Shown in pieces: positions 1-60,724 of a stretch of DNA of 60,724 nucleotides. Source of the DNA: Fibrobacterota bacterium. Its GTDB lineage: Bacteria; Fibrobacterota; Fibrobacteria; UBA11236. Where the stretch lies: positions 1 to 60,724 of the forward strand of contig JAHFCH010000013.1 in the NCBI GenBank assembly GCA_023249635.1. Reading direction: 5' to 3'. The position numbers and the translations under genes were made by a program. The first letter of the stretch is position 1; the number at the start of each line of letters is the position of its first letter. The notes beneath the pieces are model-generated. The model had not been told where the DNA came from. It ran no database searches and saw nothing but the letters and a program-made list of their open reading frames with translations.

Positions 1-538
1 GTATCGCCAACATGGCCTGCTGCGGCGCGTTGGCGGGCACGAATCCCGGCGGAAACCGTTCACCATGCTTGCGCAGGAACTTCGCCGCCGCGCGCACGGC
101 GGCCAAGAGACGCTTATCCGCTTCGCTCTCCGCACCGAACCGCCACCGTTTCGCCTGCCGCACGATGGCCGGCTTATCGGCCGCTTCGGAAATCCCCGTC
201 GCGGTCAGCACCCGGCAATCGTATTGCCTGCAGGCGCGCGGGCGTTGGGCATAGATGGAGCAGGCATTGTCCTTGAGCATGGGGCAATGCCCCTTGTCAT
301 CATAGCCGAGCAGCTTGTGGCCTTTGGGCAGGCCGGGGGCCGCGAAGAGCAGGCGCTTGGGAATGGCCGCCAGGGCTTCCGTTTCGTCCGGGGCGATGTG
401 GATGAAATAGGCCGAAGTGCAGCAGCCACGGCACTCGCCACAGGGGACGTCCATATCAGTGCCGTCGCGGTCGGCGCGGAGGGTGGCATAGAGCCAGGCG
501 GCAAATCTTCCGATCGGGAGCTTTGAAGTAATCGCCAT
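1..538 (-). CDS. YkgJ-family CxxCxxCC zinc/iron-chelating protein, cut by window edge
   Basis: Reading the minus strand from an ATG at 538 gives an open frame that runs off the left edge, so the C-terminus is missing. Near residue 31 it has the CGECRGCC arrangement (C-x2-C-x2-CC), and further on CPML, CSIYAQRPRACR and YDC. Together these make the cysteine signature of the YkgJ / UPF0153 family. Members are small cytoplasmic proteins thought to hold a metal or Fe-S cluster, and some act near methyl-accepting or flagellar functions, but the biochemical role is not settled. Base composition is GC-rich like the rest of the window and contrasts with the AT-rich island that starts just to its right. 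The family call is firm; the function is open. Confidence 0.85.
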   Translation of the reverse strand, partial: MAITSKLPIGRFAAWLYATLRADRDGTDMDVPCGECRGCCTSAYFIHIAPDETEALAAIPKRLLFAAPGLPKGHKLLGYDDKGHCPMLKDNACSIYAQRPRACRQYDCRVLTATGISEAADKPAIVRQAKRWRFGAESEADKRLLAAVRAAAKFLRKHGERFPPGFVPANAPQQAMLAI

Positions 539-616
539 GAATGGAATTTAGAACTTCATATCATCCCATGACTATCTTTTGAGAGCGTAACAATTAAATT
601 CGAATTCAGGCGAACA

Positions 617-817
617 ATGTTAAGCAAAGAACAAGCGCGTTCAATGGTGAAAATTCGCGAAGCCAGACGGGCTTTCAAAAAATACTATGCACAATGCTTT
701 TGGTACAACAAACCGGATTTGAAAATCTCGATCGAAGATGTCGATTGGGTATCAAAGCAATTGATGAAGAATGGCGGACGGGAAGCATGGAAGATTGGTG
801 CGAAGTTAATCCGGTAG
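617..817 (+). CDS. Small hypothetical protein, 66 aa
   Basis: A 66-residue basic protein, rich in Lys, Arg and aromatic residues, starting at the ATG at 617. I do not recognise a family. It has no signal peptide or membrane segment, and it looks like a small soluble helical protein, with KIREARRAFKKYY followed by DVDWVSKQL. It lies at the left end of the AT-rich island and is oriented opposite to the restriction-modification genes, so it may have arrived with them. Composition and helical pattern favour real coding, but no strong ribosome-binding site is visible. Confidence 0.5.
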   Translation: MLSKEQARSMVKIREARRAFKKYYAQCFWYNKPDLKISIEDVDWVSKQLMKNGGREAWKIGAKLIR

Positions 818-853
818 AACCTACTTCATAGGTCACCGCTGTCCACCCTCAAG

Positions 854-1171
854 TTAAGGATCGTTATTCTCATTCCCAGCAAAGCCGCGATGTTTTTTGA
901 GAAACGCATCGCACTTTTCCAGAAGAGAATTTTCCAGAGGCTCCGGGTCATCAATTGAATCGACTTGAAGCTCCGCATTAAGACGGCGGATTTCGTTCAA
1001 GTCCCGAGAAGCCTCTTCATGATTGGCTCCTTTTTTTGTTGCCAAGAACTGGGCTACGGCTTCATCAAAATCAGATTCTATGATGAATATTCTTCCCCCG
1101 GCCAAGTCCAGATTATAAGTCTCGCCAATTACGAATTCTTCGAGAATCTCCAAAATCCGAATGATTGACAT
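854..1171 (-). CDS. Small acidic protein following the restriction endonuclease gene
   Basis: This 105-residue ORF (ATG at 1171; an upstream GTG at 1177 is also in frame) begins about ten bases after the endonuclease stop. It is therefore almost certainly cotranscribed with the restriction-modification genes. The N-terminal half alternates hydrophobic and acidic residues (IIRILEILEEFVIGETYNLDL), and the C-terminal half is charged and helical. No helix-turn-helix of a C-protein type is visible, and no nuclease or methylase motif. It could be an accessory or regulatory subunit of the system or an unrelated passenger. I do not recognise the family. Confidence 0.6.
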   Translation of the reverse strand: MSIIRILEILEEFVIGETYNLDLAGGRIFIIESDFDEAVAQFLATKKGANHEEASRDLNEIRRLNAELQVDSIDDPEPLENSLLEKCDAFLKKHRGFAGNENNDP

Positions 1172-1180
1172 CAGCACATC

Positions 1181-2443
1181 TCACTTCTGAAGGTTTAAAA
1201 TCCAATCAACCCAAGATATTACAGTCCGTGCTCGCCTGGTATAAGTTGAGTGACTGCTGACACTTTTTAATTGTGAGCTTCGCATGATGTCCACTATTTT
1301 ATCCAAAGAGGGCTTTTGAGCCTCCTCCAAATAGGCCCGGCACGTTTTGTTAAAGATTTCGTGGGAAAGAATCGCTCTGACTAATGAGAGATATTTTGAT
1401 TTGAAACTGAGTTTCATCGCTATCGAAGCTTTTTTGGAAAGAGAGTAAGCGTGCGCGCCTCCTTCCAGTAGCCCCAAATACCTTGCAGCATTGGTGTAGT
1501 ATTGGGTTTGCCTTGAATCGAAATCATAGTTTTCGGTAATTGCGGCGGCCTCCAAGCTACCATTAGCCAGCAAACCTAGTAGATCCACAATGCGTTCAAA
1601 CTTATCAGCCTGAGGAAAGGGAACGCTTGGTTCAGGGACAACGCGCACTTGGTTCAAGGCGAGTTGAATATCATCGAGATTTATTTTCTCTGGTGCGAAA
1701 ACGAAGTTCCTTTGCTGAACCAGTCGTATGGAGTTATAGTCATCGTCGTTTTGGAACTCGTAAATAAAAAAATGGAAAATATCGTTGCTATACGATAGGA
1801 AAACCGGCACTACTTTTTTGGAAATCTTTTCCCGCCATAGACGGTATGGGTAGTACAGCTGTCGTACAATGAAATCTTCCGAGATGGCGTTTTTGGCCTC
1901 GATAATTACCAATGAGTTTTGCCCTTCAAAACCGCCGTCTATTTCGCATTGACTATTTTCAACAATAATTCGTTGATGCTTGTCGGAACCCTTGTCCCGA
2001 ATTTTGAATCCGAACTTTGATGTTCCCATCTTTCCGGAAAGAGTCGGGACAACCTCTTCACCGGCGATTTCATCGATCATTCCTGATATGAAGGCACTAT
2101 TGATCGCGGCAGCTTCCGAATAAAGATTATTCGGATTTATGCTTTCGATACCGGATGGGAATTCAAATTCATCAGTCGGAAGCCCCTTTCCAAATGATTG
2201 CGACGCGTAGGCTTCGAATCGGCCGATTACATATGTACCTCTCGATGTAGGTAATATCGATAAATCGTTTTCCCTGAAAATTTTTGGAAGATTTGCCAGA
2301 TGATCGAACTTGGTCATCAACCGGCTTTCCCGATATTTATTGATTGAGTCCGAAGAGATGGTGAATTGGCCGTCGGATTCGACTGCATGCAGGATTTGAT
2401 GTTCTTCGAAAAGGACTTCCCACGCCTTTTCGTTTTTATTCAT
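1181..2443 (-). CDS. Type II restriction endonuclease, PD-(D/E)XK-like with C-terminal winged helix
   Basis: This is a 420-residue protein paired with a Dam-like methyltransferase. The likely nuclease core is at residues 167-184: EIDGG (Asp169), then a hydrophobic strand ending in IIEAKN (Glu182, Lys184). That is the D...ExK pattern of PD-(D/E)XK nucleases, with acidic residues near 125-130 as further ligands. From about residue 285 a helical region with a run like FDSRQTQYYTNAARYLGLLE looks like a winged-helix DNA-binding module, so recognition and cleavage probably sit in one chain. The start overlaps the 3' end of the methylase gene by 8 bp, typical of tight R-M coupling. Base use is AT-rich, suggesting horizontal acquisition. 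The target is probably the one protected by the methylase; this is an inference. Confidence 0.8.
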   Translation of the reverse strand: MNKNEKAWEVLFEEHQILHAVESDGQFTISSDSINKYRESRLMTKFDHLANLPKIFRENDLSILPTSRGTYVIGRFEAYASQSFGKGLPTDEFEFPSGIESINPNNLYSEAAAINSAFISGMIDEIAGEEVVPTLSGKMGTSKFGFKIRDKGSDKHQRIIVENSQCEIDGGFEGQNSLVIIEAKNAISEDFIVRQLYYPYRLWREKISKKVVPVFLSYSNDIFHFFIYEFQNDDDYNSIRLVQQRNFVFAPEKINLDDIQLALNQVRVVPEPSVPFPQADKFERIVDLLGLLANGSLEAAAITENYDFDSRQTQYYTNAARYLGLLEGGAHAYSLSKKASIAMKLSFKSKYLSLVRAILSHEIFNKTCRAYLEEAQKPSLDKIVDIMRSSQLKSVSSHSTYTRRARTVISWVDWILNLQK

Positions 2444-3281
2444 AGTTCTTTACAAGAACCTCGAATATTTTCCCTCTGGCAGAACCAACAGAATTGATAT
2501 TCCGCGAAGCCTCCAGCTTTATCACCTTGTAATCCTTGTACAAGTCACAAATAAAGTCGCAATATGAATTAGAAAGAAGGAATTTACACCCGAGTCGATT
2601 TAGCCTGTCGCATAGGGTTTTAAGCCGGACTTGTTCGGCTTCATCAAAGCCGTTTAGCGCATACCCGGTGAATGAAGATGTATCGGAGATTGGATGATAA
2701 GGGGGGTCAAAGTAGACGAAAGATTTCTTGCGAATTCCCGCAACAGCGTCTTCAAAATCACCATTGCGAAAAGTTATTTCCGTGGACTGAAGGTAATTTC
2801 TTACAGCTTTCAAAATCACTTCATTTACAATGTTAGGATTCTTGTATTTTCCAAAAGGGACATTGAATTGCCCTTGGCTATTCACCCTGAATAATCCATT
2901 GTAGCATGTTTTATTGAGGAAAATGATGCGGGCTGCACGCTCAGCATCTGACAATTTGGAATATTCTTTTTTACGATCCAGCTCTCGTACTTTGTAATAA
3001 TAATCCGGATCATTTTTATGCCGCTTCAAGGCGACAACAAGCTCATCCAGCGATTCGCGAATCACCTTATACAGGTTGATAATCTCGGCATTTACATCGT
3101 TAATTGTTGCTTTGCGAGGTTGCAGGTCAAATAGCACCGCCCCACCACCAACAAATGGCTCATAATAAGAAGAGTATGTGTCCTGCTTCGGCAAATGCAT
3201 TCGGATAACAGGGAGAAGCTGTCTTTTTCCACCTGCCCATTTTAGGACAGGCTGCGCAATCGGATTAATTGACCGAATCAT
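2436..3281 (-). CDS. dam: Dam-like DNA adenine-N6 methyltransferase (class D12)
   Basis: This 281-residue enzyme methylates adenine in DNA using S-adenosylmethionine. Motif I appears at residues 41-51 (EPFVGGGAVLF), preceded by KWAGGKRQLLP, which is the N-terminal signature of Dam and DpnM. The catalytic DPPY is at 192-195, followed by SFTGYALNGF. The central KTCYNGLFRVNSQGQFNVPFG also matches the Dam core, where GATC is the usual target. The gene is the first of an R-M pair and overlaps the endonuclease start, so the methylase is made first. It is AT-rich compared with its flanks. Here it probably protects the host from the companion nuclease rather than serving mismatch repair. The GATC target is inferred by family, not seen. 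Confidence 0.92.
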   Translation of the reverse strand: MIRSINPIAQPVLKWAGGKRQLLPVIRMHLPKQDTYSSYYEPFVGGGAVLFDLQPRKATINDVNAEIINLYKVIRESLDELVVALKRHKNDPDYYYKVRELDRKKEYSKLSDAERAARIIFLNKTCYNGLFRVNSQGQFNVPFGKYKNPNIVNEVILKAVRNYLQSTEITFRNGDFEDAVAGIRKKSFVYFDPPYHPISDTSSFTGYALNGFDEAEQVRLKTLCDRLNRLGCKFLLSNSYCDFICDLYKDYKVIKLEASRNINSVGSARGKIFEVLVKNYE

Positions 3282-3461
3282 GCCTAAATCTTAAGAAAGT
3301 ATTGGGTCAAAATCTGTCATTGTTCAGAAGTTGCGAAGCTCGCCAACGCACAGAATTTTAATTCACTGATTTTTAACGAGATAGGTGGTCTTATCGACCT
3401 TTGCATTGAACAGTACAACATATCTCTCCCATTTTACCCTAGTTAAAAAGCGCCCATCCCT

Positions 3462-5495
3462 TTAGACCCGCATCTTCACGCGCACGGGCATGATGATGAA
3501 GGGGATGCCCAGATGGTACAGCCGGCGTTGCACGGCGAACACCACGTTGTTGTGGAACAGGCGCGAGAGGAAGGATTCCTCCGGGAACACCAACTGGCCC
3601 ATGAAGAAAACCGCTTGCGGGAAGCGTTCCTGGATCTTGGGCGCCAGGTTGGCGCTGCCTTCCACCACGTCGTGGGAAAGCGAGGAGATGCCCTCGCCGT
3701 AATAGCCGTGGCGCTTGATGAATTCCACGTAGCCGTCCAGTTCCTTCTGCACATGGGCTTGCAGGTTGTCCACCTCATCGGAGCCCTTGAACGCTCCCGC
3801 ATCGATAAGGCCGATTTCCACGAAGACGAAATTCTTGTAGATGCCGCCGAACAGCCGGATGATGCTGAACAGGGTATGCAGCCCCAAGCCGTTGAAGCCG
3901 TTCACCAGCATCACCGCGGTGCGGGCCTTGGGATCGAACTTCGGCTCGGGCACTTCTTCCGTAACCTGGGCGCCGTTCTTGGCGAACTTGGTGATGGAGC
4001 CCGCCTGGGAGGTTTGCGCGGCCTGCACCAGGTTGTCCATGCGCTTGAGCATCTTGGCGGTGCCGTTATAATGGTGCTTCACGAATAGCGCGATGCCCAC
4101 CAATATTCCGGTGAACACCAACGCCAGCCAGCCACCTTCGCTGAACTTGAGGAAAGTCACCGAAACCAGGATGAAGAGGCACAGGCCCAGACCCAGGCCA
4201 TTGATGAGGATCTTGCGGATCCACTTATCTTCCTTGCGCCGGGTGGAAGCCCAATGGCGCACCATTCCCAGTTGGGAAAGCACGAAGGTGATGAATACGG
4301 TAATCACGTATAGCACCGACAGGTATTCCACCGAACCGCCCGAGACCAGCACCATCAGCACCGCCGCCGCGGCCATCAACAGCACGCCGTTCTGGCTTAC
4401 CAGACGATCGGAAAGCAGGGTGAACTTGGTGGGATACCAATGATCGAGGGACATGTTGGCCAGTACGCGTGGGCCGCCCATGAAGCCCGCCTGGGCGGCG
4501 GCGAATAGGATGGCGGCTTCGGAAAAGAGGGAGACCTGGACGAAGAGGGAGCCCGCTTTGGGGCCCCATGCCTCGGTGGCCCGCTGGAACAGCACCGCAT
4601 TCAGGGTCTTGCCCGGCTCCGGCGAGACATTGAAGAGGAGGTAGGCCACCATCAACCCGAACACCATGAAGGCCAGGGATACCGAGATGTACAGCATGGT
4701 CCGCTTCCCCGTCTGGACCTTGGGCTCGCGCAGCATGGGCAGGCCGTTGCTCACCGCTTCGATACCCGTATAGGTCGAACCGCCCAGGCTGTACGAGCGC
4801 ATGATAAGCAGGAACATGCCCACGAAACCCATTTCATGCATTGAGTTGCGCGTATCCCCCGCCGTGTCCCTGATCAGGGCGGGGATATCCCCCGCATGCT
4901 GCATCACGGCATACACGATGATGAAGGCGTGCGTCAGCAGGAATACGATGAAGACCGGCACCAACACCATGATGGATTCCTTGGCGCCGCGCAGATTGAG
5001 CACGGTCAAGAGGGCGATGCCCAGGAAGGTGGCTTCCAGCTTGTAGTGGTACCATTCCGGCGGCAGAAAGCTGAAGATGGCGTCGGCGCCCGCGGCTATG
5101 GAGATGGTCAAGGTCAAGACGTAATCGATGAGCAGGGCGCAGCCGCAGACCATGCCGGCGGTGGGATTGAGCAGCTTGCTGGCCACCAGGTAACCGCCGC
5201 CGCCGGTAGGGAACAGTTCGATGATCTGGGTATAGCTGGCCGAGATCACGAAGATGGTGACAATGGTTCCCAGGGCCACGATGATGCCCAGATGCGGATG
5301 CTCCATCAGGCTCAGGAACGCGTTCTCGGGACCGTAGCTGCTCGAGGAAAGTCCGTCCGCGCCCAGCCCCACCCACGCGAAGAAGGCGATCAGCGTTATG
5401 CCGTGGAACGAATTCCGATCCGCGAGATTCAGGGCGTTGCCCAGGATCAGGACCTTAAACTTTTGGAAGGGATTTAAACGAGGGGTTTCCGGCAT
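3462..5495 (-). CDS. APC-superfamily amino acid/cation permease with C-terminal cytoplasmic domain
   Basis: This 677-residue inner-membrane transporter starts at the ATG at 5495, giving MPETPRLNPFQKFKVL. A longer in-frame extension would run into the neighbouring glgX gene and has no transporter features. About twelve hydrophobic segments fill residues 30-480. The first carries GLGADGLSSSSYGPENAF and a later one FPTGGGGYLVASKLL, which match the substrate-binding breaks of APC/KUP-like transporters. After the last membrane helix comes a soluble region of about 190 residues (from KARTAVMLVNGFNG) that looks like an alpha/beta domain and may be regulatory. The substrate cannot be read from the sequence. 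The gene follows glgX with a 110-bp gap and may be cotranscribed with it. Confidence 0.85.
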   Translation of the reverse strand: MPETPRLNPFQKFKVLILGNALNLADRNSFHGITLIAFFAWVGLGADGLSSSSYGPENAFLSLMEHPHLGIIVALGTIVTIFVISASYTQIIELFPTGGGGYLVASKLLNPTAGMVCGCALLIDYVLTLTISIAAGADAIFSFLPPEWYHYKLEATFLGIALLTVLNLRGAKESIMVLVPVFIVFLLTHAFIIVYAVMQHAGDIPALIRDTAGDTRNSMHEMGFVGMFLLIMRSYSLGGSTYTGIEAVSNGLPMLREPKVQTGKRTMLYISVSLAFMVFGLMVAYLLFNVSPEPGKTLNAVLFQRATEAWGPKAGSLFVQVSLFSEAAILFAAAQAGFMGGPRVLANMSLDHWYPTKFTLLSDRLVSQNGVLLMAAAAVLMVLVSGGSVEYLSVLYVITVFITFVLSQLGMVRHWASTRRKEDKWIRKILINGLGLGLCLFILVSVTFLKFSEGGWLALVFTGILVGIALFVKHHYNGTAKMLKRMDNLVQAAQTSQAGSITKFAKNGAQVTEEVPEPKFDPKARTAVMLVNGFNGLGLHTLFSIIRLFGGIYKNFVFVEIGLIDAGAFKGSDEVDNLQAHVQKELDGYVEFIKRHGYYGEGISSLSHDVVEGSANLAPKIQERFPQAVFFMGQLVFPEESFLSRLFHNNVVFAVQRRLYHLGIPFIIMPVRVKMRV

Positions 5496-5605
5496 GTAAT
5501 TCAGGAATACGGATGGGACCGATGCGGCTAAAACACCCCTGGGTTGGGGCGAAAATATAGCAAAGGGGCGGTTTTTACGGGGTTCGGGCTTAACGGGGTT
5601 CGGGC

Positions 5606-7936
5606 CTAATCCAGTAGAATCACCGTACTTCTGCCCATGGCCCGGTAGGAAACCGGATTCTGGAGGCCCGCTTCCGAGCCGGGAGCCAGCATATCCTGGC
5701 CATCGGGGAGGCCGGTATCGGCCACCCGTTTCCAGGCCCGGCCTTCCGGAACCAGGGGTAGGGCGAACTCCTTGTCCCGGGGATCCATATTGAAGATGAA
5801 ATAGTAGCGGCGCGGCCTCCGCTTGCGTTGCGGGTCCGCGCTGTCGCTGGGGATTTCCACCGTAAGCGCATTGGGGCCGTCCGGCTCGCCGTCTTCCCAG
5901 GTCCATTCCGATCCATCCAGCTGGAAAGCCAGGGAGCGGCCTTCGGGATCATCCCACACCAGTTCTTTGCCGTCGGCCCCGAACCAGCTGATATCCGGTA
6001 TGCCGCCGGGCCCGCCTTTGCCTTGCAGAAAGCGTCTGCCGTTCAGGAGCGGGATGCGTTTGCGCAGAGCGATGGCGCCGCGCACGAAATCGACCATGGC
6101 CGCCCGGCTGTCCGCCTTTTCCCAATCCACCCATGTCAGGGCATTATCCTGGCAATAGGCGTTGTTGTTCCCCTGCTGGGTGCGCAGCATCTCGTCGCCG
6201 TGGCTCAGCATGGGCACGCCTTGGGCGAAGAGCAACAGGCAGGCGAAATTGCGCGCCTGGCGGCGGCGCAGGGCGAGCACTTCCTGGTTGTCCGTTTCCC
6301 CTTCGGCCCCGCAATTCCACGACTGGTTATCATTGTAGCCGTCGCGGTTGCCTTCCCCGTTGGCGTCGTTGTGCTTTTCGTTGTAGCTGATCAGATCGTT
6401 GAGCGTATACCCGTCATGGCAGGTCACGAAGTTGATGCTTGCGTCGGGGCCGCGCCCGTCGTCCCCGAACAGGTCCGCCGAGCCGGTGAGTCGCCAGCCC
6501 AACTCGGTCAATTGGCCGCCGTCCCCTTTGATGAACTTACGCGCGCAGTCCCTGAACTTGGCGTTCCATTCGGCCCAGCCCACCGGGAAATTCCCCTGCT
6601 CGAAAGCGCCGCAATCCCATGGCTCGGCGATCATTTTGGCCTGCGACAATACCGGATCCTGGGCGACGGCCTGGAAGAAAGGCGCGCGTCCCTCGAACCC
6701 GTTCCAGAATCCGCGCCCGTGCACGGTGGCCAGATCGAAACGGAATCCGTCGACGTGGAATTCCTCCACCCAATAACGCAGACTGTCCAGTGCCAGGCGC
6801 ACCACCGAGGGACTACCGAAGTCCATGGTGTTGCCGGTGCCGCTATGGTTCAGGTAATAGCGCGAGGGTTCCGCGCCCTGCCCCGTCAGGGCGTAATAAG
6901 CGGTATTGTCGAGCCCTTTGAAGCTGAGCAAAGGGCCCAGCTCGTTGCCCTCGGCGGTATGGTTGTAGACCACGTCCAGGATCACCTCGATGCCGGCCTG
7001 GTGCAGGGCGCGCACCAAAGTCTTGAACTCTTCCACTTCGCAGCCCGGCTCGCGGCCGCTGCCGTAGGTCGCTTCGGGAGCGAAGAAGCCAAAGGTATTG
7101 TAGCCCCAATAATTCCCCTTCCCGTCCTTCCCTTCATTCTCCGCCGGGAACTTGGCGTATACGGGAAGCAGTTCCACCGCATTCACTCCCAGCCGGGTAA
7201 GCCAGGGGATCTTTTCGATGAAACCGAGGTAGGTGCCCGGTCGCCCCACGCCGGAGTTGGGATTGGCCGTGAAGCCTTTCACATGGGTCTCATAGAGGAT
7301 CAGTTCGGACATGGGTACGCGCGGCGCCTTATCGTCTTGCCAATCGAAGGATTTGGAGTAGGCGATGCATTTGGGCACCGCCGGGGCGCTGTCGCGCTCG
7401 TCGCAGGAAAAATCCTTGTCCGGGGAAAGCGGATCATAGGGCAGGAGGATGTTGCCGTCGTGGCGGAAGCGCCCGGCGAATGCCCGGGCGTACGGATCGA
7501 TCAACAGCTTGTCTTCGTTGAAGCGCAGACCCTTGGCCGGGTTCCATTCCCCGCGGGCCCGCAGGCCGTAAAGCTGGCCTTCGGAGAGTCCTTCCACGAA
7601 CCCGTGGTGGATATGCCCCGTGCGGGCGGGCAGGCGGATGATGTCGGAAGGTTTTGCCAGGGCGGGATCCGCGGGATCGAAAAGGATCAGGAAGATGTCC
7701 CTGGCCTTGGGGGCGTAAACGGCGAAGTTGATGCCGTCTGAATGGACCGTAGCCCCGAGACGGCCGGCATAGCCCTCCCGCAGGATGCGGGCTGAATTGT
7801 GGACCACCCGCTCCTGGGGCTGCCGGAACCGGGGCGAACGGCGCCGGGGGGCGCCGCGGCGCTCGAAGTCCTCGATGCTGGGAAAGGCTTTATCCTTGCC
7901 GCCGATGCGGATTCGGGCCACGGATTTCTTGGACAT
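5606..7936 (-). CDS. glgX: Glycogen debranching enzyme GlgX (isoamylase type, GH13)
   Basis: This 776-residue enzyme hydrolyses alpha-1,6 branches of phosphorylase-trimmed glycogen. An N-terminal CBM48-like beta domain (about residues 60-180) precedes the TIM barrel. Catalytic landmarks are DVVYNH at 321-326, nucleophile Asp401 in DGFRFD, acid Glu438 in AEPW and transition-state Asp508 in CHDGY, followed by the GlgX-type run NEKHNDANGEGNRDG. The C-terminal beta domain runs to the end. The start at 7936 is supported by GGGAG four bases upstream. No other glycogen gene lies in the window, so it is separated from a glg operon here. The identification is firm. Confidence 0.97.
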   Translation of the reverse strand: MSKKSVARIRIGGKDKAFPSIEDFERRGAPRRRSPRFRQPQERVVHNSARILREGYAGRLGATVHSDGINFAVYAPKARDIFLILFDPADPALAKPSDIIRLPARTGHIHHGFVEGLSEGQLYGLRARGEWNPAKGLRFNEDKLLIDPYARAFAGRFRHDGNILLPYDPLSPDKDFSCDERDSAPAVPKCIAYSKSFDWQDDKAPRVPMSELILYETHVKGFTANPNSGVGRPGTYLGFIEKIPWLTRLGVNAVELLPVYAKFPAENEGKDGKGNYWGYNTFGFFAPEATYGSGREPGCEVEEFKTLVRALHQAGIEVILDVVYNHTAEGNELGPLLSFKGLDNTAYYALTGQGAEPSRYYLNHSGTGNTMDFGSPSVVRLALDSLRYWVEEFHVDGFRFDLATVHGRGFWNGFEGRAPFFQAVAQDPVLSQAKMIAEPWDCGAFEQGNFPVGWAEWNAKFRDCARKFIKGDGGQLTELGWRLTGSADLFGDDGRGPDASINFVTCHDGYTLNDLISYNEKHNDANGEGNRDGYNDNQSWNCGAEGETDNQEVLALRRRQARNFACLLLFAQGVPMLSHGDEMLRTQQGNNNAYCQDNALTWVDWEKADSRAAMVDFVRGAIALRKRIPLLNGRRFLQGKGGPGGIPDISWFGADGKELVWDDPEGRSLAFQLDGSEWTWEDGEPDGPNALTVEIPSDSADPQRKRRPRRYYFIFNMDPRDKEFALPLVPEGRAWKRVADTGLPDGQDMLAPGSEAGLQNPVSYRAMGRSTVILLD

Positions 7937-7956
7937 GGTGCTCCCGTTTTGGGCTG

Positions 7957-7985
7957 AAAATAGACCTAAACCGCCCCGCCTCCAA
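7957..7985 (-). promoter_or_regulatory. Possible sigma-70-type promoter for glgX
   Basis: On the minus strand TTGGAG (7985-7980) is followed after 17 bases by TATTTT (7962-7957). This would start transcription only some 15 bases before the glgX start codon. The -35 match is weak, and the call rests on correct spacing and position. Confidence 0.35.
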
Positions 7986-8016
7986 GAAAAGCGGATTTTT
8001 TTTTAGCATTACCCCC

Positions 8017-8103
8017 GGAGATGTGGCAGAGTGGTCTATTGCGTCTGATTCGAAATCAGAAGTCCGTGCAAGCGGTCCGGGGGTTCGACTCCCTCCATCT
8101 CCG
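8017..8103 (+). tRNA. tRNA-Ser(CGA)
   Basis: This is an 87-nt cloverleaf. The acceptor GGAGATG (8017-8023) pairs with CATCTCC ending at 8102, with discriminator G. The anticodon stem TCTGA/TCAGA encloses TTCGAAA, giving anticodon CGA at 8051-8053, which reads serine codon UCG. The long variable arm and a GGTTCGACTCC T-arm are class II features expected for serine. No CCA is encoded. The gene sits between the divergent glgX and the 3' end of a lipoprotein gene on the other strand. Confidence 0.97.
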
Positions 8104-8105
8104 TT

Positions 8106-8597
8106 CTACTTCCCGATCTTGATATAGCCGTCGGAAAAGTCCTGGAAATCCTCGTGGTTGTACCAGGCCACGCGGATGCGCACGGAATCGGAGACGAGCG
8201 CGATGCGCCCGCTGTTGACCGTCAGGGAGTCCGGTATGCGGAAGCCCAGGTGGCATTTATCCCGGGTATCCACGGCCTTGTTGGGGAAACCCGGCAGCAC
8301 CCCCCGCTTGAAGCTTCCATTCACAGTTACGTCCAGTTGCACCAAAGCTTCCCCGTCTCCCAGGCCGCTGGCGAGGGTCACCTTCACGCTGTCCCCCACC
8401 TTGTACGATTGCCCGCCGTTGGGGGCGACCACGCGGTAATGCCCCTGATCGGCCGAGTCTTTGAAAAAGCGCGCAGTCAGGTCGGAACAGGAGGCCGCCG
8501 AGAGATCTTCGGGGCCCGCAGGGGATTGGTCGCAGGAGAGAAGGCAGAATGCGAAAACGGAGGCCGCGAGCGCGGCGCGTAGATTCAGTAATACCAT
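8106..8597 (-). CDS. Lipoprotein with a beta-sandwich domain
   Basis: This 163-residue protein has a signal peptide ending in the lipobox LLSC (Cys22-24 region), so it should be lipid-anchored in the envelope. After the anchor, a region starting VVAPNGGQSYKVGDSVKVTL resembles the N-terminal strand pattern of Kre9/KNH-like or Ig-like domains, known from extracellular proteins of this style. Four further cysteines may form disulfides. Its ATG lies inside the last codons of the preceding VWA gene (13-bp overlap), so the two are translated together and probably act together at the cell surface. The function is unknown. Confidence 0.75.
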   Translation of the reverse strand: MVLLNLRAALAASVFAFCLLSCDQSPAGPEDLSAASCSDLTARFFKDSADQGHYRVVAPNGGQSYKVGDSVKVTLASGLGDGEALVQLDVTVNGSFKRGVLPGFPNKAVDTRDKCHLGFRIPDSLTVNSGRIALVSDSVRIRVAWYNHEDFQDFSDGYIKIGK

Positions 8598-11335
8598 TTA
8601 CTATTAAAGGCGTTGCAGCAATTGCGCAAGAATCCGAACTTGGTGATCTGCGTGCCTACCGAAGGCCGGCCGCCGGTCTTGAGGTTGAGGTCGTAGTGGA
8701 AGACCGCCTTGAGTACGTAAGCTCCCGAGCCGACGAAATTGCCGGCATCGGTGCGACCGGTCCAGACGATGCGTTGCACGTACTTGGTCTGGTTGGGATC
8801 CTTGTTGGGATCTTCGACCTTATCCAATAGCTTCAAATCCGATTCCGCCACCTTGCCTTCGCCATGCGAGACGACCTGACCCAGATTGGTATAGATGGTG
8901 AAATCGTAGCGAACCGGTTGCTTGGTGATAACCGTAATGATGGACCCGGTGAATACGCCTTCTTGCTGGGCGGTGCACTTTTCGCATTTCCAGCTTTCCG
9001 TTCCGGGTACCGGATATCCTTTAGCGTCCACGGGAAAGAAGATAACCCCTTTGTCCGGGGACTCCGAGGCGCCCGCGGCCCTGGAGTTGGAGCCGTTGGA
9101 GAAGGTCACGTAGAATCCGGAAACGCTCTGGCTGGGTGCGGGACCGCCCATGGCGGTGTAAACGAGCGCCTTGGGAGCGATACCGGCCACGTCCCTGGTC
9201 TCACCGTTATTGTTGATGGACACCGAATCCCCCCCCACCGGCTTGAAGGAAGCCTCCTTCTTCACGTAGAACTCGAACTTGCGCGCATCCAGCTTGGTAA
9301 TGTGGTCGATGGGCAGATCCTTGCTGCTGAATACCACGGTATCCCGCTTGAAGATCAGCGGTTCCAGGAAAGGATCCGCCAGGTTTACCGGTTCGGAATA
9401 GGTCACCGTCACCTTCGGGACGCCCGTGGACTTGTCCGTCGCGACCGACGCATTCACGATCACGGGCGGCACGGAGTCATCCACCTTGAAAGCGCCGTCT
9501 ACCATGGGGATATCCAACTGCCGATACGTGCGGCCCGAGGAATCGGAATTTACCACCGAGGTCATTCCGAAGGGGAATGGGTTTTTCAGGGTCACCACCA
9601 GGCGCGTGCGATCGAAAGAATCCGGCCCGTTGGATGGGAACGCGATTTCCCCCGCGGTCAGGGTGGCCGTGCGTTCCGCCGAAACGCCAGCGGCATCCAC
9701 GATCTTGAAACCCAGCTTGTCCGGGACCGCCTTCAAGGCTTCCTGGTAATGGATGGTGACGGTTTCGATGCGGCCGTTGTTGTCCGTATCGCGATACTCG
9801 GCCTTGTCGAATTCCGGCCCGTACTTCATCTTTACGCGCGCGGTGACGCTGTCCTCGCGGATATACGGGTTCTTATAGGAAACGACCACGTATTCGCCGT
9901 GCTCGATCTGGATTTTCCCGTCCCCCTGCGCTTTTTGCAAGGTCTGGTGCTGGAAAACCTTCGAACCGCTCCAGGTGGAATCCTTTTTGTTGGCGGCGCT
10001 GTTATGGACGCTTTCCAAATCCTGCTGCGAGGTGACCGTGCTCTGGGTCTTGATGATGATGTCGAAGGAATCCAATTGGGCCGCGGTGGTCAAGACGTAA
10101 CGGGCGGCGGAATCGGCGATGGAAAAATAGCCGCCCGCGACATTCAGGGCTTCCGTCCCATTGCCGTAAAGGTTCAGCTTGGGATAGGCGCGGCAGGATT
10201 GTTCCAGGCCGGTGAAGTACGGGCCGGTGGCGGACCGTTCGATCTTGAAGTGTACGTCCTGGGTGGTGCCGCCGTAGCCGTACTCCGTCTTGAATACCAT
10301 TTCATTGACGCCCTTGACCAGTTCCAGGGGTCCGGGCATCAGCAAGGTGTAGGCGCCCGAGTCGGCCATGGGAATATGTTTGTCGGCTTCGATCTGGAAG
10401 GTCACCGGGGCGGTCAGGTTGCGCACCGTGGTCAAGGTGGGCGAGGCCCGGCGGAATAGCTTCTTGGCCAGATCGTTGGTCAGATAGCTGGCAAGCACGC
10501 TCACGTCGCTGATATGCAGGAAGTCGCCCTTGGTATGCGAAGCGATGTCCTGCATATCCTTGTAATTGTCCTTGTTGTCCCCGAGGAAAATGCAGTGTAC
10601 GGTCGGCAGGCTGTCCCAGAAGGTCGCGTATCCATGCGGGTCGCCATCCGGCTGGGTCGGGAAATTGGGGCGTCCGTCGGAAACGAAGATCACGAATTGC
10701 TCGCTCTTGGGTTTGTGCGACGTGGTCAGCAATTCCATCGCCGCCCGGAAGGCCGCGGTATAATTGGTCGAGCCGCGGGCTTCCATCACGATCGAGCCTT
10801 TGATGGATGCCAGGGTCGCGTCCGTCAGGGGCAACAGCTTTTCGGATTTGGCCTCGGCCTGCTGCGCGAAGGTCACCACGCCCACGTTGATGCCTTTTCC
10901 GCCTTTGACCACGGCGCTGTCCAGGAATGCTTGGAGCGCGGGCCCGCGTTGGCGATGGGGATCACCGCTGATGCAGCCGGGATCTTCCTTTTCGATGGCG
11001 GGGTTCTCGCACCAACGCGGAATGCCGTCGATGGTGGTCTCGCTGTCCATGGAACCGGTATTGTCCATGATGAGCACGATGTCCGGCGCCGTGGTGTAGT
11101 TGAAGGAGCTGTCGCAAATCAGGAATCCGTCCCGCTGCACGGCGGCGGCGTCGATGGGCACCTTGAGGGTGGTCCCTTCGAGCTTGGCTTTGTCCAGGCA
11201 ACGCATGGCCGGCTTCACTTCGCAGATGCGTCCCGCTTCACCTTGGGCCCATGCCTTGCCCCCAAGAGGGACCAGAAAGCTGAGGATGAAAAGGAGGTGA
11301 AAAAGGCGAAGTCGGGGAAAGACGGATACCGGCAT
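8585..11335 (-). CDS. Secreted von Willebrand factor A surface protein with FlgD-like C-terminus
   Basis: This is a 916-residue exported protein. The start at 11335 is chosen because AGGAG lies four bases upstream and the frame then opens with a signal peptide (PRLRLFHLLFILSFLVPLGG...AWA). A VWA domain occupies roughly residues 80-320. Its metal-ion site begins with DNTGSMDS, a later SDGRPNFP supplies the third loop, and metal-dependent adhesion or partner binding is the usual role. Beta-rich repeats follow, and the end carries a FlgD-Ig-like strand pair (WTGRTDAGNFVGSGAYVLKA) and a paired cysteine motif NCC. It forms an overlapping pair with the lipoprotein downstream. Likely a surface adhesin or a scaffold; the ligand is unknown. 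Confidence 0.8.
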   Translation of the reverse strand: MPVSVFPRLRLFHLLFILSFLVPLGGKAWAQGEAGRICEVKPAMRCLDKAKLEGTTLKVPIDAAAVQRDGFLICDSSFNYTTAPDIVLIMDNTGSMDSETTIDGIPRWCENPAIEKEDPGCISGDPHRQRGPALQAFLDSAVVKGGKGINVGVVTFAQQAEAKSEKLLPLTDATLASIKGSIVMEARGSTNYTAAFRAAMELLTTSHKPKSEQFVIFVSDGRPNFPTQPDGDPHGYATFWDSLPTVHCIFLGDNKDNYKDMQDIASHTKGDFLHISDVSVLASYLTNDLAKKLFRRASPTLTTVRNLTAPVTFQIEADKHIPMADSGAYTLLMPGPLELVKGVNEMVFKTEYGYGGTTQDVHFKIERSATGPYFTGLEQSCRAYPKLNLYGNGTEALNVAGGYFSIADSAARYVLTTAAQLDSFDIIIKTQSTVTSQQDLESVHNSAANKKDSTWSGSKVFQHQTLQKAQGDGKIQIEHGEYVVVSYKNPYIREDSVTARVKMKYGPEFDKAEYRDTDNNGRIETVTIHYQEALKAVPDKLGFKIVDAAGVSAERTATLTAGEIAFPSNGPDSFDRTRLVVTLKNPFPFGMTSVVNSDSSGRTYRQLDIPMVDGAFKVDDSVPPVIVNASVATDKSTGVPKVTVTYSEPVNLADPFLEPLIFKRDTVVFSSKDLPIDHITKLDARKFEFYVKKEASFKPVGGDSVSINNNGETRDVAGIAPKALVYTAMGGPAPSQSVSGFYVTFSNGSNSRAAGASESPDKGVIFFPVDAKGYPVPGTESWKCEKCTAQQEGVFTGSIITVITKQPVRYDFTIYTNLGQVVSHGEGKVAESDLKLLDKVEDPNKDPNQTKYVQRIVWTGRTDAGNFVGSGAYVLKAVFHYDLNLKTGGRPSVGTQITKFGFLRNCCNAFNSKWYY

Positions 11336-11570
11336 TTTGCTCCTAAAGCTTTTCCATAACTTACCTGGCCCGGTTCCGCGCATTTTCCGGCCCTTTCAGA
11401 TGGAAGCGGAACCCCAGGTTCCGACCCCGCCAGTGTACCATCAAGTACGGAAAACCGCCAATCCGGGGCGATTTGACCCGCTCTCTACCTCGGCTCCCTG
11501 ATCGAAAATACCCTTCTTGGACCGGGACGGGTTAGATTACGGTCTGGTGGACAACGAAAAGGATCAAACT

Positions 11571-11924
11571 ATGGGTTTGGGAATCACACGGGGTATCATC
11601 AAGTTCGGCGCGGTACTCACGGCAGCAGGTTTGATCGGTTGCCTGGCGCCCACCGGAAGCGCGGGCTCGGGAAGCGAAAGCGCCCTTACCGCCGGTCAGA
11701 AGGCCAACAATGCCAATAACGGAGTGGGCAAGATCTCGGTCTGCCATACTCCTCCGGGCAATCCGGCAAACTGGCATACCATCAGCATCGGCGATCCCGC
11801 CTATCAGGCGCACCTGGACCATGGGGATCCGCCCGGCGCCTGCGGCGAAGGCGGCGGGAATAATACCGGCACGAACACAAACACGGGCACGAACAATCCG
11901 GAAATGTCCACCGGCACCAACTGA
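11571..11924 (+). CDS. Small lipoprotein with CHxPPGNP...AHLxHGD motif
   Basis: The frame from ATG 11571 (AAAGGA upstream) encodes 117 residues. The signal peptide ends in a lipobox-like LIGC. The mature part holds a single compact motif: VCHTPPGNPANWHTISIG, then AYQAHLDHGD and GAC. This conserved arrangement of Cys, His and Pro residues recurs in extracellular proteins of diverse bacteria, sometimes in multiple copies. Its role is not established to my knowledge; two Cys and several His suggest metal binding or a disulfide. The tail is low complexity (TGTNTNTGTNN), probably a flexible spacer. The gene stands alone and ends at a strong terminator. Confidence 0.7.
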   Translation: MGLGITRGIIKFGAVLTAAGLIGCLAPTGSAGSGSESALTAGQKANNANNGVGKISVCHTPPGNPANWHTISIGDPAYQAHLDHGDPPGACGEGGGNNTGTNTNTGTNNPEMSTGTN

Positions 11925-11946
11925 TCCGCCTTTAAAATCCTGAATG

Positions 11947-11978
11947 TAAAAAGCGGCGGTCTTGGGACCGCCGCTTTT
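11947..11978. terminator. Bidirectional intrinsic terminator
   Basis: The perfect stem GCGGCGGTC / GACCGCCGC (11953-11961 and 11966-11974) has a TTGG loop and is flanked by AAAA on the left and TTTT on the right. It lies between the convergent lipoprotein gene and acyltransferase gene and can serve both. Confidence 0.92.
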
Positions 11979-12010
11979 CGATTTCCGCCGTTCCTGTTTG
12001 TTTTCCGCCG

Positions 12011-13324
12011 TTAGGCGGAGGAGTGCTCGGAGGAGAGATCCATGCGCCTGGACATGGATGGCTCCTGTCCGGGCATAGGCCTGGATGCCATAGAGCTTCC
12101 GCCCAATCCGGAACGCCGCACCCGGAAGAGGCTCGCGCCCGGAACTTCTGACCAATTCACCAGGGGCTTTTTCGGCAGCCCGAGGTAGAAGCGCAGCCGT
12201 GGGAAATCCTCCAGCAACCACTGGGAGAACCAGGCCAGCAGGTACGAGCCCGCCACCACCAGCAGGATGCGATTGATGTAGTCGAAAAGGGTCACCTCCC
12301 ACATGAGGTAATCGACCACGCGCAACACGTGGGTATGCGCCAGGTATACGAAGAACGTGAACGGGGCCACGTGGGTGAAGAGGAATTTCCAGGCCGGATT
12401 CGTATACACCCGCGCCGCGATGGCGGCCTTGTGCCTCATGAACAGCATCAACGAGGCCATGCAATAGAGCACCACGGCCCAGCGGTTGAAATGATCGGTA
12501 TCGGACAGGATTTTCTGGTTCCAGATGTTCGATAGGAATTCGAAGTTGAGCAGGAGCGCGGTAAGGCCCCAGAAGCCGAGCAGCCTGCGATTGCTCCAAC
12601 GCCCGACCATGGCCGCCAGGAATTCCCGGTTCCATGCCGCGTAAATGCCCGCGAAGCAATAGAACCAGTGGAAAACGAGCAGGTTGGCGTGGATTTTCGG
12701 CAGCTCCAGGCCCATCAGTTCCAGGTAGGTTTCCACCGGGGACATGAAGGCCAGGTGCAGCAGCAGGAACAGCCCCATGAACGCGCGCGAGCGTCCCAGC
12801 TTGTACAGGAACGGATAGACCAGGTAGAACTGGAAGATGACGATCACGAAATAGTACTGGTAGTCGAACCCATCCAGGAACAGGAAGCGCAGCAAGGTCT
12901 TGGCAGACCCGCCCGGGTCCTGCGTCCAGGGCATGCCCAGCAGGAATTCCTGGTGTCGGAAGGCGGTGAACAAGGACCAGAGCAAGAAGGGCGCAAGGAT
13001 CTTGGCGAGGCGGTAGCGGTAGTACTCCCAGATGCGGATTTGCTTTCCCTGGAATTGCAGGGTCAAGCCGAAGCCGGAGAGGAAGAAGAACAACGGTACG
13101 GTGAAGCGCGTGAACTGATCCAGGATGGTGGAGAAATATGCGAGCGAGAGGAAATCCCGGGTCACGTAGAAATCCTCGACCCAGAAATGGACGCAATGCG
13201 CCACCACCACGGAGACGCTGGCGAGCACGCGCAGGAATTCTCCGTCCTTTTTGGTCAGGAGGAATGCGGACGCAGGATTTGAAGACTGGATAACGCCCCC
13301 GAAAAACTGAAAACTAGATCCCAC
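12011..13324 (-). CDS. Acyltransferase-3 family membrane protein (OafA/WecH-like)
   Basis: This 437-residue polytopic membrane protein has about ten hydrophobic helices. The N-terminal FLRVLASVSVVVAHCVHFW carries the buried catalytic-type histidine region of acyltransferase-3 enzymes, and TVPLFFFLSGFGLTLQF is the next family signature. Such enzymes transfer acetyl or other acyl groups to cell-surface sugars such as O-antigen, exopolysaccharide or peptidoglycan. A Met/Ser-rich cytoplasmic tail of about 50 residues follows the last helix. The acceptor cannot be told from sequence. It sits between exported-protein genes, fitting an envelope role. Confidence 0.85.
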   Translation of the reverse strand: MGSSFQFFGGVIQSSNPASAFLLTKKDGEFLRVLASVSVVVAHCVHFWVEDFYVTRDFLSLAYFSTILDQFTRFTVPLFFFLSGFGLTLQFQGKQIRIWEYYRYRLAKILAPFLLWSLFTAFRHQEFLLGMPWTQDPGGSAKTLLRFLFLDGFDYQYYFVIVIFQFYLVYPFLYKLGRSRAFMGLFLLLHLAFMSPVETYLELMGLELPKIHANLLVFHWFYCFAGIYAAWNREFLAAMVGRWSNRRLLGFWGLTALLLNFEFLSNIWNQKILSDTDHFNRWAVVLYCMASLMLFMRHKAAIAARVYTNPAWKFLFTHVAPFTFFVYLAHTHVLRVVDYLMWEVTLFDYINRILLVVAGSYLLAWFSQWLLEDFPRLRFYLGLPKKPLVNWSEVPGASLFRVRRSGLGGSSMASRPMPGQEPSMSRRMDLSSEHSSA

Positions 13325-13381
13325 CCAGGCATTTGTAAAATACCGCAGGACCCGCGATCGCGCTGGGGCTTGGGCTCCCGG

Positions 13382-15796
13382 TTACCGGGCGGATGCGAGG
13401 GGAATCCCGTCGGCGCGAATCCGCCAATGCCGGAACCCCTCCGGAGAATCCGCGAATTCCGCGGGAGCGGGCGCGAGGCCGGGCGCGTCCAACCAGGCGC
13501 GTTTGAGGAGTTTCACCCTGCCTGCCGCATCGGTCGCGGATATTTCCATCAGATGTCTTCCGGTATTGAGGCGCGCGGGAAGCGCGAAGGCCTGGCCCGC
13601 CACCGTCCAGCGTCCGCCGCCCGGAAGTCCGATGCCCGCGAGGGCCACCGGCAAAGGCGGTTGCACCGTGAAGCTGATTACCTTGCGAAGCACGGTAGGG
13701 CCGGATGCGAAGATCCGGACGGAATAGTTCCCGGCCTGACTGGGATTGGGAGTCCAGGTGAGTTTACCGGCGCCGTCGATGCCGGCCCCCTTCGGCAAAC
13801 CGGTTTCGGTGAGCACGTAGTTGGCCGCGGGAGGAGGGCTGAGCACCAACGAGTAGTCCACCTGTTCCCCGCCCTTCCAGGTTACCGCGGTGGAATCGAG
13901 TACGTGGAAATCGGGCAAGGTCGAGAGATAGAACTGCAGGCCCTTATAGGCGTCCAGGCGCCCGCCCGTGGTCATCTTGTTGGTGAAGGCCGATTCGGCA
14001 ACCACACCGGTAAGCGCGCGGGACCGGTTCCAGGCCAAGCCCATGCGATCGCAAGCCAATCGCTGCAGGGCCACGTAGGCGGTCACGTGGGGAGCGGCCA
14101 GCGAAGTGCCCGCGACCACGGAATAGACGGGCTCCGCGGGGGGAACGGGATTGGGAACGAGCACGCGGATATCGTCGATCTTCAACACCCGTTTCGACGG
14201 GGAAAAACGCGACGCCAAGGAGGTGCGGATGCGTAAACGCACTTTGGAAAGTTCCACGTCCTGCAGCCCATACGATTGGGTATTGAGAGGACTGACCTTT
14301 CCCCCCATAACGGCGATTTCGGTCCAGGTTGCGGAGCCGATTTTGTTGCCTTCGATGAGCACGGCATCGGAAGCATTCGCCGAGTCGAAATCGATCCGGA
14401 ACTGCAGGGAAGCCCCCTGGATACCGGTGAGATCGAGGGTATCCAGCATGGTCGCGGTCACGTTGTTGCCCGCCTTCCATACCAGGGATTGCGCGCCTGC
14501 CACCGGCTGGTTCTGGCCCAGGGCCCAGCCGCCTACCGTGGTATCCCATGCCAGCGCGGGCTTTTCGAAATCCTCATTCCATTTCTGGATCGGATCCGCC
14601 ACTCCGCACACCAGGATCAATTCCCCGGGAGCGGCCAGATGCACCGCGGTCTTGCCGAAATTGGAGAAGGGGCTCAGCAGGCCCTGATGGTCATGGGCCG
14701 CGACCACGAGCATGTTGTCGTAGGTATAGGAGGCGGGATAGGCAGGCGTAACGTTGATGTCGAGGCCGTCGTTGCCCGCGGCCACCACGATGGGGACTCC
14801 CGCGTCGTGGGCAGTCTGGAAGGCCGATCGCATGGAGAGGTTGTCCCCATCGCCGCCGATGCTGAAATTGATCACCTTGGCCCCGTTGCGCACGGCATAG
14901 AGGATGCCCTTGGCGATATCGGCCTGGTCCCCGTGCCCGCTGGCATCCAGCACGCGCACCGGCATGATCTTCCCCTGGGCCAGGATGCCCGCCACGCCGA
15001 TTTGGTTGTCGAACCCGGCCGCGATCACGGAGCTCACGAAGGTGCCGTGGCCGTGACGGTCCTGGGGCAGGTTATCGTTTTCCACGAAGTCCCATCCCAG
15101 GGAATCGTCCACGTAGCCATTACCGTCGTCGTCGAAGCCCGGCTTCCCGCCCGCCTCGCCTTTGTTGATCCAATTGCGGCCCTTGAGATCGGGATGATTG
15201 AAATCGAAGCCGGCGTCCACCACGGCCACCACCAAGCTGTCGCTGCCGGAAAACTTGTCCCATACCTTTTCGATATCGATGTCCACGCCCACCTTGCCCG
15301 GTCTACCGGCGATGGTAACCCCGGCGTTGTGCAGGGCCCATTGCGGCGAGTTCACCAACCACTCGTCATCGGGCAGGTAATCGCCGTGCGCCGAGCCCGA
15401 GGGCTGAAAAGCGATGCCATGGTTGCGCAACAGGAAATCGGCGAGCTTGCCGCCGAGGGTTCCTCCCGAGGGCGCGATTTGCCCCGCGGCAAGATCCTGC
15501 AGCAAGTCATAGGAAATGCGCAGACGATCGCCTTGCAGTTCCCAGTGCCGCGTCGAATCCATTCGCAGTCCCGAAACCAGGCTGCGGAAGGCGCGCATTT
15601 GCCCCTCGCTGCCGATGGAAAACCGGGCAGGCAGAAAGCGGGAAGAGGCGGCGGGATCGGGGGCAGGCCGAAGGTGCCGCGTCCAAGGTCCGGGAGCGGC
15701 CGCAACGGGTACGCCCTGCGCCGCAAAGGCGATGGAGACCATGGCCGCTACAGCCGCCACGGCCATTACGCGTGGAAATGATCGGGACCGATGCAT
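13382..15796 (-). CDS. Secreted subtilisin-like serine protease (S8) with an inserted beta-sandwich domain
   Basis: This 804-residue exported protease starts at the ATG at 15796, which places a signal peptide (FPRVMAVAAVAAMVSIAFA) at the N-terminus. A TTG-initiated extension is less likely. A propeptide-like region precedes the catalytic domain. The triad is visible: Asp in VVDAGFDFNHPDL, His in DRHGHGTFVSS and Ser in VAGTSLAAPHV, with the oxyanion Asn in VVAAGNDG. Between the oxyanion block and the serine block about 150 residues are inserted (from QKWNEDFEKPALAW to KIDDIRVLV), resembling a jelly-roll carbohydrate- or protein-binding domain. Ig-like strands follow the Ser. The catalytic call is firm; the target is unknown. 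Confidence 0.92.
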   Translation of the reverse strand: MHRSRSFPRVMAVAAVAAMVSIAFAAQGVPVAAAPGPWTRHLRPAPDPAASSRFLPARFSIGSEGQMRAFRSLVSGLRMDSTRHWELQGDRLRISYDLLQDLAAGQIAPSGGTLGGKLADFLLRNHGIAFQPSGSAHGDYLPDDEWLVNSPQWALHNAGVTIAGRPGKVGVDIDIEKVWDKFSGSDSLVVAVVDAGFDFNHPDLKGRNWINKGEAGGKPGFDDDGNGYVDDSLGWDFVENDNLPQDRHGHGTFVSSVIAAGFDNQIGVAGILAQGKIMPVRVLDASGHGDQADIAKGILYAVRNGAKVINFSIGGDGDNLSMRSAFQTAHDAGVPIVVAAGNDGLDINVTPAYPASYTYDNMLVVAAHDHQGLLSPFSNFGKTAVHLAAPGELILVCGVADPIQKWNEDFEKPALAWDTTVGGWALGQNQPVAGAQSLVWKAGNNVTATMLDTLDLTGIQGASLQFRIDFDSANASDAVLIEGNKIGSATWTEIAVMGGKVSPLNTQSYGLQDVELSKVRLRIRTSLASRFSPSKRVLKIDDIRVLVPNPVPPAEPVYSVVAGTSLAAPHVTAYVALQRLACDRMGLAWNRSRALTGVVAESAFTNKMTTGGRLDAYKGLQFYLSTLPDFHVLDSTAVTWKGGEQVDYSLVLSPPPAANYVLTETGLPKGAGIDGAGKLTWTPNPSQAGNYSVRIFASGPTVLRKVISFTVQPPLPVALAGIGLPGGGRWTVAGQAFALPARLNTGRHLMEISATDAAGRVKLLKRAWLDAPGLAPAPAEFADSPEGFRHWRIRADGIPLASAR

Positions 15797-15911
15797 GTGA
15801 ATATTATATCGGGCGGACTCGTGGTTCGCCCCCCTCCAAAACCCCCAAAAAGAAATACGCAATCCCGGGGCCCGCGACCACGGAGAGGAATTTACGTCTG
15901 TGGGGCCGCTT

Positions 15912-17684
15912 TCAGCGGGAAAGCGCGGCAGAAGCCGCAGGGCCTATCCAGGCGGCAGGGAGCAGTTGGTGGACCCCGTGGAATACCCGCAGGCTCTCAT
16001 GGGTGGAAAGCTTGATGAGGAAGATGTCCGGCTGGGTGGGCTTGGGCGCCGAGGGTACGGATTTGTCCCCGTCGGGATCACGGTTGGTCGCCACCACGAA
16101 GTCGGCCAGGTTGCTCCATTCCGGATCGTCCCAGGAATTCTCTGCCGCCAGTTCCGCAGCGGGGGTATCGACGAAATCGGTGATCCGGCCCGCCGCGTCC
16201 GAATCGAAATCCCCGATCAGAATCATGCGGTGCTGGGCATAAAGCTTGGGGCTGACGATGTTGGCATAGGAAGGTTCGTCCGGCACGCCGAAGTCGAGGA
16301 AAAGCATGCGTCCGCCATGGGCGGCATCGGCGGAAATGGAACCGTTACAGGCTTGCAGGGAATCGGTATTGGATCCATCGGCGGCTTTCGGATGGCCGGG
16401 GTAGACGTGCAGGGAATGGCGCACGCCGGAATTGCGATCCAGCATCAGCGCGTACTGGTAGGCCGTAGCGAGGTAGCGGCCATCCCTGGAAAGACCGGCA
16501 TTGTAGCCGCCCTTAGTCAGGGTTTCCGGCGACCCCGCCAACGCGCCGCCCGCGACCCTCTGCCGTAACGTGGCCGCCGCGGAATCGGCCCAGGCATCCG
16601 CCAGCCCCGAGGTGCTCCACACCAGGGAAGTGTCCTTGCCATCGGTCCACCAGCGGGGATTGGTGGCGGGATAGGCCGGCCCGTCGACCCGCGCCCCGCC
16701 CAATGGCTGCAGATAGATGCGGCTGTCCTTGGTCGTTACGTTCTCGAATCCGGTCTCATAAGCCAAGGTACGCCCATCGGGAGACCAGGACGGCACATTG
16801 GCGCCATAAGGAGAAGCGGCGGGACCGCGTGAATCGGCATACGCATGCTGCGGCAAGGTATCCCCGGCCATCTCCGCGAAGTCGACATGGTGCAGCAGGT
16901 ACTTGCGCGAGCCCGTCGCCTCGGGTTTTACGTAGGCGATGCGGAAGGTATTCCCCGCCCCGATGAAATCCTGGATTCGTTCCTTAAGGCTCGCCGCCGC
17001 CGGCAGCAAGGCCAGCATCAGGTTGTTCTGGGTGGGACCGGACTGAAGGAAGCGCTTGGGGAGGAATCCCGTCGCTCCGGCTTCCAGCAGGTATCCACCC
17101 GCGGCGGTCTTGGCCGCAACCCCGCCGCGCGCAATGCGGGTCGCCTGCCCGCCGGGTCCACCCAGCAATTCGCCTTGGATGCCGTTGCCGCTCCGGACAT
17201 ACCGAAAGCTGGTCATCTCCCCGCCCGAAAGTATGCGCAACCATGCGATGCGGGCCGGGCCTCCCGCTTTCCCGAGATTCACCCGTTGTGTTCCTTCGCC
17301 TGCCTGCAGAAGCTTCCGGTGACCCAGGGGATCGAGGGCTTCCACCTCCACATGGCCTGTGGCTTCCACCGTCAGGGTCCCATTGCGGAAGCCGATCCAT
17401 CCCCGCCCCGGGAGCGGCGCTCGTCGGATAATACCGATGGCGACGGTTCCCTTGAGGGTGAACTTCCCGTCGGCGTCGCTGGTCGCCGTCAAAGTGCTTT
17501 CGAGCAGCTTCACCGTCGCCCCCGCCACCCCCATCCCCTTCCCATCGACCACCATCCCCTGGAAATCGACCTCGGTCGCAGCGGATTCCGCTTGGTAGGC
17601 GAAAGCGCCCAAGGCCAGCAGCAGCAGGGGGATACGGAGGCGTTTTTGGAGCCGGATCGGGGAAAACGTCGGAACCTTGAGCAT
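15912..17684 (-). CDS. Secreted protein: carboxypeptidase-regulatory-like domain plus PD40 beta-propeller
   Basis: This is a 590-residue protein with a signal peptide (LRIPLLLLALGAFAYQAESA). Residues about 35-110 form a carboxypeptidase regulatory-like (CarboxypepD_reg) beta-sandwich: FQGMVVDGKGMGVAGATVKL then SDADGKFTLKG. The larger C-terminal half contains TolB/PD40-type propeller blades, such as PSWSPDGRTLAYET and GLSRDGRYLATAY. These read as an extracellular or periplasmic binding scaffold rather than an enzyme. The gene follows the intergenic region that also serves a divergent lipoprotein gene. The ligand is unknown. Confidence 0.75.
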   Translation of the reverse strand: MLKVPTFSPIRLQKRLRIPLLLLALGAFAYQAESAATEVDFQGMVVDGKGMGVAGATVKLLESTLTATSDADGKFTLKGTVAIGIIRRAPLPGRGWIGFRNGTLTVEATGHVEVEALDPLGHRKLLQAGEGTQRVNLGKAGGPARIAWLRILSGGEMTSFRYVRSGNGIQGELLGGPGGQATRIARGGVAAKTAAGGYLLEAGATGFLPKRFLQSGPTQNNLMLALLPAAASLKERIQDFIGAGNTFRIAYVKPEATGSRKYLLHHVDFAEMAGDTLPQHAYADSRGPAASPYGANVPSWSPDGRTLAYETGFENVTTKDSRIYLQPLGGARVDGPAYPATNPRWWTDGKDTSLVWSTSGLADAWADSAAATLRQRVAGGALAGSPETLTKGGYNAGLSRDGRYLATAYQYALMLDRNSGVRHSLHVYPGHPKAADGSNTDSLQACNGSISADAAHGGRMLFLDFGVPDEPSYANIVSPKLYAQHRMILIGDFDSDAAGRITDFVDTPAAELAAENSWDDPEWSNLADFVVATNRDPDGDKSVPSAPKPTQPDIFLIKLSTHESLRVFHGVHQLLPAAWIGPAASAALSR

Positions 17685-17755
17685 GACACAAATTTAGGCA
17701 ATTTCGGAACTTGGGTGTAGTCACCCAAAGCTCAACGGGAAAACGCCTGCCCGAC

Positions 17756-17784
17756 TTGAACCGATCCGGAAATCGGGCTAATAT
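17756..17784 (+). promoter_or_regulatory. Sigma-70-type promoter for the two-repeat lipoprotein gene
   Basis: TTGAAC (17756-17761), 17 bases, then TAATAT (17779-17784) is close to the housekeeping consensus with ideal spacing. It reads toward the lipoprotein gene at 17876, leaving a leader of about 85 bases. A perfect hairpin TTGGGTG/CACCCAA at 17711-17728 lies just upstream and could be an operator or a terminator remnant. Confidence 0.75.
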
Positions 17785-17875
17785 GCCGCCCGCTAAAAGT
17801 GTAATGAGACTATATTATCAGCGAAATCCGGTCATTTTACCGCATAGACCGAGGGTGGGAAGGGGTTCCTAAAGT

Positions 17876-18643
17876 ATGATGACTTTATCCAGATCTCGGG
17901 TTGGCTTGGTGGCTGTTATGGGCTTGCTCATGGCATGCGCGTCCTCGAACAAAGAGGCGGCCCAGGCTCCCCGGTCGGATGATCTCCTGGAACTTCTGAC
18001 CGGCTTCGGTGAATCGCTCTCGAAGCGTAACTTCGCCCGCGCAGTTGATTACATGGTGCCGGAAGAGAAGGCCCTGATGATGGAAGGCGGCAGCGTGCCG
18101 ACCGACAAGCAGAAGATGCTGCTTGCCCTGCCCCTGCAGAAACTCATCCGCCATCCTGCCATCCGGGTTGAGAACGGCCATATCGCCGGCATCTACAGCG
18201 TACTCCCCAACCTGAAGCAGGGCGAAGCCAGCACGATGGCCACGTCGGACGAAAGCGCTTCCCCCGAAGCCGCCGGCCTGAACGGGGAACCCGTTGCCTC
18301 CGAACCCAAGGGTCCCATGGCCGCCGACGCCGAATCCATCGCCGCCAGCGAACAAACCACGGAGACCGACGGAATTTCCTCGGGAGCCGCCAATCCCAAC
18401 GATCCGCAGCTCAAAGCCGCCGTGAACAAGTTCTTCACCGCCGTGAACAAGCGCAATTGGTCCAGCGCCTTGGCCATGATGAACGATGATGAACGCAAGA
18501 TGCTCGTCGACGACCGCGGCCGTTTGAAGGAATCCTCCAAGCAGCGCCTGGCCGGCATGGATCAGAAGAACCGCGAAGCCCTGGTCCTCCAGAACGGCAA
18601 GCTCACCGGCGTGACCTTGCTCCTGCCCAGCAAAGACAACTAA
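17876..18643 (+). CDS. Lipoprotein with two tandem homologous domains
   Basis: This 255-residue protein has a lipobox signal peptide (VAVMGLLMACASS). The mature protein consists of two related blocks, residues about 40-112 and 181-252. They are joined by a low-complexity linker rich in Ala, Ser and Glu (ATSDESASPEAAGL...). Both blocks share the path KRN(F/W)-x-x-A, then E(K/R) with a hydrophobic pair, a Gly turn, and a final NG(H/K)(I/L)(A/T)G-hydrophobic strand ending in LP. This implies internal duplication of a small alpha/beta domain. I do not recognise a named family. A strong promoter and a clear terminator frame it as a single-gene unit. Confidence 0.8.
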   Translation: MMTLSRSRVGLVAVMGLLMACASSNKEAAQAPRSDDLLELLTGFGESLSKRNFARAVDYMVPEEKALMMEGGSVPTDKQKMLLALPLQKLIRHPAIRVENGHIAGIYSVLPNLKQGEASTMATSDESASPEAAGLNGEPVASEPKGPMAADAESIAASEQTTETDGISSGAANPNDPQLKAAVNKFFTAVNKRNWSSALAMMNDDERKMLVDDRGRLKESSKQRLAGMDQKNREALVLQNGKLTGVTLLLPSKDN

Positions 18644-18665
18644 GCGAGTCCCGCTTACGGAACGC

Positions 18666-18694
18666 GAAAGGGGTGCTCTCAAGCACCCCTTTTT
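18666..18694 (+). terminator. Intrinsic terminator after the two-repeat lipoprotein gene
   Basis: GGGGTGCT (18670-18677) and AGCACCCC (18682-18689) pair around a CTCA loop and are followed by TTTTT. Adenines to the left also make it usable for the convergent gene. Confidence 0.92.
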
Positions 18695-18728
18695 CATTTC
18701 CATCCCCGTCATCGGCGGGGCGGGCGAT

Positions 18729-19883
18729 TCAATCTTTGGTATTGAACAGGACCGCGAGGCCTACGGCCAACACCGCCATGCCGCCCAGGGTCCACCATAC
18801 GAACTTGTGCGAAGCCGCCGGCTCCCCCGCATCCCCGGGGGCGTCTTCGGTATCCTCTTCGTCATCGTCTTTGGGTTTTGCCGAAGTGATCTGGGTGCCC
18901 GCCTTGGGGGGCAGCACCAGGGAATAGGTCAGGGCATCGGCGCGCTTTACCTCGAAGTCCTTGCACTCGGTATCGTACCCGGGGCTGCTGCCGCAAATAC
19001 GGTGCTTGCCGGGATTCAGCGGAACGCGGGAGGAGATAACCGCCATCGGCGAGTTGTCGATGGTCAACACGGTATTGGTCGGGGTGACGCTGAGGTTGAG
19101 GAAAGCCGCCTCATGGTTCTGGAGCTCTCCCGCCAGATCGCCGAAGCCTTCGGCCAACAGCTTTTCCGGACGCTTGGCGTATACCTTGGACAGGGTCGTG
19201 GTGGCTTCCCCGGTTTCCACGTCCACGTAGGCCAGGGTGAAGGTGAAAATCGTATCCAGCCGCGAGGCATGCACCGAAATCAACTTGTCCGCGGTCAGGC
19301 GTCGGGCGATATCCAGTCGGCATTCCTTGCCCGCGCATTTATCCGGATTCGACTTCGTCTTCTCCAGGGTCTCGACCACGTTACTGCGATCGAGGGTGTG
19401 GAACACTTCCAGGCGTTGCATCTCGGCGATGAACTGCTGCGCCATGGCGGCGCCGTCGCCGTCCTTGAGCCCCTCGCCGGTGAAATCGAAGATCACCACC
19501 GCCGGCACCAGGGCCTTGCCGCCCTTTTGGGTCTGGTAATTCTTGCGGATCTTCTTGAAGCGGGCCAGGATGGAATTGCTGGCGTAGGTGTCGTGGATGG
19601 ATGCGAAAGGATCGAGGTCCAGCAGGCGGTAGAAATATCGATCGCCCAGGTCTTTGCGCTTAGGGCTGGAGCTGTACAGCACGCCCAGGTTCTTCAGGAT
19701 ATAGACGCTGTCCTGGTACGTAAGGTCGCCCGAACCGAGATAGCTTTCCAGGGTCTTCTGGGCCTTGCCCACCTCGCCTTCCAGCAGGAAGGCTTCCACC
19801 GCGGAACGGTTGACCACCTGGGCATGGGGCGCGACGAAGAAAAGGCATACCGATGCGAAGATGATGTTTATCCAGCGCATCAA
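18729..19883 (-). CDS. Membrane-anchored CsgG/curli-like protein with PEGA domain
   Basis: This 384-residue protein has an N-terminal signal sequence, a helical (TPR-like) region at about residues 25-110 and a CsgG/DUF799-like alpha/beta domain at about 125-250. Diagnostic stretches are VVIFDFTGEGLKDGDGAAMAQQF, then LDRSNVVETLE and LTADKLISVHASRL. These proteins form or assist envelope complexes and resemble the curli secretion subunit fold. A PEGA-type beta domain follows at about 255-320 (LTIDNSPMAVISSRVPLNPGKH). Then come an acidic linker (KDDDEEDTEDAPGD) and a C-terminal membrane helix. It likely sits in the periplasm, anchored to the inner membrane. The partner is unknown. Confidence 0.75.
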   Translation of the reverse strand: MMRWINIIFASVCLFFVAPHAQVVNRSAVEAFLLEGEVGKAQKTLESYLGSGDLTYQDSVYILKNLGVLYSSSPKRKDLGDRYFYRLLDLDPFASIHDTYASNSILARFKKIRKNYQTQKGGKALVPAVVIFDFTGEGLKDGDGAAMAQQFIAEMQRLEVFHTLDRSNVVETLEKTKSNPDKCAGKECRLDIARRLTADKLISVHASRLDTIFTFTLAYVDVETGEATTTLSKVYAKRPEKLLAEGFGDLAGELQNHEAAFLNLSVTPTNTVLTIDNSPMAVISSRVPLNPGKHRICGSSPGYDTECKDFEVKRADALTYSLVLPPKAGTQITSAKPKDDDEEDTEDAPGDAGEPAASHKFVWWTLGGMAVLAVGLAVLFNTKD

Positions 19884-19960
19884 TACCCCTCGTGCAGCAT
19901 GGCTAATAGGTAGCTCAACCCCGACAACTTATCAATATCGGCGCCCGCGGCGGAAGCGGC

Positions 19961-20803
19961 TCATACCGGGCTTTCCTCAATCAATGGGGCTTCGGCGGGA
20001 GGCTGCGCGGTCGCTTCGGCGCGCGCCAGCACGTTGGCCTTCACCTGCTCGGGCGAAAGTTCGAACAGCTCGAAGCACAGCGCGTACAGATCGAGGGCCC
20101 CGATGGACGAGGGCGCGTATTCGAAAATACTCAGGCCCGCCCGCGCGGCTTCCGCCAATTGGATGGTCTGCCGCACGGTTTGCTTCGCCAGGCGGCCCGG
20201 GAAGGCTTCTACGATCTCGCGCAGGATGTTCTGGTGCAACTGGGTGTTGGACCGGTACATGTTGACCACGATCTTGTGCAATTGCGCCGTAGCGGTCAGC
20301 TTGTCCAGCATGGGCACCAAATCCTGCAACCCCTGTAGCGCGTAAGGTTCGGCCTGGATGGGCACGATGACGCCCTGCACGGCGAAAAGCACCATGCGCG
20401 TGAGCCAGTTGACGATGGGAGGGCAATCGACCAGGATGAAGTCGTAATCCTCCGCCAGCTCCTGGAGGATGAGCTTGAAGCGGGCGGGCTCGCGCATCAG
20501 GCGCGGATCCAGGATGGGAAGATCGTCCAGGGTGGTGCTGCCCGCCAGCAGATCCAGGTTATCGTAGCCCGTGGTCAGGATGGCTTCTTTGGGGGCGCAG
20601 CGGCGGAGCAAGGCCGTGGATACGTCCGGCAGCCCGGCGGGCACGCCGCCTTTGAATAGATGCCGGGTGAGGTTGGCCTGGCCGTCCATGTCCACCAGCA
20701 GGGTGCGGAACTTGGAGAAGGCGAGGGCGTGGGCGCAGTTGAGGCAGAAGGTGGTTTTGCCTACGCCGCCCTTTTTGGAGAGGAATGAGAAAGACTTGGT
20801 CAT
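19961..20803 (-). CDS. ParA/Soj-family P-loop ATPase
   Basis: This 280-residue cytoplasmic ATPase starts at the ATG at 20803, giving MTKSFSFLSKKGGVGKTT. The deviant Walker A is KKGGVGKTT, the A' motif is LLVDMDGQANLTRHLF, and the Walker B region is YDFILVDCPPIVN. Family members use an ATP-dependent dimer switch to position chromosomes, plasmids, chemoreceptors or flagella. No parB gene lies next to it, so an orphan ParA role in positioning (MinD/ParC-like) is as likely as chromosome segregation. It is preceded by repeat element A and by murA. A Pro/Ala-rich C-terminal tail extends beyond the fold. Confidence 0.9.
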   Translation of the reverse strand: MTKSFSFLSKKGGVGKTTFCLNCAHALAFSKFRTLLVDMDGQANLTRHLFKGGVPAGLPDVSTALLRRCAPKEAILTTGYDNLDLLAGSTTLDDLPILDPRLMREPARFKLILQELAEDYDFILVDCPPIVNWLTRMVLFAVQGVIVPIQAEPYALQGLQDLVPMLDKLTATAQLHKIVVNMYRSNTQLHQNILREIVEAFPGRLAKQTVRQTIQLAEAARAGLSIFEYAPSSIGALDLYALCFELFELSPEQVKANVLARAEATAQPPAEAPLIEESPV

Positions 20804-20806
20804 AGT

Positions 20807-20921
20807 GGCTAAAAAGTCAAAGTGAAAAGTGAAAAGTGAAAAAGGCAAATTGAAGATTCATGCCCGTATTATCCTGCTTTTTCACTTTTCATTTTTAATT
20901 TTTCCCTTTTCCTTTTTAGCC
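20807..20921. repeat. Heptad inverted repeat element A (unit GTGAAAA)
   Basis: This 115-bp intergenic inverted repeat has outer arms GGCTAAAAAG (20807-20816) and CTTTTTAGCC (20912-20921), which match perfectly. Inside, each arm continues as successive 7-nt units of the type GTGAAAA, with three exact copies in the left arm and one in the right (as reverse complement), plus variants such as GGGAAAA, ATGAAAA and ATTAAAA. Both arms keep the same 7-nt register. The element lies between murA and the ParA-family gene, both on the minus strand, and begins only ten bases after the murA stop. Confidence 0.8.
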
Positions 20922-20930
20922 CTGACCTGC

Positions 20931-22244
20931 CTACTCTTCAACCACGGAAATCGGCACGCCCAAGGCCTGGAATTTTTCCACCACCCGGTCGTAACCGCGC
21001 TCGATGTATTTCACGCCCGAGATTTCCGTCTTCCCCTGGGCCAGCACCGCGGCCACCAGATAGGAGAAACCGGCGCGCAGATCCGGGATCTCGATCTTGG
21101 CGCCCTTCAACGGCGTCGGTCCCATGATGACGGCGGAATGGCGATGGCCGGAATTGCGGAAGCGGCAATCGCGGCCGCCCAGGCATTCGCTGTAAAGCTG
21201 GATGCGGGCCCCCATGCGATTGAGGGTCTCCGCGTAACCGAAGCGGTTCTCGTATACCGTTTCGTGGATCACGGACATGCCTTCGGCCTGGGTAAGCAGG
21301 ATGACCATGGGCTGCTGCCAATCGGTCATCAAGCCCGGGTGCACGCCGGTTTCCACCGCGATGGGTTTGAGCTTGGACTGCACGCCATGGAAGCGGATGC
21401 CGCCTTCCACCGTCTCGAACTCCCCGCCGGCCTTGCGCAGCCAATTGAGGAAGGTGAGCATGTGCAACTGGTCCGCGCCCTTGATGATCACGTCCCCGCG
21501 GGTGGCGATGGCCGAGACGGCGAAGGAGGCGGCTTCGATGCGATCGTTGATGACGCGGTGCTGGGCCGCATGCAAGGTCTCGACTCCCTGGATAATCCAG
21601 GTGCGATCGGTTTCCTGGGTGATGATGGCGCCCATCGACTGGAGGAACAGCGCCAGGTCGACGATTTCCGGTTCGATGGCGGCGTTGCGGATTTCCGTGG
21701 TGCCCTTGGCGGTGGCCGCGGCCATCATCAGGTTTTCGGTGGCCCCTACGCTGGGGAAAGGCAAGGTGATGCGGGCGCCCGTGAGCCGCTTGGCCGAGAA
21801 GCGGTACACGCCGTCCTCGTAGCGGATGTCGGCGCCCAGGGAACGCAGCCCTTCGATGTGGAAGTCCACCGGGCGAGGTCCGATGTCGCAGCCGCCCATC
21901 ATGGGGATTTCCGCCGCGCCGAAGCGATGCATCAGTACGCCGGCCAGCAAGATGGGAATGCGGTTGAGCCCGGAGTATTCCTCAGGGACGCGGTGGGTGG
22001 AGAGGTTGGCCGCATCGATGGAGAGTATGCCCGCTTCGGGGTCATGCTCGATTTTGCACCCGATGGAGGCCAGGATTTGCTTGGTGATTTCCACGTCCCC
22101 GATTTCCGGAACGTTCTGGAGGACCGACTTTCCCGGAGCCAGCAGGGAAGCCACCATTTGCTTGGTGACCGCGTTTTTGGCGCCCCGGACGCGGATCTCC
22201 CCCTTAAGGTAGCGCCCGCCCTCGATGATGAACTTTTTGGCCAT
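20931..22244 (-). CDS. murA: UDP-N-acetylglucosamine 1-carboxyvinyltransferase MurA
   Basis: This 437-residue enzyme catalyses the first committed step of peptidoglycan synthesis, transferring enolpyruvate from PEP to UDP-GlcNAc in the cytoplasm. Lys23 in GAKNA and the catalytic-loop Cys119 in MMGGCDIGPRPVDFH match the active site; the Cys (rather than Asp) is the form normally blocked by fosfomycin. The full two-domain inside-out barrel length is present. No other mur gene is near. Element A follows ten bases downstream. The identification is firm. Confidence 0.98.
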   Translation of the reverse strand: MAKKFIIEGGRYLKGEIRVRGAKNAVTKQMVASLLAPGKSVLQNVPEIGDVEITKQILASIGCKIEHDPEAGILSIDAANLSTHRVPEEYSGLNRIPILLAGVLMHRFGAAEIPMMGGCDIGPRPVDFHIEGLRSLGADIRYEDGVYRFSAKRLTGARITLPFPSVGATENLMMAAATAKGTTEIRNAAIEPEIVDLALFLQSMGAIITQETDRTWIIQGVETLHAAQHRVINDRIEAASFAVSAIATRGDVIIKGADQLHMLTFLNWLRKAGGEFETVEGGIRFHGVQSKLKPIAVETGVHPGLMTDWQQPMVILLTQAEGMSVIHETVYENRFGYAETLNRMGARIQLYSECLGGRDCRFRNSGHRHSAVIMGPTPLKGAKIEIPDLRAGFSYLVAAVLAQGKTEISGVKYIERGYDRVVEKFQALGVPISVVEE

Positions 22245-22317
22245 GCCTCAAATGTACAAACCGCCGCCTTGCGCTTGGGCCTTGGCAAGCCGGCCAACCG
22301 GCGCTTATAGTCGGGGT

Positions 22318-22524
22318 ATGGGCGGCATTTCAGGCATCGGCGGCGGGGGTTCCGGCGGGGCCGCGCAAGGCGCGGAAGCGGCCGGCTCGGATGAAGCCGT
22401 GGACATGGCCATGCTCAAAGAAGCCCAGGACTTCGCCAAGGATATCAATACCCGCCTGCTGGAAGCCCTTCCCAAGCCCCCCAGCCCTCCCGGCGTGGGC
22501 GGCAATCTCGACGTAATGGCATAA
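22318..22524 (+). CDS. Small YjfB-like putative motility protein
   Basis: A 68-residue protein starts at the ATG at 22318. Its Gly-rich head (MGGISGIGGGGSGG) is followed by an amphipathic helix (DMAMLKEAQDFAKDINTRLLEAL), a Pro-rich turn and the C-terminus GVGGNLDVMA. A helix, prolines, then GG(N)(L/I)D(V/I) is the signature of the YjfB-like putative motility family (PF14070), small proteins often found in flagellated bacteria. The gene diverges from murA. The coding call is moderate because the ribosome-binding site is weak; the family call rests on the C-terminal pattern. Confidence 0.6.
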   Translation: MGGISGIGGGGSGGAAQGAEAAGSDEAVDMAMLKEAQDFAKDINTRLLEALPKPPSPPGVGGNLDVMA

Positions 22525-22536
22525 TGCCTTAGAGGC

Positions 22537-23835
22537 TTATGGCCTCCCCCATCTCCCTTCGATGCGCACGGCCTTTTCGGCCACGACGATGCACCATATC
22601 AATACCAGCGGCAAAACGGGGAATACCTGGCGGGGTATGGCGCTGAGCAAAGAGGTTCCCCCCAGGGATATCAGGGTAAAGACCAGGCAGGCATGGGCCG
22701 CGGGAGGGATTCGCCGCCTGCCCAGCCAACCGGGTACGGCGGCGGCGGCCAGCAGGAAGAACGGCAAGGCATAGATGAAGCTACGGTTTCCCGTAGCCAA
22801 TTCCGAACCTCCGCCCGCGTACGCGGTAATGGGATAACCGAAAACCATCCGGTTAACGTTGGCGCGCCAATTCTCCAGGCACCGACGGGGATGGGCTTTG
22901 CAATTCGCGCGGGACCAGACCTTGAGCACCGAATCCTGCGTTACCGCATCCAGCTTCAGCACCGTATGCAGTTCGTCGAGATGCGGGCGGAAATACTCTT
23001 CATGCTCGAGAATGGCTTGCCAGTTGAGCCAATCGCCGTGGTACTCCTTTTCCGGCCAGGACATGTACCAGGCCTGAAAGCCTCCCGAGTTGCCCCAGTA
23101 ATGGATCTTCCCGGTTTTGGCCCAGGTATGCGCCAGCCAGGGAACGCAGACCAGAAGTCCCACCGCGCATGCCAAAGCGGCCGTGCGGGCGGCGGCGAGC
23201 GTTTCCCGGGAACGGCGGAAGAGCGGCCAAGCAGCCAAGGCCGCGGCCAGCGAGGCTTCCAAGGCATACCCGAAGAAAACCTTGGTCAGGGCCAGCCAGC
23301 CCAGGTACAACCCTGCCAGTATGGCTTGCGTGCGACCGCCTCCGGCCCCGCCGTCCGAACCGCGGCAATAATGCCACGCGCCTCCGCACATCAGGAAAAC
23401 CGAAAGGGATTCCGACATGATGGAACCGAGCAAGGACCCATGCAGGAACAAAACCCCGGCGATCAGGTAGGTATACAGCAGGCTGCGCTTCTCCACGCCC
23501 AGGATACGTAACGTTCCCTGGCAGTGGACGGCGGCCAGGTATAGGCAAACCGCGTTGGCGAGCCGCGCGAGGGCCAGGGGTAACCCCAATGCTACCCAGG
23601 GGAAGATGAAAATCGGGTAGCCCGGCCCGTTCCAGAACATCAGGGTCGCCGGCGAGGCCATGTACCCGTGCATCAGGTTGCGCGCGTTGATCAGGTAACG
23701 CCAGCCATCGGCGTCCATATCGCCTTTGGCCTGCGCCAGGGCGGACAAAGCGAAGAGGGCAAGCAGGGGCAGGAGTTTTAGGGGGTCTCCCCAGCGGGTG
23801 GCCTTCGAGGGGCCGTCGGGAGGCGATGCAACCAT
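22537..23835 (-). CDS. Polytopic GT-C type glycosyltransferase-like membrane protein
   Basis: This 432-residue inner-membrane protein has about ten hydrophobic helices and a periplasmic loop region. An early loop GDMDADGWRYLINARNLMHGY carries acidic residues after the first helix, as in ArnT/PMT-like (GT39/GT83) enzymes. These transfer sugars from lipid carriers to surface molecules. A soluble stretch at about residues 240-330 contains several cysteines and Trp-rich elements. Donor and acceptor cannot be inferred. It stands divergently from the GIN-domain lipoprotein gene. Confidence 0.65.
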   Translation of the reverse strand: MVASPPDGPSKATRWGDPLKLLPLLALFALSALAQAKGDMDADGWRYLINARNLMHGYMASPATLMFWNGPGYPIFIFPWVALGLPLALARLANAVCLYLAAVHCQGTLRILGVEKRSLLYTYLIAGVLFLHGSLLGSIMSESLSVFLMCGGAWHYCRGSDGGAGGGRTQAILAGLYLGWLALTKVFFGYALEASLAAALAAWPLFRRSRETLAAARTAALACAVGLLVCVPWLAHTWAKTGKIHYWGNSGGFQAWYMSWPEKEYHGDWLNWQAILEHEEYFRPHLDELHTVLKLDAVTQDSVLKVWSRANCKAHPRRCLENWRANVNRMVFGYPITAYAGGGSELATGNRSFIYALPFFLLAAAAVPGWLGRRRIPPAAHACLVFTLISLGGTSLLSAIPRQVFPVLPLVLIWCIVVAEKAVRIEGRWGRP

Positions 23836-24065
23836 GATAACCGCGCTAATCTTCCTATCCCCGCCCCGGGGCTGTCCATGACCTACCCGCGCTTGTCCAC
23901 GCCCTGGACGTCCCGGCTTGGACAGGCGGACCGGAAAATCAGCAAATTCCGGCCTTTTTAGGGTAAAAATGGCCTTTGGGCCTCCTCAAGCGGGTTGGCC
24001 CGGCTTTTGATTAATACCCCATCAGCGACCGGTGTCCCGCTTGGGGCACGGATAAGGAGACGAAC

Positions 24066-24914
24066 ATGAAAACCCTGCTGACCTTGGCGAGCCTTCCCTT
24101 CCTCCTCTCTTCCTGCATGGTGGTGGACTTCGATTGGGGCCAGGGCAACGGCATCGCCGCCACCGAAATCCGCTCCCTGCCCACCTTCACGCGCGTGCAA
24201 TTGGAAGCCCCCGTGCACGTGATCGTGAAGACCGGTCCCGCCTACTCCGCCTTCGTCACCTCGGACGAGAATCTCACCGGCTACATCACCACCGCTACCT
24301 GGGGCGGCACCCTGACCGTAGGCCTTTCCAGCGACATCCAACCCACCATCGAACCCGAAATCACCATCATCATGCCCGACCTGCGCGGCGTGGTCCATAA
24401 CGGCAATGGCCTGGTGGAAATCCTCGAGGACGGTGAGTTCCCGAACGTGGACCTTATCCTGAACGGCGCGGGCGAAATCCGTTTCTCCGGGACGGCGACG
24501 CGCCTGAGCGCCACCCTCAACGGATCCGGCCTTATCGATATGGAAGGCTTCGCCGCCTCCCTGACCGCCGACCTGACGGGCATGGGCGAGATCCATGCCG
24601 AGAACCTGTTGGTCGAGGATGCCGACGTGGCCGTGAGCGGCTCCGGCTTCGCTTTCCTTGATCTGGATTACCAAGCCGGGCTGGACGTATCCATCAGCGG
24701 TTCGGGCCGCGTGGAATGGTGGGGATCGCCCGGTCACGTGAACTACGTGCTGAACGGGACGGGCAAGGTGATCGAGCATCGCGGGATGCCCAAGCGCTCG
24801 GCGGCAGTGAAGCGCGGAGCGGCGCTGGCGAAGGGCGGAGCGGGCGGATACGAAGAAGTACCCGTGAAGCCGGCCCTGCCCATCCCCTTCGCAAAGGCGG
24901 CGGGAAAGCGGTAA
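24066..24914 (+). CDS. GIN-domain (DUF2807) lipoprotein
   Basis: This 282-residue protein starts at 24066 with AAGGAGA immediately upstream. The signal peptide ends in LLSSC, so it is lipid-anchored. Residues about 35-240 form a right-handed beta structure of the GIN / putative auto-transporter adhesin head family. They show FTRVQLEAPVHVIVKTG followed by repeated N/S-G-x-G turns (LILNGAGEI, TLNGSGLIDM, VAVSGSGFAFL, VSISGSGRVEW). The C-terminal 40 residues are basic and Ala/Gly-rich. Family members are envelope proteins of unknown function in Bacteroidota, Fibrobacterota and others. The gene is monocistronic, ending at a strong terminator. Confidence 0.88.
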   Translation: MKTLLTLASLPFLLSSCMVVDFDWGQGNGIAATEIRSLPTFTRVQLEAPVHVIVKTGPAYSAFVTSDENLTGYITTATWGGTLTVGLSSDIQPTIEPEITIIMPDLRGVVHNGNGLVEILEDGEFPNVDLILNGAGEIRFSGTATRLSATLNGSGLIDMEGFAASLTADLTGMGEIHAENLLVEDADVAVSGSGFAFLDLDYQAGLDVSISGSGRVEWWGSPGHVNYVLNGTGKVIEHRGMPKRSAAVKRGAALAKGGAGGYEEVPVKPALPIPFAKAAGKR

Positions 24915-24955
24915 GCCCCCGGTCCCGGAACGACCCCGCATACCGGGGCGGAACT

Positions 24956-24989
24956 GAAAAAGGCCCCGCTGAACAGCGGGGCCTTCACT
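24956..24989. terminator. Bidirectional intrinsic terminator between GIN lipoprotein gene and ctpA
   Basis: AGGCCCCGCT (24961-24970) pairs perfectly with AGCGGGGCCT (24975-24984) around GAAC. Adenines precede it and a T-rich stretch follows. The two flanking genes converge on it. Confidence 0.9.
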
Positions 24990-25019
24990 TCATCCCGAAA
25001 GTCGAAGGCAGTTTAGCTC

Positions 25020-26732
25020 TTAGCCCTTATCCTTCCCCTTCTTGAATGCTTTCGCGAACAGCTTGTGATCCCCGAGGTAGCGGTTGGCTTCGATCACCTG
25101 ATTGTCGTTCTTCAGCTCATAAGCGGTACGTGCGTCTTCACCCAAGGCGGCGCCCAGCAGTTCGGCTTTGAGCTGGTAGGTGATGAAATCCAGGTTGCGA
25201 TCGAACTCCTTGTCGGCCTCGGCGCGCAGCACGCCTTCCAGGGTGTTGGTCGCGCCTTCCACCTGGGCCTTGTCCGCGTTCGCCGCGGCGACGCTGTCGC
25301 CATGCTCGCCGCGTTCCTTTTTCACGATGTCTCGGAAGTTATCCAAGGCGATGAGGGATGCGCTCCGGAACTTGATGAAGGAGGTGTCCGAGTAAACGAA
25401 TTTACGGAAATCGTCGACGATGTCCTTACCGACGATGAACTCAGGCGTGATCTTCGACTTCTTGGCGATATCGTTGCGCTTCTTGATCACGTAGTTGAAG
25501 AACATGGTCTTGCGTAGCAGTTCCTGGTCGAAACGCGTGTACTTGCGCCCGGGAAGGATCACGTCGGGCGTGATGCCGCCGCCGGCCAGCACCTTGCGGC
25601 CGGCTTTGGTGTAGAACCAGGTGGTGTCGCCCTTCTTGCCGGTATCGCCCTGGGCCTTCTTGAAGCGCACCGCGTTCTCGGGTTTGTTGATGCAACGGCC
25701 CGCAGGGGTGTAGTAATAAGCCGTGGTCAGCTTAAGCGTGTTCTGCTGGCCATCCAGGGGCAGAATGGTCTGCACCGAACCCTTGCCGAAAGAGGTCTCC
25801 CCCAGCACGATGCCGCGGTCCCAATCCTGCATGGCGCCGGCTACGATTTCCGATGCCGATGCCGAGTTCTCGTTCACCAGCACCACCAGCTTCTTGGTCC
25901 AGATGGGGTTGCGTCGGCTATGGTATTCCTGGTTCTGCGACTTCACGCGACCCTTGGTGTAGACGACCATCTGGTTCTTGTCGAGGAACAGCTCGGAAAC
26001 CGAAATCGCCTGATTGAGCAGGCCGCCCGGATTCACGCGCAAATCCACGATGAGGGATTTCATGTCCCCCTTCTTCTTGAGGTCATTGATACGGGCTTCC
26101 AGATCTTCCGAGGTGCGCTTGGCGAACTGGGTGATCTTCACGTATCCGGTCGAATCGTTGATCATGGAGGCGTAGGGCACGCTTTCGATCTTGATCACTT
26201 CGCGCACGATGTTGAATTCCATCGGCTCGAGCAAGCCTTCCCGCAGGATTTGGATCTTCACCGGCGAACCGGGTTTGCCGCGCAGCTTCTCCACCGCGTC
26301 GTCGATGGAGATCCCCTGGGTGCTGGTGGTATCGATGCGGATGATCTTATCGCCGGCCTGCAGGCCCATACGGTGCGCGGGGGTGCCGGCCAAGGGCGAG
26401 ACCACGGTGAGGATTTGATCGCGGATTCCGATCTGGATTCCCAGCCCGCCGAATTCGCCTTCGGTATTCACCTTCAGGTCTTCATAATCCTTGGGCGTGA
26501 AATACGCGGTATGCGGATCGAGGATGGAGCGGATGCCGCCGATGGCCGCGTCAACGAGTTCCTCGGAGGATACGTCCTCGACGTAGTTCTCGTTGATCTT
26601 GGTCACCACCTTATCCAGGCGGATAAGGTCGGAATAGAACTTTTCGCCGCCGGCCTGGACGCGATTGCTGATGAGCGCGAAACCCGCGATGAGGATGGCG
26701 ACGGTGGCGTAGTAGAATTTGCTTTTTTTCAT
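25020..26732 (-). CDS. ctpA: Carboxy-terminal processing protease CtpA (S41) with PDZ domain
   Basis: This 570-residue periplasmic protease has one N-terminal membrane/signal segment (FYYATVAILIAGFALIS). A PDZ domain spans about residues 90-180 (GGLGIQIG, LAGTPAHRMGLQAGDKI). The S41 core follows with Ser292 in NENSASASE and Lys317 in ETSFGKGSVQ, 25 residues apart as in Prc, forming the Ser-Lys dyad. A C-terminal helical extension of about 170 residues is longer than in classical CtpA. Substrates are usually C-terminal tails of envelope proteins or hydrolase regulators. It lies downstream of secA-tmk on the same strand after a 182-bp gap. Confidence 0.95.
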   Translation of the reverse strand: MKKSKFYYATVAILIAGFALISNRVQAGGEKFYSDLIRLDKVVTKINENYVEDVSSEELVDAAIGGIRSILDPHTAYFTPKDYEDLKVNTEGEFGGLGIQIGIRDQILTVVSPLAGTPAHRMGLQAGDKIIRIDTTSTQGISIDDAVEKLRGKPGSPVKIQILREGLLEPMEFNIVREVIKIESVPYASMINDSTGYVKITQFAKRTSEDLEARINDLKKKGDMKSLIVDLRVNPGGLLNQAISVSELFLDKNQMVVYTKGRVKSQNQEYHSRRNPIWTKKLVVLVNENSASASEIVAGAMQDWDRGIVLGETSFGKGSVQTILPLDGQQNTLKLTTAYYYTPAGRCINKPENAVRFKKAQGDTGKKGDTTWFYTKAGRKVLAGGGITPDVILPGRKYTRFDQELLRKTMFFNYVIKKRNDIAKKSKITPEFIVGKDIVDDFRKFVYSDTSFIKFRSASLIALDNFRDIVKKERGEHGDSVAAANADKAQVEGATNTLEGVLRAEADKEFDRNLDFITYQLKAELLGAALGEDARTAYELKNDNQVIEANRYLGDHKLFAKAFKKGKDKG

Positions 26733-26914
26733 CTATTACCCTGACAGAGGAGCGGGAGAAGGGTCTCCCCCAGCACCGATTTTAGCATCTCTGCCGGGAC
26801 ATTGCGACCCGGGAGAAGGGTGGTATCCGACCGGTCCCTAGGGGACCGTGGGCCAATCCCAAGGAATGTACAAAATTCACAAACCCCCAGTCCGCAAGGG
26901 GTTACCCTACCCGG

Positions 26915-30486
<3,572 letters not shown>

Positions 30487-30576
30487 GGGGGTTTAAGGTA
30501 GCAAAATGGGGGCCGGACGAAGAAAAGATCGGTCTGGGAACCAGGGCGGCTTGGAACCGGTTGAGCAGGTTTCAAT

Positions 30577-30692
30577 CACATCGTTTGGCGTCGGGCGCCG
30601 GGCGTCGGTCGTAAATGCGAAGAAAAATCGGTATTTTTCTTTCGCCCGACGCCTAGGCGCGCAGCGCCGTACGCCCGACGCCCGACGATGTG
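30577..30692. repeat. Heptad inverted repeat element B (unit TCGGGCG)
   Basis: This 116-bp intergenic inverted repeat has outer arms CACATCGT (30577-30584) and ACGATGTG (30685-30692) that pair exactly. Both arms then consist of 7-nt units of the form NCGGGCG: the left reads TTTGGCG, TCGGGCG, CCGGGCG, TCGGTCG. The reverse complement of the right arm begins TCGGGCG, TCGGGCG, TACGGCG and later repeats TCGGGCG. The centre folds into AAGAAAAAT / ATTTTTCTT. It lies between the 3' end of the 1,533-aa protein gene and secA, both on the minus strand. Confidence 0.8.
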
Positions 30693-30754
30693 CGGCTAGG
30701 GACCGCTTTCCGTCCTGTTACCACGATTGGTTCCATTACGAAACCCTACCACCT

Positions 30755-33700
30755 TCATCGAACCACCGCCACTTTCCCCTTATGCAACAGCTTCCTCCCC
30801 CCGCTCATCAGGGAGTAGAGGTAGACTCCGGTCGCGACAGTGGAGCCGTGGTTGTTCTTCAAATCCCAATCGAGGCTGGTGGCGACCTTGCCGCCCGTTG
30901 CCGGCGTCGAGCGGAAGTCGGAATTGAAAAGCAAATCCCCGGTCATGGAATGGATGCGCAGGGTCAGGTCGTCCCCCTTGGCATAGCCCCGCAGGGAATT
31001 CAGGTTCTTGAAGGTGATGGTTCCCTTCTCGCGATGCCGGGAATCGGAAAAACGGTACGGGTTGGGGTATACGTAAAAATCGGCGTCGGTGGTGGAAAAG
31101 TTGAAGGTGTAGGAGTCCACGCTGTCGCGTCGATCGTAAAGCCAGTCGGGAAAGCGGTTGCCGTTCCCGTCCAGGGAAAGGCCCGAGGTATCCATCAGCC
31201 CGCCCGAAAGGGTAACGGTGACCGTATCCAGAGCGGAGAGCCGTGGACGGGTTCGGATGACGAGGCTGGAGTCGCCGTCCTCCAGGGAAACGGATTGGAG
31301 ATCGTACGGCTTTCCGGGCCGATACACCGAGGTTACCCGTACGGCGCGACTGTCGACGGACTTGAGGGATCCCAGCGCCAGCAGGGTGATGCTGTCGGTT
31401 CCCGCAGGGGGCTGTTGGGCCAGTTTACGGTTGAAGCGGATCTTGATGGGGCTTTCCGGGTTCCAACCGCGGAAATCGGGCTCCGGCTCGCTCGAGGCGA
31501 CTTTGAAGAGGCTGGTATCGACCTTGGCTTGGAAGACCATGGCCAGGCTTCCCGGTGGATCGCGCTTCTTGTCCAGGCGCAGGTCGAGGCCGTTGTTGGC
31601 GCGGTCCACGATGGCGTTGGTCAACTTGATGTGGAGCACGTCCCGGTAAATGAAGAAACCGGGCTGAGGCCGGACCTTGAGCGAATCCGAAGCGCGATCA
31701 TAATCCGGGGTGAAGATGAGCTGGTCGGCCAGGGAATCGGCGGCGGCGGCGGCCTTGCCGAAAGCCATGCGTGACGACGAGGCCTTGAGGATCCGCTTGC
31801 GGATATAGGTATAGTTACCCTTGATGTAACGGTACTCGTCGGGCTTGGCGATGGAGTCCAAGACCGAATAGACCTTGATGACGGCGTTCGGATCGGGCAC
31901 GCGCACGGTTTCGCTGAAAGAGACAGACAAGGTTGAGCGCGCGGGCAGGAATTTCGGGAGCCCGGCGGCATTGTGGCCGTTGGCGGGCCCGGCCGCAGAC
32001 GAGCCCGGCACACCCAAGGTCATGACCGGCAAATCGTCGTACTCCATCTTGAAAGGGATCCGCAACAGGGGATTGGCGAAGTCGTTGGTGACGACCAGCA
32101 AGGTGTCGTAGAAGATGGAGTCGCCCCGCAGCGAATCGCTTTCGAAGTGGAACGTGAAGGTGAGCTTGACCCCGGTGTCGATGCGGATGGTGTCGCCCGT
32201 GGCCAGCAGGTTGGCCGTGGTCGCCCCGCTGAAACGCGCTGTCTTGGGCCGGGGCGGCGTGCCCTCCAGCCAATCGAGCTGGATGTCCAGCCATTGCTTA
32301 TCGTTGTTCTTGGTCTTCACCGAGGAGATCTTCAAGGGCGTGCTGCCCTTGCTGACGATCTCGGCCTTCACCGTGGTATCGTGATCCTCCGAACCCAGGA
32401 TGAAATCGATATCGCTACGCAAGGATTGCAGGGCGGCGGCGAAAACCGGCCCCGTGGACGTATCCAGCACCGGATACTCCAGCCAGATTTTGCGTTCCCG
32501 GAAAGCGCCGGAATTGTCGGTAACGCGTACGGTCAGGTATTGCTCCGCGGTCGTGAATACGCGCGTGATATTGGGACCGTCCGCGGTATCGGTCTGCTGG
32601 TAGCAGGCGAGATTGCCCAAGGCGCAGTTCTTGCCCTGCTTCCAGACCCGCCACTTCACGTTCAGCGTGTCCCCGAAAACCTGATCGGTATCCGAAACTC
32701 CAGCCTGCACCACGGTAAGCAATCCGGCAGGAATAATGAGGCCGGTATCGGCGGCGGTCTTGACCTTGTCGAAAGGGCCGAGCTTGAAAATGGAATCCTT
32801 ACCCTTGTAGGAGGCATGGAAGATCGAATCAATGACGGGCAGCCTATTGGGTCGCACGGCGAAGCGGATGGCGGTGGTGATATTGGGGTCCCCCACCTTC
32901 ATCACCACCGTATCGATGAGCGGATTGGCGTTGTCCGGCGAGAACTTGAAGACCAGGGAATCCTTGGTGGAGATGAGCCGCGTACCCAACTGGGTCGCGT
33001 TGCGCAGCCAGGTGGCCGTGACGTTGTCATCGTTGCCGTCCGCGTACAGGGCCTTGATGGAAAGGGAATCGCCCTTCTGCATCAGCAGCAGATCGCCGTT
33101 GGCGGGATGCAAGGTATCGATGCCGGCGCCCGAGGGGCGATAGACCGAGGCGGAATCGCGGCCCTTGTTGCGGAAGACCGTGATGGTCTGCGTAGGGACG
33201 ATGTTGCTGTAGTCGAAGAACATGGTGAAGGGCTTGCTGGACCAGTGTTCGGGATCGATGGTGGTGAGGGAAAGCGGAAGGGGATTGAGAACCGTGTCCG
33301 GTGGCAGCAAAGTGATGGTAGCGGTATAGTTCCCGGGCGAGACGCGGATTCCGGTCACGGATTTGAGGAGGATGTTGCCCAGGGACAGGCGGAACTCCAT
33401 GCCATCGTCATCGGCGTCGAAACCGGAGCAGATCAGTTTGAGGGAATCCTTGCGGGGCAACAGCGGGTAGGCAGCCGTGGAGCTGTACGCCTGGGTCGGG
33501 AAGGTACCGGGCTTGATGGAGTCGACCACCGGCAACCAAGGCTTGAGATCATACTCCAGTTGCAGCGATTTCACCTTGGGCGAGGAGAGGTTGGTAAGGG
33601 CCGTATCCGCCAGGATCCTGGTCTTCATCTCGACCTTGTACTTGAACAGGCCTTTGTCCGTTTTCATGGTATCCGGGACGGTCGTAAAGACGGCCCCGGC

Positions 33701-35356
33701 GAAAGAGGGATCCGCGGCGACCGCTACCTTGAGGGTGGTGCGAAGGCTATCGATGATATTGAAGCGGAAAGGCAGGATGCGCGCGGAGTCCTTGGCGGGA
33801 TCAAAAGTGAAGGCGGGCACGGCCGGATTCCCGAAGGCCAAGGTCTTGCTGATGAAAGCGGAAGAGTCGTAATAGACCGGGGTATTGCGAACCAGGCTGA
33901 TGAATGAGGAGGTTCCGTTGTCGAAACCGAGCACCACATTACCCTTGGAGTCCATGGCCGCATTGGCATTCTTGGAATAATGATACTGATCCCAGATTCC
34001 GGCTCCAATGAAGAAATTGACATCCACGTTCGCCATGTCCATATCCACGCGGCCCGCCAGCGTATAATGGTTGTTCACCTTATCCAGAATGCTGCCTTTT
34101 ACCCTATAGAAGGGGCCTCCGGGGTTGCGCTTGAACCAGGTTACCACCACCCGGTCCCCCGTCGATTGCAGATCGGGATAGATGTATCGGAAGGGCGCGA
34201 TATCCGAGGCGGGAGTGAGGGGTGGGGTGTCCGCAGTCGGGGATCCGGACACCGCCGTGGAAAGCTCCGTGAAATAAATCAGCGTATTGGCTCCCGTGGT
34301 CCGGGAATAGGCGATGAGAAAATTATTCTTGCATTGGCTGGTAATCGCGTACGGCCGGTAATTGTGCGGCATGGGCGTAGTGTCCTGGTAGAAAATCCCG
34401 CTGCGTATCTTGGCCGGTCCGTAGGACACGGTATGCGCCGCATCGTAGGCGACGAGCCAGAGATCGTGCGGCTTGGTGGCATCGATCGGGTCCGACTGTT
34501 CCCTCCAGAGCACCACGGTGTTCCCCAGGGAGTCCATTGCGACGGCGAAATCCTCGGGGACGATCTTGGGGGTAACGTTCACGATACCTGTGGTGGAGGT
34601 CGTGCCGGCATTGATATCCTCCCAGCGGAGCTTATATCCGTACTGGTTGCCTGCGGTAACCTCCATTTCGTACACGACCGCATAGTTGGAGCCGCCCGAG
34701 CCGGGTTGCAGGCACGAGGATAGCTTACCAAAGCCACCGGTGATATCCGCCGGCGTTCCCAGCCCTATACCAACCGCATTCCCGGCCGGATCCGGGGGTA
34801 GTTCCCGGGAGGAGGAACGACGGAGCGGGAAATATTGCCCGTTCGGGCTCCAATAGGCGGCGTATCTCGATCCCTCTCCGGCGAGGTTCAGGTAAATAGG
34901 CGCCTCCGGTGAGGAAACCTCCTGGCCGCCGATGATTCTCGAAGCCGAATCCACGATATCGGTATCCGCATCCAGGTAGATTTCGCGCGTTACCACATTC
35001 ACGCCGATTTTAGTGTTACTGGAAGCATAAGGAGGTTGATGGACAGAGGGCCAACTGACGGATGCGGCCTTGAATGAATAGGTTCCCAGGGAGGTTACTA
35101 CGGCTCCCGATCCGGCGAGCCCGTTGTTCGCCCCTGCACCCGCGTTCAATTTCAGGGTTTTCAAATGCTTGTACTTGTACCGCTGCGCGTCCATCAAAAG
35201 GGAATCGGACCACCCCCTGTCCAGCTTGAAAGTATCGGCCGCGGCTCCGGAGAAATCATTTTTGAAGTCGGTAACTGTATGCACCACGGCCAACGCTGGG
35301 CTTGCGGCAGCGGCCAGCAGCCACCAACACCAAAAACGGATTACGGCTAAGCGCAT
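30755..35356 (-). CDS. Giant secreted beta-rich protein with sorting/FlgD-like C-terminal tail
   Basis: This is a 1,533-residue protein. The ATG at 35356 gives a signal peptide (RLAVIRFWCWWLLAAAASPALA); longer frames run into fliJ. No enzyme motif is seen. The body has propeller-like and Ig-like beta segments with many Asp/Asn-Gly turns. The last 90 residues start FYVYPNPYRFSD and end in YLYSLMSGGRKLLHKGKVAVVR. This is the pattern of FlgD-Ig-like or type IX secretion sorting tails in Fibrobacterota and Bacteroidota. It lies 37 bases after fliJ and may be read with the flagellar operon. Candidate roles are cell-surface binding or gliding/flagellar accessory; unproven. Confidence 0.8.
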   Translation of the reverse strand: MRLAVIRFWCWWLLAAAASPALAVVHTVTDFKNDFSGAAADTFKLDRGWSDSLLMDAQRYKYKHLKTLKLNAGAGANNGLAGSGAVVTSLGTYSFKAASVSWPSVHQPPYASSNTKIGVNVVTREIYLDADTDIVDSASRIIGGQEVSSPEAPIYLNLAGEGSRYAAYWSPNGQYFPLRRSSSRELPPDPAGNAVGIGLGTPADITGGFGKLSSCLQPGSGGSNYAVVYEMEVTAGNQYGYKLRWEDINAGTTSTTGIVNVTPKIVPEDFAVAMDSLGNTVVLWREQSDPIDATKPHDLWLVAYDAAHTVSYGPAKIRSGIFYQDTTPMPHNYRPYAITSQCKNNFLIAYSRTTGANTLIYFTELSTAVSGSPTADTPPLTPASDIAPFRYIYPDLQSTGDRVVVTWFKRNPGGPFYRVKGSILDKVNNHYTLAGRVDMDMANVDVNFFIGAGIWDQYHYSKNANAAMDSKGNVVLGFDNGTSSFISLVRNTPVYYDSSAFISKTLAFGNPAVPAFTFDPAKDSARILPFRFNIIDSLRTTLKVAVAADPSFAGAVFTTVPDTMKTDKGLFKYKVEMKTRILADTALTNLSSPKVKSLQLEYDLKPWLPVVDSIKPGTFPTQAYSSTAAYPLLPRKDSLKLICSGFDADDDGMEFRLSLGNILLKSVTGIRVSPGNYTATITLLPPDTVLNPLPLSLTTIDPEHWSSKPFTMFFDYSNIVPTQTITVFRNKGRDSASVYRPSGAGIDTLHPANGDLLLMQKGDSLSIKALYADGNDDNVTATWLRNATQLGTRLISTKDSLVFKFSPDNANPLIDTVVMKVGDPNITTAIRFAVRPNRLPVIDSIFHASYKGKDSIFKLGPFDKVKTAADTGLIIPAGLLTVVQAGVSDTDQVFGDTLNVKWRVWKQGKNCALGNLACYQQTDTADGPNITRVFTTAEQYLTVRVTDNSGAFRERKIWLEYPVLDTSTGPVFAAALQSLRSDIDFILGSEDHDTTVKAEIVSKGSTPLKISSVKTKNNDKQWLDIQLDWLEGTPPRPKTARFSGATTANLLATGDTIRIDTGVKLTFTFHFESDSLRGDSIFYDTLLVVTNDFANPLLRIPFKMEYDDLPVMTLGVPGSSAAGPANGHNAAGLPKFLPARSTLSVSFSETVRVPDPNAVIKVYSVLDSIAKPDEYRYIKGNYTYIRKRILKASSSRMAFGKAAAAADSLADQLIFTPDYDRASDSLKVRPQPGFFIYRDVLHIKLTNAIVDRANNGLDLRLDKKRDPPGSLAMVFQAKVDTSLFKVASSEPEPDFRGWNPESPIKIRFNRKLAQQPPAGTDSITLLALGSLKSVDSRAVRVTSVYRPGKPYDLQSVSLEDGDSSLVIRTRPRLSALDTVTVTLSGGLMDTSGLSLDGNGNRFPDWLYDRRDSVDSYTFNFSTTDADFYVYPNPYRFSDSRHREKGTITFKNLNSLRGYAKGDDLTLRIHSMTGDLLFNSDFRSTPATGGKVATSLDWDLKNNHGSTVATGVYLYSLMSGGRKLLHKGKVAVVR

Positions 35357-35393
35357 CAAATCGGGGGCGGATTCGGCAGCGTAAAGCGGATGC

Positions 35394-35903
35394 TCATTGC
35401 CCAATCTCTTCCTTGAGATTTTCATTTGCCGGGGATTCGTCCCCTTCGTCGCCATTGCCCGCGGCGATCCTGCGCAGATAACCGGAGGAGGCTTCATCCA
35501 GGTTCGCGTACTCGATCTTGTTGCGTTCCTTTCGCCAGTCTGCCTTGCGCCGGTCCTTCAGCTTCTCCAGCACCTTGCGCTCTTGCATGGCTTTCATCAG
35601 CAAATCGGACTTCTCCCGGAGTCGTTCCGCTTGGCCAGAGATCTCGCCTTCTTGGCCGACTATCAGGCTGCCCATATGCCGGGCGTAATGCAGGATGTTC
35701 AACCGCCCCTGGGTATCCACCATCTCCCCCACCGTGCCGGTATCGTTGGCCCACATCCTCTTCAACTCGCCCTGCAGCTCCATCAGCTTTTCCTTCAGGC
35801 GCTCCAGGGCGGATACCTCCACGGCCAAGGCCTTCTTGGCCTCTTCCTCTTTCCAGCGTTTGAGCCGGAGCACCTGCTCCAGGTCGAAGGTAAAGCGTTT
35901 CAC
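35394..35903 (-). CDS. fliJ: Flagellar export chaperone FliJ
   Basis: This 169-residue coiled-coil protein matches the size and position of FliJ, directly after fliI (4-bp overlap). It is almost entirely helical and charged, opening with FTFDLEQVLRLKRWKEEEAKKAL, which is the FliJ N-terminal pattern. FliJ links the FliH/FliI ATPase ring to the export gate and escorts substrates. The C-terminal 20 residues are acidic. The family is weakly conserved, so the assignment rests on context plus coiled-coil pattern. Confidence 0.9.
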   Translation of the reverse strand: MKRFTFDLEQVLRLKRWKEEEAKKALAVEVSALERLKEKLMELQGELKRMWANDTGTVGEMVDTQGRLNILHYARHMGSLIVGQEGEISGQAERLREKSDLLMKAMQERKVLEKLKDRRKADWRKERNKIEYANLDEASSGYLRRIAAGNGDEGDESPANENLKEEIGQ

Positions 35904-37222
35904 TTGAGCACACCCGCCAAGGCGGTCACCTTATCCAGGGTGGCGGTCATTTCGCTGCTGTCCTCCACGGCCTGGATCAGGAATTTATCGATTTCGGGAT
36001 GCAGGGCGATGGCCAAGTCAAGTTGCGGGTTGGTACCGCGCACGTAGGCGCCCAGGTTCACCATGTCCTCGGCGTCGGCATAGATGGCCATGGCGTTGAG
36101 GAGCTTTCCGGTGGCCGCGCGGTGATCCTTGGCGGTCACGTCGGACATGCAACGGCTGACGCTCCTGAGCACGTCGATGGCGGGATAATGGTTGCGATGC
36201 GCCAGCGAGCGGGACAGCACGATGTGGCCGTCAAGTACGGAACGTACGGCGTCCGCCACGGGTTCGTCCATATCATCGCCTTCCACCAGCACCGTATAGA
36301 GGGCGGTGATCGATCCCTGGCTGCCCATGCCCGCGCGCTCCATCAGCCGCGGTAGCATGGCGAATACCGAAGGCGTATAGCCCCGGGTGGAAGGCGGTTC
36401 TCCCACGGCGAGGCCGATTTCGCGCTGGGCCATGGCCAGGCGGGTGGAAGAATCCATCATCAGCATCACGTCGGCGCCCTGATCGCGGAAATACTCGGCC
36501 ACGGCGGTGGCCACCATGGCGGCCTTGAGACGAATCAATGCGGGTTGGTCCGAAGTCGCCACCACCACCACCGAACGCGCCAAGCCTTCTTCCCCCAGAT
36601 CCTTCTCCAGGAATTCCTTCACTTCGCGACCGCGCTCGCCGATGAGGGCGATGACGTTGATCTGCGCCTTGCAATTGCGGGCGATCATGCCGAGCAGCAC
36701 GGATTTCCCCACGCCGGAACCGGCGAAGAGGCCTACGCGCTGGCCTTTGCCGATGGTCTTGAATCCATCGATGGCGCGGATGCCCGTGACCATGGGCTCG
36801 GAGATACGGCGGCGCTCGAGAGGGTTGGGGGGATCGTTGTTGACTCGGCCTTCTTCCGACAGCAGCATCTGGCCGCGTCCGTCGATGGGTTCGCCCAGAC
36901 CGTTGAGCACGCGGCCGAGCAATTGGGGACCGACGCGTACGGTAAAGGTGCGGCCGGTGGCCATCACTTCCATGCCGGGGCGCAAACCATCCAGTTGGCC
37001 CAGCGACATCAGCAAGGTCGCCTGCCGCCGGAATCCCACCACCTCGGCCTGGCCCACCAAGCGCATGCCATCGAACACGGAACAGATTTCCCCCATGCTC
37101 GCCGAAAGCCCCGTGGTCTCCATGACCAAGCCGATGACCTGGACGATCTTGGCGCGGATGGGCGCCAGGCACATGGCATCAAGGGCGCGGGAATATGGGG
37201 AGAATTCGTTTTCCTGGGTCAA
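35900..37222 (-). CDS. fliI: Flagellum-specific export ATPase FliI (TTG start)
   Basis: This 440-residue F1-beta-like ATPase powers flagellar type III export. Walker A is GLFAGSGVGKSVLLG, Walker B is DVMLMMDSSTRLAMAQRE, and the following RGYTPSVFAMLPRLMERAG is typical of FliI. The frame is open upstream into fliH, but the best start is TTG at 37222: AGGAGG lies nine bases before it, after the fliH stop, and the length becomes the usual 440. It sits between fliH and fliJ in the basal-body operon. The assignment is very secure; the start is likely. Confidence 0.97.
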   Translation of the reverse strand: MTQENEFSPYSRALDAMCLAPIRAKIVQVIGLVMETTGLSASMGEICSVFDGMRLVGQAEVVGFRRQATLLMSLGQLDGLRPGMEVMATGRTFTVRVGPQLLGRVLNGLGEPIDGRGQMLLSEEGRVNNDPPNPLERRRISEPMVTGIRAIDGFKTIGKGQRVGLFAGSGVGKSVLLGMIARNCKAQINVIALIGERGREVKEFLEKDLGEEGLARSVVVVATSDQPALIRLKAAMVATAVAEYFRDQGADVMLMMDSSTRLAMAQREIGLAVGEPPSTRGYTPSVFAMLPRLMERAGMGSQGSITALYTVLVEGDDMDEPVADAVRSVLDGHIVLSRSLAHRNHYPAIDVLRSVSRCMSDVTAKDHRAATGKLLNAMAIYADAEDMVNLGAYVRGTNPQLDLAIALHPEIDKFLIQAVEDSSEMTATLDKVTALAGVLK

Positions 37223-37247
37223 GGCCGCGGGCCTCCTGGCTGCCTGG

Positions 37248-38123
37248 CTACTCGCCGGCTTCGCCGGTAACGGACGACTCGTCGTTTCCGGCCGGGGAAG
37301 ACGTGGCATCCGTGCTCCGGAGGGCCTGGGCCTTGGCGGCGAAGACGTTCTTCAATTCTTCGTCGATACGGTTGGCCAAATCCTCGGCCTGCATGCCTAC
37401 CGAGGTGGAATCCGATTCCACGAAGCAGCCCCCCTTGGGGATGCGCTCATCGGTCACGATGCGAACGTCCTTCTGCCCGGCGTCCACTGGGAGCCAGAAA
37501 TCCTTGTTGTCCTGGACGGTCTTGAAATCGGCGGGGTTGAGCTTTACGGCGATGGCGGCCGCTTGCCCCAGGGCCGCGATGGCTTTGCGCAACAGCGGCA
37601 GAATGGCTTCGGCCTCCTGTTTGGCGAAGCCCTCGAATACACGGTGGATGGCGGCGGAAACCAATTCCAAGGTCTGGCCTTCGAATTCCAGGAACAGCGA
37701 AGCCTTCTCCTGCGACATCACGTCGAGGGCCGTGGAAGCATTGCGGCGCAGTTCATCGATGGATTTCTGGTACCGTTCCCACGCCTTCTTCTCGCCTTCG
37801 CGCAGACCGTCTTCCCGGCCGCGGGCTTGCGCCGCATGGGCGGCGGCCTCGCCTTCGGCTTTGGCTTTCGCCAGCGCCGATTTGCCGGTTTCCTCGGACC
37901 TGCGCAGGTCTTTTTCCAATTGGGCCACGCGTGATTGCTCCGGCGTGGGTTTGGGGGCCGCGCGCCCGGGCATGGCGATGGCGTCCATCTGGAAGCCCTT
38001 CATCCCGGTCTCGGCCACGGGACCCCAATCGGCGCCTTTTACGACGCGGGCGGGCCCGTCGACGGGCCCATCGTCCTTGCTTATACCGCGCAAACCAGCT
38101 CGCATTCCGGATCTCGCTTCCAT
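37248..38123 (-). CDS. fliH: Flagellar assembly protein FliH
   Basis: This 291-residue regulator of the FliI ATPase has a disordered N-terminus of about 60 residues, then a charged coiled coil (AQLEKDLRRSEETGKSALAKAK). Next comes the Gly-containing helix with repeated G-x3-G spacing (EGEAAAHAAQARGREDGLREG) that marks FliH. The C-terminal domain follows (VSAAIHRVFEGF, then VDAGQKDVRIVTDERIPKGGCFVES), ending in a Ser/Thr tail. The ATG follows the fliG stop with AAGGA directly upstream. It is close in fold to the V/F-ATPase stalk subunit E. Confidence 0.94.
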   Translation of the reverse strand: MEARSGMRAGLRGISKDDGPVDGPARVVKGADWGPVAETGMKGFQMDAIAMPGRAAPKPTPEQSRVAQLEKDLRRSEETGKSALAKAKAEGEAAAHAAQARGREDGLREGEKKAWERYQKSIDELRRNASTALDVMSQEKASLFLEFEGQTLELVSAAIHRVFEGFAKQEAEAILPLLRKAIAALGQAAAIAVKLNPADFKTVQDNKDFWLPVDAGQKDVRIVTDERIPKGGCFVESDSTSVGMQAEDLANRIDEELKNVFAAKAQALRSTDATSSPAGNDESSVTGEAGE

Positions 38124-38126
38124 TCC

Positions 38127-39194
38127 TTAAACCACGATCTCGTCGTCGCCGCCGCGGCCGGAGATGATGATCTCCCCGTCGTCCTCGAGGCGACGCACGA
38201 TGTCCACGATGCGCTGTTGCGCGCCTTCCACGTCCTTCACGCGCACCGGGCCCATGAACGACATATCTTCCTTCATCATCTCGCTGGCGCGCGTCGACAT
38301 GTTCTTGAAGAACTTGTCGCCCACGGTGTCGCTGGCGCCCTTCAGGGCCAATGCCAGCTCCTTGGTATCCACCTCCTTGAGCATGCGCTGGATGCCCTTG
38401 TCGTCGAGCAGCATGATGTCTTCGAACACGAACATCAGGTTCTTGATTTCGGTAGCCAGTTCGGGGTTCTCGCGTTCCAGGTTGCCCAGGATGTTCTTTT
38501 CCGCGCCGCGATCGACCTGGTTGAGCATTTCGGCCACGAACTTCACGCCGCCCACTTCGGAGACGTTGCCGCCGAACAGGCTCTTCATCTGGTTGGCTAG
38601 CACTTCTTCCACCTGGGACAACACGTCCGGCGAAACCGATTGCATGGTGGCCAAGCGCGTGGTCACGTCAACCTGCATTTCCTGCGGCAAGGCCGAGAGG
38701 ATAGGCGCCGACATGGAAGCATCCATATGGGCCAACAGCAGGGCGATGGTCTGCGGATGTTCTTTCTGGATGAAGTTCACCAACTGCGAGGGATCGACGT
38801 CCTGCAGCAGGCTGAAACCGGTGGTGCGGATGGAGGTCTGCACCTTCTCCAGGATTTCCTTGGCGCGGCGGGGGCCCATCGCCGCTTCCAACGCTTGCCG
38901 CGCGTAATCCACGCCGCCTTGCAGGATATACTTTTGCGCCACCGCCATCTGGTGAAATTCCTCGAGTACGCGTTCGCGCATCTCGGGGGTGATGCCGTCC
39001 AGGCGGGCGATCTCGGCGGTGAGGATTTCCACGTCGGCTTCGTCCAGGCTCTTGAAGATCTGCGCGCAGGCTTCCGCGCCCAGGGTCACCATCATAACGG
39101 CGGCCTTGGTGGGTCCGCCCAGGCCGGCGAGACCCGCTACTACGGCGGCGCCCCCCTCCTTGTCTTCCTTCGGTTTCGATTTCGCTTCGGGCAT
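38127..39194 (-). CDS. fliG: Flagellar motor switch protein FliG
   Basis: This 355-residue cytoplasmic rotor component binds the MS-ring through its N-terminus and torque-generating MotA through its C-terminus. Visible are an N-terminal GLGGPTKAAVMMVTLG, the middle-domain EHPQTIALLLAHM (the EHPQ signature), and the C-terminal charged ridge with MFVFEDIMLLDDKGIQRMLKEVD. The operon position between fliF and fliH is canonical. It is slightly long at the C-terminus because of an acidic tail. Confidence 0.98.
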   Translation of the reverse strand: MPEAKSKPKEDKEGGAAVVAGLAGLGGPTKAAVMMVTLGAEACAQIFKSLDEADVEILTAEIARLDGITPEMRERVLEEFHQMAVAQKYILQGGVDYARQALEAAMGPRRAKEILEKVQTSIRTTGFSLLQDVDPSQLVNFIQKEHPQTIALLLAHMDASMSAPILSALPQEMQVDVTTRLATMQSVSPDVLSQVEEVLANQMKSLFGGNVSEVGGVKFVAEMLNQVDRGAEKNILGNLERENPELATEIKNLMFVFEDIMLLDDKGIQRMLKEVDTKELALALKGASDTVGDKFFKNMSTRASEMMKEDMSFMGPVRVKDVEGAQQRIVDIVRRLEDDGEIIISGRGGDDEIVV

Positions 39195-39199
39195 GGCCG

Positions 39200-40789
39200 T
39201 TAGTCCTTCTCCGCCGCTTGCTTCTTCTTATCCCCATTGTCCCGTATTTTCTCCTCGTGGAGCCACGTTTTGATGAGGTTGGCGATGTTGATGGGCTCGG
39301 TCCGGGTCATGAACTCCACGCGCTCCAGGATGTCCTTTTGTTTTTGGACATTTTGGGGAACTTTGTCGTCTTCCGGCTCCAAATTCAGGCCGGCGTACTT
39401 GGGCATGGGCGGGTTCATGGCCGAAGCCAGGTTCTGGACCAGGCCGCGGAAGAACCACAGGCCGAACAGGGCGATGAAGATGATGACGCCGTATTTCTTC
39501 AGCCAATCCCAGCGTTGATCCTTCTCGAGCTTCTGCATCTCCTGCTGCTCTTCAACCATGAACTGGTTGTCGAACTGCAGGTTGGTCACGAATACCTCGT
39601 CTTTGCTGCCGGGCATGAATCCCACCGCGTTCTTCACCAGGGCCGTGTACTTGTCCAGATCTTCCTGCGTGCGCGGTACGTAGTCACGCGTGCCTTCCTT
39701 GCCGGTGGGCAACTTATAGGTCCCGTCCACCGCCACCGAAACGGTGATGCGCTTGCGCGTACCGGGGGTGCTGATGATTTGGGCCATGGTCTTGTCGAAC
39801 TCGTAATTGGTGATGGAACCTTCCTTCTGCTCTGAGGAACCGGGCTCGGGGGTGCCCTTCAAGGAATTCTCGTCGCGCTGCTGGGAGCGGATGACCTTGG
39901 TATTGGGGTCGTAGGATTCCACCGTCTTGTTCACCTGGTCGAAATCCAGCTCGGCGGAAACCTTAACGCGCGCTTTGTTCGGGCCCAACAGGCCCTGGAA
40001 GATATCCTCGATCTTCCGCTCGAGATCGCGCTCCACGGAATTCTGCAGTGATTGGTTATGGTCGGTCTGCTCCGCCAGGGAATTGTCCGCGAAGCCTTTG
40101 GTTAGCATCACGCCGTGGATATCCAGAACGGTCACCTGACGGGCCTTGAGGCCTTCCACCGAGCTGGCCACCAGGTGGGTGATGCCGCGGACCTGGCGAT
40201 CGTCGATTTCCTCGCCGGGCCGTAGCTTCAGGATGACCGAGGCGGTGGCTTCTTCCTTCTTCTCCGTGAACAACGAGGGCTTGGGGATGGTGACGTGTAC
40301 GCGGGCCTTGTCCACTTCGTGCAGGCTTTCGATGGTGCGCTGCAATTCGCCTTCCAGGGCGCGGCGGTAGTTGAGGTTCTGCACGAAATCGGTCATGCCC
40401 AGGTTCAGCTTGTCGAAAATCTCGTATCCCTGACCGCCGGTCTGGGGTAGGCCCAAGCGGGCCATTTGCATACGGGCCTCATACAATTGGTCTTTGGGAA
40501 CGGTCACCTGGCGGCCGCTATTCTCCAGCTTGTAGACCACCTTCATTTCCTTCAAGGCATCGGTCACCTTGGCCGCATCCTCGGGTTCCAGGTTGATGAA
40601 GAGGGTGGAATAGCCGGAATCGGATCCCGATCCCCCGCCCGAACCTCCCGATGCCGACCAGGCGATCACCGTGATCATGCCCGCCATCACCACCGCCGAA
40701 GTCGCGACCAGGATGGCCTTCTGGGTGGCGTTCAGCTTATCCCAGATGGAGCGGAGCTGGATGATGAGTTGCTTCAGGTATTCGGACAT
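39200..40789 (-). CDS. fliF: Flagellar MS-ring protein FliF
   Basis: This 529-residue inner-membrane protein forms the MS-ring. A membrane helix near residues 24-45 is followed by the ring-building motifs (VPKDQLYEARMQMARLGLPQTG and RALEGELQRTIESLHEVDKARVHVTIP). A second helix near 440 (YGVIIFIALFGLWFF) precedes a charged C-terminus that binds FliG. The ATG has GAGG six bases upstream. It lies directly after element C, which separates it from fliE and may attenuate transcription. Confidence 0.98.
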   Translation of the reverse strand: MSEYLKQLIIQLRSIWDKLNATQKAILVATSAVVMAGMITVIAWSASGGSGGGSGSDSGYSTLFINLEPEDAAKVTDALKEMKVVYKLENSGRQVTVPKDQLYEARMQMARLGLPQTGGQGYEIFDKLNLGMTDFVQNLNYRRALEGELQRTIESLHEVDKARVHVTIPKPSLFTEKKEEATASVILKLRPGEEIDDRQVRGITHLVASSVEGLKARQVTVLDIHGVMLTKGFADNSLAEQTDHNQSLQNSVERDLERKIEDIFQGLLGPNKARVKVSAELDFDQVNKTVESYDPNTKVIRSQQRDENSLKGTPEPGSSEQKEGSITNYEFDKTMAQIISTPGTRKRITVSVAVDGTYKLPTGKEGTRDYVPRTQEDLDKYTALVKNAVGFMPGSKDEVFVTNLQFDNQFMVEEQQEMQKLEKDQRWDWLKKYGVIIFIALFGLWFFRGLVQNLASAMNPPMPKYAGLNLEPEDDKVPQNVQKQKDILERVEFMTRTEPINIANLIKTWLHEEKIRDNGDKKKQAAEKD

Positions 40790-40901
40790 TTAAGACCTCA
40801 TGCGTTCGAAAGGGCGGGACGGAAAAAAGTTCTTCAGGACTTCAAGGTGAGTGACGATGAACTGAATGGGAGAGAGTTTGCGTTTGTCATTCGTGTTGGC
40901 C

Positions 40902-40983
40902 AAAAAAAAAGGTTTAAGGTTTAAGGTCTAGGGTTTTAATTCGCGTGGGTCCTATCCCACCTTAAACCTTAGACCTTAAACCT
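40902..40983 (-). terminator. Terminator or attenuator formed by element C in the flagellar operon
   Basis: Read in the operon direction, the element C hairpin is followed at 40910-40902 by nine T residues, the layout of an intrinsic terminator. It lies between the fliE stop and fliF, so it would reduce or regulate expression of the distal genes fliF to fliJ rather than end the operon. The stem is long but imperfect. Confidence 0.65.
40910..40983. repeat. Heptad inverted repeat element C (unit AGGTYTA)
   Basis: Two arms of heptamer units face each other between fliE and fliF. The plus-strand left arm reads AGGTTTA, AGGTTTA, AGGTCTA, GGGTTTT. The reverse complement of the right arm reads AGGTTTA, AGGTCTA, AGGTTTA, AGGTGGG. 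A small inner stem GTGGG/CCCAC closes the loop. Differences between units are mostly a C/T change at one position. Confidence 0.85.
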
Positions 40984-40994
40984 CTCCCCCCGTC

Positions 40995-41312
40995 CTACCC
41001 TCTCATCCTCATCACTTCCTGATACGCTTCCATCGTCTTGTTCCTGATCTCAAGGAGCAGATTGAACGCCACCTTAGCTTCTCCGACCGCGAGCATCACC
41101 TGGTGCACGTCCTTGACCTCGCCCGAGACCATCTTTTGGATGGACTGGTCGGCCTTCTGCTGCATTTCGTTCACGTCCTTGAGGAAACCGTTGAACATAT
41201 TGCCGAAATCGGCCCCGCCCTCTTTGGGCTTGATCGACGGCTGCCCGTTGCCCGGGTTGAGCTCGACCTCCTTGGGAGGCCCGAAATTGAAGATTGGATT
41301 CACGTCGGCCAT
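40995..41312 (-). CDS. fliE: Flagellar hook-basal body protein FliE
   Basis: This 105-residue protein joins the MS-ring to the proximal rod. The C-terminal half holds the family pattern VKDVHQVMLAVGEAKVAFNLLLEIRNKTMEAYQEVMRM, and FGNMFNGFLKDVNEMQQKADQ precedes it. The ATG has GGAGAG four bases upstream. It follows flgC and orf129. Size and context are typical. Confidence 0.97.
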   Translation of the reverse strand: MADVNPIFNFGPPKEVELNPGNGQPSIKPKEGGADFGNMFNGFLKDVNEMQQKADQSIQKMVSGEVKDVHQVMLAVGEAKVAFNLLLEIRNKTMEAYQEVMRMRG

Positions 41313-41320
41313 AGTCTCTC

Positions 41321-41710
41321 CTACGCCAAAAAGTCCACGTACTGCCCGAGTCTCGGGGCAGCGTCTTGTTTCTTCGCCGAACCCGACCGGCCGTAAACGG
41401 CCGAGGGCGCGGCTGTCGAGGCCGCCTTAGCCGCGGCGCCGAAAGCGGCTGCCGCGCTCTTATTATCGGGCGTGGCGACCGGTTTCGGAGGGATGCGCTC
41501 CTCCGAAATCCGTGCCGCCACAGCGGGGGCGGCGTTTCCGCCGGCTCCCGCGGGAGCCGAAGCTCCCGTGCCCAGTTCCTTTTGCTTGCGCGCGATGACC
41601 GCGGCCCAGTCCGGCTTTTCCGGAACTTCCAGCTTCTTTTGCGCGGCATCGCGCATTTGCTGAAAGCGTGCCAGGGCCGAGCCGCCGCCGCCTATCTTGT
41701 CGAGGGCCAT
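41321..41710 (-). CDS. Unknown 129-aa protein between flgC and fliE
   Basis: A real gene by context: it starts with a GAGAAG ribosome-binding site, ends eight bases before fliE, and lies inside the basal-body operon. The first 45 residues form a charged helix (GSALARFQQMRDAAQKKLEVPEKPDWAAVIARKQKEL). The rest is Ala/Gly/Pro-rich and probably unstructured, ending LGQYVDFLA. I do not recognise a family. It could be an export-assisted linker, a hook-length or rod accessory, or a lineage-specific flagellar protein. Confidence 0.75.
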   Translation of the reverse strand: MALDKIGGGGSALARFQQMRDAAQKKLEVPEKPDWAAVIARKQKELGTGASAPAGAGGNAAPAVAARISEERIPPKPVATPDNKSAAAAFGAAAKAASTAAPSAVYGRSGSAKKQDAAPRLGQYVDFLA

Positions 41711-41750
41711 CAGGCTTCTCCCCGCGCGCGCATGCCGTTACGGTTTTCCA

Positions 41751-42257
41751 TCAGATATCCAAGGCCTTCATCAGCATGGTCTTGGTCGAATTCATCGCGG
41801 TGACGCTCGCTTCGTACGAGCGCGTCGCCGTAATCATGTCGGTCATTTCCTGCACTACGTTCACATTGGGCATTGCCACGTAGCCTTGCGCGTTGGCGTC
41901 CGGATGGCTCGGGTCGTATACCAGCTTGGCGGGCGTTTGATCCTGCTCGATGGACGCGATTTCCACCCCGCTCCCCACATGGTCCTTGTCCAGCGGCAGG
42001 CCCGGGGCGGGAATGGCGATATGATTCTCGTGGGTGGTGAAGCCCTGCATCTTGTCCGGCCCGAACACGAAGCGCTTCTCCGGGTCGGCGATGTTCTCGC
42101 GCAAAATTACGAACTGCCGCTTGTACGGCCCGCCTTCCTTGGTGCGCGTGGTTTCCGCGTTGGCGAGATTGCTCGAAATCACGTTCTGGCGCATGCGTTG
42201 GGCCCGCAGCGCGCTGGCGCTGATCGAGAGGCCCGAAAACATATCCATCATGCCCAT
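41751..42257 (-). CDS. flgC: Flagellar basal-body rod protein FlgC
   Basis: This 168-residue proximal rod protein carries the rod/hook signature NVISSNLANAETTRTKEGGPYKRQ, and the C-terminal helix NVNVVQEMTDMITATRSYEASVTAMNSTKTMLMKALDI closes the rod coiled coil. It follows flgB by 15 bases. The start has alternative Met codons at residues 1, 3, 4 and 6; the first is used here, with GGGGGAA upstream. Exported by the flagellar type III system. Confidence 0.97.
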   Translation of the reverse strand: MGMMDMFSGLSISASALRAQRMRQNVISSNLANAETTRTKEGGPYKRQFVILRENIADPEKRFVFGPDKMQGFTTHENHIAIPAPGLPLDKDHVGSGVEIASIEQDQTPAKLVYDPSHPDANAQGYVAMPNVNVVQEMTDMITATRSYEASVTAMNSTKTMLMKALDI

Positions 42258-42272
42258 ACGTCATTCCCCCCG

Positions 42273-42692
42273 TTAGGCCCGGCCCGTAATGGCCGACATG
42301 ATGTCGCCCTTACGTTCCTGGATGAACTTGATGCTGAACTGGTACATCAACTGGTTCTCGGCCAGCTTGGCCGCTTCCATGTCCACATCCACGTTATTGA
42401 TCTCTCCCGGCAGGGTGGTATCCTGGGCGCGGTAGGCGATGGGCTGGATTTTGTCCAAATCGGTTTTGCCGAGCTGCATATGCCCGGCCTGGTCGGAAAC
42501 CCCCGCGACCTGTTTGCCGTCCAGGGCCTTCTTGAGGCTATCCTCGAAAGCCACCTCGATGCGCTGGTACCCGGGCGTGGTGATATTGGCCAGGTTGCTC
42601 GCGATGGCGCGGCCGCGCAGCGTGCACGCGTCCAGGCTTTTCGCAGCCAGAGGTATCGAGGTTTTGGAGAACAAAGCTTCTTTGAGAAACAT
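42273..42692 (-). CDS. flgB: Flagellar basal-body rod protein FlgB
   Basis: This 139-residue rod protein is the first gene of the operon. The start at 42692 gives MFLKEALFSKTSIPLAAKSL and has AAGGA at a proper distance; a longer frame has no such site. The motif ASNLANITTPGYQR is the flagellar rod signature, and NVDVDMEAAKLAENQLMYQFSIKFIQ is the C-terminal helix. A sigma-54 promoter lies just upstream. Confidence 0.95.
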   Translation of the reverse strand: MFLKEALFSKTSIPLAAKSLDACTLRGRAIASNLANITTPGYQRIEVAFEDSLKKALDGKQVAGVSDQAGHMQLGKTDLDKIQPIAYRAQDTTLPGEINNVDVDMEAAKLAENQLMYQFSIKFIQERKGDIMSAITGRA

Positions 42693-42720
42693 GCGAGGTT
42701 TTCCTTCAGGTGGGAAAATA

Positions 42721-42736
42721 AGCAACCACCGTGCCA
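42721..42736 (-). promoter_or_regulatory. Sigma-54 (RpoN) promoter of the flagellar basal-body operon
   Basis: The minus strand reads TGGCACGGTGGTTGCT, an essentially perfect -24/-12 element (TGGCAC, five bases, TTGC). It is placed so that transcription starts about 12-18 bases before flgB. Expression would therefore need RpoN and an enhancer-binding activator of the FlrC/FleQ type encoded elsewhere. Confidence 0.88.
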
Positions 42737-42829
42737 TTCCGCCGGTAAGCCTCGAAGCCGCAATGCGGCCCGATTAAGGGGAGACCGGGGGGTAGGTAAC
42801 GGGCAGGTTGCGGCAAATTCCGGGGGTCG

Positions 42830-42932
42830 GGGAAATTACTGCCGCAAAAGAAAAGGCTAAAGCCACATGGAGGTTTTTGCCGATATATCCATGATAGGGC
42901 ATTTTTTTCCCGGACGGGAAATTACTGCCGCC
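42830..42932. repeat. 16-bp direct repeat flanking an AT-rich spacer
   Basis: GGGAAATTACTGCCGC occurs at 42830-42845 and again at 42917-42932, where it covers the stop codon of the glycosyltransferase gene. The copies are 87 bases apart. They may reflect duplication of the gene end or a deletion/insertion footprint. No inverted repeats or transposase accompany them. Confidence 0.5.
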
Positions 42933-44010
42933 GCCGGGGCGACCGGGCAGGCTCGCCTAAGGCATCCCAGACCCCGCCCAAATCCCAGTCCGAACCCGAG
43001 CTCAAAACCACCTGGCGGTGGAGCGGGGCGCAATCATACCCATAGGGAACGGCCTCGCGATGCATCACGATGGCGGAGCGGCCCAGGTAATGGCAAATAT
43101 GCGCCGGGAAGCTGTTGAAGCAGAGGACCGTTCCCTCGAAGGCCCGCAGGATGCGGATGAGCCGGGGTAAGGGATACATCTGCGGCACGAACCCGGTTCC
43201 GGTGCGTACCTCCAATGCGATGTCCTCATCGCCGGGCCCCATTACCACCTCGACCGGACGGCCTTCGAGATGATTGAGTATGCCCAGCACCAGGCGCGTG
43301 TAGGCCTTGAGCCCGAAGTCCTTTTTGAGCCCGGCGCTGCCGATATGGAACAGGATCTTGTCCTTGCCCCATGGCGCCACGAGATCCGTCGACGACCAGC
43401 CAATGGGATTTACCAGGGGATCAGGCGCCCCCGCTGTCGCGGGTAATCCTGCGGAGGAGGCATGCGTAGCCTGCCCGGCCGCAGCGGGAACCCCTGCGAT
43501 ATCCAATACTTTCAGGTTTTCCTCGGCGAAACTGCGGACCTCCGGCAGCAGGGGTACGGTTCCCGCATAGCCGCCGCGGCGTGTCTCATGGGCATGGCGG
43601 AACCCGAAGGACCTGCGCGCGCAGAAGCGCGCCGCGAAATCGAAGCGCACGCGGTACACGCCGACGCAATTGGTCACGAGCAAATCCAGGGGAGCCCAGG
43701 CCCATGACCAGATCTCCCCCGGCTCCGCGATGCGCAGGCCGGCGGGCATTTCCGACGCGAACTCGCGCGCATAGCGATCGCCGCCGTGCAGGATAAGCTG
43801 GGCCTGGGGAAACGCCACGGCCAGCCGACGGAGGGGCGCGAGTATTTGCACGAAGTCCCCGTAGGTACCGGCGAAGAGATAAGCGATACGGTAGGCGGCG
43901 CCGGCAGCGGCGACGGAGCCGGGATCGGAATCCGCGCCGGTCGAAGCGCGTTTGGGGAGGATTCGCAACAACCCGCGCATGCGCCAACGCAGCATCTGGG
44001 AAGCCTTCAT
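42922..44010 (-). CDS. Glycosyltransferase family 9-like (heptosyltransferase-type) protein
   Basis: This 362-residue protein (ATG at 44010; a GTG at 44061 is also in frame but overlaps the small gene on the other strand) has a GT-B look. The N-terminal YRIAYLFAGTYGDFVQILAPLRRL resembles the G-D-x4-P-x2-L start of ADP-heptose transferases. The second domain has ILFHIGSAGLKKDFGLKAYTRLVLG and VVMGPGDEDIALEV. An Ala-rich linker occupies about 180-210. Such enzymes add sugars to lipopolysaccharide core. Donor and acceptor are unknown; another GT9 enzyme lies at 55.3 kb. Confidence 0.65.
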   Translation of the reverse strand: MKASQMLRWRMRGLLRILPKRASTGADSDPGSVAAAGAAYRIAYLFAGTYGDFVQILAPLRRLAVAFPQAQLILHGGDRYAREFASEMPAGLRIAEPGEIWSWAWAPLDLLVTNCVGVYRVRFDFAARFCARRSFGFRHAHETRRGGYAGTVPLLPEVRSFAEENLKVLDIAGVPAAAGQATHASSAGLPATAGAPDPLVNPIGWSSTDLVAPWGKDKILFHIGSAGLKKDFGLKAYTRLVLGILNHLEGRPVEVVMGPGDEDIALEVRTGTGFVPQMYPLPRLIRILRAFEGTVLCFNSFPAHICHYLGRSAIVMHREAVPYGYDCAPLHRQVVLSSGSDWDLGGVWDALGEPARSPRRRQ

Positions 44011-44209
44011 GCCGAAGGAGTTGAGGGCCCCGGTGCGGAAGGGCGCGTACGTTTGCGTCACGCGGAAAGGATACCATACGGACCCATTCCGCTACCACGG
44101 TCCGGTGCGTGCCGGCCCAAGGAAGTGGTCGCGGTTGCAAAAACTTGCTAAAAATGTGAAACTCAAGCAGCGGCGCATGGCCGCGCAAGTCAACGCCAAG
44201 CAAAGGTGA
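44009..44209 (+). CDS. Small basic protein, 66 aa, coupled to the LOG-family gene
   Basis: The frame MPKELRAPVRKGAYVCVTR... (66 residues, strongly basic) ends with TGA at 44207-44209. This shares bases with the GTG start of the next gene at 44206, forming a GTGA overlap. GGGAAG lies before the ATG. No family is recognised; many Lys/Arg residues suggest nucleic-acid or ribosome association. Overlap with the opposite-strand glycosyltransferase N-terminus makes the call uncertain, but the stop-start overlap supports it. Confidence 0.45.
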   Translation: MPKELRAPVRKGAYVCVTRKGYHTDPFRYHGPVRAGPRKWSRLQKLAKNVKLKQRRMAAQVNAKQR

Positions 44210-45048
44210 ACGCGCGAATTATGAGCAAATCAGGGCTGGTCCAGTTCTCCTTCATGGATAAGGAATTCCTCCACAACAAAGATGGCCGCGCCATCCGCAT
44301 CCTAGCCGAATTCCTGGAGCCGGAATACCGCTTTAGGCAACATGGCATCGACGACACCATCGTGTTCTTCGGCTCGGCCCGCATCCTGCCCGAAAAGCAG
44401 GCCAAGGACAACCTTCGCAAGCTGAAGAAGGCGAAGGGCACCAAACCGGCCCAGCTGTCCAAGGCCGGCCACGACGTGGAAATGTCCCGGTATTACGAAG
44501 AGGCCGTGGAGCTCTCCCGGCGTCTGTCGGAGTGGAACAAGTCCCAGAAGAACCAGTACGCCATCTGCTCGGGCGGCGGACCCGGCATCATGGAAGCGGC
44601 CAACAAGGGCGCCTCCATCGCCAAGGGCCCGTCCATCGGGCTCAACATCCACCTGCCTTTCGAGCAGCACGCCAATCCCTATATCTCTTCGCATCTCAAC
44701 TTCGATTTCCATTACTTCTTCGTCCGCAAGTTCTGGTTCGTGTACATGGCCAAGGCCATCATCATGTTCCCCGGGGGGTTCGGCACCCTGGACGAGATGA
44801 TGGAAGTGCTCACCCTCATCCAGACCGAGCGGATCACCAAGAAGATGGTGATCGTGCTATATGGAGCCGAGTTCTGGAGCAAGGTGATCAACATGGATTA
44901 CCTGGTGGAGACCGGCATGATCAGCCCGGGGGATCTGGGACTCTTCAAGGTCTGCGCCACCGTGGACGAGGCCTACGCGCATATCACCAAGCAATTGGTG
45001 GCGAATAGCCGCGGCGGTTCCAAGAAGAAGAAATCCGGCAAGGCCTGA
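44206..45048 (+). CDS. LOG-family Rossmann-fold nucleotide phosphoribohydrolase-like protein
   Basis: This 280-residue cytoplasmic protein shows the family marks CSGGGPGIMEAANKGA and FPGGFGTLDEMMEVLTLIQ, the PGGxGTxxE motif of the so-called lysine-decarboxylase-like / LOG family (TIGR00730-type). These release the base from nucleotide 5'-monophosphates, making cytokinin-type products in some organisms. The start is GTG at 44206, coupled to the upstream ORF; ATG at 44221 is an alternative. It is followed by an alpha/beta hydrolase eight bases later, forming an operon. The substrate here is unknown. Confidence 0.88.
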   Translation: MNARIMSKSGLVQFSFMDKEFLHNKDGRAIRILAEFLEPEYRFRQHGIDDTIVFFGSARILPEKQAKDNLRKLKKAKGTKPAQLSKAGHDVEMSRYYEEAVELSRRLSEWNKSQKNQYAICSGGGPGIMEAANKGASIAKGPSIGLNIHLPFEQHANPYISSHLNFDFHYFFVRKFWFVYMAKAIIMFPGGFGTLDEMMEVLTLIQTERITKKMVIVLYGAEFWSKVINMDYLVETGMISPGDLGLFKVCATVDEAYAHITKQLVANSRGGSKKKKSGKA

Positions 45049-45055
45049 GCCTTCC

Positions 45056-45874
45056 ATGGCGGGCGCGCAGAGCCGGCGGGATTGGGAGCGCGACCCCGTA
45101 ACCGGCGTGATACGGGGGGCGGAGCCCTTCGTTTTCGACGGCGGCAAGGGCAATCGGGACGCCATCCTGTTCCTGCATGGCTGGACCTCCACCCCGCGCG
45201 AACTCCGCTTCCTGGCCGAACGCGCGGCGCAGGCCGGCTTCCGGTGCGAGGGGCTCTTGCTCCCGGGGCACGGTACCCGGGTCGAAGACCTGATCCCGAC
45301 CCGCTTCCCCGACTATCTCGCAGCCAGCCAATCCGCCTTTGCGGCACTCCAGGCTCGGCACGAGCGCGTTTTCATCTGCGGGCTTTCCATGGGCGGGCTG
45401 CTGGGACTGCACCTGGCGCTCACCGGCAAGGTGGCCGGGCTCGTGCTCATCGCCCCATTTCTGGTGCCCTCCGGCTCCACCTTCGGCATCCCCAATCGCT
45501 GGCTGATAGGCCGCGTACCCCTCCCGGCCATGCTGGGCAAAAGTGCCGGAGGCCCCATCGAGGATCCCCAGGGCAAAGTGGGCCATATCGCCTACTCCTC
45601 CATGCCATCCGCTTCCATGGTCAGCGTGGTCGAGGCGGCTCGGCGCTTGAAGCCGTCCTTGGCGACCATCCAATCCCCTACCCTGATTTTCCATAGCCAT
45701 CACGACCATACCAGCGATGTCCGGGCCAGCCGCATCCTGATGCAACGCCTCGCTTCCGAGGACAAACGCCTGATCCTGTACGAACGCGGCAACCACGTGA
45801 TTACCCTGGATTATCCGCGGCCCCAATTGGAGGCTGACGCACTGGCCTGGCTGGAGCAACGCCGCAGCCATTGA
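45056..45874 (+). CDS. Alpha/beta hydrolase, carboxylesterase/monoacylglycerol lipase type
   Basis: This 272-residue soluble enzyme has the nucleophile elbow GLSMGG, the oxyanion-region [17 protein letters not shown], the acid loop HSHHDHTSD and the histidine [10 protein letters not shown]. These match Est30/YvaK-like carboxylesterases, which cleave short-chain acyl esters. A lid region lies between residues about 130 and 190. It lies in a run with the LOG-family gene and an ABC ATPase, but no functional link is evident. Confidence 0.85.
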
Positions 45875-45930
45875 CGCCCGGAATAGCCTTTCCTATCATT
45901 CCACTAGGTTTGATAGGATATCCAAATTCC

Positions 45931-46980
45931 ATGCAAATTTCCATCCGCAATTTGGTCAAACGCTTCGAGGGCACCCAGGCCCTGAACTCGGTATCGCTGG
46001 ACGTTCCCGATGGCGAACTGGTTGCCCTGCTCGGCCCCTCGGGTTGCGGCAAAACCACCCTGCTGCGCATCATCGCCGGGCTGGAATCCCCGGACTCGGG
46101 CGAGGTGCTGTTCGGGGAAACCGATTCTTCGCGACTCAACGTACGCGACCGCGGAGTCGGCTTCGTATTCCAGCATTACGCCCTCTTCAAGCACATGACG
46201 GTCAAAGAGAACATCGGCTTCCCCTTGAAGATCCAGAAGCGGTCAAAGGAGGAGATCCAACGGCGCGTGGACGAATTGCTGGACCTGATCCAACTGAATG
46301 GCATCGGGGGGCGCTTCCCTTCCCAGCTTTCCGGGGGACAGAAGCAACGCGTAGCCCTGGCGCGCGCGCTGGCTGCGCGCCCGCAGGTGATGCTTTTGGA
46401 TGAGCCCTTCGGCGCTTTGGATGCCCAGGTGCGCCAGGATCTGCGCCGTTGGTTGCGCAACCTGCATGACGAGCTCAAGATGACGAGCGTTTTCGTAACC
46501 CATGATCAGGACGAAGCCTTCGAGGTGTCCGATCGCGTGGTGATCATGAACCGCGGCCGCGTGGAACAGATCGGTTCGCCGGAAGAGATTTTCCATCATC
46601 CCGCCAACGGGTTCGTGATGCATTTCCTGGGGAACGTGAACATCTTCCACAGCCGCATCGGCCACGGCGGCGCGACCTCCGGTCTCCTGGATCTGGTGCA
46701 TCCCGGTTCCGCCGATTCCGGAGCCCAACCCGTCTACGTCCGCCCGCATGAGCTGAGCTTGCACCGTACCCGCGAAGAGCCCAATTCCATCGAAGGCAAG
46801 GTCGTGCATTTCCGTACCATCGGGCTTTCCGTACGCGTCAGCCTCTCCACCCCTTCCGGCCCGGAAATCCAGGTCGAAGTGCCAAAGGAAGAGTTCCAGG
46901 GATTAGGCCTCGCGAAAGGCGATACGGCCTTCGTGGTACCCAAGGGGTCGAAGGTGTTTACGGATGACTATACAATCTGA
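45931..46980 (+). CDS. ABC transporter ATP-binding protein, CysA/sulfate-type, with TOBE domain
   Basis: This 349-residue ATPase starts at the ATG at 45931 (AGGA upstream). Walker A is [10 protein letters not shown]-loop and signature are FVFQHYALF and [15 protein letters not shown], and Walker B is [12 protein letters not shown]. The closing [23 protein letters not shown] and C-terminal TOBE-like strands resemble CysA of sulfate/thiosulfate importers. No permease or binding-protein gene is adjacent, so it is an orphan that must serve components encoded elsewhere. Element D begins 46 bases after the stop. Confidence 0.88.
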
Positions 46981-47026
46981 GGGCGGAGTTGCTCCGGTGA
47001 GCGAAACGTGTGAGAATGCCAAAGAA

Positions 47027-47118
47027 AGGTTTAAGGTCTAAGGTCTAAGGCTTAAGGGGAGGCAAGAGCCGATATGCTTGAAGTACGCATCTCCCCTTAA
47101 ACCTTAGACCTTAGACCT
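47027..47118. repeat. Heptad inverted repeat element D (unit AGGTYTA)
   Basis: The left arm reads AGGTTTA, AGGTCTA, AGGTCTA, AGGCTTA, AGGGGAG (47027-47061). The reverse complement of the right arm (47091-47118) reads AGGTCTA, AGGTCTA, AGGTTTA, AGGGGAG. The inner 28-nt arms match at 27 positions around a 29-base loop. It has the same heptamer as element C. It ends ten bases before the prepilin peptidase start codon. Confidence 0.88.
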
Positions 47119-47127
47119 CTCCAAAGT

Positions 47128-47943
47128 ATGGACCCAGCGAATCCCTCCCTCCCTCCCCTCTTCATCATCGTCGTCGCAACCCTCTTTGGCCTGCTGGCCG
47201 GGTCGTTCTTCAATGTGGTCATCTACCGCATGCCGCGGGGGGAATCGGTGGTGTGGCCGCCTTCCCGGTGCATGAATTGCGGATACCGCATACCCTTCTA
47301 CCTGAATGTCCCCGTGCTGGCCTGGGTGGTGCTGCGGGGCAAATGCAAATCCTGCGCGTCCCCCATCAGCGCGCAATATCCCCTCATCGAAGCGCTGACC
47401 GGCGCGCTCGCGGGCCTGTGCGCGGCATACTTTTCCATTCCCGGGGCCGACCTGCCACTGGGCTTCAAGCTCGGATTCACTTATCTGGTCCTGGCCTCGG
47501 TTCCCATTTTCGTCATCGACTTCCGGCATTTCCTCATTCCCGATCTGCTTACCTATCCGGGTATCCTCATCGGGCTGGGACTGAGCTTCATACCCGATGG
47601 CATTACCTGGCAGCAAAGCCTGGTGGGGGCGGCGGGGGCGGGCGCCTTCTTGTGGCTGATCGGATTCGCGGCTTCCATCTTGCTCAAGAAAGAGGCCATG
47701 GGCCTGGGCGACGTGAAGCTGGTGGCCATGGCGGGCGCCCTGTTCGGGATCCAGACCGCCCTGTTCGGTCTTATCTTTGCCTCCATACTCGGATGCCTGG
47801 TGGGAGTGCCCATGATGCTGCTCCGTAAGCTCAACGAACAACGGCATATCCCCTTCGGACCCTACATTTGCGTGGGCACGGCGCTGGCCGCCTTCTTCGC
47901 GCAAGATGCCTTGGACTGGTACATGCGCCTGCTCGGCCGATAG
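47128..47943 (+). CDS. pilD: Prepilin peptidase / leader peptidase and methyltransferase (A24)
   Basis: This 271-residue inner-membrane enzyme cleaves type IV prepilin-like leaders and methylates the new N-terminus. Cys48, Cys51, Cys73 and Cys76 form the zinc site of the methylase loop. Acidic residues in FVIDFRHFLIPD and Asp195 in GLGDVKL form the aspartyl-protease pair. Several membrane helices follow. No pilin gene is in the window. It has no clear Shine-Dalgarno; element D abuts the start. Confidence 0.95.
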   Translation: MDPANPSLPPLFIIVVATLFGLLAGSFFNVVIYRMPRGESVVWPPSRCMNCGYRIPFYLNVPVLAWVVLRGKCKSCASPISAQYPLIEALTGALAGLCAAYFSIPGADLPLGFKLGFTYLVLASVPIFVIDFRHFLIPDLLTYPGILIGLGLSFIPDGITWQQSLVGAAGAGAFLWLIGFAASILLKKEAMGLGDVKLVAMAGALFGIQTALFGLIFASILGCLVGVPMMLLRKLNEQRHIPFGPYICVGTALAAFFAQDALDWYMRLLGR

Positions 47944-48076
47944 CGGCTCGTTCGCTGCTCCGAACCTGGAGCGCGTGCCCCCAACCCCTTGATTCCGGCC
48001 AAATCCTGCGGGATTTACTATCTTCATCACCCTATTTCTGGGTATTTTCGGCAGCTTTTCCGCACCGGGGAGTGTT

Positions 48077-50821
48077 ATGGCCACCATTGTTAAACTGGAC
48101 GGTTCCTGGGAATTCAGCTTTGACTCGGTTGACGCCGGGCTGATCGACCAGTGGTACCGGAAGAAACCCGCCACGACCAAGAAGGTGAGCCTTCCCCACG
48201 TCTGGAACCTCGAATCGAACGAGGAAAACGCGCATATCGCGTATTATTTCAAGGAATTCCAGGTCGATAAGAAGGAGTCGCCCAAGCGCTTCTTCATCCG
48301 TTTCGGTTCCATCCAACACCATGCCCAGATTTGGCTGAACGGCGAAGACCTCGGCGTCCACCTGGGCGGCCACGTTCCTTTCGAAGTCGATGGCTCCAAG
48401 GCCGTCAAAATCGGCGAGAACAACAACCTCGTCATCCGGGTCCAGACCCTGGATCGCCAAGGCAAGATCCAGGATTACTCCGCGGCCGAGTTGGCCCTCG
48501 GCGGCCCCTTCCACCGGGGGCCCTTTGCGGGTATCACCGGGGACGTTAAGCTGTACATGGTAGGCAAATCGGGCATCCGTTCCGTCAATTGCTTCCCCGA
48601 TTTCGAAGCCGATCGCATGACCATCGAGGCCAAGTTCTGGAATCCCAAGAACTACCAGGCCGAACTCACCTTCGAGATCACCAACCCGGATGGCGACACC
48701 GGCGTGGTGCAGAAAAGCGTGAAGCTGGAAAAAGAGAACGGCACCTTCAGCCTTACCCTGCAAATGGAGAGCGGCAAGGTATGGCACCTGCATGAGCCCC
48801 TCCTGTATAAGGTGAAGGTTTCCCTGGTCGGCTCCTATGACGTGGAAATCCGCTGCGGCATGCGCAGCGCGGACGTGGAAAAAGGCTCATTCAAACTCAA
48901 CCACCATCCCGTTAAAATCAAGGGCGTGACCTACCCCTGGTTCTTCCCCTTCCTGCATGGCGCGCCTCCGGGCGATTTCGATCTCAAGAAGGAACTCACG
49001 ACGATCAAGGAGAGCGGGTTCAACCTGCTGCGCTCGGGCGGCGCACCCCTGCCCCGCGAAGTCCTGGATATCTGCGACGAGATGGGAATGCTGGTGCTCC
49101 AAGAGACCACCTGCTACAGCCAGAAGTCGAGCAAGGAAGGCCTGGAGAATCTGAAGTACCAGCTTCAGACCCTCATCGATCAGGATGGCCACCACCCGTC
49201 CATCTTCGGATGGGTGATCGGTTCGGACAACGGATCGATGGTGCTCGAGAACGGCAACAAGCTGCTGCGCTACGCGGCGGAACTCGATCCCACCCGCCCC
49301 ATCTTCTCAAATCTCTGCTCCGTGAGCATTGACAGCATGGGCGGCGGCAAAATCGATTTGGGCAAGGCCTACGAACCCATCGCGGCCACCATCAACCCCT
49401 TCGAATCGCACCGCCTCAAAATCGGTTTCCCGGTCTCGGTGCGCACCTACTCCATGCTTTCGGCTTACTGCTCCTCCAAGGACGGCAAGGCCGTCATGGA
49501 CGGGATGCACGGCAGCAAATCGTATTGGGAGCGCTACAACTACCTCAAGGACGATTTGGACGGCAAGGTGCTGGTCGACGGCATCGGCGTCTCGTCCCCG
49601 GAAGGCTTGCAAGAACTCTTGGATGCCCATAAGAAGTTCTCTTCCCATTCCGAGTTCAAGGACGCCCAGAAGCTGAACCAGGAAATGGCCCAGCTGATCA
49701 AGGACAAGAACCTGGGGATCTTCAAGGATCCGGAAACCTTCTGGAAAGAAGCCTCCGCCGTCGCGCGCGCGGGCTTGGCCAAGCAAATCGAGGCCCTGTT
49801 AATCAACCCGCAAATCTCGGGCTACATCCTGGATTGCTGGGGCGACTACGGCGCGCATCAAGAAGGCATGGTCAATTGGCAGCGCAAGCCCAAGGCCAGC
49901 CTGGACACCGTCCGCAAGGTCAACCGTCCCGTCCACGTGATCGCCGAAGCCGAAGATCGCACGCCGTACATCGGCACCTCCGCGGCCATCAAGATCCACA
50001 TGATCAATGACGGGCACCTGGGCGACTACGGCCTGCTGCTTCGCGTCAAAGGACCGAACGGCCGCATCTGGCACCAGGAGTCCCTGCCCGGCAAGGCCAA
50101 GGCCGGCGTCAACCTGGTCGGCCGCTTCAAGTTCCCCGTCGGCTTCGAGAAGGGGCGGTTCACATTCGATCTGAACCTCTCCAAGAACAACAAGGAGATG
50201 GCCCGCACCGAAGAAGTGTTCCTGGTCCCGCCGGAAACCAAGCTTGAGATTCCCCTCAAGCAGGTAAGCGTGCTGGGTAACTTCCCGGATACGGTGAACA
50301 GCTTCACCACCCCGGACGCGGCCATCACCGTGGTGTCGGACATTTCCACCTTGGTGGAAGGCTCCGTGCGCAAGCGCTTCGAGAAGGCCGCCGCGGGCGG
50401 AACCATCATCCTCGGCAACGTGTCCGAAGAAGATGCGCGTTTGCTCAATGGGCTCAAAGTGCTGCCCTTCGAACTCACGGTATTCCGCTCCTCGGGAAGC
50501 ACCTTCGGGAGCTTCCACTACGCCCTGAGCGGCCCCGAGTTCAAGGACCTGCCCTCCAATTGCATCCTGGATCAGACCTATGCGGATGTCATGCCGTATT
50601 GGAGCCTGGAAGCCATGCCCAACTCCACGGTTTCGGCCGGGAGCATCAACATGGTGGCCAACGGGGGTAAGAACAAGCTGCGCTGGGGCGCCGATATCCT
50701 CAGCGTGCCGCTCGGCAAGGGCCGGGCGATATTCTACCAGTACGATATCTTCGGGAAGCTGGGTAAGAATGCCCTGGCGGACGCCCTGTTCGCCAACCTG
50801 GTGGCGACTGCTTCGAAGTAA
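48077..50821 (+). CDS. Glycoside hydrolase family 2-fold protein lacking canonical catalytic residues
   Basis: This 914-residue protein has the GH2 order: a galactose-binding-like N-terminal domain (DGSWEFSFD, LPHVWNL, HHAQIWLNGEDLGVHLGGH), an Ig-like domain to about 265, then a TIM barrel. The barrel motif normally read as W-x-x-G-N-E is WVIGSDN at 379-385, so the acid/base Glu is replaced. The nucleophile region (near FPVSVRTYS) shows no Glu. No signal peptide is present. It looks like a cytosolic pseudoenzyme or a very divergent hydrolase. The fold is likely; activity is doubtful. Confidence 0.8.
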   Translation: MATIVKLDGSWEFSFDSVDAGLIDQWYRKKPATTKKVSLPHVWNLESNEENAHIAYYFKEFQVDKKESPKRFFIRFGSIQHHAQIWLNGEDLGVHLGGHVPFEVDGSKAVKIGENNNLVIRVQTLDRQGKIQDYSAAELALGGPFHRGPFAGITGDVKLYMVGKSGIRSVNCFPDFEADRMTIEAKFWNPKNYQAELTFEITNPDGDTGVVQKSVKLEKENGTFSLTLQMESGKVWHLHEPLLYKVKVSLVGSYDVEIRCGMRSADVEKGSFKLNHHPVKIKGVTYPWFFPFLHGAPPGDFDLKKELTTIKESGFNLLRSGGAPLPREVLDICDEMGMLVLQETTCYSQKSSKEGLENLKYQLQTLIDQDGHHPSIFGWVIGSDNGSMVLENGNKLLRYAAELDPTRPIFSNLCSVSIDSMGGGKIDLGKAYEPIAATINPFESHRLKIGFPVSVRTYSMLSAYCSSKDGKAVMDGMHGSKSYWERYNYLKDDLDGKVLVDGIGVSSPEGLQELLDAHKKFSSHSEFKDAQKLNQEMAQLIKDKNLGIFKDPETFWKEASAVARAGLAKQIEALLINPQISGYILDCWGDYGAHQEGMVNWQRKPKASLDTVRKVNRPVHVIAEAEDRTPYIGTSAAIKIHMINDGHLGDYGLLLRVKGPNGRIWHQESLPGKAKAGVNLVGRFKFPVGFEKGRFTFDLNLSKNNKEMARTEEVFLVPPETKLEIPLKQVSVLGNFPDTVNSFTTPDAAITVVSDISTLVEGSVRKRFEKAAAGGTIILGNVSEEDARLLNGLKVLPFELTVFRSSGSTFGSFHYALSGPEFKDLPSNCILDQTYADVMPYWSLEAMPNSTVSAGSINMVANGGKNKLRWGADILSVPLGKGRAIFYQYDIFGKLGKNALADALFANLVATASK

Positions 50822-50825
50822 TCCG

Positions 50826-50863
50826 CTCCGGCGTGCTGGGCGAATGGCCCAGTAACGCCGGAG
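50826..50863. terminator. Bidirectional hairpin terminator
   Basis: CTCCGGCGT and ACGCCGGAG pair, with an inner CTGGGC/GCCCAG stem and a GAAT loop. It lies between the convergent GH2-fold gene and the ElyC/SanA-like gene. The T-tract is short. Confidence 0.7.
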
Positions 50864-50880
50864 TTAACACGCTTCCGGGG

Positions 50881-52152
50881 TTACCCCTTCTTCTTGGTCT
50901 TCTCTGCCTTTTCGGGGCGCTCGGCCTTCTCCGCCTTCTCCGGCTTTTTCTCTTCCTTCTTGACGGTCTTGGGTGCGGGCCCGGCGGGCTTCTTGGGCGC
51001 GCGCGGCAGGGATTTCTTCGCCAGGGTATCCTTGGTGGCCGTCTTGCCTTCTACCGCGGAGCGGGTGGCTTCGGCGGCGAACTTGGCGGCTTCATTGCTC
51101 TTGGCCGAAGCGGCTTCGGCAACGGAGGAATCCTTGGCGGCTTTCGCTTCCGCGGCCTTGGCCTCGGCAGCCTTGGTTTCCGCCTTGGCCTTCGATTCGG
51201 CGGCCTTCACGGAATCCTTCCGGGCCTTGGCGCTGTCGACGGCCGCGGTTCCCGAAACCTTGTCGGAACCCGATTTTTCTTCCGCGGCCTTCTCCAGGCT
51301 TTTATCTCCGACCTTCTCGCCGCCATTGTCCGCAGCCTTCTCCCCGGCAGCATCCTTACCCAGGCTGTCCTTGGCCGGCTTTCCGTCCTCAGCGGCCGCA
51401 GGCGGGGCCTTGGCGGTATCGACCGGCAAGGGAGGCAGGGTTGCCCCGGTTTTGGAAGCCCAGATGTCGGGCGTAAGGCCCTGGAAATCGGCCTTGCCCG
51501 TTTCCGGCGGCGCGCCCATCAGTTCATACCAAGTGAACAGGGTCTTGACCCACTCTCCGAACCAGATTTTCCGGCTCTCCCGGTTGGACCACCATGCATT
51601 GGGATCGAACACGTGGTATTCCGCCGCCGCCACCAAGACCACGGGATATCCGCCGGTGAGCTTGCGGAAGATCCGGCGCGTGCGCGCGGTGTGGTAGGTA
51701 GAGGTGATGATCAGCACCGTGTCCAAATCCATCAAATGGAATTGGCGGATAAGCAGGCGCGCCTCTTCCTGGGTGGAATAGGCGTCCTGACGGAACTCGA
51801 AAACCCTGTCCCGCGGCACCCCTTGCTGGGCGACGTAATCCAAGACGAATTCGCACTGATAGCGGTTCTTGAAAAGGCGGGTGCCGGAAAGGATCAGGGT
51901 GTCCAACCGGCCGTCCTGGAACAGCCGTATAGCCGCGTCACTGCGCTCGCAATCGCGGGACTCCCCCGACAACACCACCGCCCAGCGGGCCTTTTCGAAG
52001 GAGTCTTCCTTAATCAGCCACCGGCCCGATTTCCAGAGGGCCACGCCCCCTACGGAAAGGACCAGGGCAACCGCGAACCAGACCCACAGGCTCCAATGGC
52101 GCCAAAGCGCGGAGGGAGACGAACGGACTGGCGTGCGCGGCCGGATCGGCAT
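50881..52152 (-). CDS. ElyC/SanA/YdcF-like DUF218 protein with long Lys/Ala tail
   Basis: This 423-residue protein has one N-terminal membrane helix (LWVWFAVALVLSVGGVALW). The DUF218 domain (about 50-235) shows ARWAVVLSGE, LDTLILSGTRLF and TVLIITSTYHTARTRRIF, typical of ElyC/SanA/YdcF proteins linked to envelope integrity. From about 250 on the chain is low complexity, alternating Lys, Ala, Glu and Asp, and is probably a long flexible or coiled tail. Such tails are uncommon in the family. It converges with the GH2-fold gene and precedes cyclophilin in the leftward direction. Confidence 0.82.
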   Translation of the reverse strand: MPIRPRTPVRSSPSALWRHWSLWVWFAVALVLSVGGVALWKSGRWLIKEDSFEKARWAVVLSGESRDCERSDAAIRLFQDGRLDTLILSGTRLFKNRYQCEFVLDYVAQQGVPRDRVFEFRQDAYSTQEEARLLIRQFHLMDLDTVLIITSTYHTARTRRIFRKLTGGYPVVLVAAAEYHVFDPNAWWSNRESRKIWFGEWVKTLFTWYELMGAPPETGKADFQGLTPDIWASKTGATLPPLPVDTAKAPPAAAEDGKPAKDSLGKDAAGEKAADNGGEKVGDKSLEKAAEEKSGSDKVSGTAAVDSAKARKDSVKAAESKAKAETKAAEAKAAEAKAAKDSSVAEAASAKSNEAAKFAAEATRSAVEGKTATKDTLAKKSLPRAPKKPAGPAPKTVKKEEKKPEKAEKAERPEKAEKTKKKG

Positions 52153-52159
52153 CCCGGGT

Positions 52160-52639
52160 TCAGTCCTCGATGACCTTGACGGTTATGGAAACCGCCTCAA
52201 GGGGATTGTCGCGGTGATCGGTTTCCTCGGCCACGATCTTGTCCACCACGTCCAGCCCCTCAGTCACCTTGCCGAAGGCGGAGTACTGGTTGTCGAGATG
52301 GGAGGAATCGGCTACCACGATGAAGAATTGCGAAGAGGCGGAATCCGGGTTGGCGGAGCGGGCCGCGGAAACGATACCGCGGAGATGGGGGGTTTTACTG
52401 AACTCGGCCTTGATGTTCTTGCCCGAGCCGCCGGTGCCATGTAGGCGCTTATCCGGATTCTTGCTGTTGGGATCACCGCCTTGGACCATGAAGTCGGGAA
52501 TGACGCGATGGAAAAGGGTCCCGTCGTAAAAGCCTTGCTTGGCCAGCTCCAGGAAATTCTTAACGTGGTTCGGCGCGATTTCGGGCATGAATTCGAGGGT
52601 GATATCGCCGTGGCGGGTGGAAAGGATTGCCTTGGACAT
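52160..52639 (-). CDS. Peptidyl-prolyl cis-trans isomerase, cyclophilin type
   Basis: This 159-residue cytoplasmic protein carries the cyclophilin core FHRVIPDFMVQGGDP and SQFFIVVADSSHLDNQYSAFGKV, including the Arg, Phe and Gln/Gly of the active site. It has no signal peptide. It catalyses proline isomerisation during folding. The stop lies seven bases before the start of the DUF218 gene downstream in the same direction. Confidence 0.96.
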   Translation of the reverse strand: MSKAILSTRHGDITLEFMPEIAPNHVKNFLELAKQGFYDGTLFHRVIPDFMVQGGDPNSKNPDKRLHGTGGSGKNIKAEFSKTPHLRGIVSAARSANPDSASSQFFIVVADSSHLDNQYSAFGKVTEGLDVVDKIVAEETDHRDNPLEAVSITVKVIED

Positions 52640-52673
52640 GGTTTCTCCGGACCTTGATGGTGAGGGCTTGAAT

Positions 52674-53144
52674 CTAGCAATTCCTCTTCATAAGGATGGC
52701 GGCTTCGCCGTTGTCCTGGTAATAGCGCGGGCGTTTTCCCACCACCGTGAAACCGAAGCGCGCGTAGAAATCCAGCGCCCGCTGGTTACCTTCACGCACC
52801 TCCAGATGGATGTCCGAGATTCCCTGGCCGCGCGTCCACGCGAGCAGGGATTCCATCAGCGCCGTGCCGGCGCCCCGGCCCCAGCGGGAACGCTCAACGG
52901 CGATGGCCTGCAGTTCCGCCTCGCCGGCCACGGCCACCGCGCACAGGAACCCGCGCACTTCGGGGTCGGCATAGACCCAAGCGCGCCGGATTCCCCCTGC
53001 CGCCGCTTCCCCGGCTTGTCCCGGGTCGGCCAGGAAAGCGTCGAAATCATGGGCGCGCCAGGGCGAGGGATTGGCCTGGGTCTCGATGGCCATCATCGCG
53101 GGGACATCGGGCCCCGACATGGGTCGCACGCAAGTTACCGTCAC
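52674..53144 (-). CDS. rimI: Ribosomal-protein-alanine N-acetyltransferase RimI-like (GNAT)
   Basis: The GTG at 53144 shares bases with the tsaB stop (GTGA overlap), making a 156-residue GNAT protein. Acetyl-CoA binding is marked by ELQAIAVERSRWGRGAGTALMESL, with GISDIHLEVREGNQRALDFYARFGF after it, matching RimI. It likely acetylates the N-terminal residue of ribosomal S18 or another protein. rimI-tsaB adjacency is common. Longer in-frame openings lie within tsaB and are not supported. Confidence 0.92.
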   Translation of the reverse strand: MTVTCVRPMSGPDVPAMMAIETQANPSPWRAHDFDAFLADPGQAGEAAAGGIRRAWVYADPEVRGFLCAVAVAGEAELQAIAVERSRWGRGAGTALMESLLAWTRGQGISDIHLEVREGNQRALDFYARFGFTVVGKRPRYYQDNGEAAILMKRNC

Positions 53145-53797
53145 GGATGGGTTTCGGGTTTCCCGAGCAATCCGGCGCGGAGTTTGTCTTCGGCGGCCGA
53201 GGCCGCCAGGTAATTCGGCCGCAGCACCCCGTTGGTAACGGCATCGCCCGCCAGCGCCAAAGCCGCAATGCGCGCGAAATCGGCGCCGTCTTCCAGTGCC
53301 GCGATGCGCGCGAAGACGCCCGCCAACCGATCCCGGTCGGGAAGGTTTCCGGAAACCGCAAGGCAAGCCGAACTCGATCCCAAAGCCGCCAGGGCATCCG
53401 TCGTTAGCATGGCTTCGCTCCCGCGCTGGCGCACGTAGTAACGGCCCGCGTTGGCGGCGATGGCGGCGACCGGCTCGAAGCCCGCAGGCGACGCGGTTTC
53501 CAGGGCTGCCAGGGAGGAGAACGGGTACAGCGGCAGCCGCTTGGAGAACGCCAGGCCCTGGGCCATGGCCCCGCAGACTCTTATGCCGGTAAAGCTGCCC
53601 GGTCCGATACCGACGCAGATCCCGGCCAGATCACCGGGCCCGGCACCGGCTTCGGCCAGGCATTCATCCACCAGGGCATGGGCGTTTTCGCCGCGGGTGC
53701 CCTGCGGCCGGATGCGGGCAGCCAGAGTGCGCGCCTCGGCGACAAGGCCTACGTACAGGGCGGAGGATAGATCGAGAACGAGGAAGAGACGGTTCAT
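53141..53797 (-). CDS. tsaB: tRNA threonylcarbamoyladenosine biosynthesis protein TsaB
   Basis: This 218-residue ASKHA-fold protein is the scaffold partner of TsaD in making the t6A37 modification of tRNAs that read ANN codons. The N-terminal LFLVLDLSSALYVGLV and the motif GICVGIGPGSFTGIRVCGAMAQGLAF are diagnostic. The paired TsaD is not in the window. The gene is followed by rimI with translational coupling. Confidence 0.95.
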   Translation of the reverse strand: MNRLFLVLDLSSALYVGLVAEARTLAARIRPQGTRGENAHALVDECLAEAGAGPGDLAGICVGIGPGSFTGIRVCGAMAQGLAFSKRLPLYPFSSLAALETASPAGFEPVAAIAANAGRYYVRQRGSEAMLTTDALAALGSSSACLAVSGNLPDRDRLAGVFARIAALEDGADFARIAALALAGDAVTNGVLRPNYLAASAAEDKLRAGLLGKPETHP

Positions 53798-53827
53798 GCC
53801 GGGAGCGGCCGTAGGCTCAGGGCGGTT

Positions 53828-54886
53828 TCACACCCCGCGCGCAAGGCTCTCTTCGATGACCTTGGTCAATAGCCCCGCGTAACCGAGACCCGCATGGGCC
53901 GCGGCCTGGGGCAGCAGCGAGGTAGGAGTGAATCCGGGCAGGTTGTTGGTCTCCAGGACGATAAGCTTATCGGGGCCGGGGCGGTTTTCCGCGTAGATGA
54001 AATCGGTGCGGCTATAGACCGAAAGTTGCAGGGCCTCGTGGCAGCGGAGCGCAAGGGCCTGCATGGAGGCGAGGATACCGCTGGGAAATCCTGCCGGTGT
54101 GATTTCCTCGGTGCGACCGGGTTGGTACTTGGCTTCGTAGTTGAAGAAGCCGTCCTGGACCGGCCGGATTTCCGTGGGAGCCAGGGGTGGGAAGTTCGCG
54201 AGCACCCCGCAAGTGCCTTCCCTTCCTGCGATGAACTCTTCTACCAGCAAGCGCTCCGCATCGGCGCCCAGGGACGCCAGCAGCTTGTCGAGGCCGGCGG
54301 CATCCTTGGCGATACCCATACCGATACTGGATCCGCCCAGGGGATTCTTCACCACCACCGGATAGCCGAATTCCTTTTCCAAGGAGGCGCGGACCCCGAC
54401 GTATTCAGATCGTGCCAGCACGCGATACCGCGCGGTGGGAATGCCCGCCGATTGGTAGATGCGCTTGGCGGTAATTTTATCCATCGCCAGGGCCGAACCC
54501 AGGCTGCCGCTGCCGGTATATTTCTGCCCGGCGAGTTCGAAAAATCCCTGCAGACGACCGTCCTCGCCCCCGACCCCATGTAGGCCGATGAGCATCAGAT
54601 CGCAGCGGGGGAACACCTGGAAATCCGGGAAACGCGCGCGATGCCATCCCATGGGAGGATCGATGAGGAAGGCTGCCGCCTGCTCGGCCGAGTCCACGCC
54701 ATAGGTTCCGGAACCGGAAGCCGGGTCGGGCCAAATCCAGTCATTGTCCTGGGAGATGAGGATCGGGAATCCCCGGAACCGCGTCGGGTCCAGGTTCTTG
54801 AGCATCCCCGTCCCGGAAACCAGGGAAACGGGATGCTCGGGCGAGATTCCGCCCATCAATACGCCGATGCTGCGCGTGGCCGACAT
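53828..54886 (-). CDS. ddl: D-alanine--D-alanine ligase
   Basis: This 352-residue ATP-grasp enzyme joins two D-Ala for peptidoglycan precursors. Landmarks are GVLMGGISPEHPVSL at the start, LHGVGGEDGRLQGFFEL, the ATP-binding VVVKNPLGGSSIGM, and the metal-binding VLETNNLPGFTPTSLLPQAA near the end. Leu/Phe-type residues rather than the lactate-ligase features suggest a standard Ddl. It precedes tsaB in the same direction. Confidence 0.96.
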   Translation of the reverse strand: MSATRSIGVLMGGISPEHPVSLVSGTGMLKNLDPTRFRGFPILISQDNDWIWPDPASGSGTYGVDSAEQAAAFLIDPPMGWHRARFPDFQVFPRCDLMLIGLHGVGGEDGRLQGFFELAGQKYTGSGSLGSALAMDKITAKRIYQSAGIPTARYRVLARSEYVGVRASLEKEFGYPVVVKNPLGGSSIGMGIAKDAAGLDKLLASLGADAERLLVEEFIAGREGTCGVLANFPPLAPTEIRPVQDGFFNYEAKYQPGRTEEITPAGFPSGILASMQALALRCHEALQLSVYSRTDFIYAENRPGPDKLIVLETNNLPGFTPTSLLPQAAAHAGLGYAGLLTKVIEESLARGV

Positions 54887-54899
54887 GCTCAGCCGCCCG

Positions 54900-55106
54900 T
54901 CAGAGTTCCAGGATGTTTCCCAAGGGGTTCTCCGCGTCCGCGAAATCCTCCTTGAAGTACATAAAACCCTCCGTGTCCTGGGAATAGCCCTGGGTCACGA
55001 ACTGGTTGAAGAAAAAGCGCAACGCCGAATCCCGGGAATCCATCTCGACCACCTGGTGGATCAAGGCCGGCTTGGGGCTGATGAAGGCGATGGCGTACTT
55101 GGGCAT
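54900..55106 (-). CDS. Small hypothetical protein, 68 aa, upstream of ddl
   Basis: The ATG at 55106 opens MPKYAIAFISPKPALIHQVVEMDSRDSALRFFFNQFVTQG... and the stop lies 14 bases before the ddl start, so the two form an operon. The chain is a compact alpha/beta pattern with two aromatic-rich strands; no signal peptide. No family is recognised. It is preceded by a 56-bp divergent region shared with the small rightward gene. Composition supports coding. Confidence 0.6.
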   Translation of the reverse strand: MPKYAIAFISPKPALIHQVVEMDSRDSALRFFFNQFVTQGYSQDTEGFMYFKEDFADAENPLGNILEL

Positions 55107-55162
55107 GCCCGGAAAGCTAGTATCTCTTGCGACAAGCGTGGAGGAAATGCCATGCTTGTCCC

Positions 55163-55315
55163 ATGGAACCCGCCGAGGCCGCGCGATTGGCGCGGGAAGC
55201 CGAGGAAAAGCTCGCCAAAGCCGAAGCCTTGTCCAGGCCGGAACAACTGGCCTTGCTGGCCCGTCTGCTCGCCTTGCAGGAAACCCGGCAAGAGCGGAAG
55301 TACGGTCCGGCGTGA
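55163..55315 (+). CDS. Small helical protein, 50 aa, coupled to a glycosyltransferase gene
   Basis: A 50-residue frame from ATG 55163 (MEPAEAARLAREAEEKLAKAEALSRP...) is one amphipathic helix. Its TGA at 55313-55315 overlaps the GTG start of the glycosyltransferase at 55312, so translation is probably coupled. No family is recognised; it may be a leader or partner peptide. The coupling is the main evidence that it is real. Confidence 0.55.
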   Translation: MEPAEAARLAREAEEKLAKAEALSRPEQLALLARLLALQETRQERKYGPA

Positions 55316-56832
55316 GCGGTTCCCTGCTCGTCATCCTCCCCCATAATCCCGGCGACGTGGTCATGGCGCTGCAAGCCATCCGCCGCGCGAAAGCCGCGCT
55401 GCCGGATGTAGCTGTGGACTATCTGGTCTCGGAAGAATGCCGCGGCCTCGTCGAAGGCAGCCCGTTGATCCGCCGGGTTTTCCCCATCCCGAAGCGCGCC
55501 TTGCGCGCCCACTGGGATTCAGGGGACGACACCGGTTTGCTGAAGGCGCTGGAAGCCTTTCTGGAAGACCTGCGCGCGACGCGCTATGCGCTATCCGCGA
55601 ACTTGTACCAGGAACGCGCGGGAGGATTGCTGCAGGGATTCGTGAACGCGGACCGGAAAATCGGATTGGAATTCCGCGACGGCGAGAATTTCCGCGTGGG
55701 ATCGCGCTACCTGGAACACCTTTTCGCCATTCCCGCCGATCGCGCCGGTAATCCTTGGCACGTCGTCGATATCTATGCCCGGGCCTTGCTGCGGGCCTTG
55801 GGTGATCCGGGTTCCGCATCGGCGCCGCAGGGACCCGATCATCCCGCCCAGGTAACCGCATTGTTGCCCCCTTTGTCCCGGCCGGATGCCGCCCGCGGCC
55901 TTACCCCGGGCGCCTACCTGGCCGTGCATCCGGGCTCAGCCTGGGCCGGCAAGCGTTGGCCCGAGGCCCACTGGTCCGGTCTCATCGAACGCTGCGCTTC
56001 CGCCGGATTGCCTTTCGCGCTCACGGGTTCGCCGGAAGAAAAGCCTCTCGCGGCGCGCATCCTCGCTTCCCTCTCCCCCGCCGCCAGGAACGCCGTCACC
56101 GATTGCTGCGGGGCCACGACCTTGATCGGCTCGGCGTGGATCCATGCCCACGCCCGCTTGACCATTACCGGCGATACCGTCGCCATGCACCTTGCGGCCG
56201 CCAGCGGTACTCCCACCCTCTGCCTGTTCGGGGCGTCCAATCCCGTGGAGACGGGTCCGTACGGACGCGGCCACGTGATCATCGAAACCGATCCGCGCCC
56301 TCGACCCGATCTGGCCCTCGCCGAAGCCCATCCCGGTCTCACCCATCTGCTGCCCCGGGAAGTGGCGGCCTGGATTCTCGCAGGCGAGCTGCCCGGAAAC
56401 AACGGTCTCTGGGAAACCGGATGGGATAGCGAAAGGGGAATGCAAATCCTGCGCGACCGCCGCCGCTCGCCGCACCCTACCTGGCAGCGGGGCCGAGGCC
56501 TGGCGCGCGTATTACATCGTTGCGCCGATCGCGAAGCGGGGCTTTTCGTCCACCCCGCCCCGGATCCCGGCTCTCCCCGAGGTCGCCTGCTACGCGTGCT
56601 CTCCGAAGCCGGAACCCAAGCTCCGGGTTGGCGTCCGCCCGCCGATTACCTGGCGCGCCTGGAAGCGGCGGAAAAGGATTTGGGGGAGGAAACCCGGAAC
56701 CAGCTGGTATGGGAGGCGTACCGGATCGCCGTCAATGGCCTCTCGCTCCGGTACCTGGGCGCCCATCTGGCCGCGCGTAAAGCGCGACTGGAACAGGCGC
56801 TGGGGGAAGAAGCCCTGGCCCAAGGGGATTGA
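55312..56832 (+). CDS. Glycosyltransferase family 9 (heptosyltransferase type) with C-terminal extension
   Basis: This 506-residue GT-B enzyme starts at GTG 55312; longer frames have no support. The N-terminal LLVILPHNPGDVVMALQAIRRAK matches the ADP-heptose transferase start. The nucleotide-sugar domain shows LAVHPGSAWAGKRWPEAHWSGLI and TITGDTVAMHLAAASGTPTLCLFG. About 150 residues beyond the usual 340 form an Arg/Glu-rich helical extension of unknown purpose. It likely builds lipopolysaccharide core or other surface glycans. Confidence 0.88.
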   Translation: MSGSLLVILPHNPGDVVMALQAIRRAKAALPDVAVDYLVSEECRGLVEGSPLIRRVFPIPKRALRAHWDSGDDTGLLKALEAFLEDLRATRYALSANLYQERAGGLLQGFVNADRKIGLEFRDGENFRVGSRYLEHLFAIPADRAGNPWHVVDIYARALLRALGDPGSASAPQGPDHPAQVTALLPPLSRPDAARGLTPGAYLAVHPGSAWAGKRWPEAHWSGLIERCASAGLPFALTGSPEEKPLAARILASLSPAARNAVTDCCGATTLIGSAWIHAHARLTITGDTVAMHLAAASGTPTLCLFGASNPVETGPYGRGHVIIETDPRPRPDLALAEAHPGLTHLLPREVAAWILAGELPGNNGLWETGWDSERGMQILRDRRRSPHPTWQRGRGLARVLHRCADREAGLFVHPAPDPGSPRGRLLRVLSEAGTQAPGWRPPADYLARLEAAEKDLGEETRNQLVWEAYRIAVNGLSLRYLGAHLAARKARLEQALGEEALAQGD

Positions 56833-56914
56833 TCCGAACGCCCATCCGGCCCGCTTACGCAAAATCGCCGCCATTGCAGAATGCACCCTGGAAAGGTAAA
56901 ATCACCCTATCGTA

Positions 56915-58033
56915 ATGCTGATCGGAAAACGGGGATGGAAAACCACCCTCGCGTATGTCTCCATCATGGTGCTTCCCCTTTGCGGGACGTACCTCGCCAT
57001 CCGGCACATACCTTATCTTGCCTATCCGATCGTCGCCTCCCTGGGAACCCTGTGCATCTGGCTGCATAAGCAAGCCGGGACCTACCTCGAGGATTTGCAG
57101 ATCCACCTGCTCAAGCAGAAGCGGCTGGAAGCCAAAGCCTGGTATTTCGAATCGGTCATCACCAATTCGGGCAATATCATATTCACCACCGACGTGGAAC
57201 ACCGCATCCTCAAATTCAATCGCGGTTCGGAACGCGCCTTCGGCATGTCCCAGACCGACGTACTGGGCAAGGAAGTACACGCCCTCTTCGCCAGCCCGGT
57301 GGAAATCTCCGCCCTGCTGGCCCGCGTGGATGAGCACGGTTCCGCCGAGGCTCCGGAGCTTTTGATCAAGCAGGCCGATTCCGGCGAGGACATCTGGATT
57401 TCCCTCAGCGTCACCCGCATGCTCAACCGGGACAAGGAGACCATCGGCGAGGTGTTCAACTGCAGCAACATCTCCAAGCGCAAGCACCTGGAAAGCCAAT
57501 TGCACGAAAAGAACGAGCAGTTGCTGCGGCTGGTCATCACCGATAGCCTGACCGGTTTGTACAACGTGCGGCACCTGAATGCGGAACTGGGCCGTATGAT
57601 CCGCGCCCAGAAGCGCTTCCCAAACCGGCCGGTTTCCATCGCGCTCATCGACGTCGACAAGTTCAAGGTCTATAACGATTCCAAGGGACACCAGGCCGGC
57701 GATCATCTGCTGGTGATGCTCGGGAACATCTTCACGACCGAGATCCGCGCCGAAATGGATTCGGCCTACCGCTACGGCGGGGACGAGTTCGTACTCTTGC
57801 TGCCCGATACCAAGATCGAAGGCGCCAGGGTAATCTGCGATCGTATCCTGGTGGCGTTCCGAAAATTGCGCGTCGAGCCCACTTCGCTCTCCATCGGCAT
57901 CGCCCAGTACCTGCCCAGCGACGAGGGCAAGGAAATCCACCATGCGGTCAAGGAGTTCATACAGCGCGCCGACGAGGCCATGTACTCCGTGAAATGCAAG
58001 GGCGGGGATTCCATCGGCATGCAACCCTCCTGA
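56915..58033 (+). CDS. Membrane-anchored PAS-GGDEF diguanylate cyclase
   Basis: This 372-residue protein has two short N-terminal hydrophobic segments (residues 10-50). A PAS domain spans about 75-190 (VITNSGNIIFTTDVEHRILKFNRGSERAFG). The GGDEF domain starts near DSLTGLYNVRHLNAELG, and RYGGDEF is at 286-292, so c-di-GMP synthesis is likely. No R-x-x-D inhibitory site is found at the canonical spacing before GGDEF. It stands alone and is convergent with a glycosyltransferase gene. The signal sensed by PAS is unknown. Confidence 0.92.
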   Translation: MLIGKRGWKTTLAYVSIMVLPLCGTYLAIRHIPYLAYPIVASLGTLCIWLHKQAGTYLEDLQIHLLKQKRLEAKAWYFESVITNSGNIIFTTDVEHRILKFNRGSERAFGMSQTDVLGKEVHALFASPVEISALLARVDEHGSAEAPELLIKQADSGEDIWISLSVTRMLNRDKETIGEVFNCSNISKRKHLESQLHEKNEQLLRLVITDSLTGLYNVRHLNAELGRMIRAQKRFPNRPVSIALIDVDKFKVYNDSKGHQAGDHLLVMLGNIFTTEIRAEMDSAYRYGGDEFVLLLPDTKIEGARVICDRILVAFRKLRVEPTSLSIGIAQYLPSDEGKEIHHAVKEFIQRADEAMYSVKCKGGDSIGMQPS

Positions 58034-58045
58034 ACGCGCCCCGGC

Positions 58046-58852
58046 CTATCCGCGGCTTTTGCCCTGCCATACCTGCTCGCGCAGCTTGAGCTGCGTCATG
58101 CGCCGGTGCGCGAGCCGCGGCCCCAGGAAGCGGTAGAAATACCAATCCAGAAAGGGCGGGGGCATGTACAGGTACAGCGCCCGTTCCCAGAAATTCCAAC
58201 GCACTCCGCGGCGATTGCCGCGTCGGTTGGTGTGCAGGCACCAGAACGCCGAATGATAGCGCGACTTGCCCACCTTGAACACGCGATGCATGATTTCATG
58301 ATCGAGCAGGACGTAGTCCCAGGTCGCCGCCGAGAATCCCCCCGCCTGGCGGAAAGCCTCGGTGCGAAACACCTGGCCGCCGCCGCCGGTAAGGCATTTG
58401 GTAGGGAACAGGCGGGATAGATGCGGCATGACCCAACGGTAGGCCAACGCGACGGGTCCCGCCGGCGGGGTATGCAGGTACAAGGCCATGACCGCCACGA
58501 TGCTTTCGGGCGCGGTGCGGAAAAGACGCTCCGCCTTCTCCAGGTAACGCGGCGGATACTGGATATCCGCATCGGCGAAGGCGATCAGATCGCCGCGCAC
58601 GTGCGGGCCTGCGGCTTCCAGAGCGAAGATTTTCCCGGGACGCGTATCGCGCAGGTAGACGACTTCGCTGATGCCCGAACCCTCCAGCACGGCCCGGCAC
58701 AAGGCCTCGGTGCCGTCGGTGGACCCGTTGTCGACCAGGATCAATTGGTCAGGCAGCCGGGTCTGGGCCAGGAAACAGCGGAGCGTTTGCGGCAGGAAAC
58801 CGGCTTCGTTGTAATAGGGAATGACTACGGAAATGGCGGTAGCGGTATCCAA
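58046..58852 (-). CDS. Glycosyltransferase family 2
   Basis: This 268-residue enzyme has a GT-A fold. Its TTG start at 58852 is chosen because GGAGG lies four bases upstream and the frame then opens DTATAISVVIPYYNEAGFLP. LILVDNGSTDGTEAL and IAFADADIQYPP (the DxD region) are family marks, and CLTGGGGQVFRTEAFRQAGGF is the acceptor site. The C-terminus has Trp-rich, possibly membrane-associated helices. Donor and acceptor are unknown. Confidence 0.88.
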   Translation of the reverse strand: MDTATAISVVIPYYNEAGFLPQTLRCFLAQTRLPDQLILVDNGSTDGTEALCRAVLEGSGISEVVYLRDTRPGKIFALEAAGPHVRGDLIAFADADIQYPPRYLEKAERLFRTAPESIVAVMALYLHTPPAGPVALAYRWVMPHLSRLFPTKCLTGGGGQVFRTEAFRQAGGFSAATWDYVLLDHEIMHRVFKVGKSRYHSAFWCLHTNRRGNRRGVRWNFWERALYLYMPPPFLDWYFYRFLGPRLAHRRMTQLKLREQVWQGKSRG

Positions 58853-58904
58853 GGGGCCTCCGGGCAAGGGCTCGGGGGATTGGACGGATGGGACGGCGGC
58901 TTGG

Positions 58905-60011
58905 TTACCTGACTTTGCCCCTGCGGTGGGCCGCGTAATCCACGAACACGAACTCCCCAAGCCCATCCAGTCCGGTATAGAAGGCCTTGCCCCCGCATAC
59001 CTTGCTGAACTCTTCCACGAATTCGATCAGGTAGGGATCCTTGGCGATCATGAAGGTGCAGACGCGGATCTTGCTCTTGCGGCAGGCCCGGCCTTCGGCG
59101 AAGGTCTTTTGCAAGACCAGGGGATCGAGCCCGAAGGAATTGCGGTACAGCCGGCCGCGGTCGAATACGGCCGAGGGCTTACCGTCGGTCACCATGAAAA
59201 TCTGCTTGTTGGTATTCTTTCGCTTCCGTAATAGGTTCTGGGCCAGGCGCAGTCCATCGCAGGTGTTGGTATGGTAGGGCCCCACGGCGACGTGGGCGAT
59301 CCGGTCGGCGGGGATTTCCTTGGCCTCGTCCCCGAAGGTGATCACGTCCAGGGTATCGCGGGGATAATGCCGCTTGACGAACTCGGCCAGGGACATGGCC
59401 ACCATCTTGGCCGGGGTGATGCGGTCTTCGCCGTACAGGATCATGCTATGGCTGATGTCGAGCATCAGCACGGTGGAACAGCTGGCCAATTGCTCCCGCT
59501 CGTGGACCTCGAAATCCTCCTCGGACAGGTTTTCGCCGGGCCCATCGTCCGGGTCCGCATCCGATCGCCGGAAGCTGTTCTTCAGGGTCGCGGTGAAATC
59601 CAGATCCGACAGATCATCGCCGAAAGCGAAGGGCCGGGTTTCCGCCTGACGCTCTCCGCCCTTCCCCAGTCGCCCGGTATTGTGGTTGCCGCGCAGACTG
59701 CGCCCCATACCTTTGAACACGCGTTCGAAGACCGATTCCCGCACCGCCTGATCGCCGGCAGGCGTGATGGTCGGCCCCTCCTTGTCCCGGCGCAGCACGC
59801 CTTTTTCCTCGAGCTCGTCGAGCATGTCTTCGAAGGTGCGCTCGCGGTTGAGCCAGCCCTGGCGCTCCGCGATCCGGCGCAGCCATTCCAAGGCCTGGCG
59901 CACGTCCCCGTTGCTGCGCAGGAATAATTGGGAGAACAGATCGACCAGGTTGATCTTGTCCTCCCCTTCCCCGCCCTCTTCGGGCAGGGCCTGGCCGTAA
60001 CGGATGTCCAT
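58905..60011 (-). CDS. VWA-domain protein, partner of a MoxR-type ATPase
   Basis: This 368-residue soluble protein starts at the ATG at 60011, 11 bases after the upstream stop; AAGGA is present. The N-terminal half is helical (VDLFSQLFLRSNGDVRQALEWLRR). The VWA domain has the metal site LMLDISHSM, a Thr-containing helix (RITPAKMVAMSLAEFV) and VTDGKPS. With the adjacent AAA+ gene it forms a MoxR/CoxE-type pair, systems that insert metals or remodel proteins. The client is unknown. Confidence 0.85.
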   Translation of the reverse strand: MDIRYGQALPEEGGEGEDKINLVDLFSQLFLRSNGDVRQALEWLRRIAERQGWLNRERTFEDMLDELEEKGVLRRDKEGPTITPAGDQAVRESVFERVFKGMGRSLRGNHNTGRLGKGGERQAETRPFAFGDDLSDLDFTATLKNSFRRSDADPDDGPGENLSEEDFEVHEREQLASCSTVLMLDISHSMILYGEDRITPAKMVAMSLAEFVKRHYPRDTLDVITFGDEAKEIPADRIAHVAVGPYHTNTCDGLRLAQNLLRKRKNTNKQIFMVTDGKPSAVFDRGRLYRNSFGLDPLVLQKTFAEGRACRKSKIRVCTFMIAKDPYLIEFVEEFSKVCGGKAFYTGLDGLGEFVFVDYAAHRRGKVR

Positions 60012-60022
60012 GGCGTTACCGA

Positions 60023-60724
60023 TTATCCTTTCAGGATATCCGACATCATGTCGCGGTAGATGAATCCCTCGGTGAGGTTCTCCTTGCTCAGGCGGGAATG
60101 CAGATGCAGCCCCTCCAACAGCAATTCCAGGTGCAGCATGCGATCCGCCTTGCCCGCCTCCAGAGCCTTGGCATCCAGGGCCGCGCGCTCCATCACCTTG
60201 CCGATATCCGGCACCGATTCCAGCGCCTTGCGGTATTCCGCATCGGGCATGCGATCGCCCAGGGTGAGGGAATTGCCCTTTTCGAACCAGCTGATCACGG
60301 GATAGAAGGGATTCTCCTCGGGGGATTTCTCCTTCTTGTTGTAGGGATCCTGGAACCATTTATGGAATACCGAGCGGACGGCCTTACCGACCATGGCGCG
60401 GGCGATATTGGCCGGCCCTTCCTGTTCCCCGGCGTAGACGAGTTCCAGCTTTCCGGTAATGGCAGGCACGACGCATTCCAGATCGGACAGCCGCGCCCGC
60501 GGCGCCGCTTCCCCCGTCAGCACGCCCCGCAATTCCACCGCGCTGGCCAGCAGTTCCATGGCCGCGATGGGTAACCGCGCGGAAACCCCGGACTTCTGAT
60601 CGACATAGTCCTTGTCCTCGCGCGCTTCGAACGCGATGCGCTCCACCACCAGGCGGATCAGCTCCGGGATAACCGGCTTGGCTCCGGTGGTTTCCAGCTT
60701 GGCTTCCTGCCGCGTAATCTCCAT
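60023..60724 (-). CDS. C-terminal part of MoxR/magnesium-chelatase-like AAA+ ATPase, cut by window edge
   Basis: The frame is open to the right edge (60724), where an in-frame ATG happens to fall; the gene almost certainly continues. What remains is the sensor-2/lid and C-terminal region: VIPELIRLVVERIAFEAREDKDYVDQKSGVSARL is the helical lid of Mg-chelatase-like ATPases. The Walker motifs lie outside the window. It stops 11 bases before the VWA gene start, forming an operon. Confidence 0.75.
   Translation of the reverse strand: MEITRQEAKLETTGAKPVIPELIRLVVERIAFEAREDKDYVDQKSGVSARLPIAAMELLASAVELRGVLTGEAAPRARLSDLECVVPAITGKLELVYAGEQEGPANIARAMVGKAVRSVFHKWFQDPYNKKEKSPEENPFYPVISWFEKGNSLTLGDRMPDAEYRKALESVPDIGKVMERAALDAKALEAGKADRMLHLELLLEGLHLHSRLSKENLTEGFIYRDMMSDILKG

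Follow-up and report, generated by a model that had tools for sequence, protein, structure and literature searches.

Element C, the hairpin that lies between the flagellar genes fliE and fliF, is best explained as belonging to a family of intergenic hairpins that is dispersed through the genome and specific to the species, a REP-like structure at a gene's 3′ end that is possibly a leaky terminator; we put the probability of this reading at roughly 0.6. It was preferred to a purpose-built attenuator because many near-identical copies were found in the same genome and because relatives carried hairpins with other heptads at some of these spots. The analysis started from a stretch of 60,724 nucleotides (the window) of a Fibrobacterota genome of 6.75 Mb and 95% completeness (G000), and five congeners (G001 to G005) as well as a genome from another genus of the family (G006) were used for comparison.

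Element C is an inverted repeat of tandem 7-nt units, AAGGTTT or AAGGTCT, which occupies 40910-40983 in the fliE-fliF gap. On the operon strand, which is the reverse strand, the 5′ arm of tandem heptads (AGGTTTAAGGTCTAAGGTTTAAGGT) is at 40959-40983 and the 3′ arm at 40910-40934; the arms are 25 nt each and 88% complementary, and they enclose a 24-nt loop (40935-40958) in which a short GC apical hairpin, GTGGG-ATAGGA-CCCAC, was predicted by folding to start at the arm edge. A run of nine T residues (40902-40910, A9 on the forward strand) stands directly behind the repeat arm, and the stem starts about 11 nt past the fliE stop codon. The fold on the operon strand had a z of -4.2 to -4.6, and none of 200 shuffled sequences was equally stable. 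Its best-paired register (-32.4 kcal/mol) was offset by one heptad and left UAAACC unpaired between the stem and the U-run, and the register flush with the U-run was 1.5 kcal/mol weaker (-30.9 kcal/mol). Structurally, element C has what is expected of an intrinsic terminator, a stable hairpin that runs straight into a U-run when read with the operon. The heptad motif itself was matched 10 times in the window, as compared with 0.1 expected.

The genes around element C run in one direction on the reverse strand, in the order flgB, flgC, an ORF without assignment, fliE, fliF, fliG, fliH and fliI. They were identified as flgB (42273-42692; TIGR01396), whose probable start was placed by codon score within the longest ORF (42273-42737), flgC (41751-42257; TIGR01395, E=1.2e-48), fliE (40995-41312; PF02049, E=7e-27) and fliF (39200-40789; PF01514, E=6e-66; also PF08345), the last encoding a protein 83-88% identical to FliF of named relatives, by which the genome is judged to be that of an uncultured Fibrobacterota. 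The ORF between flgC and fliE (41321-41710) had no match in Pfam or NCBIfam and a borderline codon score. A perfect sigma-54 promoter-like site (TGGCACGGTGGTTGCT, 42721-42736, reverse strand) was found upstream of flgB. The initial annotation had described a heptad hairpin followed by nine T residues, read leftward, between fliE and fliF of a sigma-54 operon; the arms with their T9, the z of the fold against shuffled sequences, the sigma-54 site and the shared direction of flgB through fliI bear this description out.

Many further copies of the repeat were found in the genome of the window, in which the heptad motif had 441 matches and the reversed motif, used as control, had 2. From 807 kb of sampled G000 stretches (L060, L062 and L093 among them), 40 AAGGTYT hairpins were catalogued; because the sampled contigs had been picked for holding matches and the genes were called with a home-made codon scorer, it is the placement of the copies and not their density that counts as a result. 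It is clear from the catalogue that 39 of the 40 copies lay at a gene's 3′ end, 28 of all copies being in codirectional and 11 in convergent gaps, and the remaining one between divergent genes. In comparison with intergenic gaps of at least 100 nt, divergent gaps were depleted for copies (P=1.7e-4) and convergent gaps were enriched (P=1.8e-4). Most of the codirectional copies started from a few to about 50 nt behind the upstream stop codon. The repeat was almost confined to these structures: in sampled G000, 184 of the 185 occurrences of AAGGTYTAAG were within the 40 hairpins, and 26 arrays with a period of 7 were counted in 446 kb, against 0-7 for each of the periods 4-6 and 8-12. A loop core (GGTCCCGTAGGCCCGGTC) was common to about a quarter to a third of the copies. 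The TTT/TCT variants agreed from arm to arm less often than by chance (58 of 101); exact pairing therefore showed no sign of compensatory selection, and compensatory pairing between the arms was rejected.

The same gap was then compared among the relatives. Heptad-repeat sequence was present in the fliE-fliF gap of all five congeners, with heptads other than those of G000, so that all six species share this site with differing heptads. A stable hairpin was retained in four of the five congeners (five of the six species when G000 is included), with z values of -4.9 in G000, -4.8 in G004, -3.0 in G003, -2.2 in G001 and -2.1 in G005. In G002 the stable hairpin was lost (z about +1.0), so that it is not essential. 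A T-run accompanied the hairpin in two species only, T9 in G000 and T6 in G004, and was absent from the other four congeners; a terminator signal was accordingly not conserved across the orthologous operons, the U-run being found in 2/6 and the hairpin in 5/6; such conservation would speak for an intrinsic terminator or attenuator but does not strictly define one. In an order-level relative the gap was 56 nt and in class-level relatives 10-12 nt, in each case without a hairpin.

The structure, the family, the placement at gene ends and the filling of this gap with differing heptads in six species are seen in the sequences, and the effect on the RNA is inferred. Copies of the heptad hairpin settle, or are kept, right behind stop codons. 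Transcribed, element C would form a long, REP-like stem just past the fliE stop, which would protect the end of the flgB-flgC-fliE message and insulate fliE from the translation of fliF. Because of the T9, leaky termination is possible at this place: the U9 run would let some RNA polymerases terminate, and element C may in this way serve, at most weakly, as a leaky internal terminator.

The copies of the family, element C included, were compared for this feature. A T-run of at least five stood behind the hairpin in 6 of 50 transcribed-side tails, the longest being that of element C, and in none of the 28 tails that codirectional copies have on their other side (p=0.06); when only codirectional copies were counted on the transcribed side, the excess was 5/28 against 0/28 (p=0.026). 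A minority of the copies, element C first, look like terminators, and most do not, as exemplified by the second AAGGTYT-family hairpin of the window (47024-47121, no strand assigned), which has no T-run. Many copies lay 20-40 nt ahead of the next start codon and are therefore too close to it to hold a full terminator together with a new promoter.

The initial annotation had gone further and proposed that element C looks like an attenuator which splits the operon into rod genes and MS-ring/export genes and could set their ratio or timing; this is supported only in part. In its strict form this would be a regulated attenuator, or a tuned internal terminator, selected at this place and setting the rod genes against fliF and the downstream export genes. 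The basal body of Salmonella contains 6 FliE, 5 FlgB and 6 FlgC as compared with 34 FliF (PMC11673145), and since more FliF is needed than FliE, FlgB or FlgC, an attenuator that lowers fliF is disfavored. What stands of the proposal is the hairpin with its U9 in the operon direction, the restriction of T-runs of at least five to the transcribed side, and the retention of heptads, mostly with a stable hairpin, in the congener gaps; furthermore, the two registers are near-degenerate and could switch, and internal terminators that set ratios within operons are known in Clostridia (PMC9045158). However, the T-run was not conserved, G002 had no stable hairpin, the repeat of element C is mostly found elsewhere without a T-run, and neither a sensor, a leader peptide nor an antiterminator was found that would point to the conditional control implied by an attenuator, so that tuned control at this site appears quite unlikely to us. 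A literature search on a fliE-fliF attenuator and on intergenic palindromes of Fibrobacter returned nothing relevant. A separate proposal, which is compatible with the preferred reading and not exclusive of it, is that of a boundary between transcription units, where the hairpin would end the flgB-flgC-fliE message and a leader block would hold a separate promoter or binding site for fliF. About 100 nt between element C and fliF were conserved across the genus (6 species) and nearly unique in the genome, and the gaps of the order- and class-level relatives (10-56 nt) lacked this stretch. Nevertheless, neither a sigma-54 site nor a sigma-70-like promoter was found when the fliE-fliF gap was searched, and the leader block had no structure; we regard such a boundary as unlikely, though somewhat less so than tuned attenuation.

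Two further explanations concern the family as a whole. Element C could be a passive mobile repeat (MITE- or REP-like) that is tolerated in intergenic DNA without any effect on expression, its T9 having arisen by chance slippage of a short T-run. In favor of such a repeat are the dispersal of the family, its presence or absence among species, as at L060:12211 where the stop and start codons overlap (TGATG) when the element is missing, the partly shared loop core and the loss of the stable hairpin in G002. It fits less well with the non-random placement behind stop codons, part of which could be explained by avoidance of promoters, with heptads in the fliE-fliF gap of six out of six species, and with the excess of T-runs on the transcribed side; it is, in our estimate, a possible but doubtful account. 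The DNA uptake sequences (DUS) of Neisseria have species dialects and are often found as inverted pairs in terminators. A signal of this kind, its heptad dialects spread by biased uptake as DUS are in Neisseriaceae, would share with our heptads the species dialects at shared sites and the inverted pairs behind genes. DUS are found on their own and within genes as well, whereas the heptad repeat is nearly confined to hairpins; in addition, two or more dialects coexist in G000 (AAGGTYT and CGGGCGT) and the heptads stand in tandem arrays. The single, genome-wide over-representation, also within genes, that characterizes an uptake word was not found, with 184 of 185 AAGGTYTAAG in hairpins, and a DNA uptake word was rejected as highly improbable.

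The stretch ahead of fliF was inspected on its own. A leader block, TTCATCG-N10-TTGAAGTC (TTCATCG...TGAAGTC; 40838-40861, reverse strand), was conserved in 6 species and is a candidate promoter, binding site or leader. Its core motif had a single further match in the genome, with shorter spacing, and a regulon motif was rejected on this ground. A structured leader was rejected likewise, as neither a consensus nor a covarying fold was obtained from the 6 species and the z of the single sequence was about +1.5.

The replacement of one heptad by another among species is the interesting part of the case. AAGGTYT had 401 matches in G000 and 0 in the five congeners, AGGGTAH had 232 in G004 and 0 elsewhere, and AAATTGM had 135 in G003, 36 in G001, 24 in G005, 21 in G002, 1 in G000 and 0 in G004; judged by these counts, these heptad types act like dialects of the species. 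Besides the fliE-fliF gap, own-dialect hairpins stood in G000 and G004 at 46981-47127 (none in G003 and G005), in G000 and G004 at L060:8480 (where G003 has a remnant with one arm and G005 has no hairpin), and in G000, G004 and G003 at L062:19721 (none in G005); G004 also carries a hairpin at about the position of L060:14969. The G000 copies at L060:12211, L062:12715, L093:7670 and L093:11039 had no heptad counterpart in those congeners with a readable gap. The five strong congener hairpins of the syntenic 60 kb all fell in the four hairpin sites of the window, a coincidence with p of about 1e-4 (permutation over 28 gaps, species kinship ignored), or p=0.018 without the fliE-fliF site (kinship again ignored); as shared ancestry lies outside the permutation model, part of the coincidence may reflect inherited sites. 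When loop k-mers of the G000 and G004 families were compared, no convincing common core was obtained, although the loops at L060:8480 look alike.

The presence of each species' own heptad at several orthologous sites implies that the species share a set of sites at which the repeat sequence has been turning over. We tentatively suggest, as a possibility well short of established, that hairpin sites behind genes are genus-wide and that the 7-nt unit was replaced genome-wide in individual species. AAGGTYT would then have taken over in G000 and AGGGTAH in G004, with AAATTGM kept in most others, and the commoner AAATTGM would have nearly vanished from both species that switched (1 match in G000, 0 in G004). 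New insertions into old hairpin sites and conversion between dispersed copies both fit such a spread. If true, the switch implies an undescribed process, either heptad copying between dispersed hairpins or the targeting of new elements into old sites. If sites persist while the repeat changes per species, the genus would provide a natural test of the homogenization of dispersed repeats, and of whether bacteria need structure rather than sequence at gene ends. The flagellar operon meanwhile serves as a warning that a hairpin with a T-run is not always a tuned attenuator.

Among known systems, the family resembles REP/BIME in being a high-copy extragenic palindrome, with many copies close behind stops, in 3′ regions and within operons; it differs in that its arms are tandem heptads and that the heptad varies by species. 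E. coli REPs at no more than 15 nt from the stop can lower translation (PMC12306157). No match to the Y1/RAYT transposase (PF01797) was found in G000 (95% complete), although the control search was positive in 5/14 genomes, and RAYT as carrier and REP/RAYT membership were rejected; the family is best read as a REP-like 3′-end hairpin without a RAYT transposase. With regard to MITEs, inverted arms and congener gaps without the element were observed, and divergence of the flanks would hide any target-site duplications. Cyanobacterial STRRs are heptanucleotide tandem repeats. The present family likewise has a tandem 7-nt unit in many copies, is largely intergenic and is limited by species, as are the TAACTGA repeat of Beggiatoaceae (PMC4679880) and the four-heptad elements of Geobacter (PMC2700814). 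For TAACTGA, direct repeats were described, most of them ahead of start codons (PMC4679880), whereas the heptads here build both arms of hairpins placed behind stop codons. The internal intrinsic terminators and SRPS stem-loops of Clostridium (PMC9045158, PMC8219983, PMC4423207) are also stem-loops after a gene within an operon, with possible control of the ratio of flanking genes; those were described operon by operon, whereas element C is one among the copies of a repeat found throughout the genome, and the T-run that it has is not conserved. The ribosome termination structure (RTS, PMC7518266) is a stable mRNA structure directly past stop codons as well, but it is a folding signal defined regardless of sequence and element C belongs to a repeat family.

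Other heptad hairpins were also recorded. CGGGCGT, the second family of G000 (274 motif matches), has a window copy at 30577-30692, and the corresponding gap of G005 contains a GC-rich heptad hairpin that differs from it. At L062:14171-14409 a CGGGCGT element was orthologous in G000 and G003, loop included, and G004 had an AGGGTAC hairpin there. The hairpin at L060:12211-12362 lies between genes whose stop and start codons overlap in G003 and G005. A third type, AAAGTGA-like, was found at 20807-20921 in a gap that lacks it in G002, G003, G004 and G005. The 10-mer GGCCATGGCC was over-represented in the sampled G000 contigs (78 against 14 expected). In G006 (L138 and L139), several heptads, namely GGTAGAC, GGAAGTC and GAAATGA, occurred in hairpins within 40 kb of one genome.
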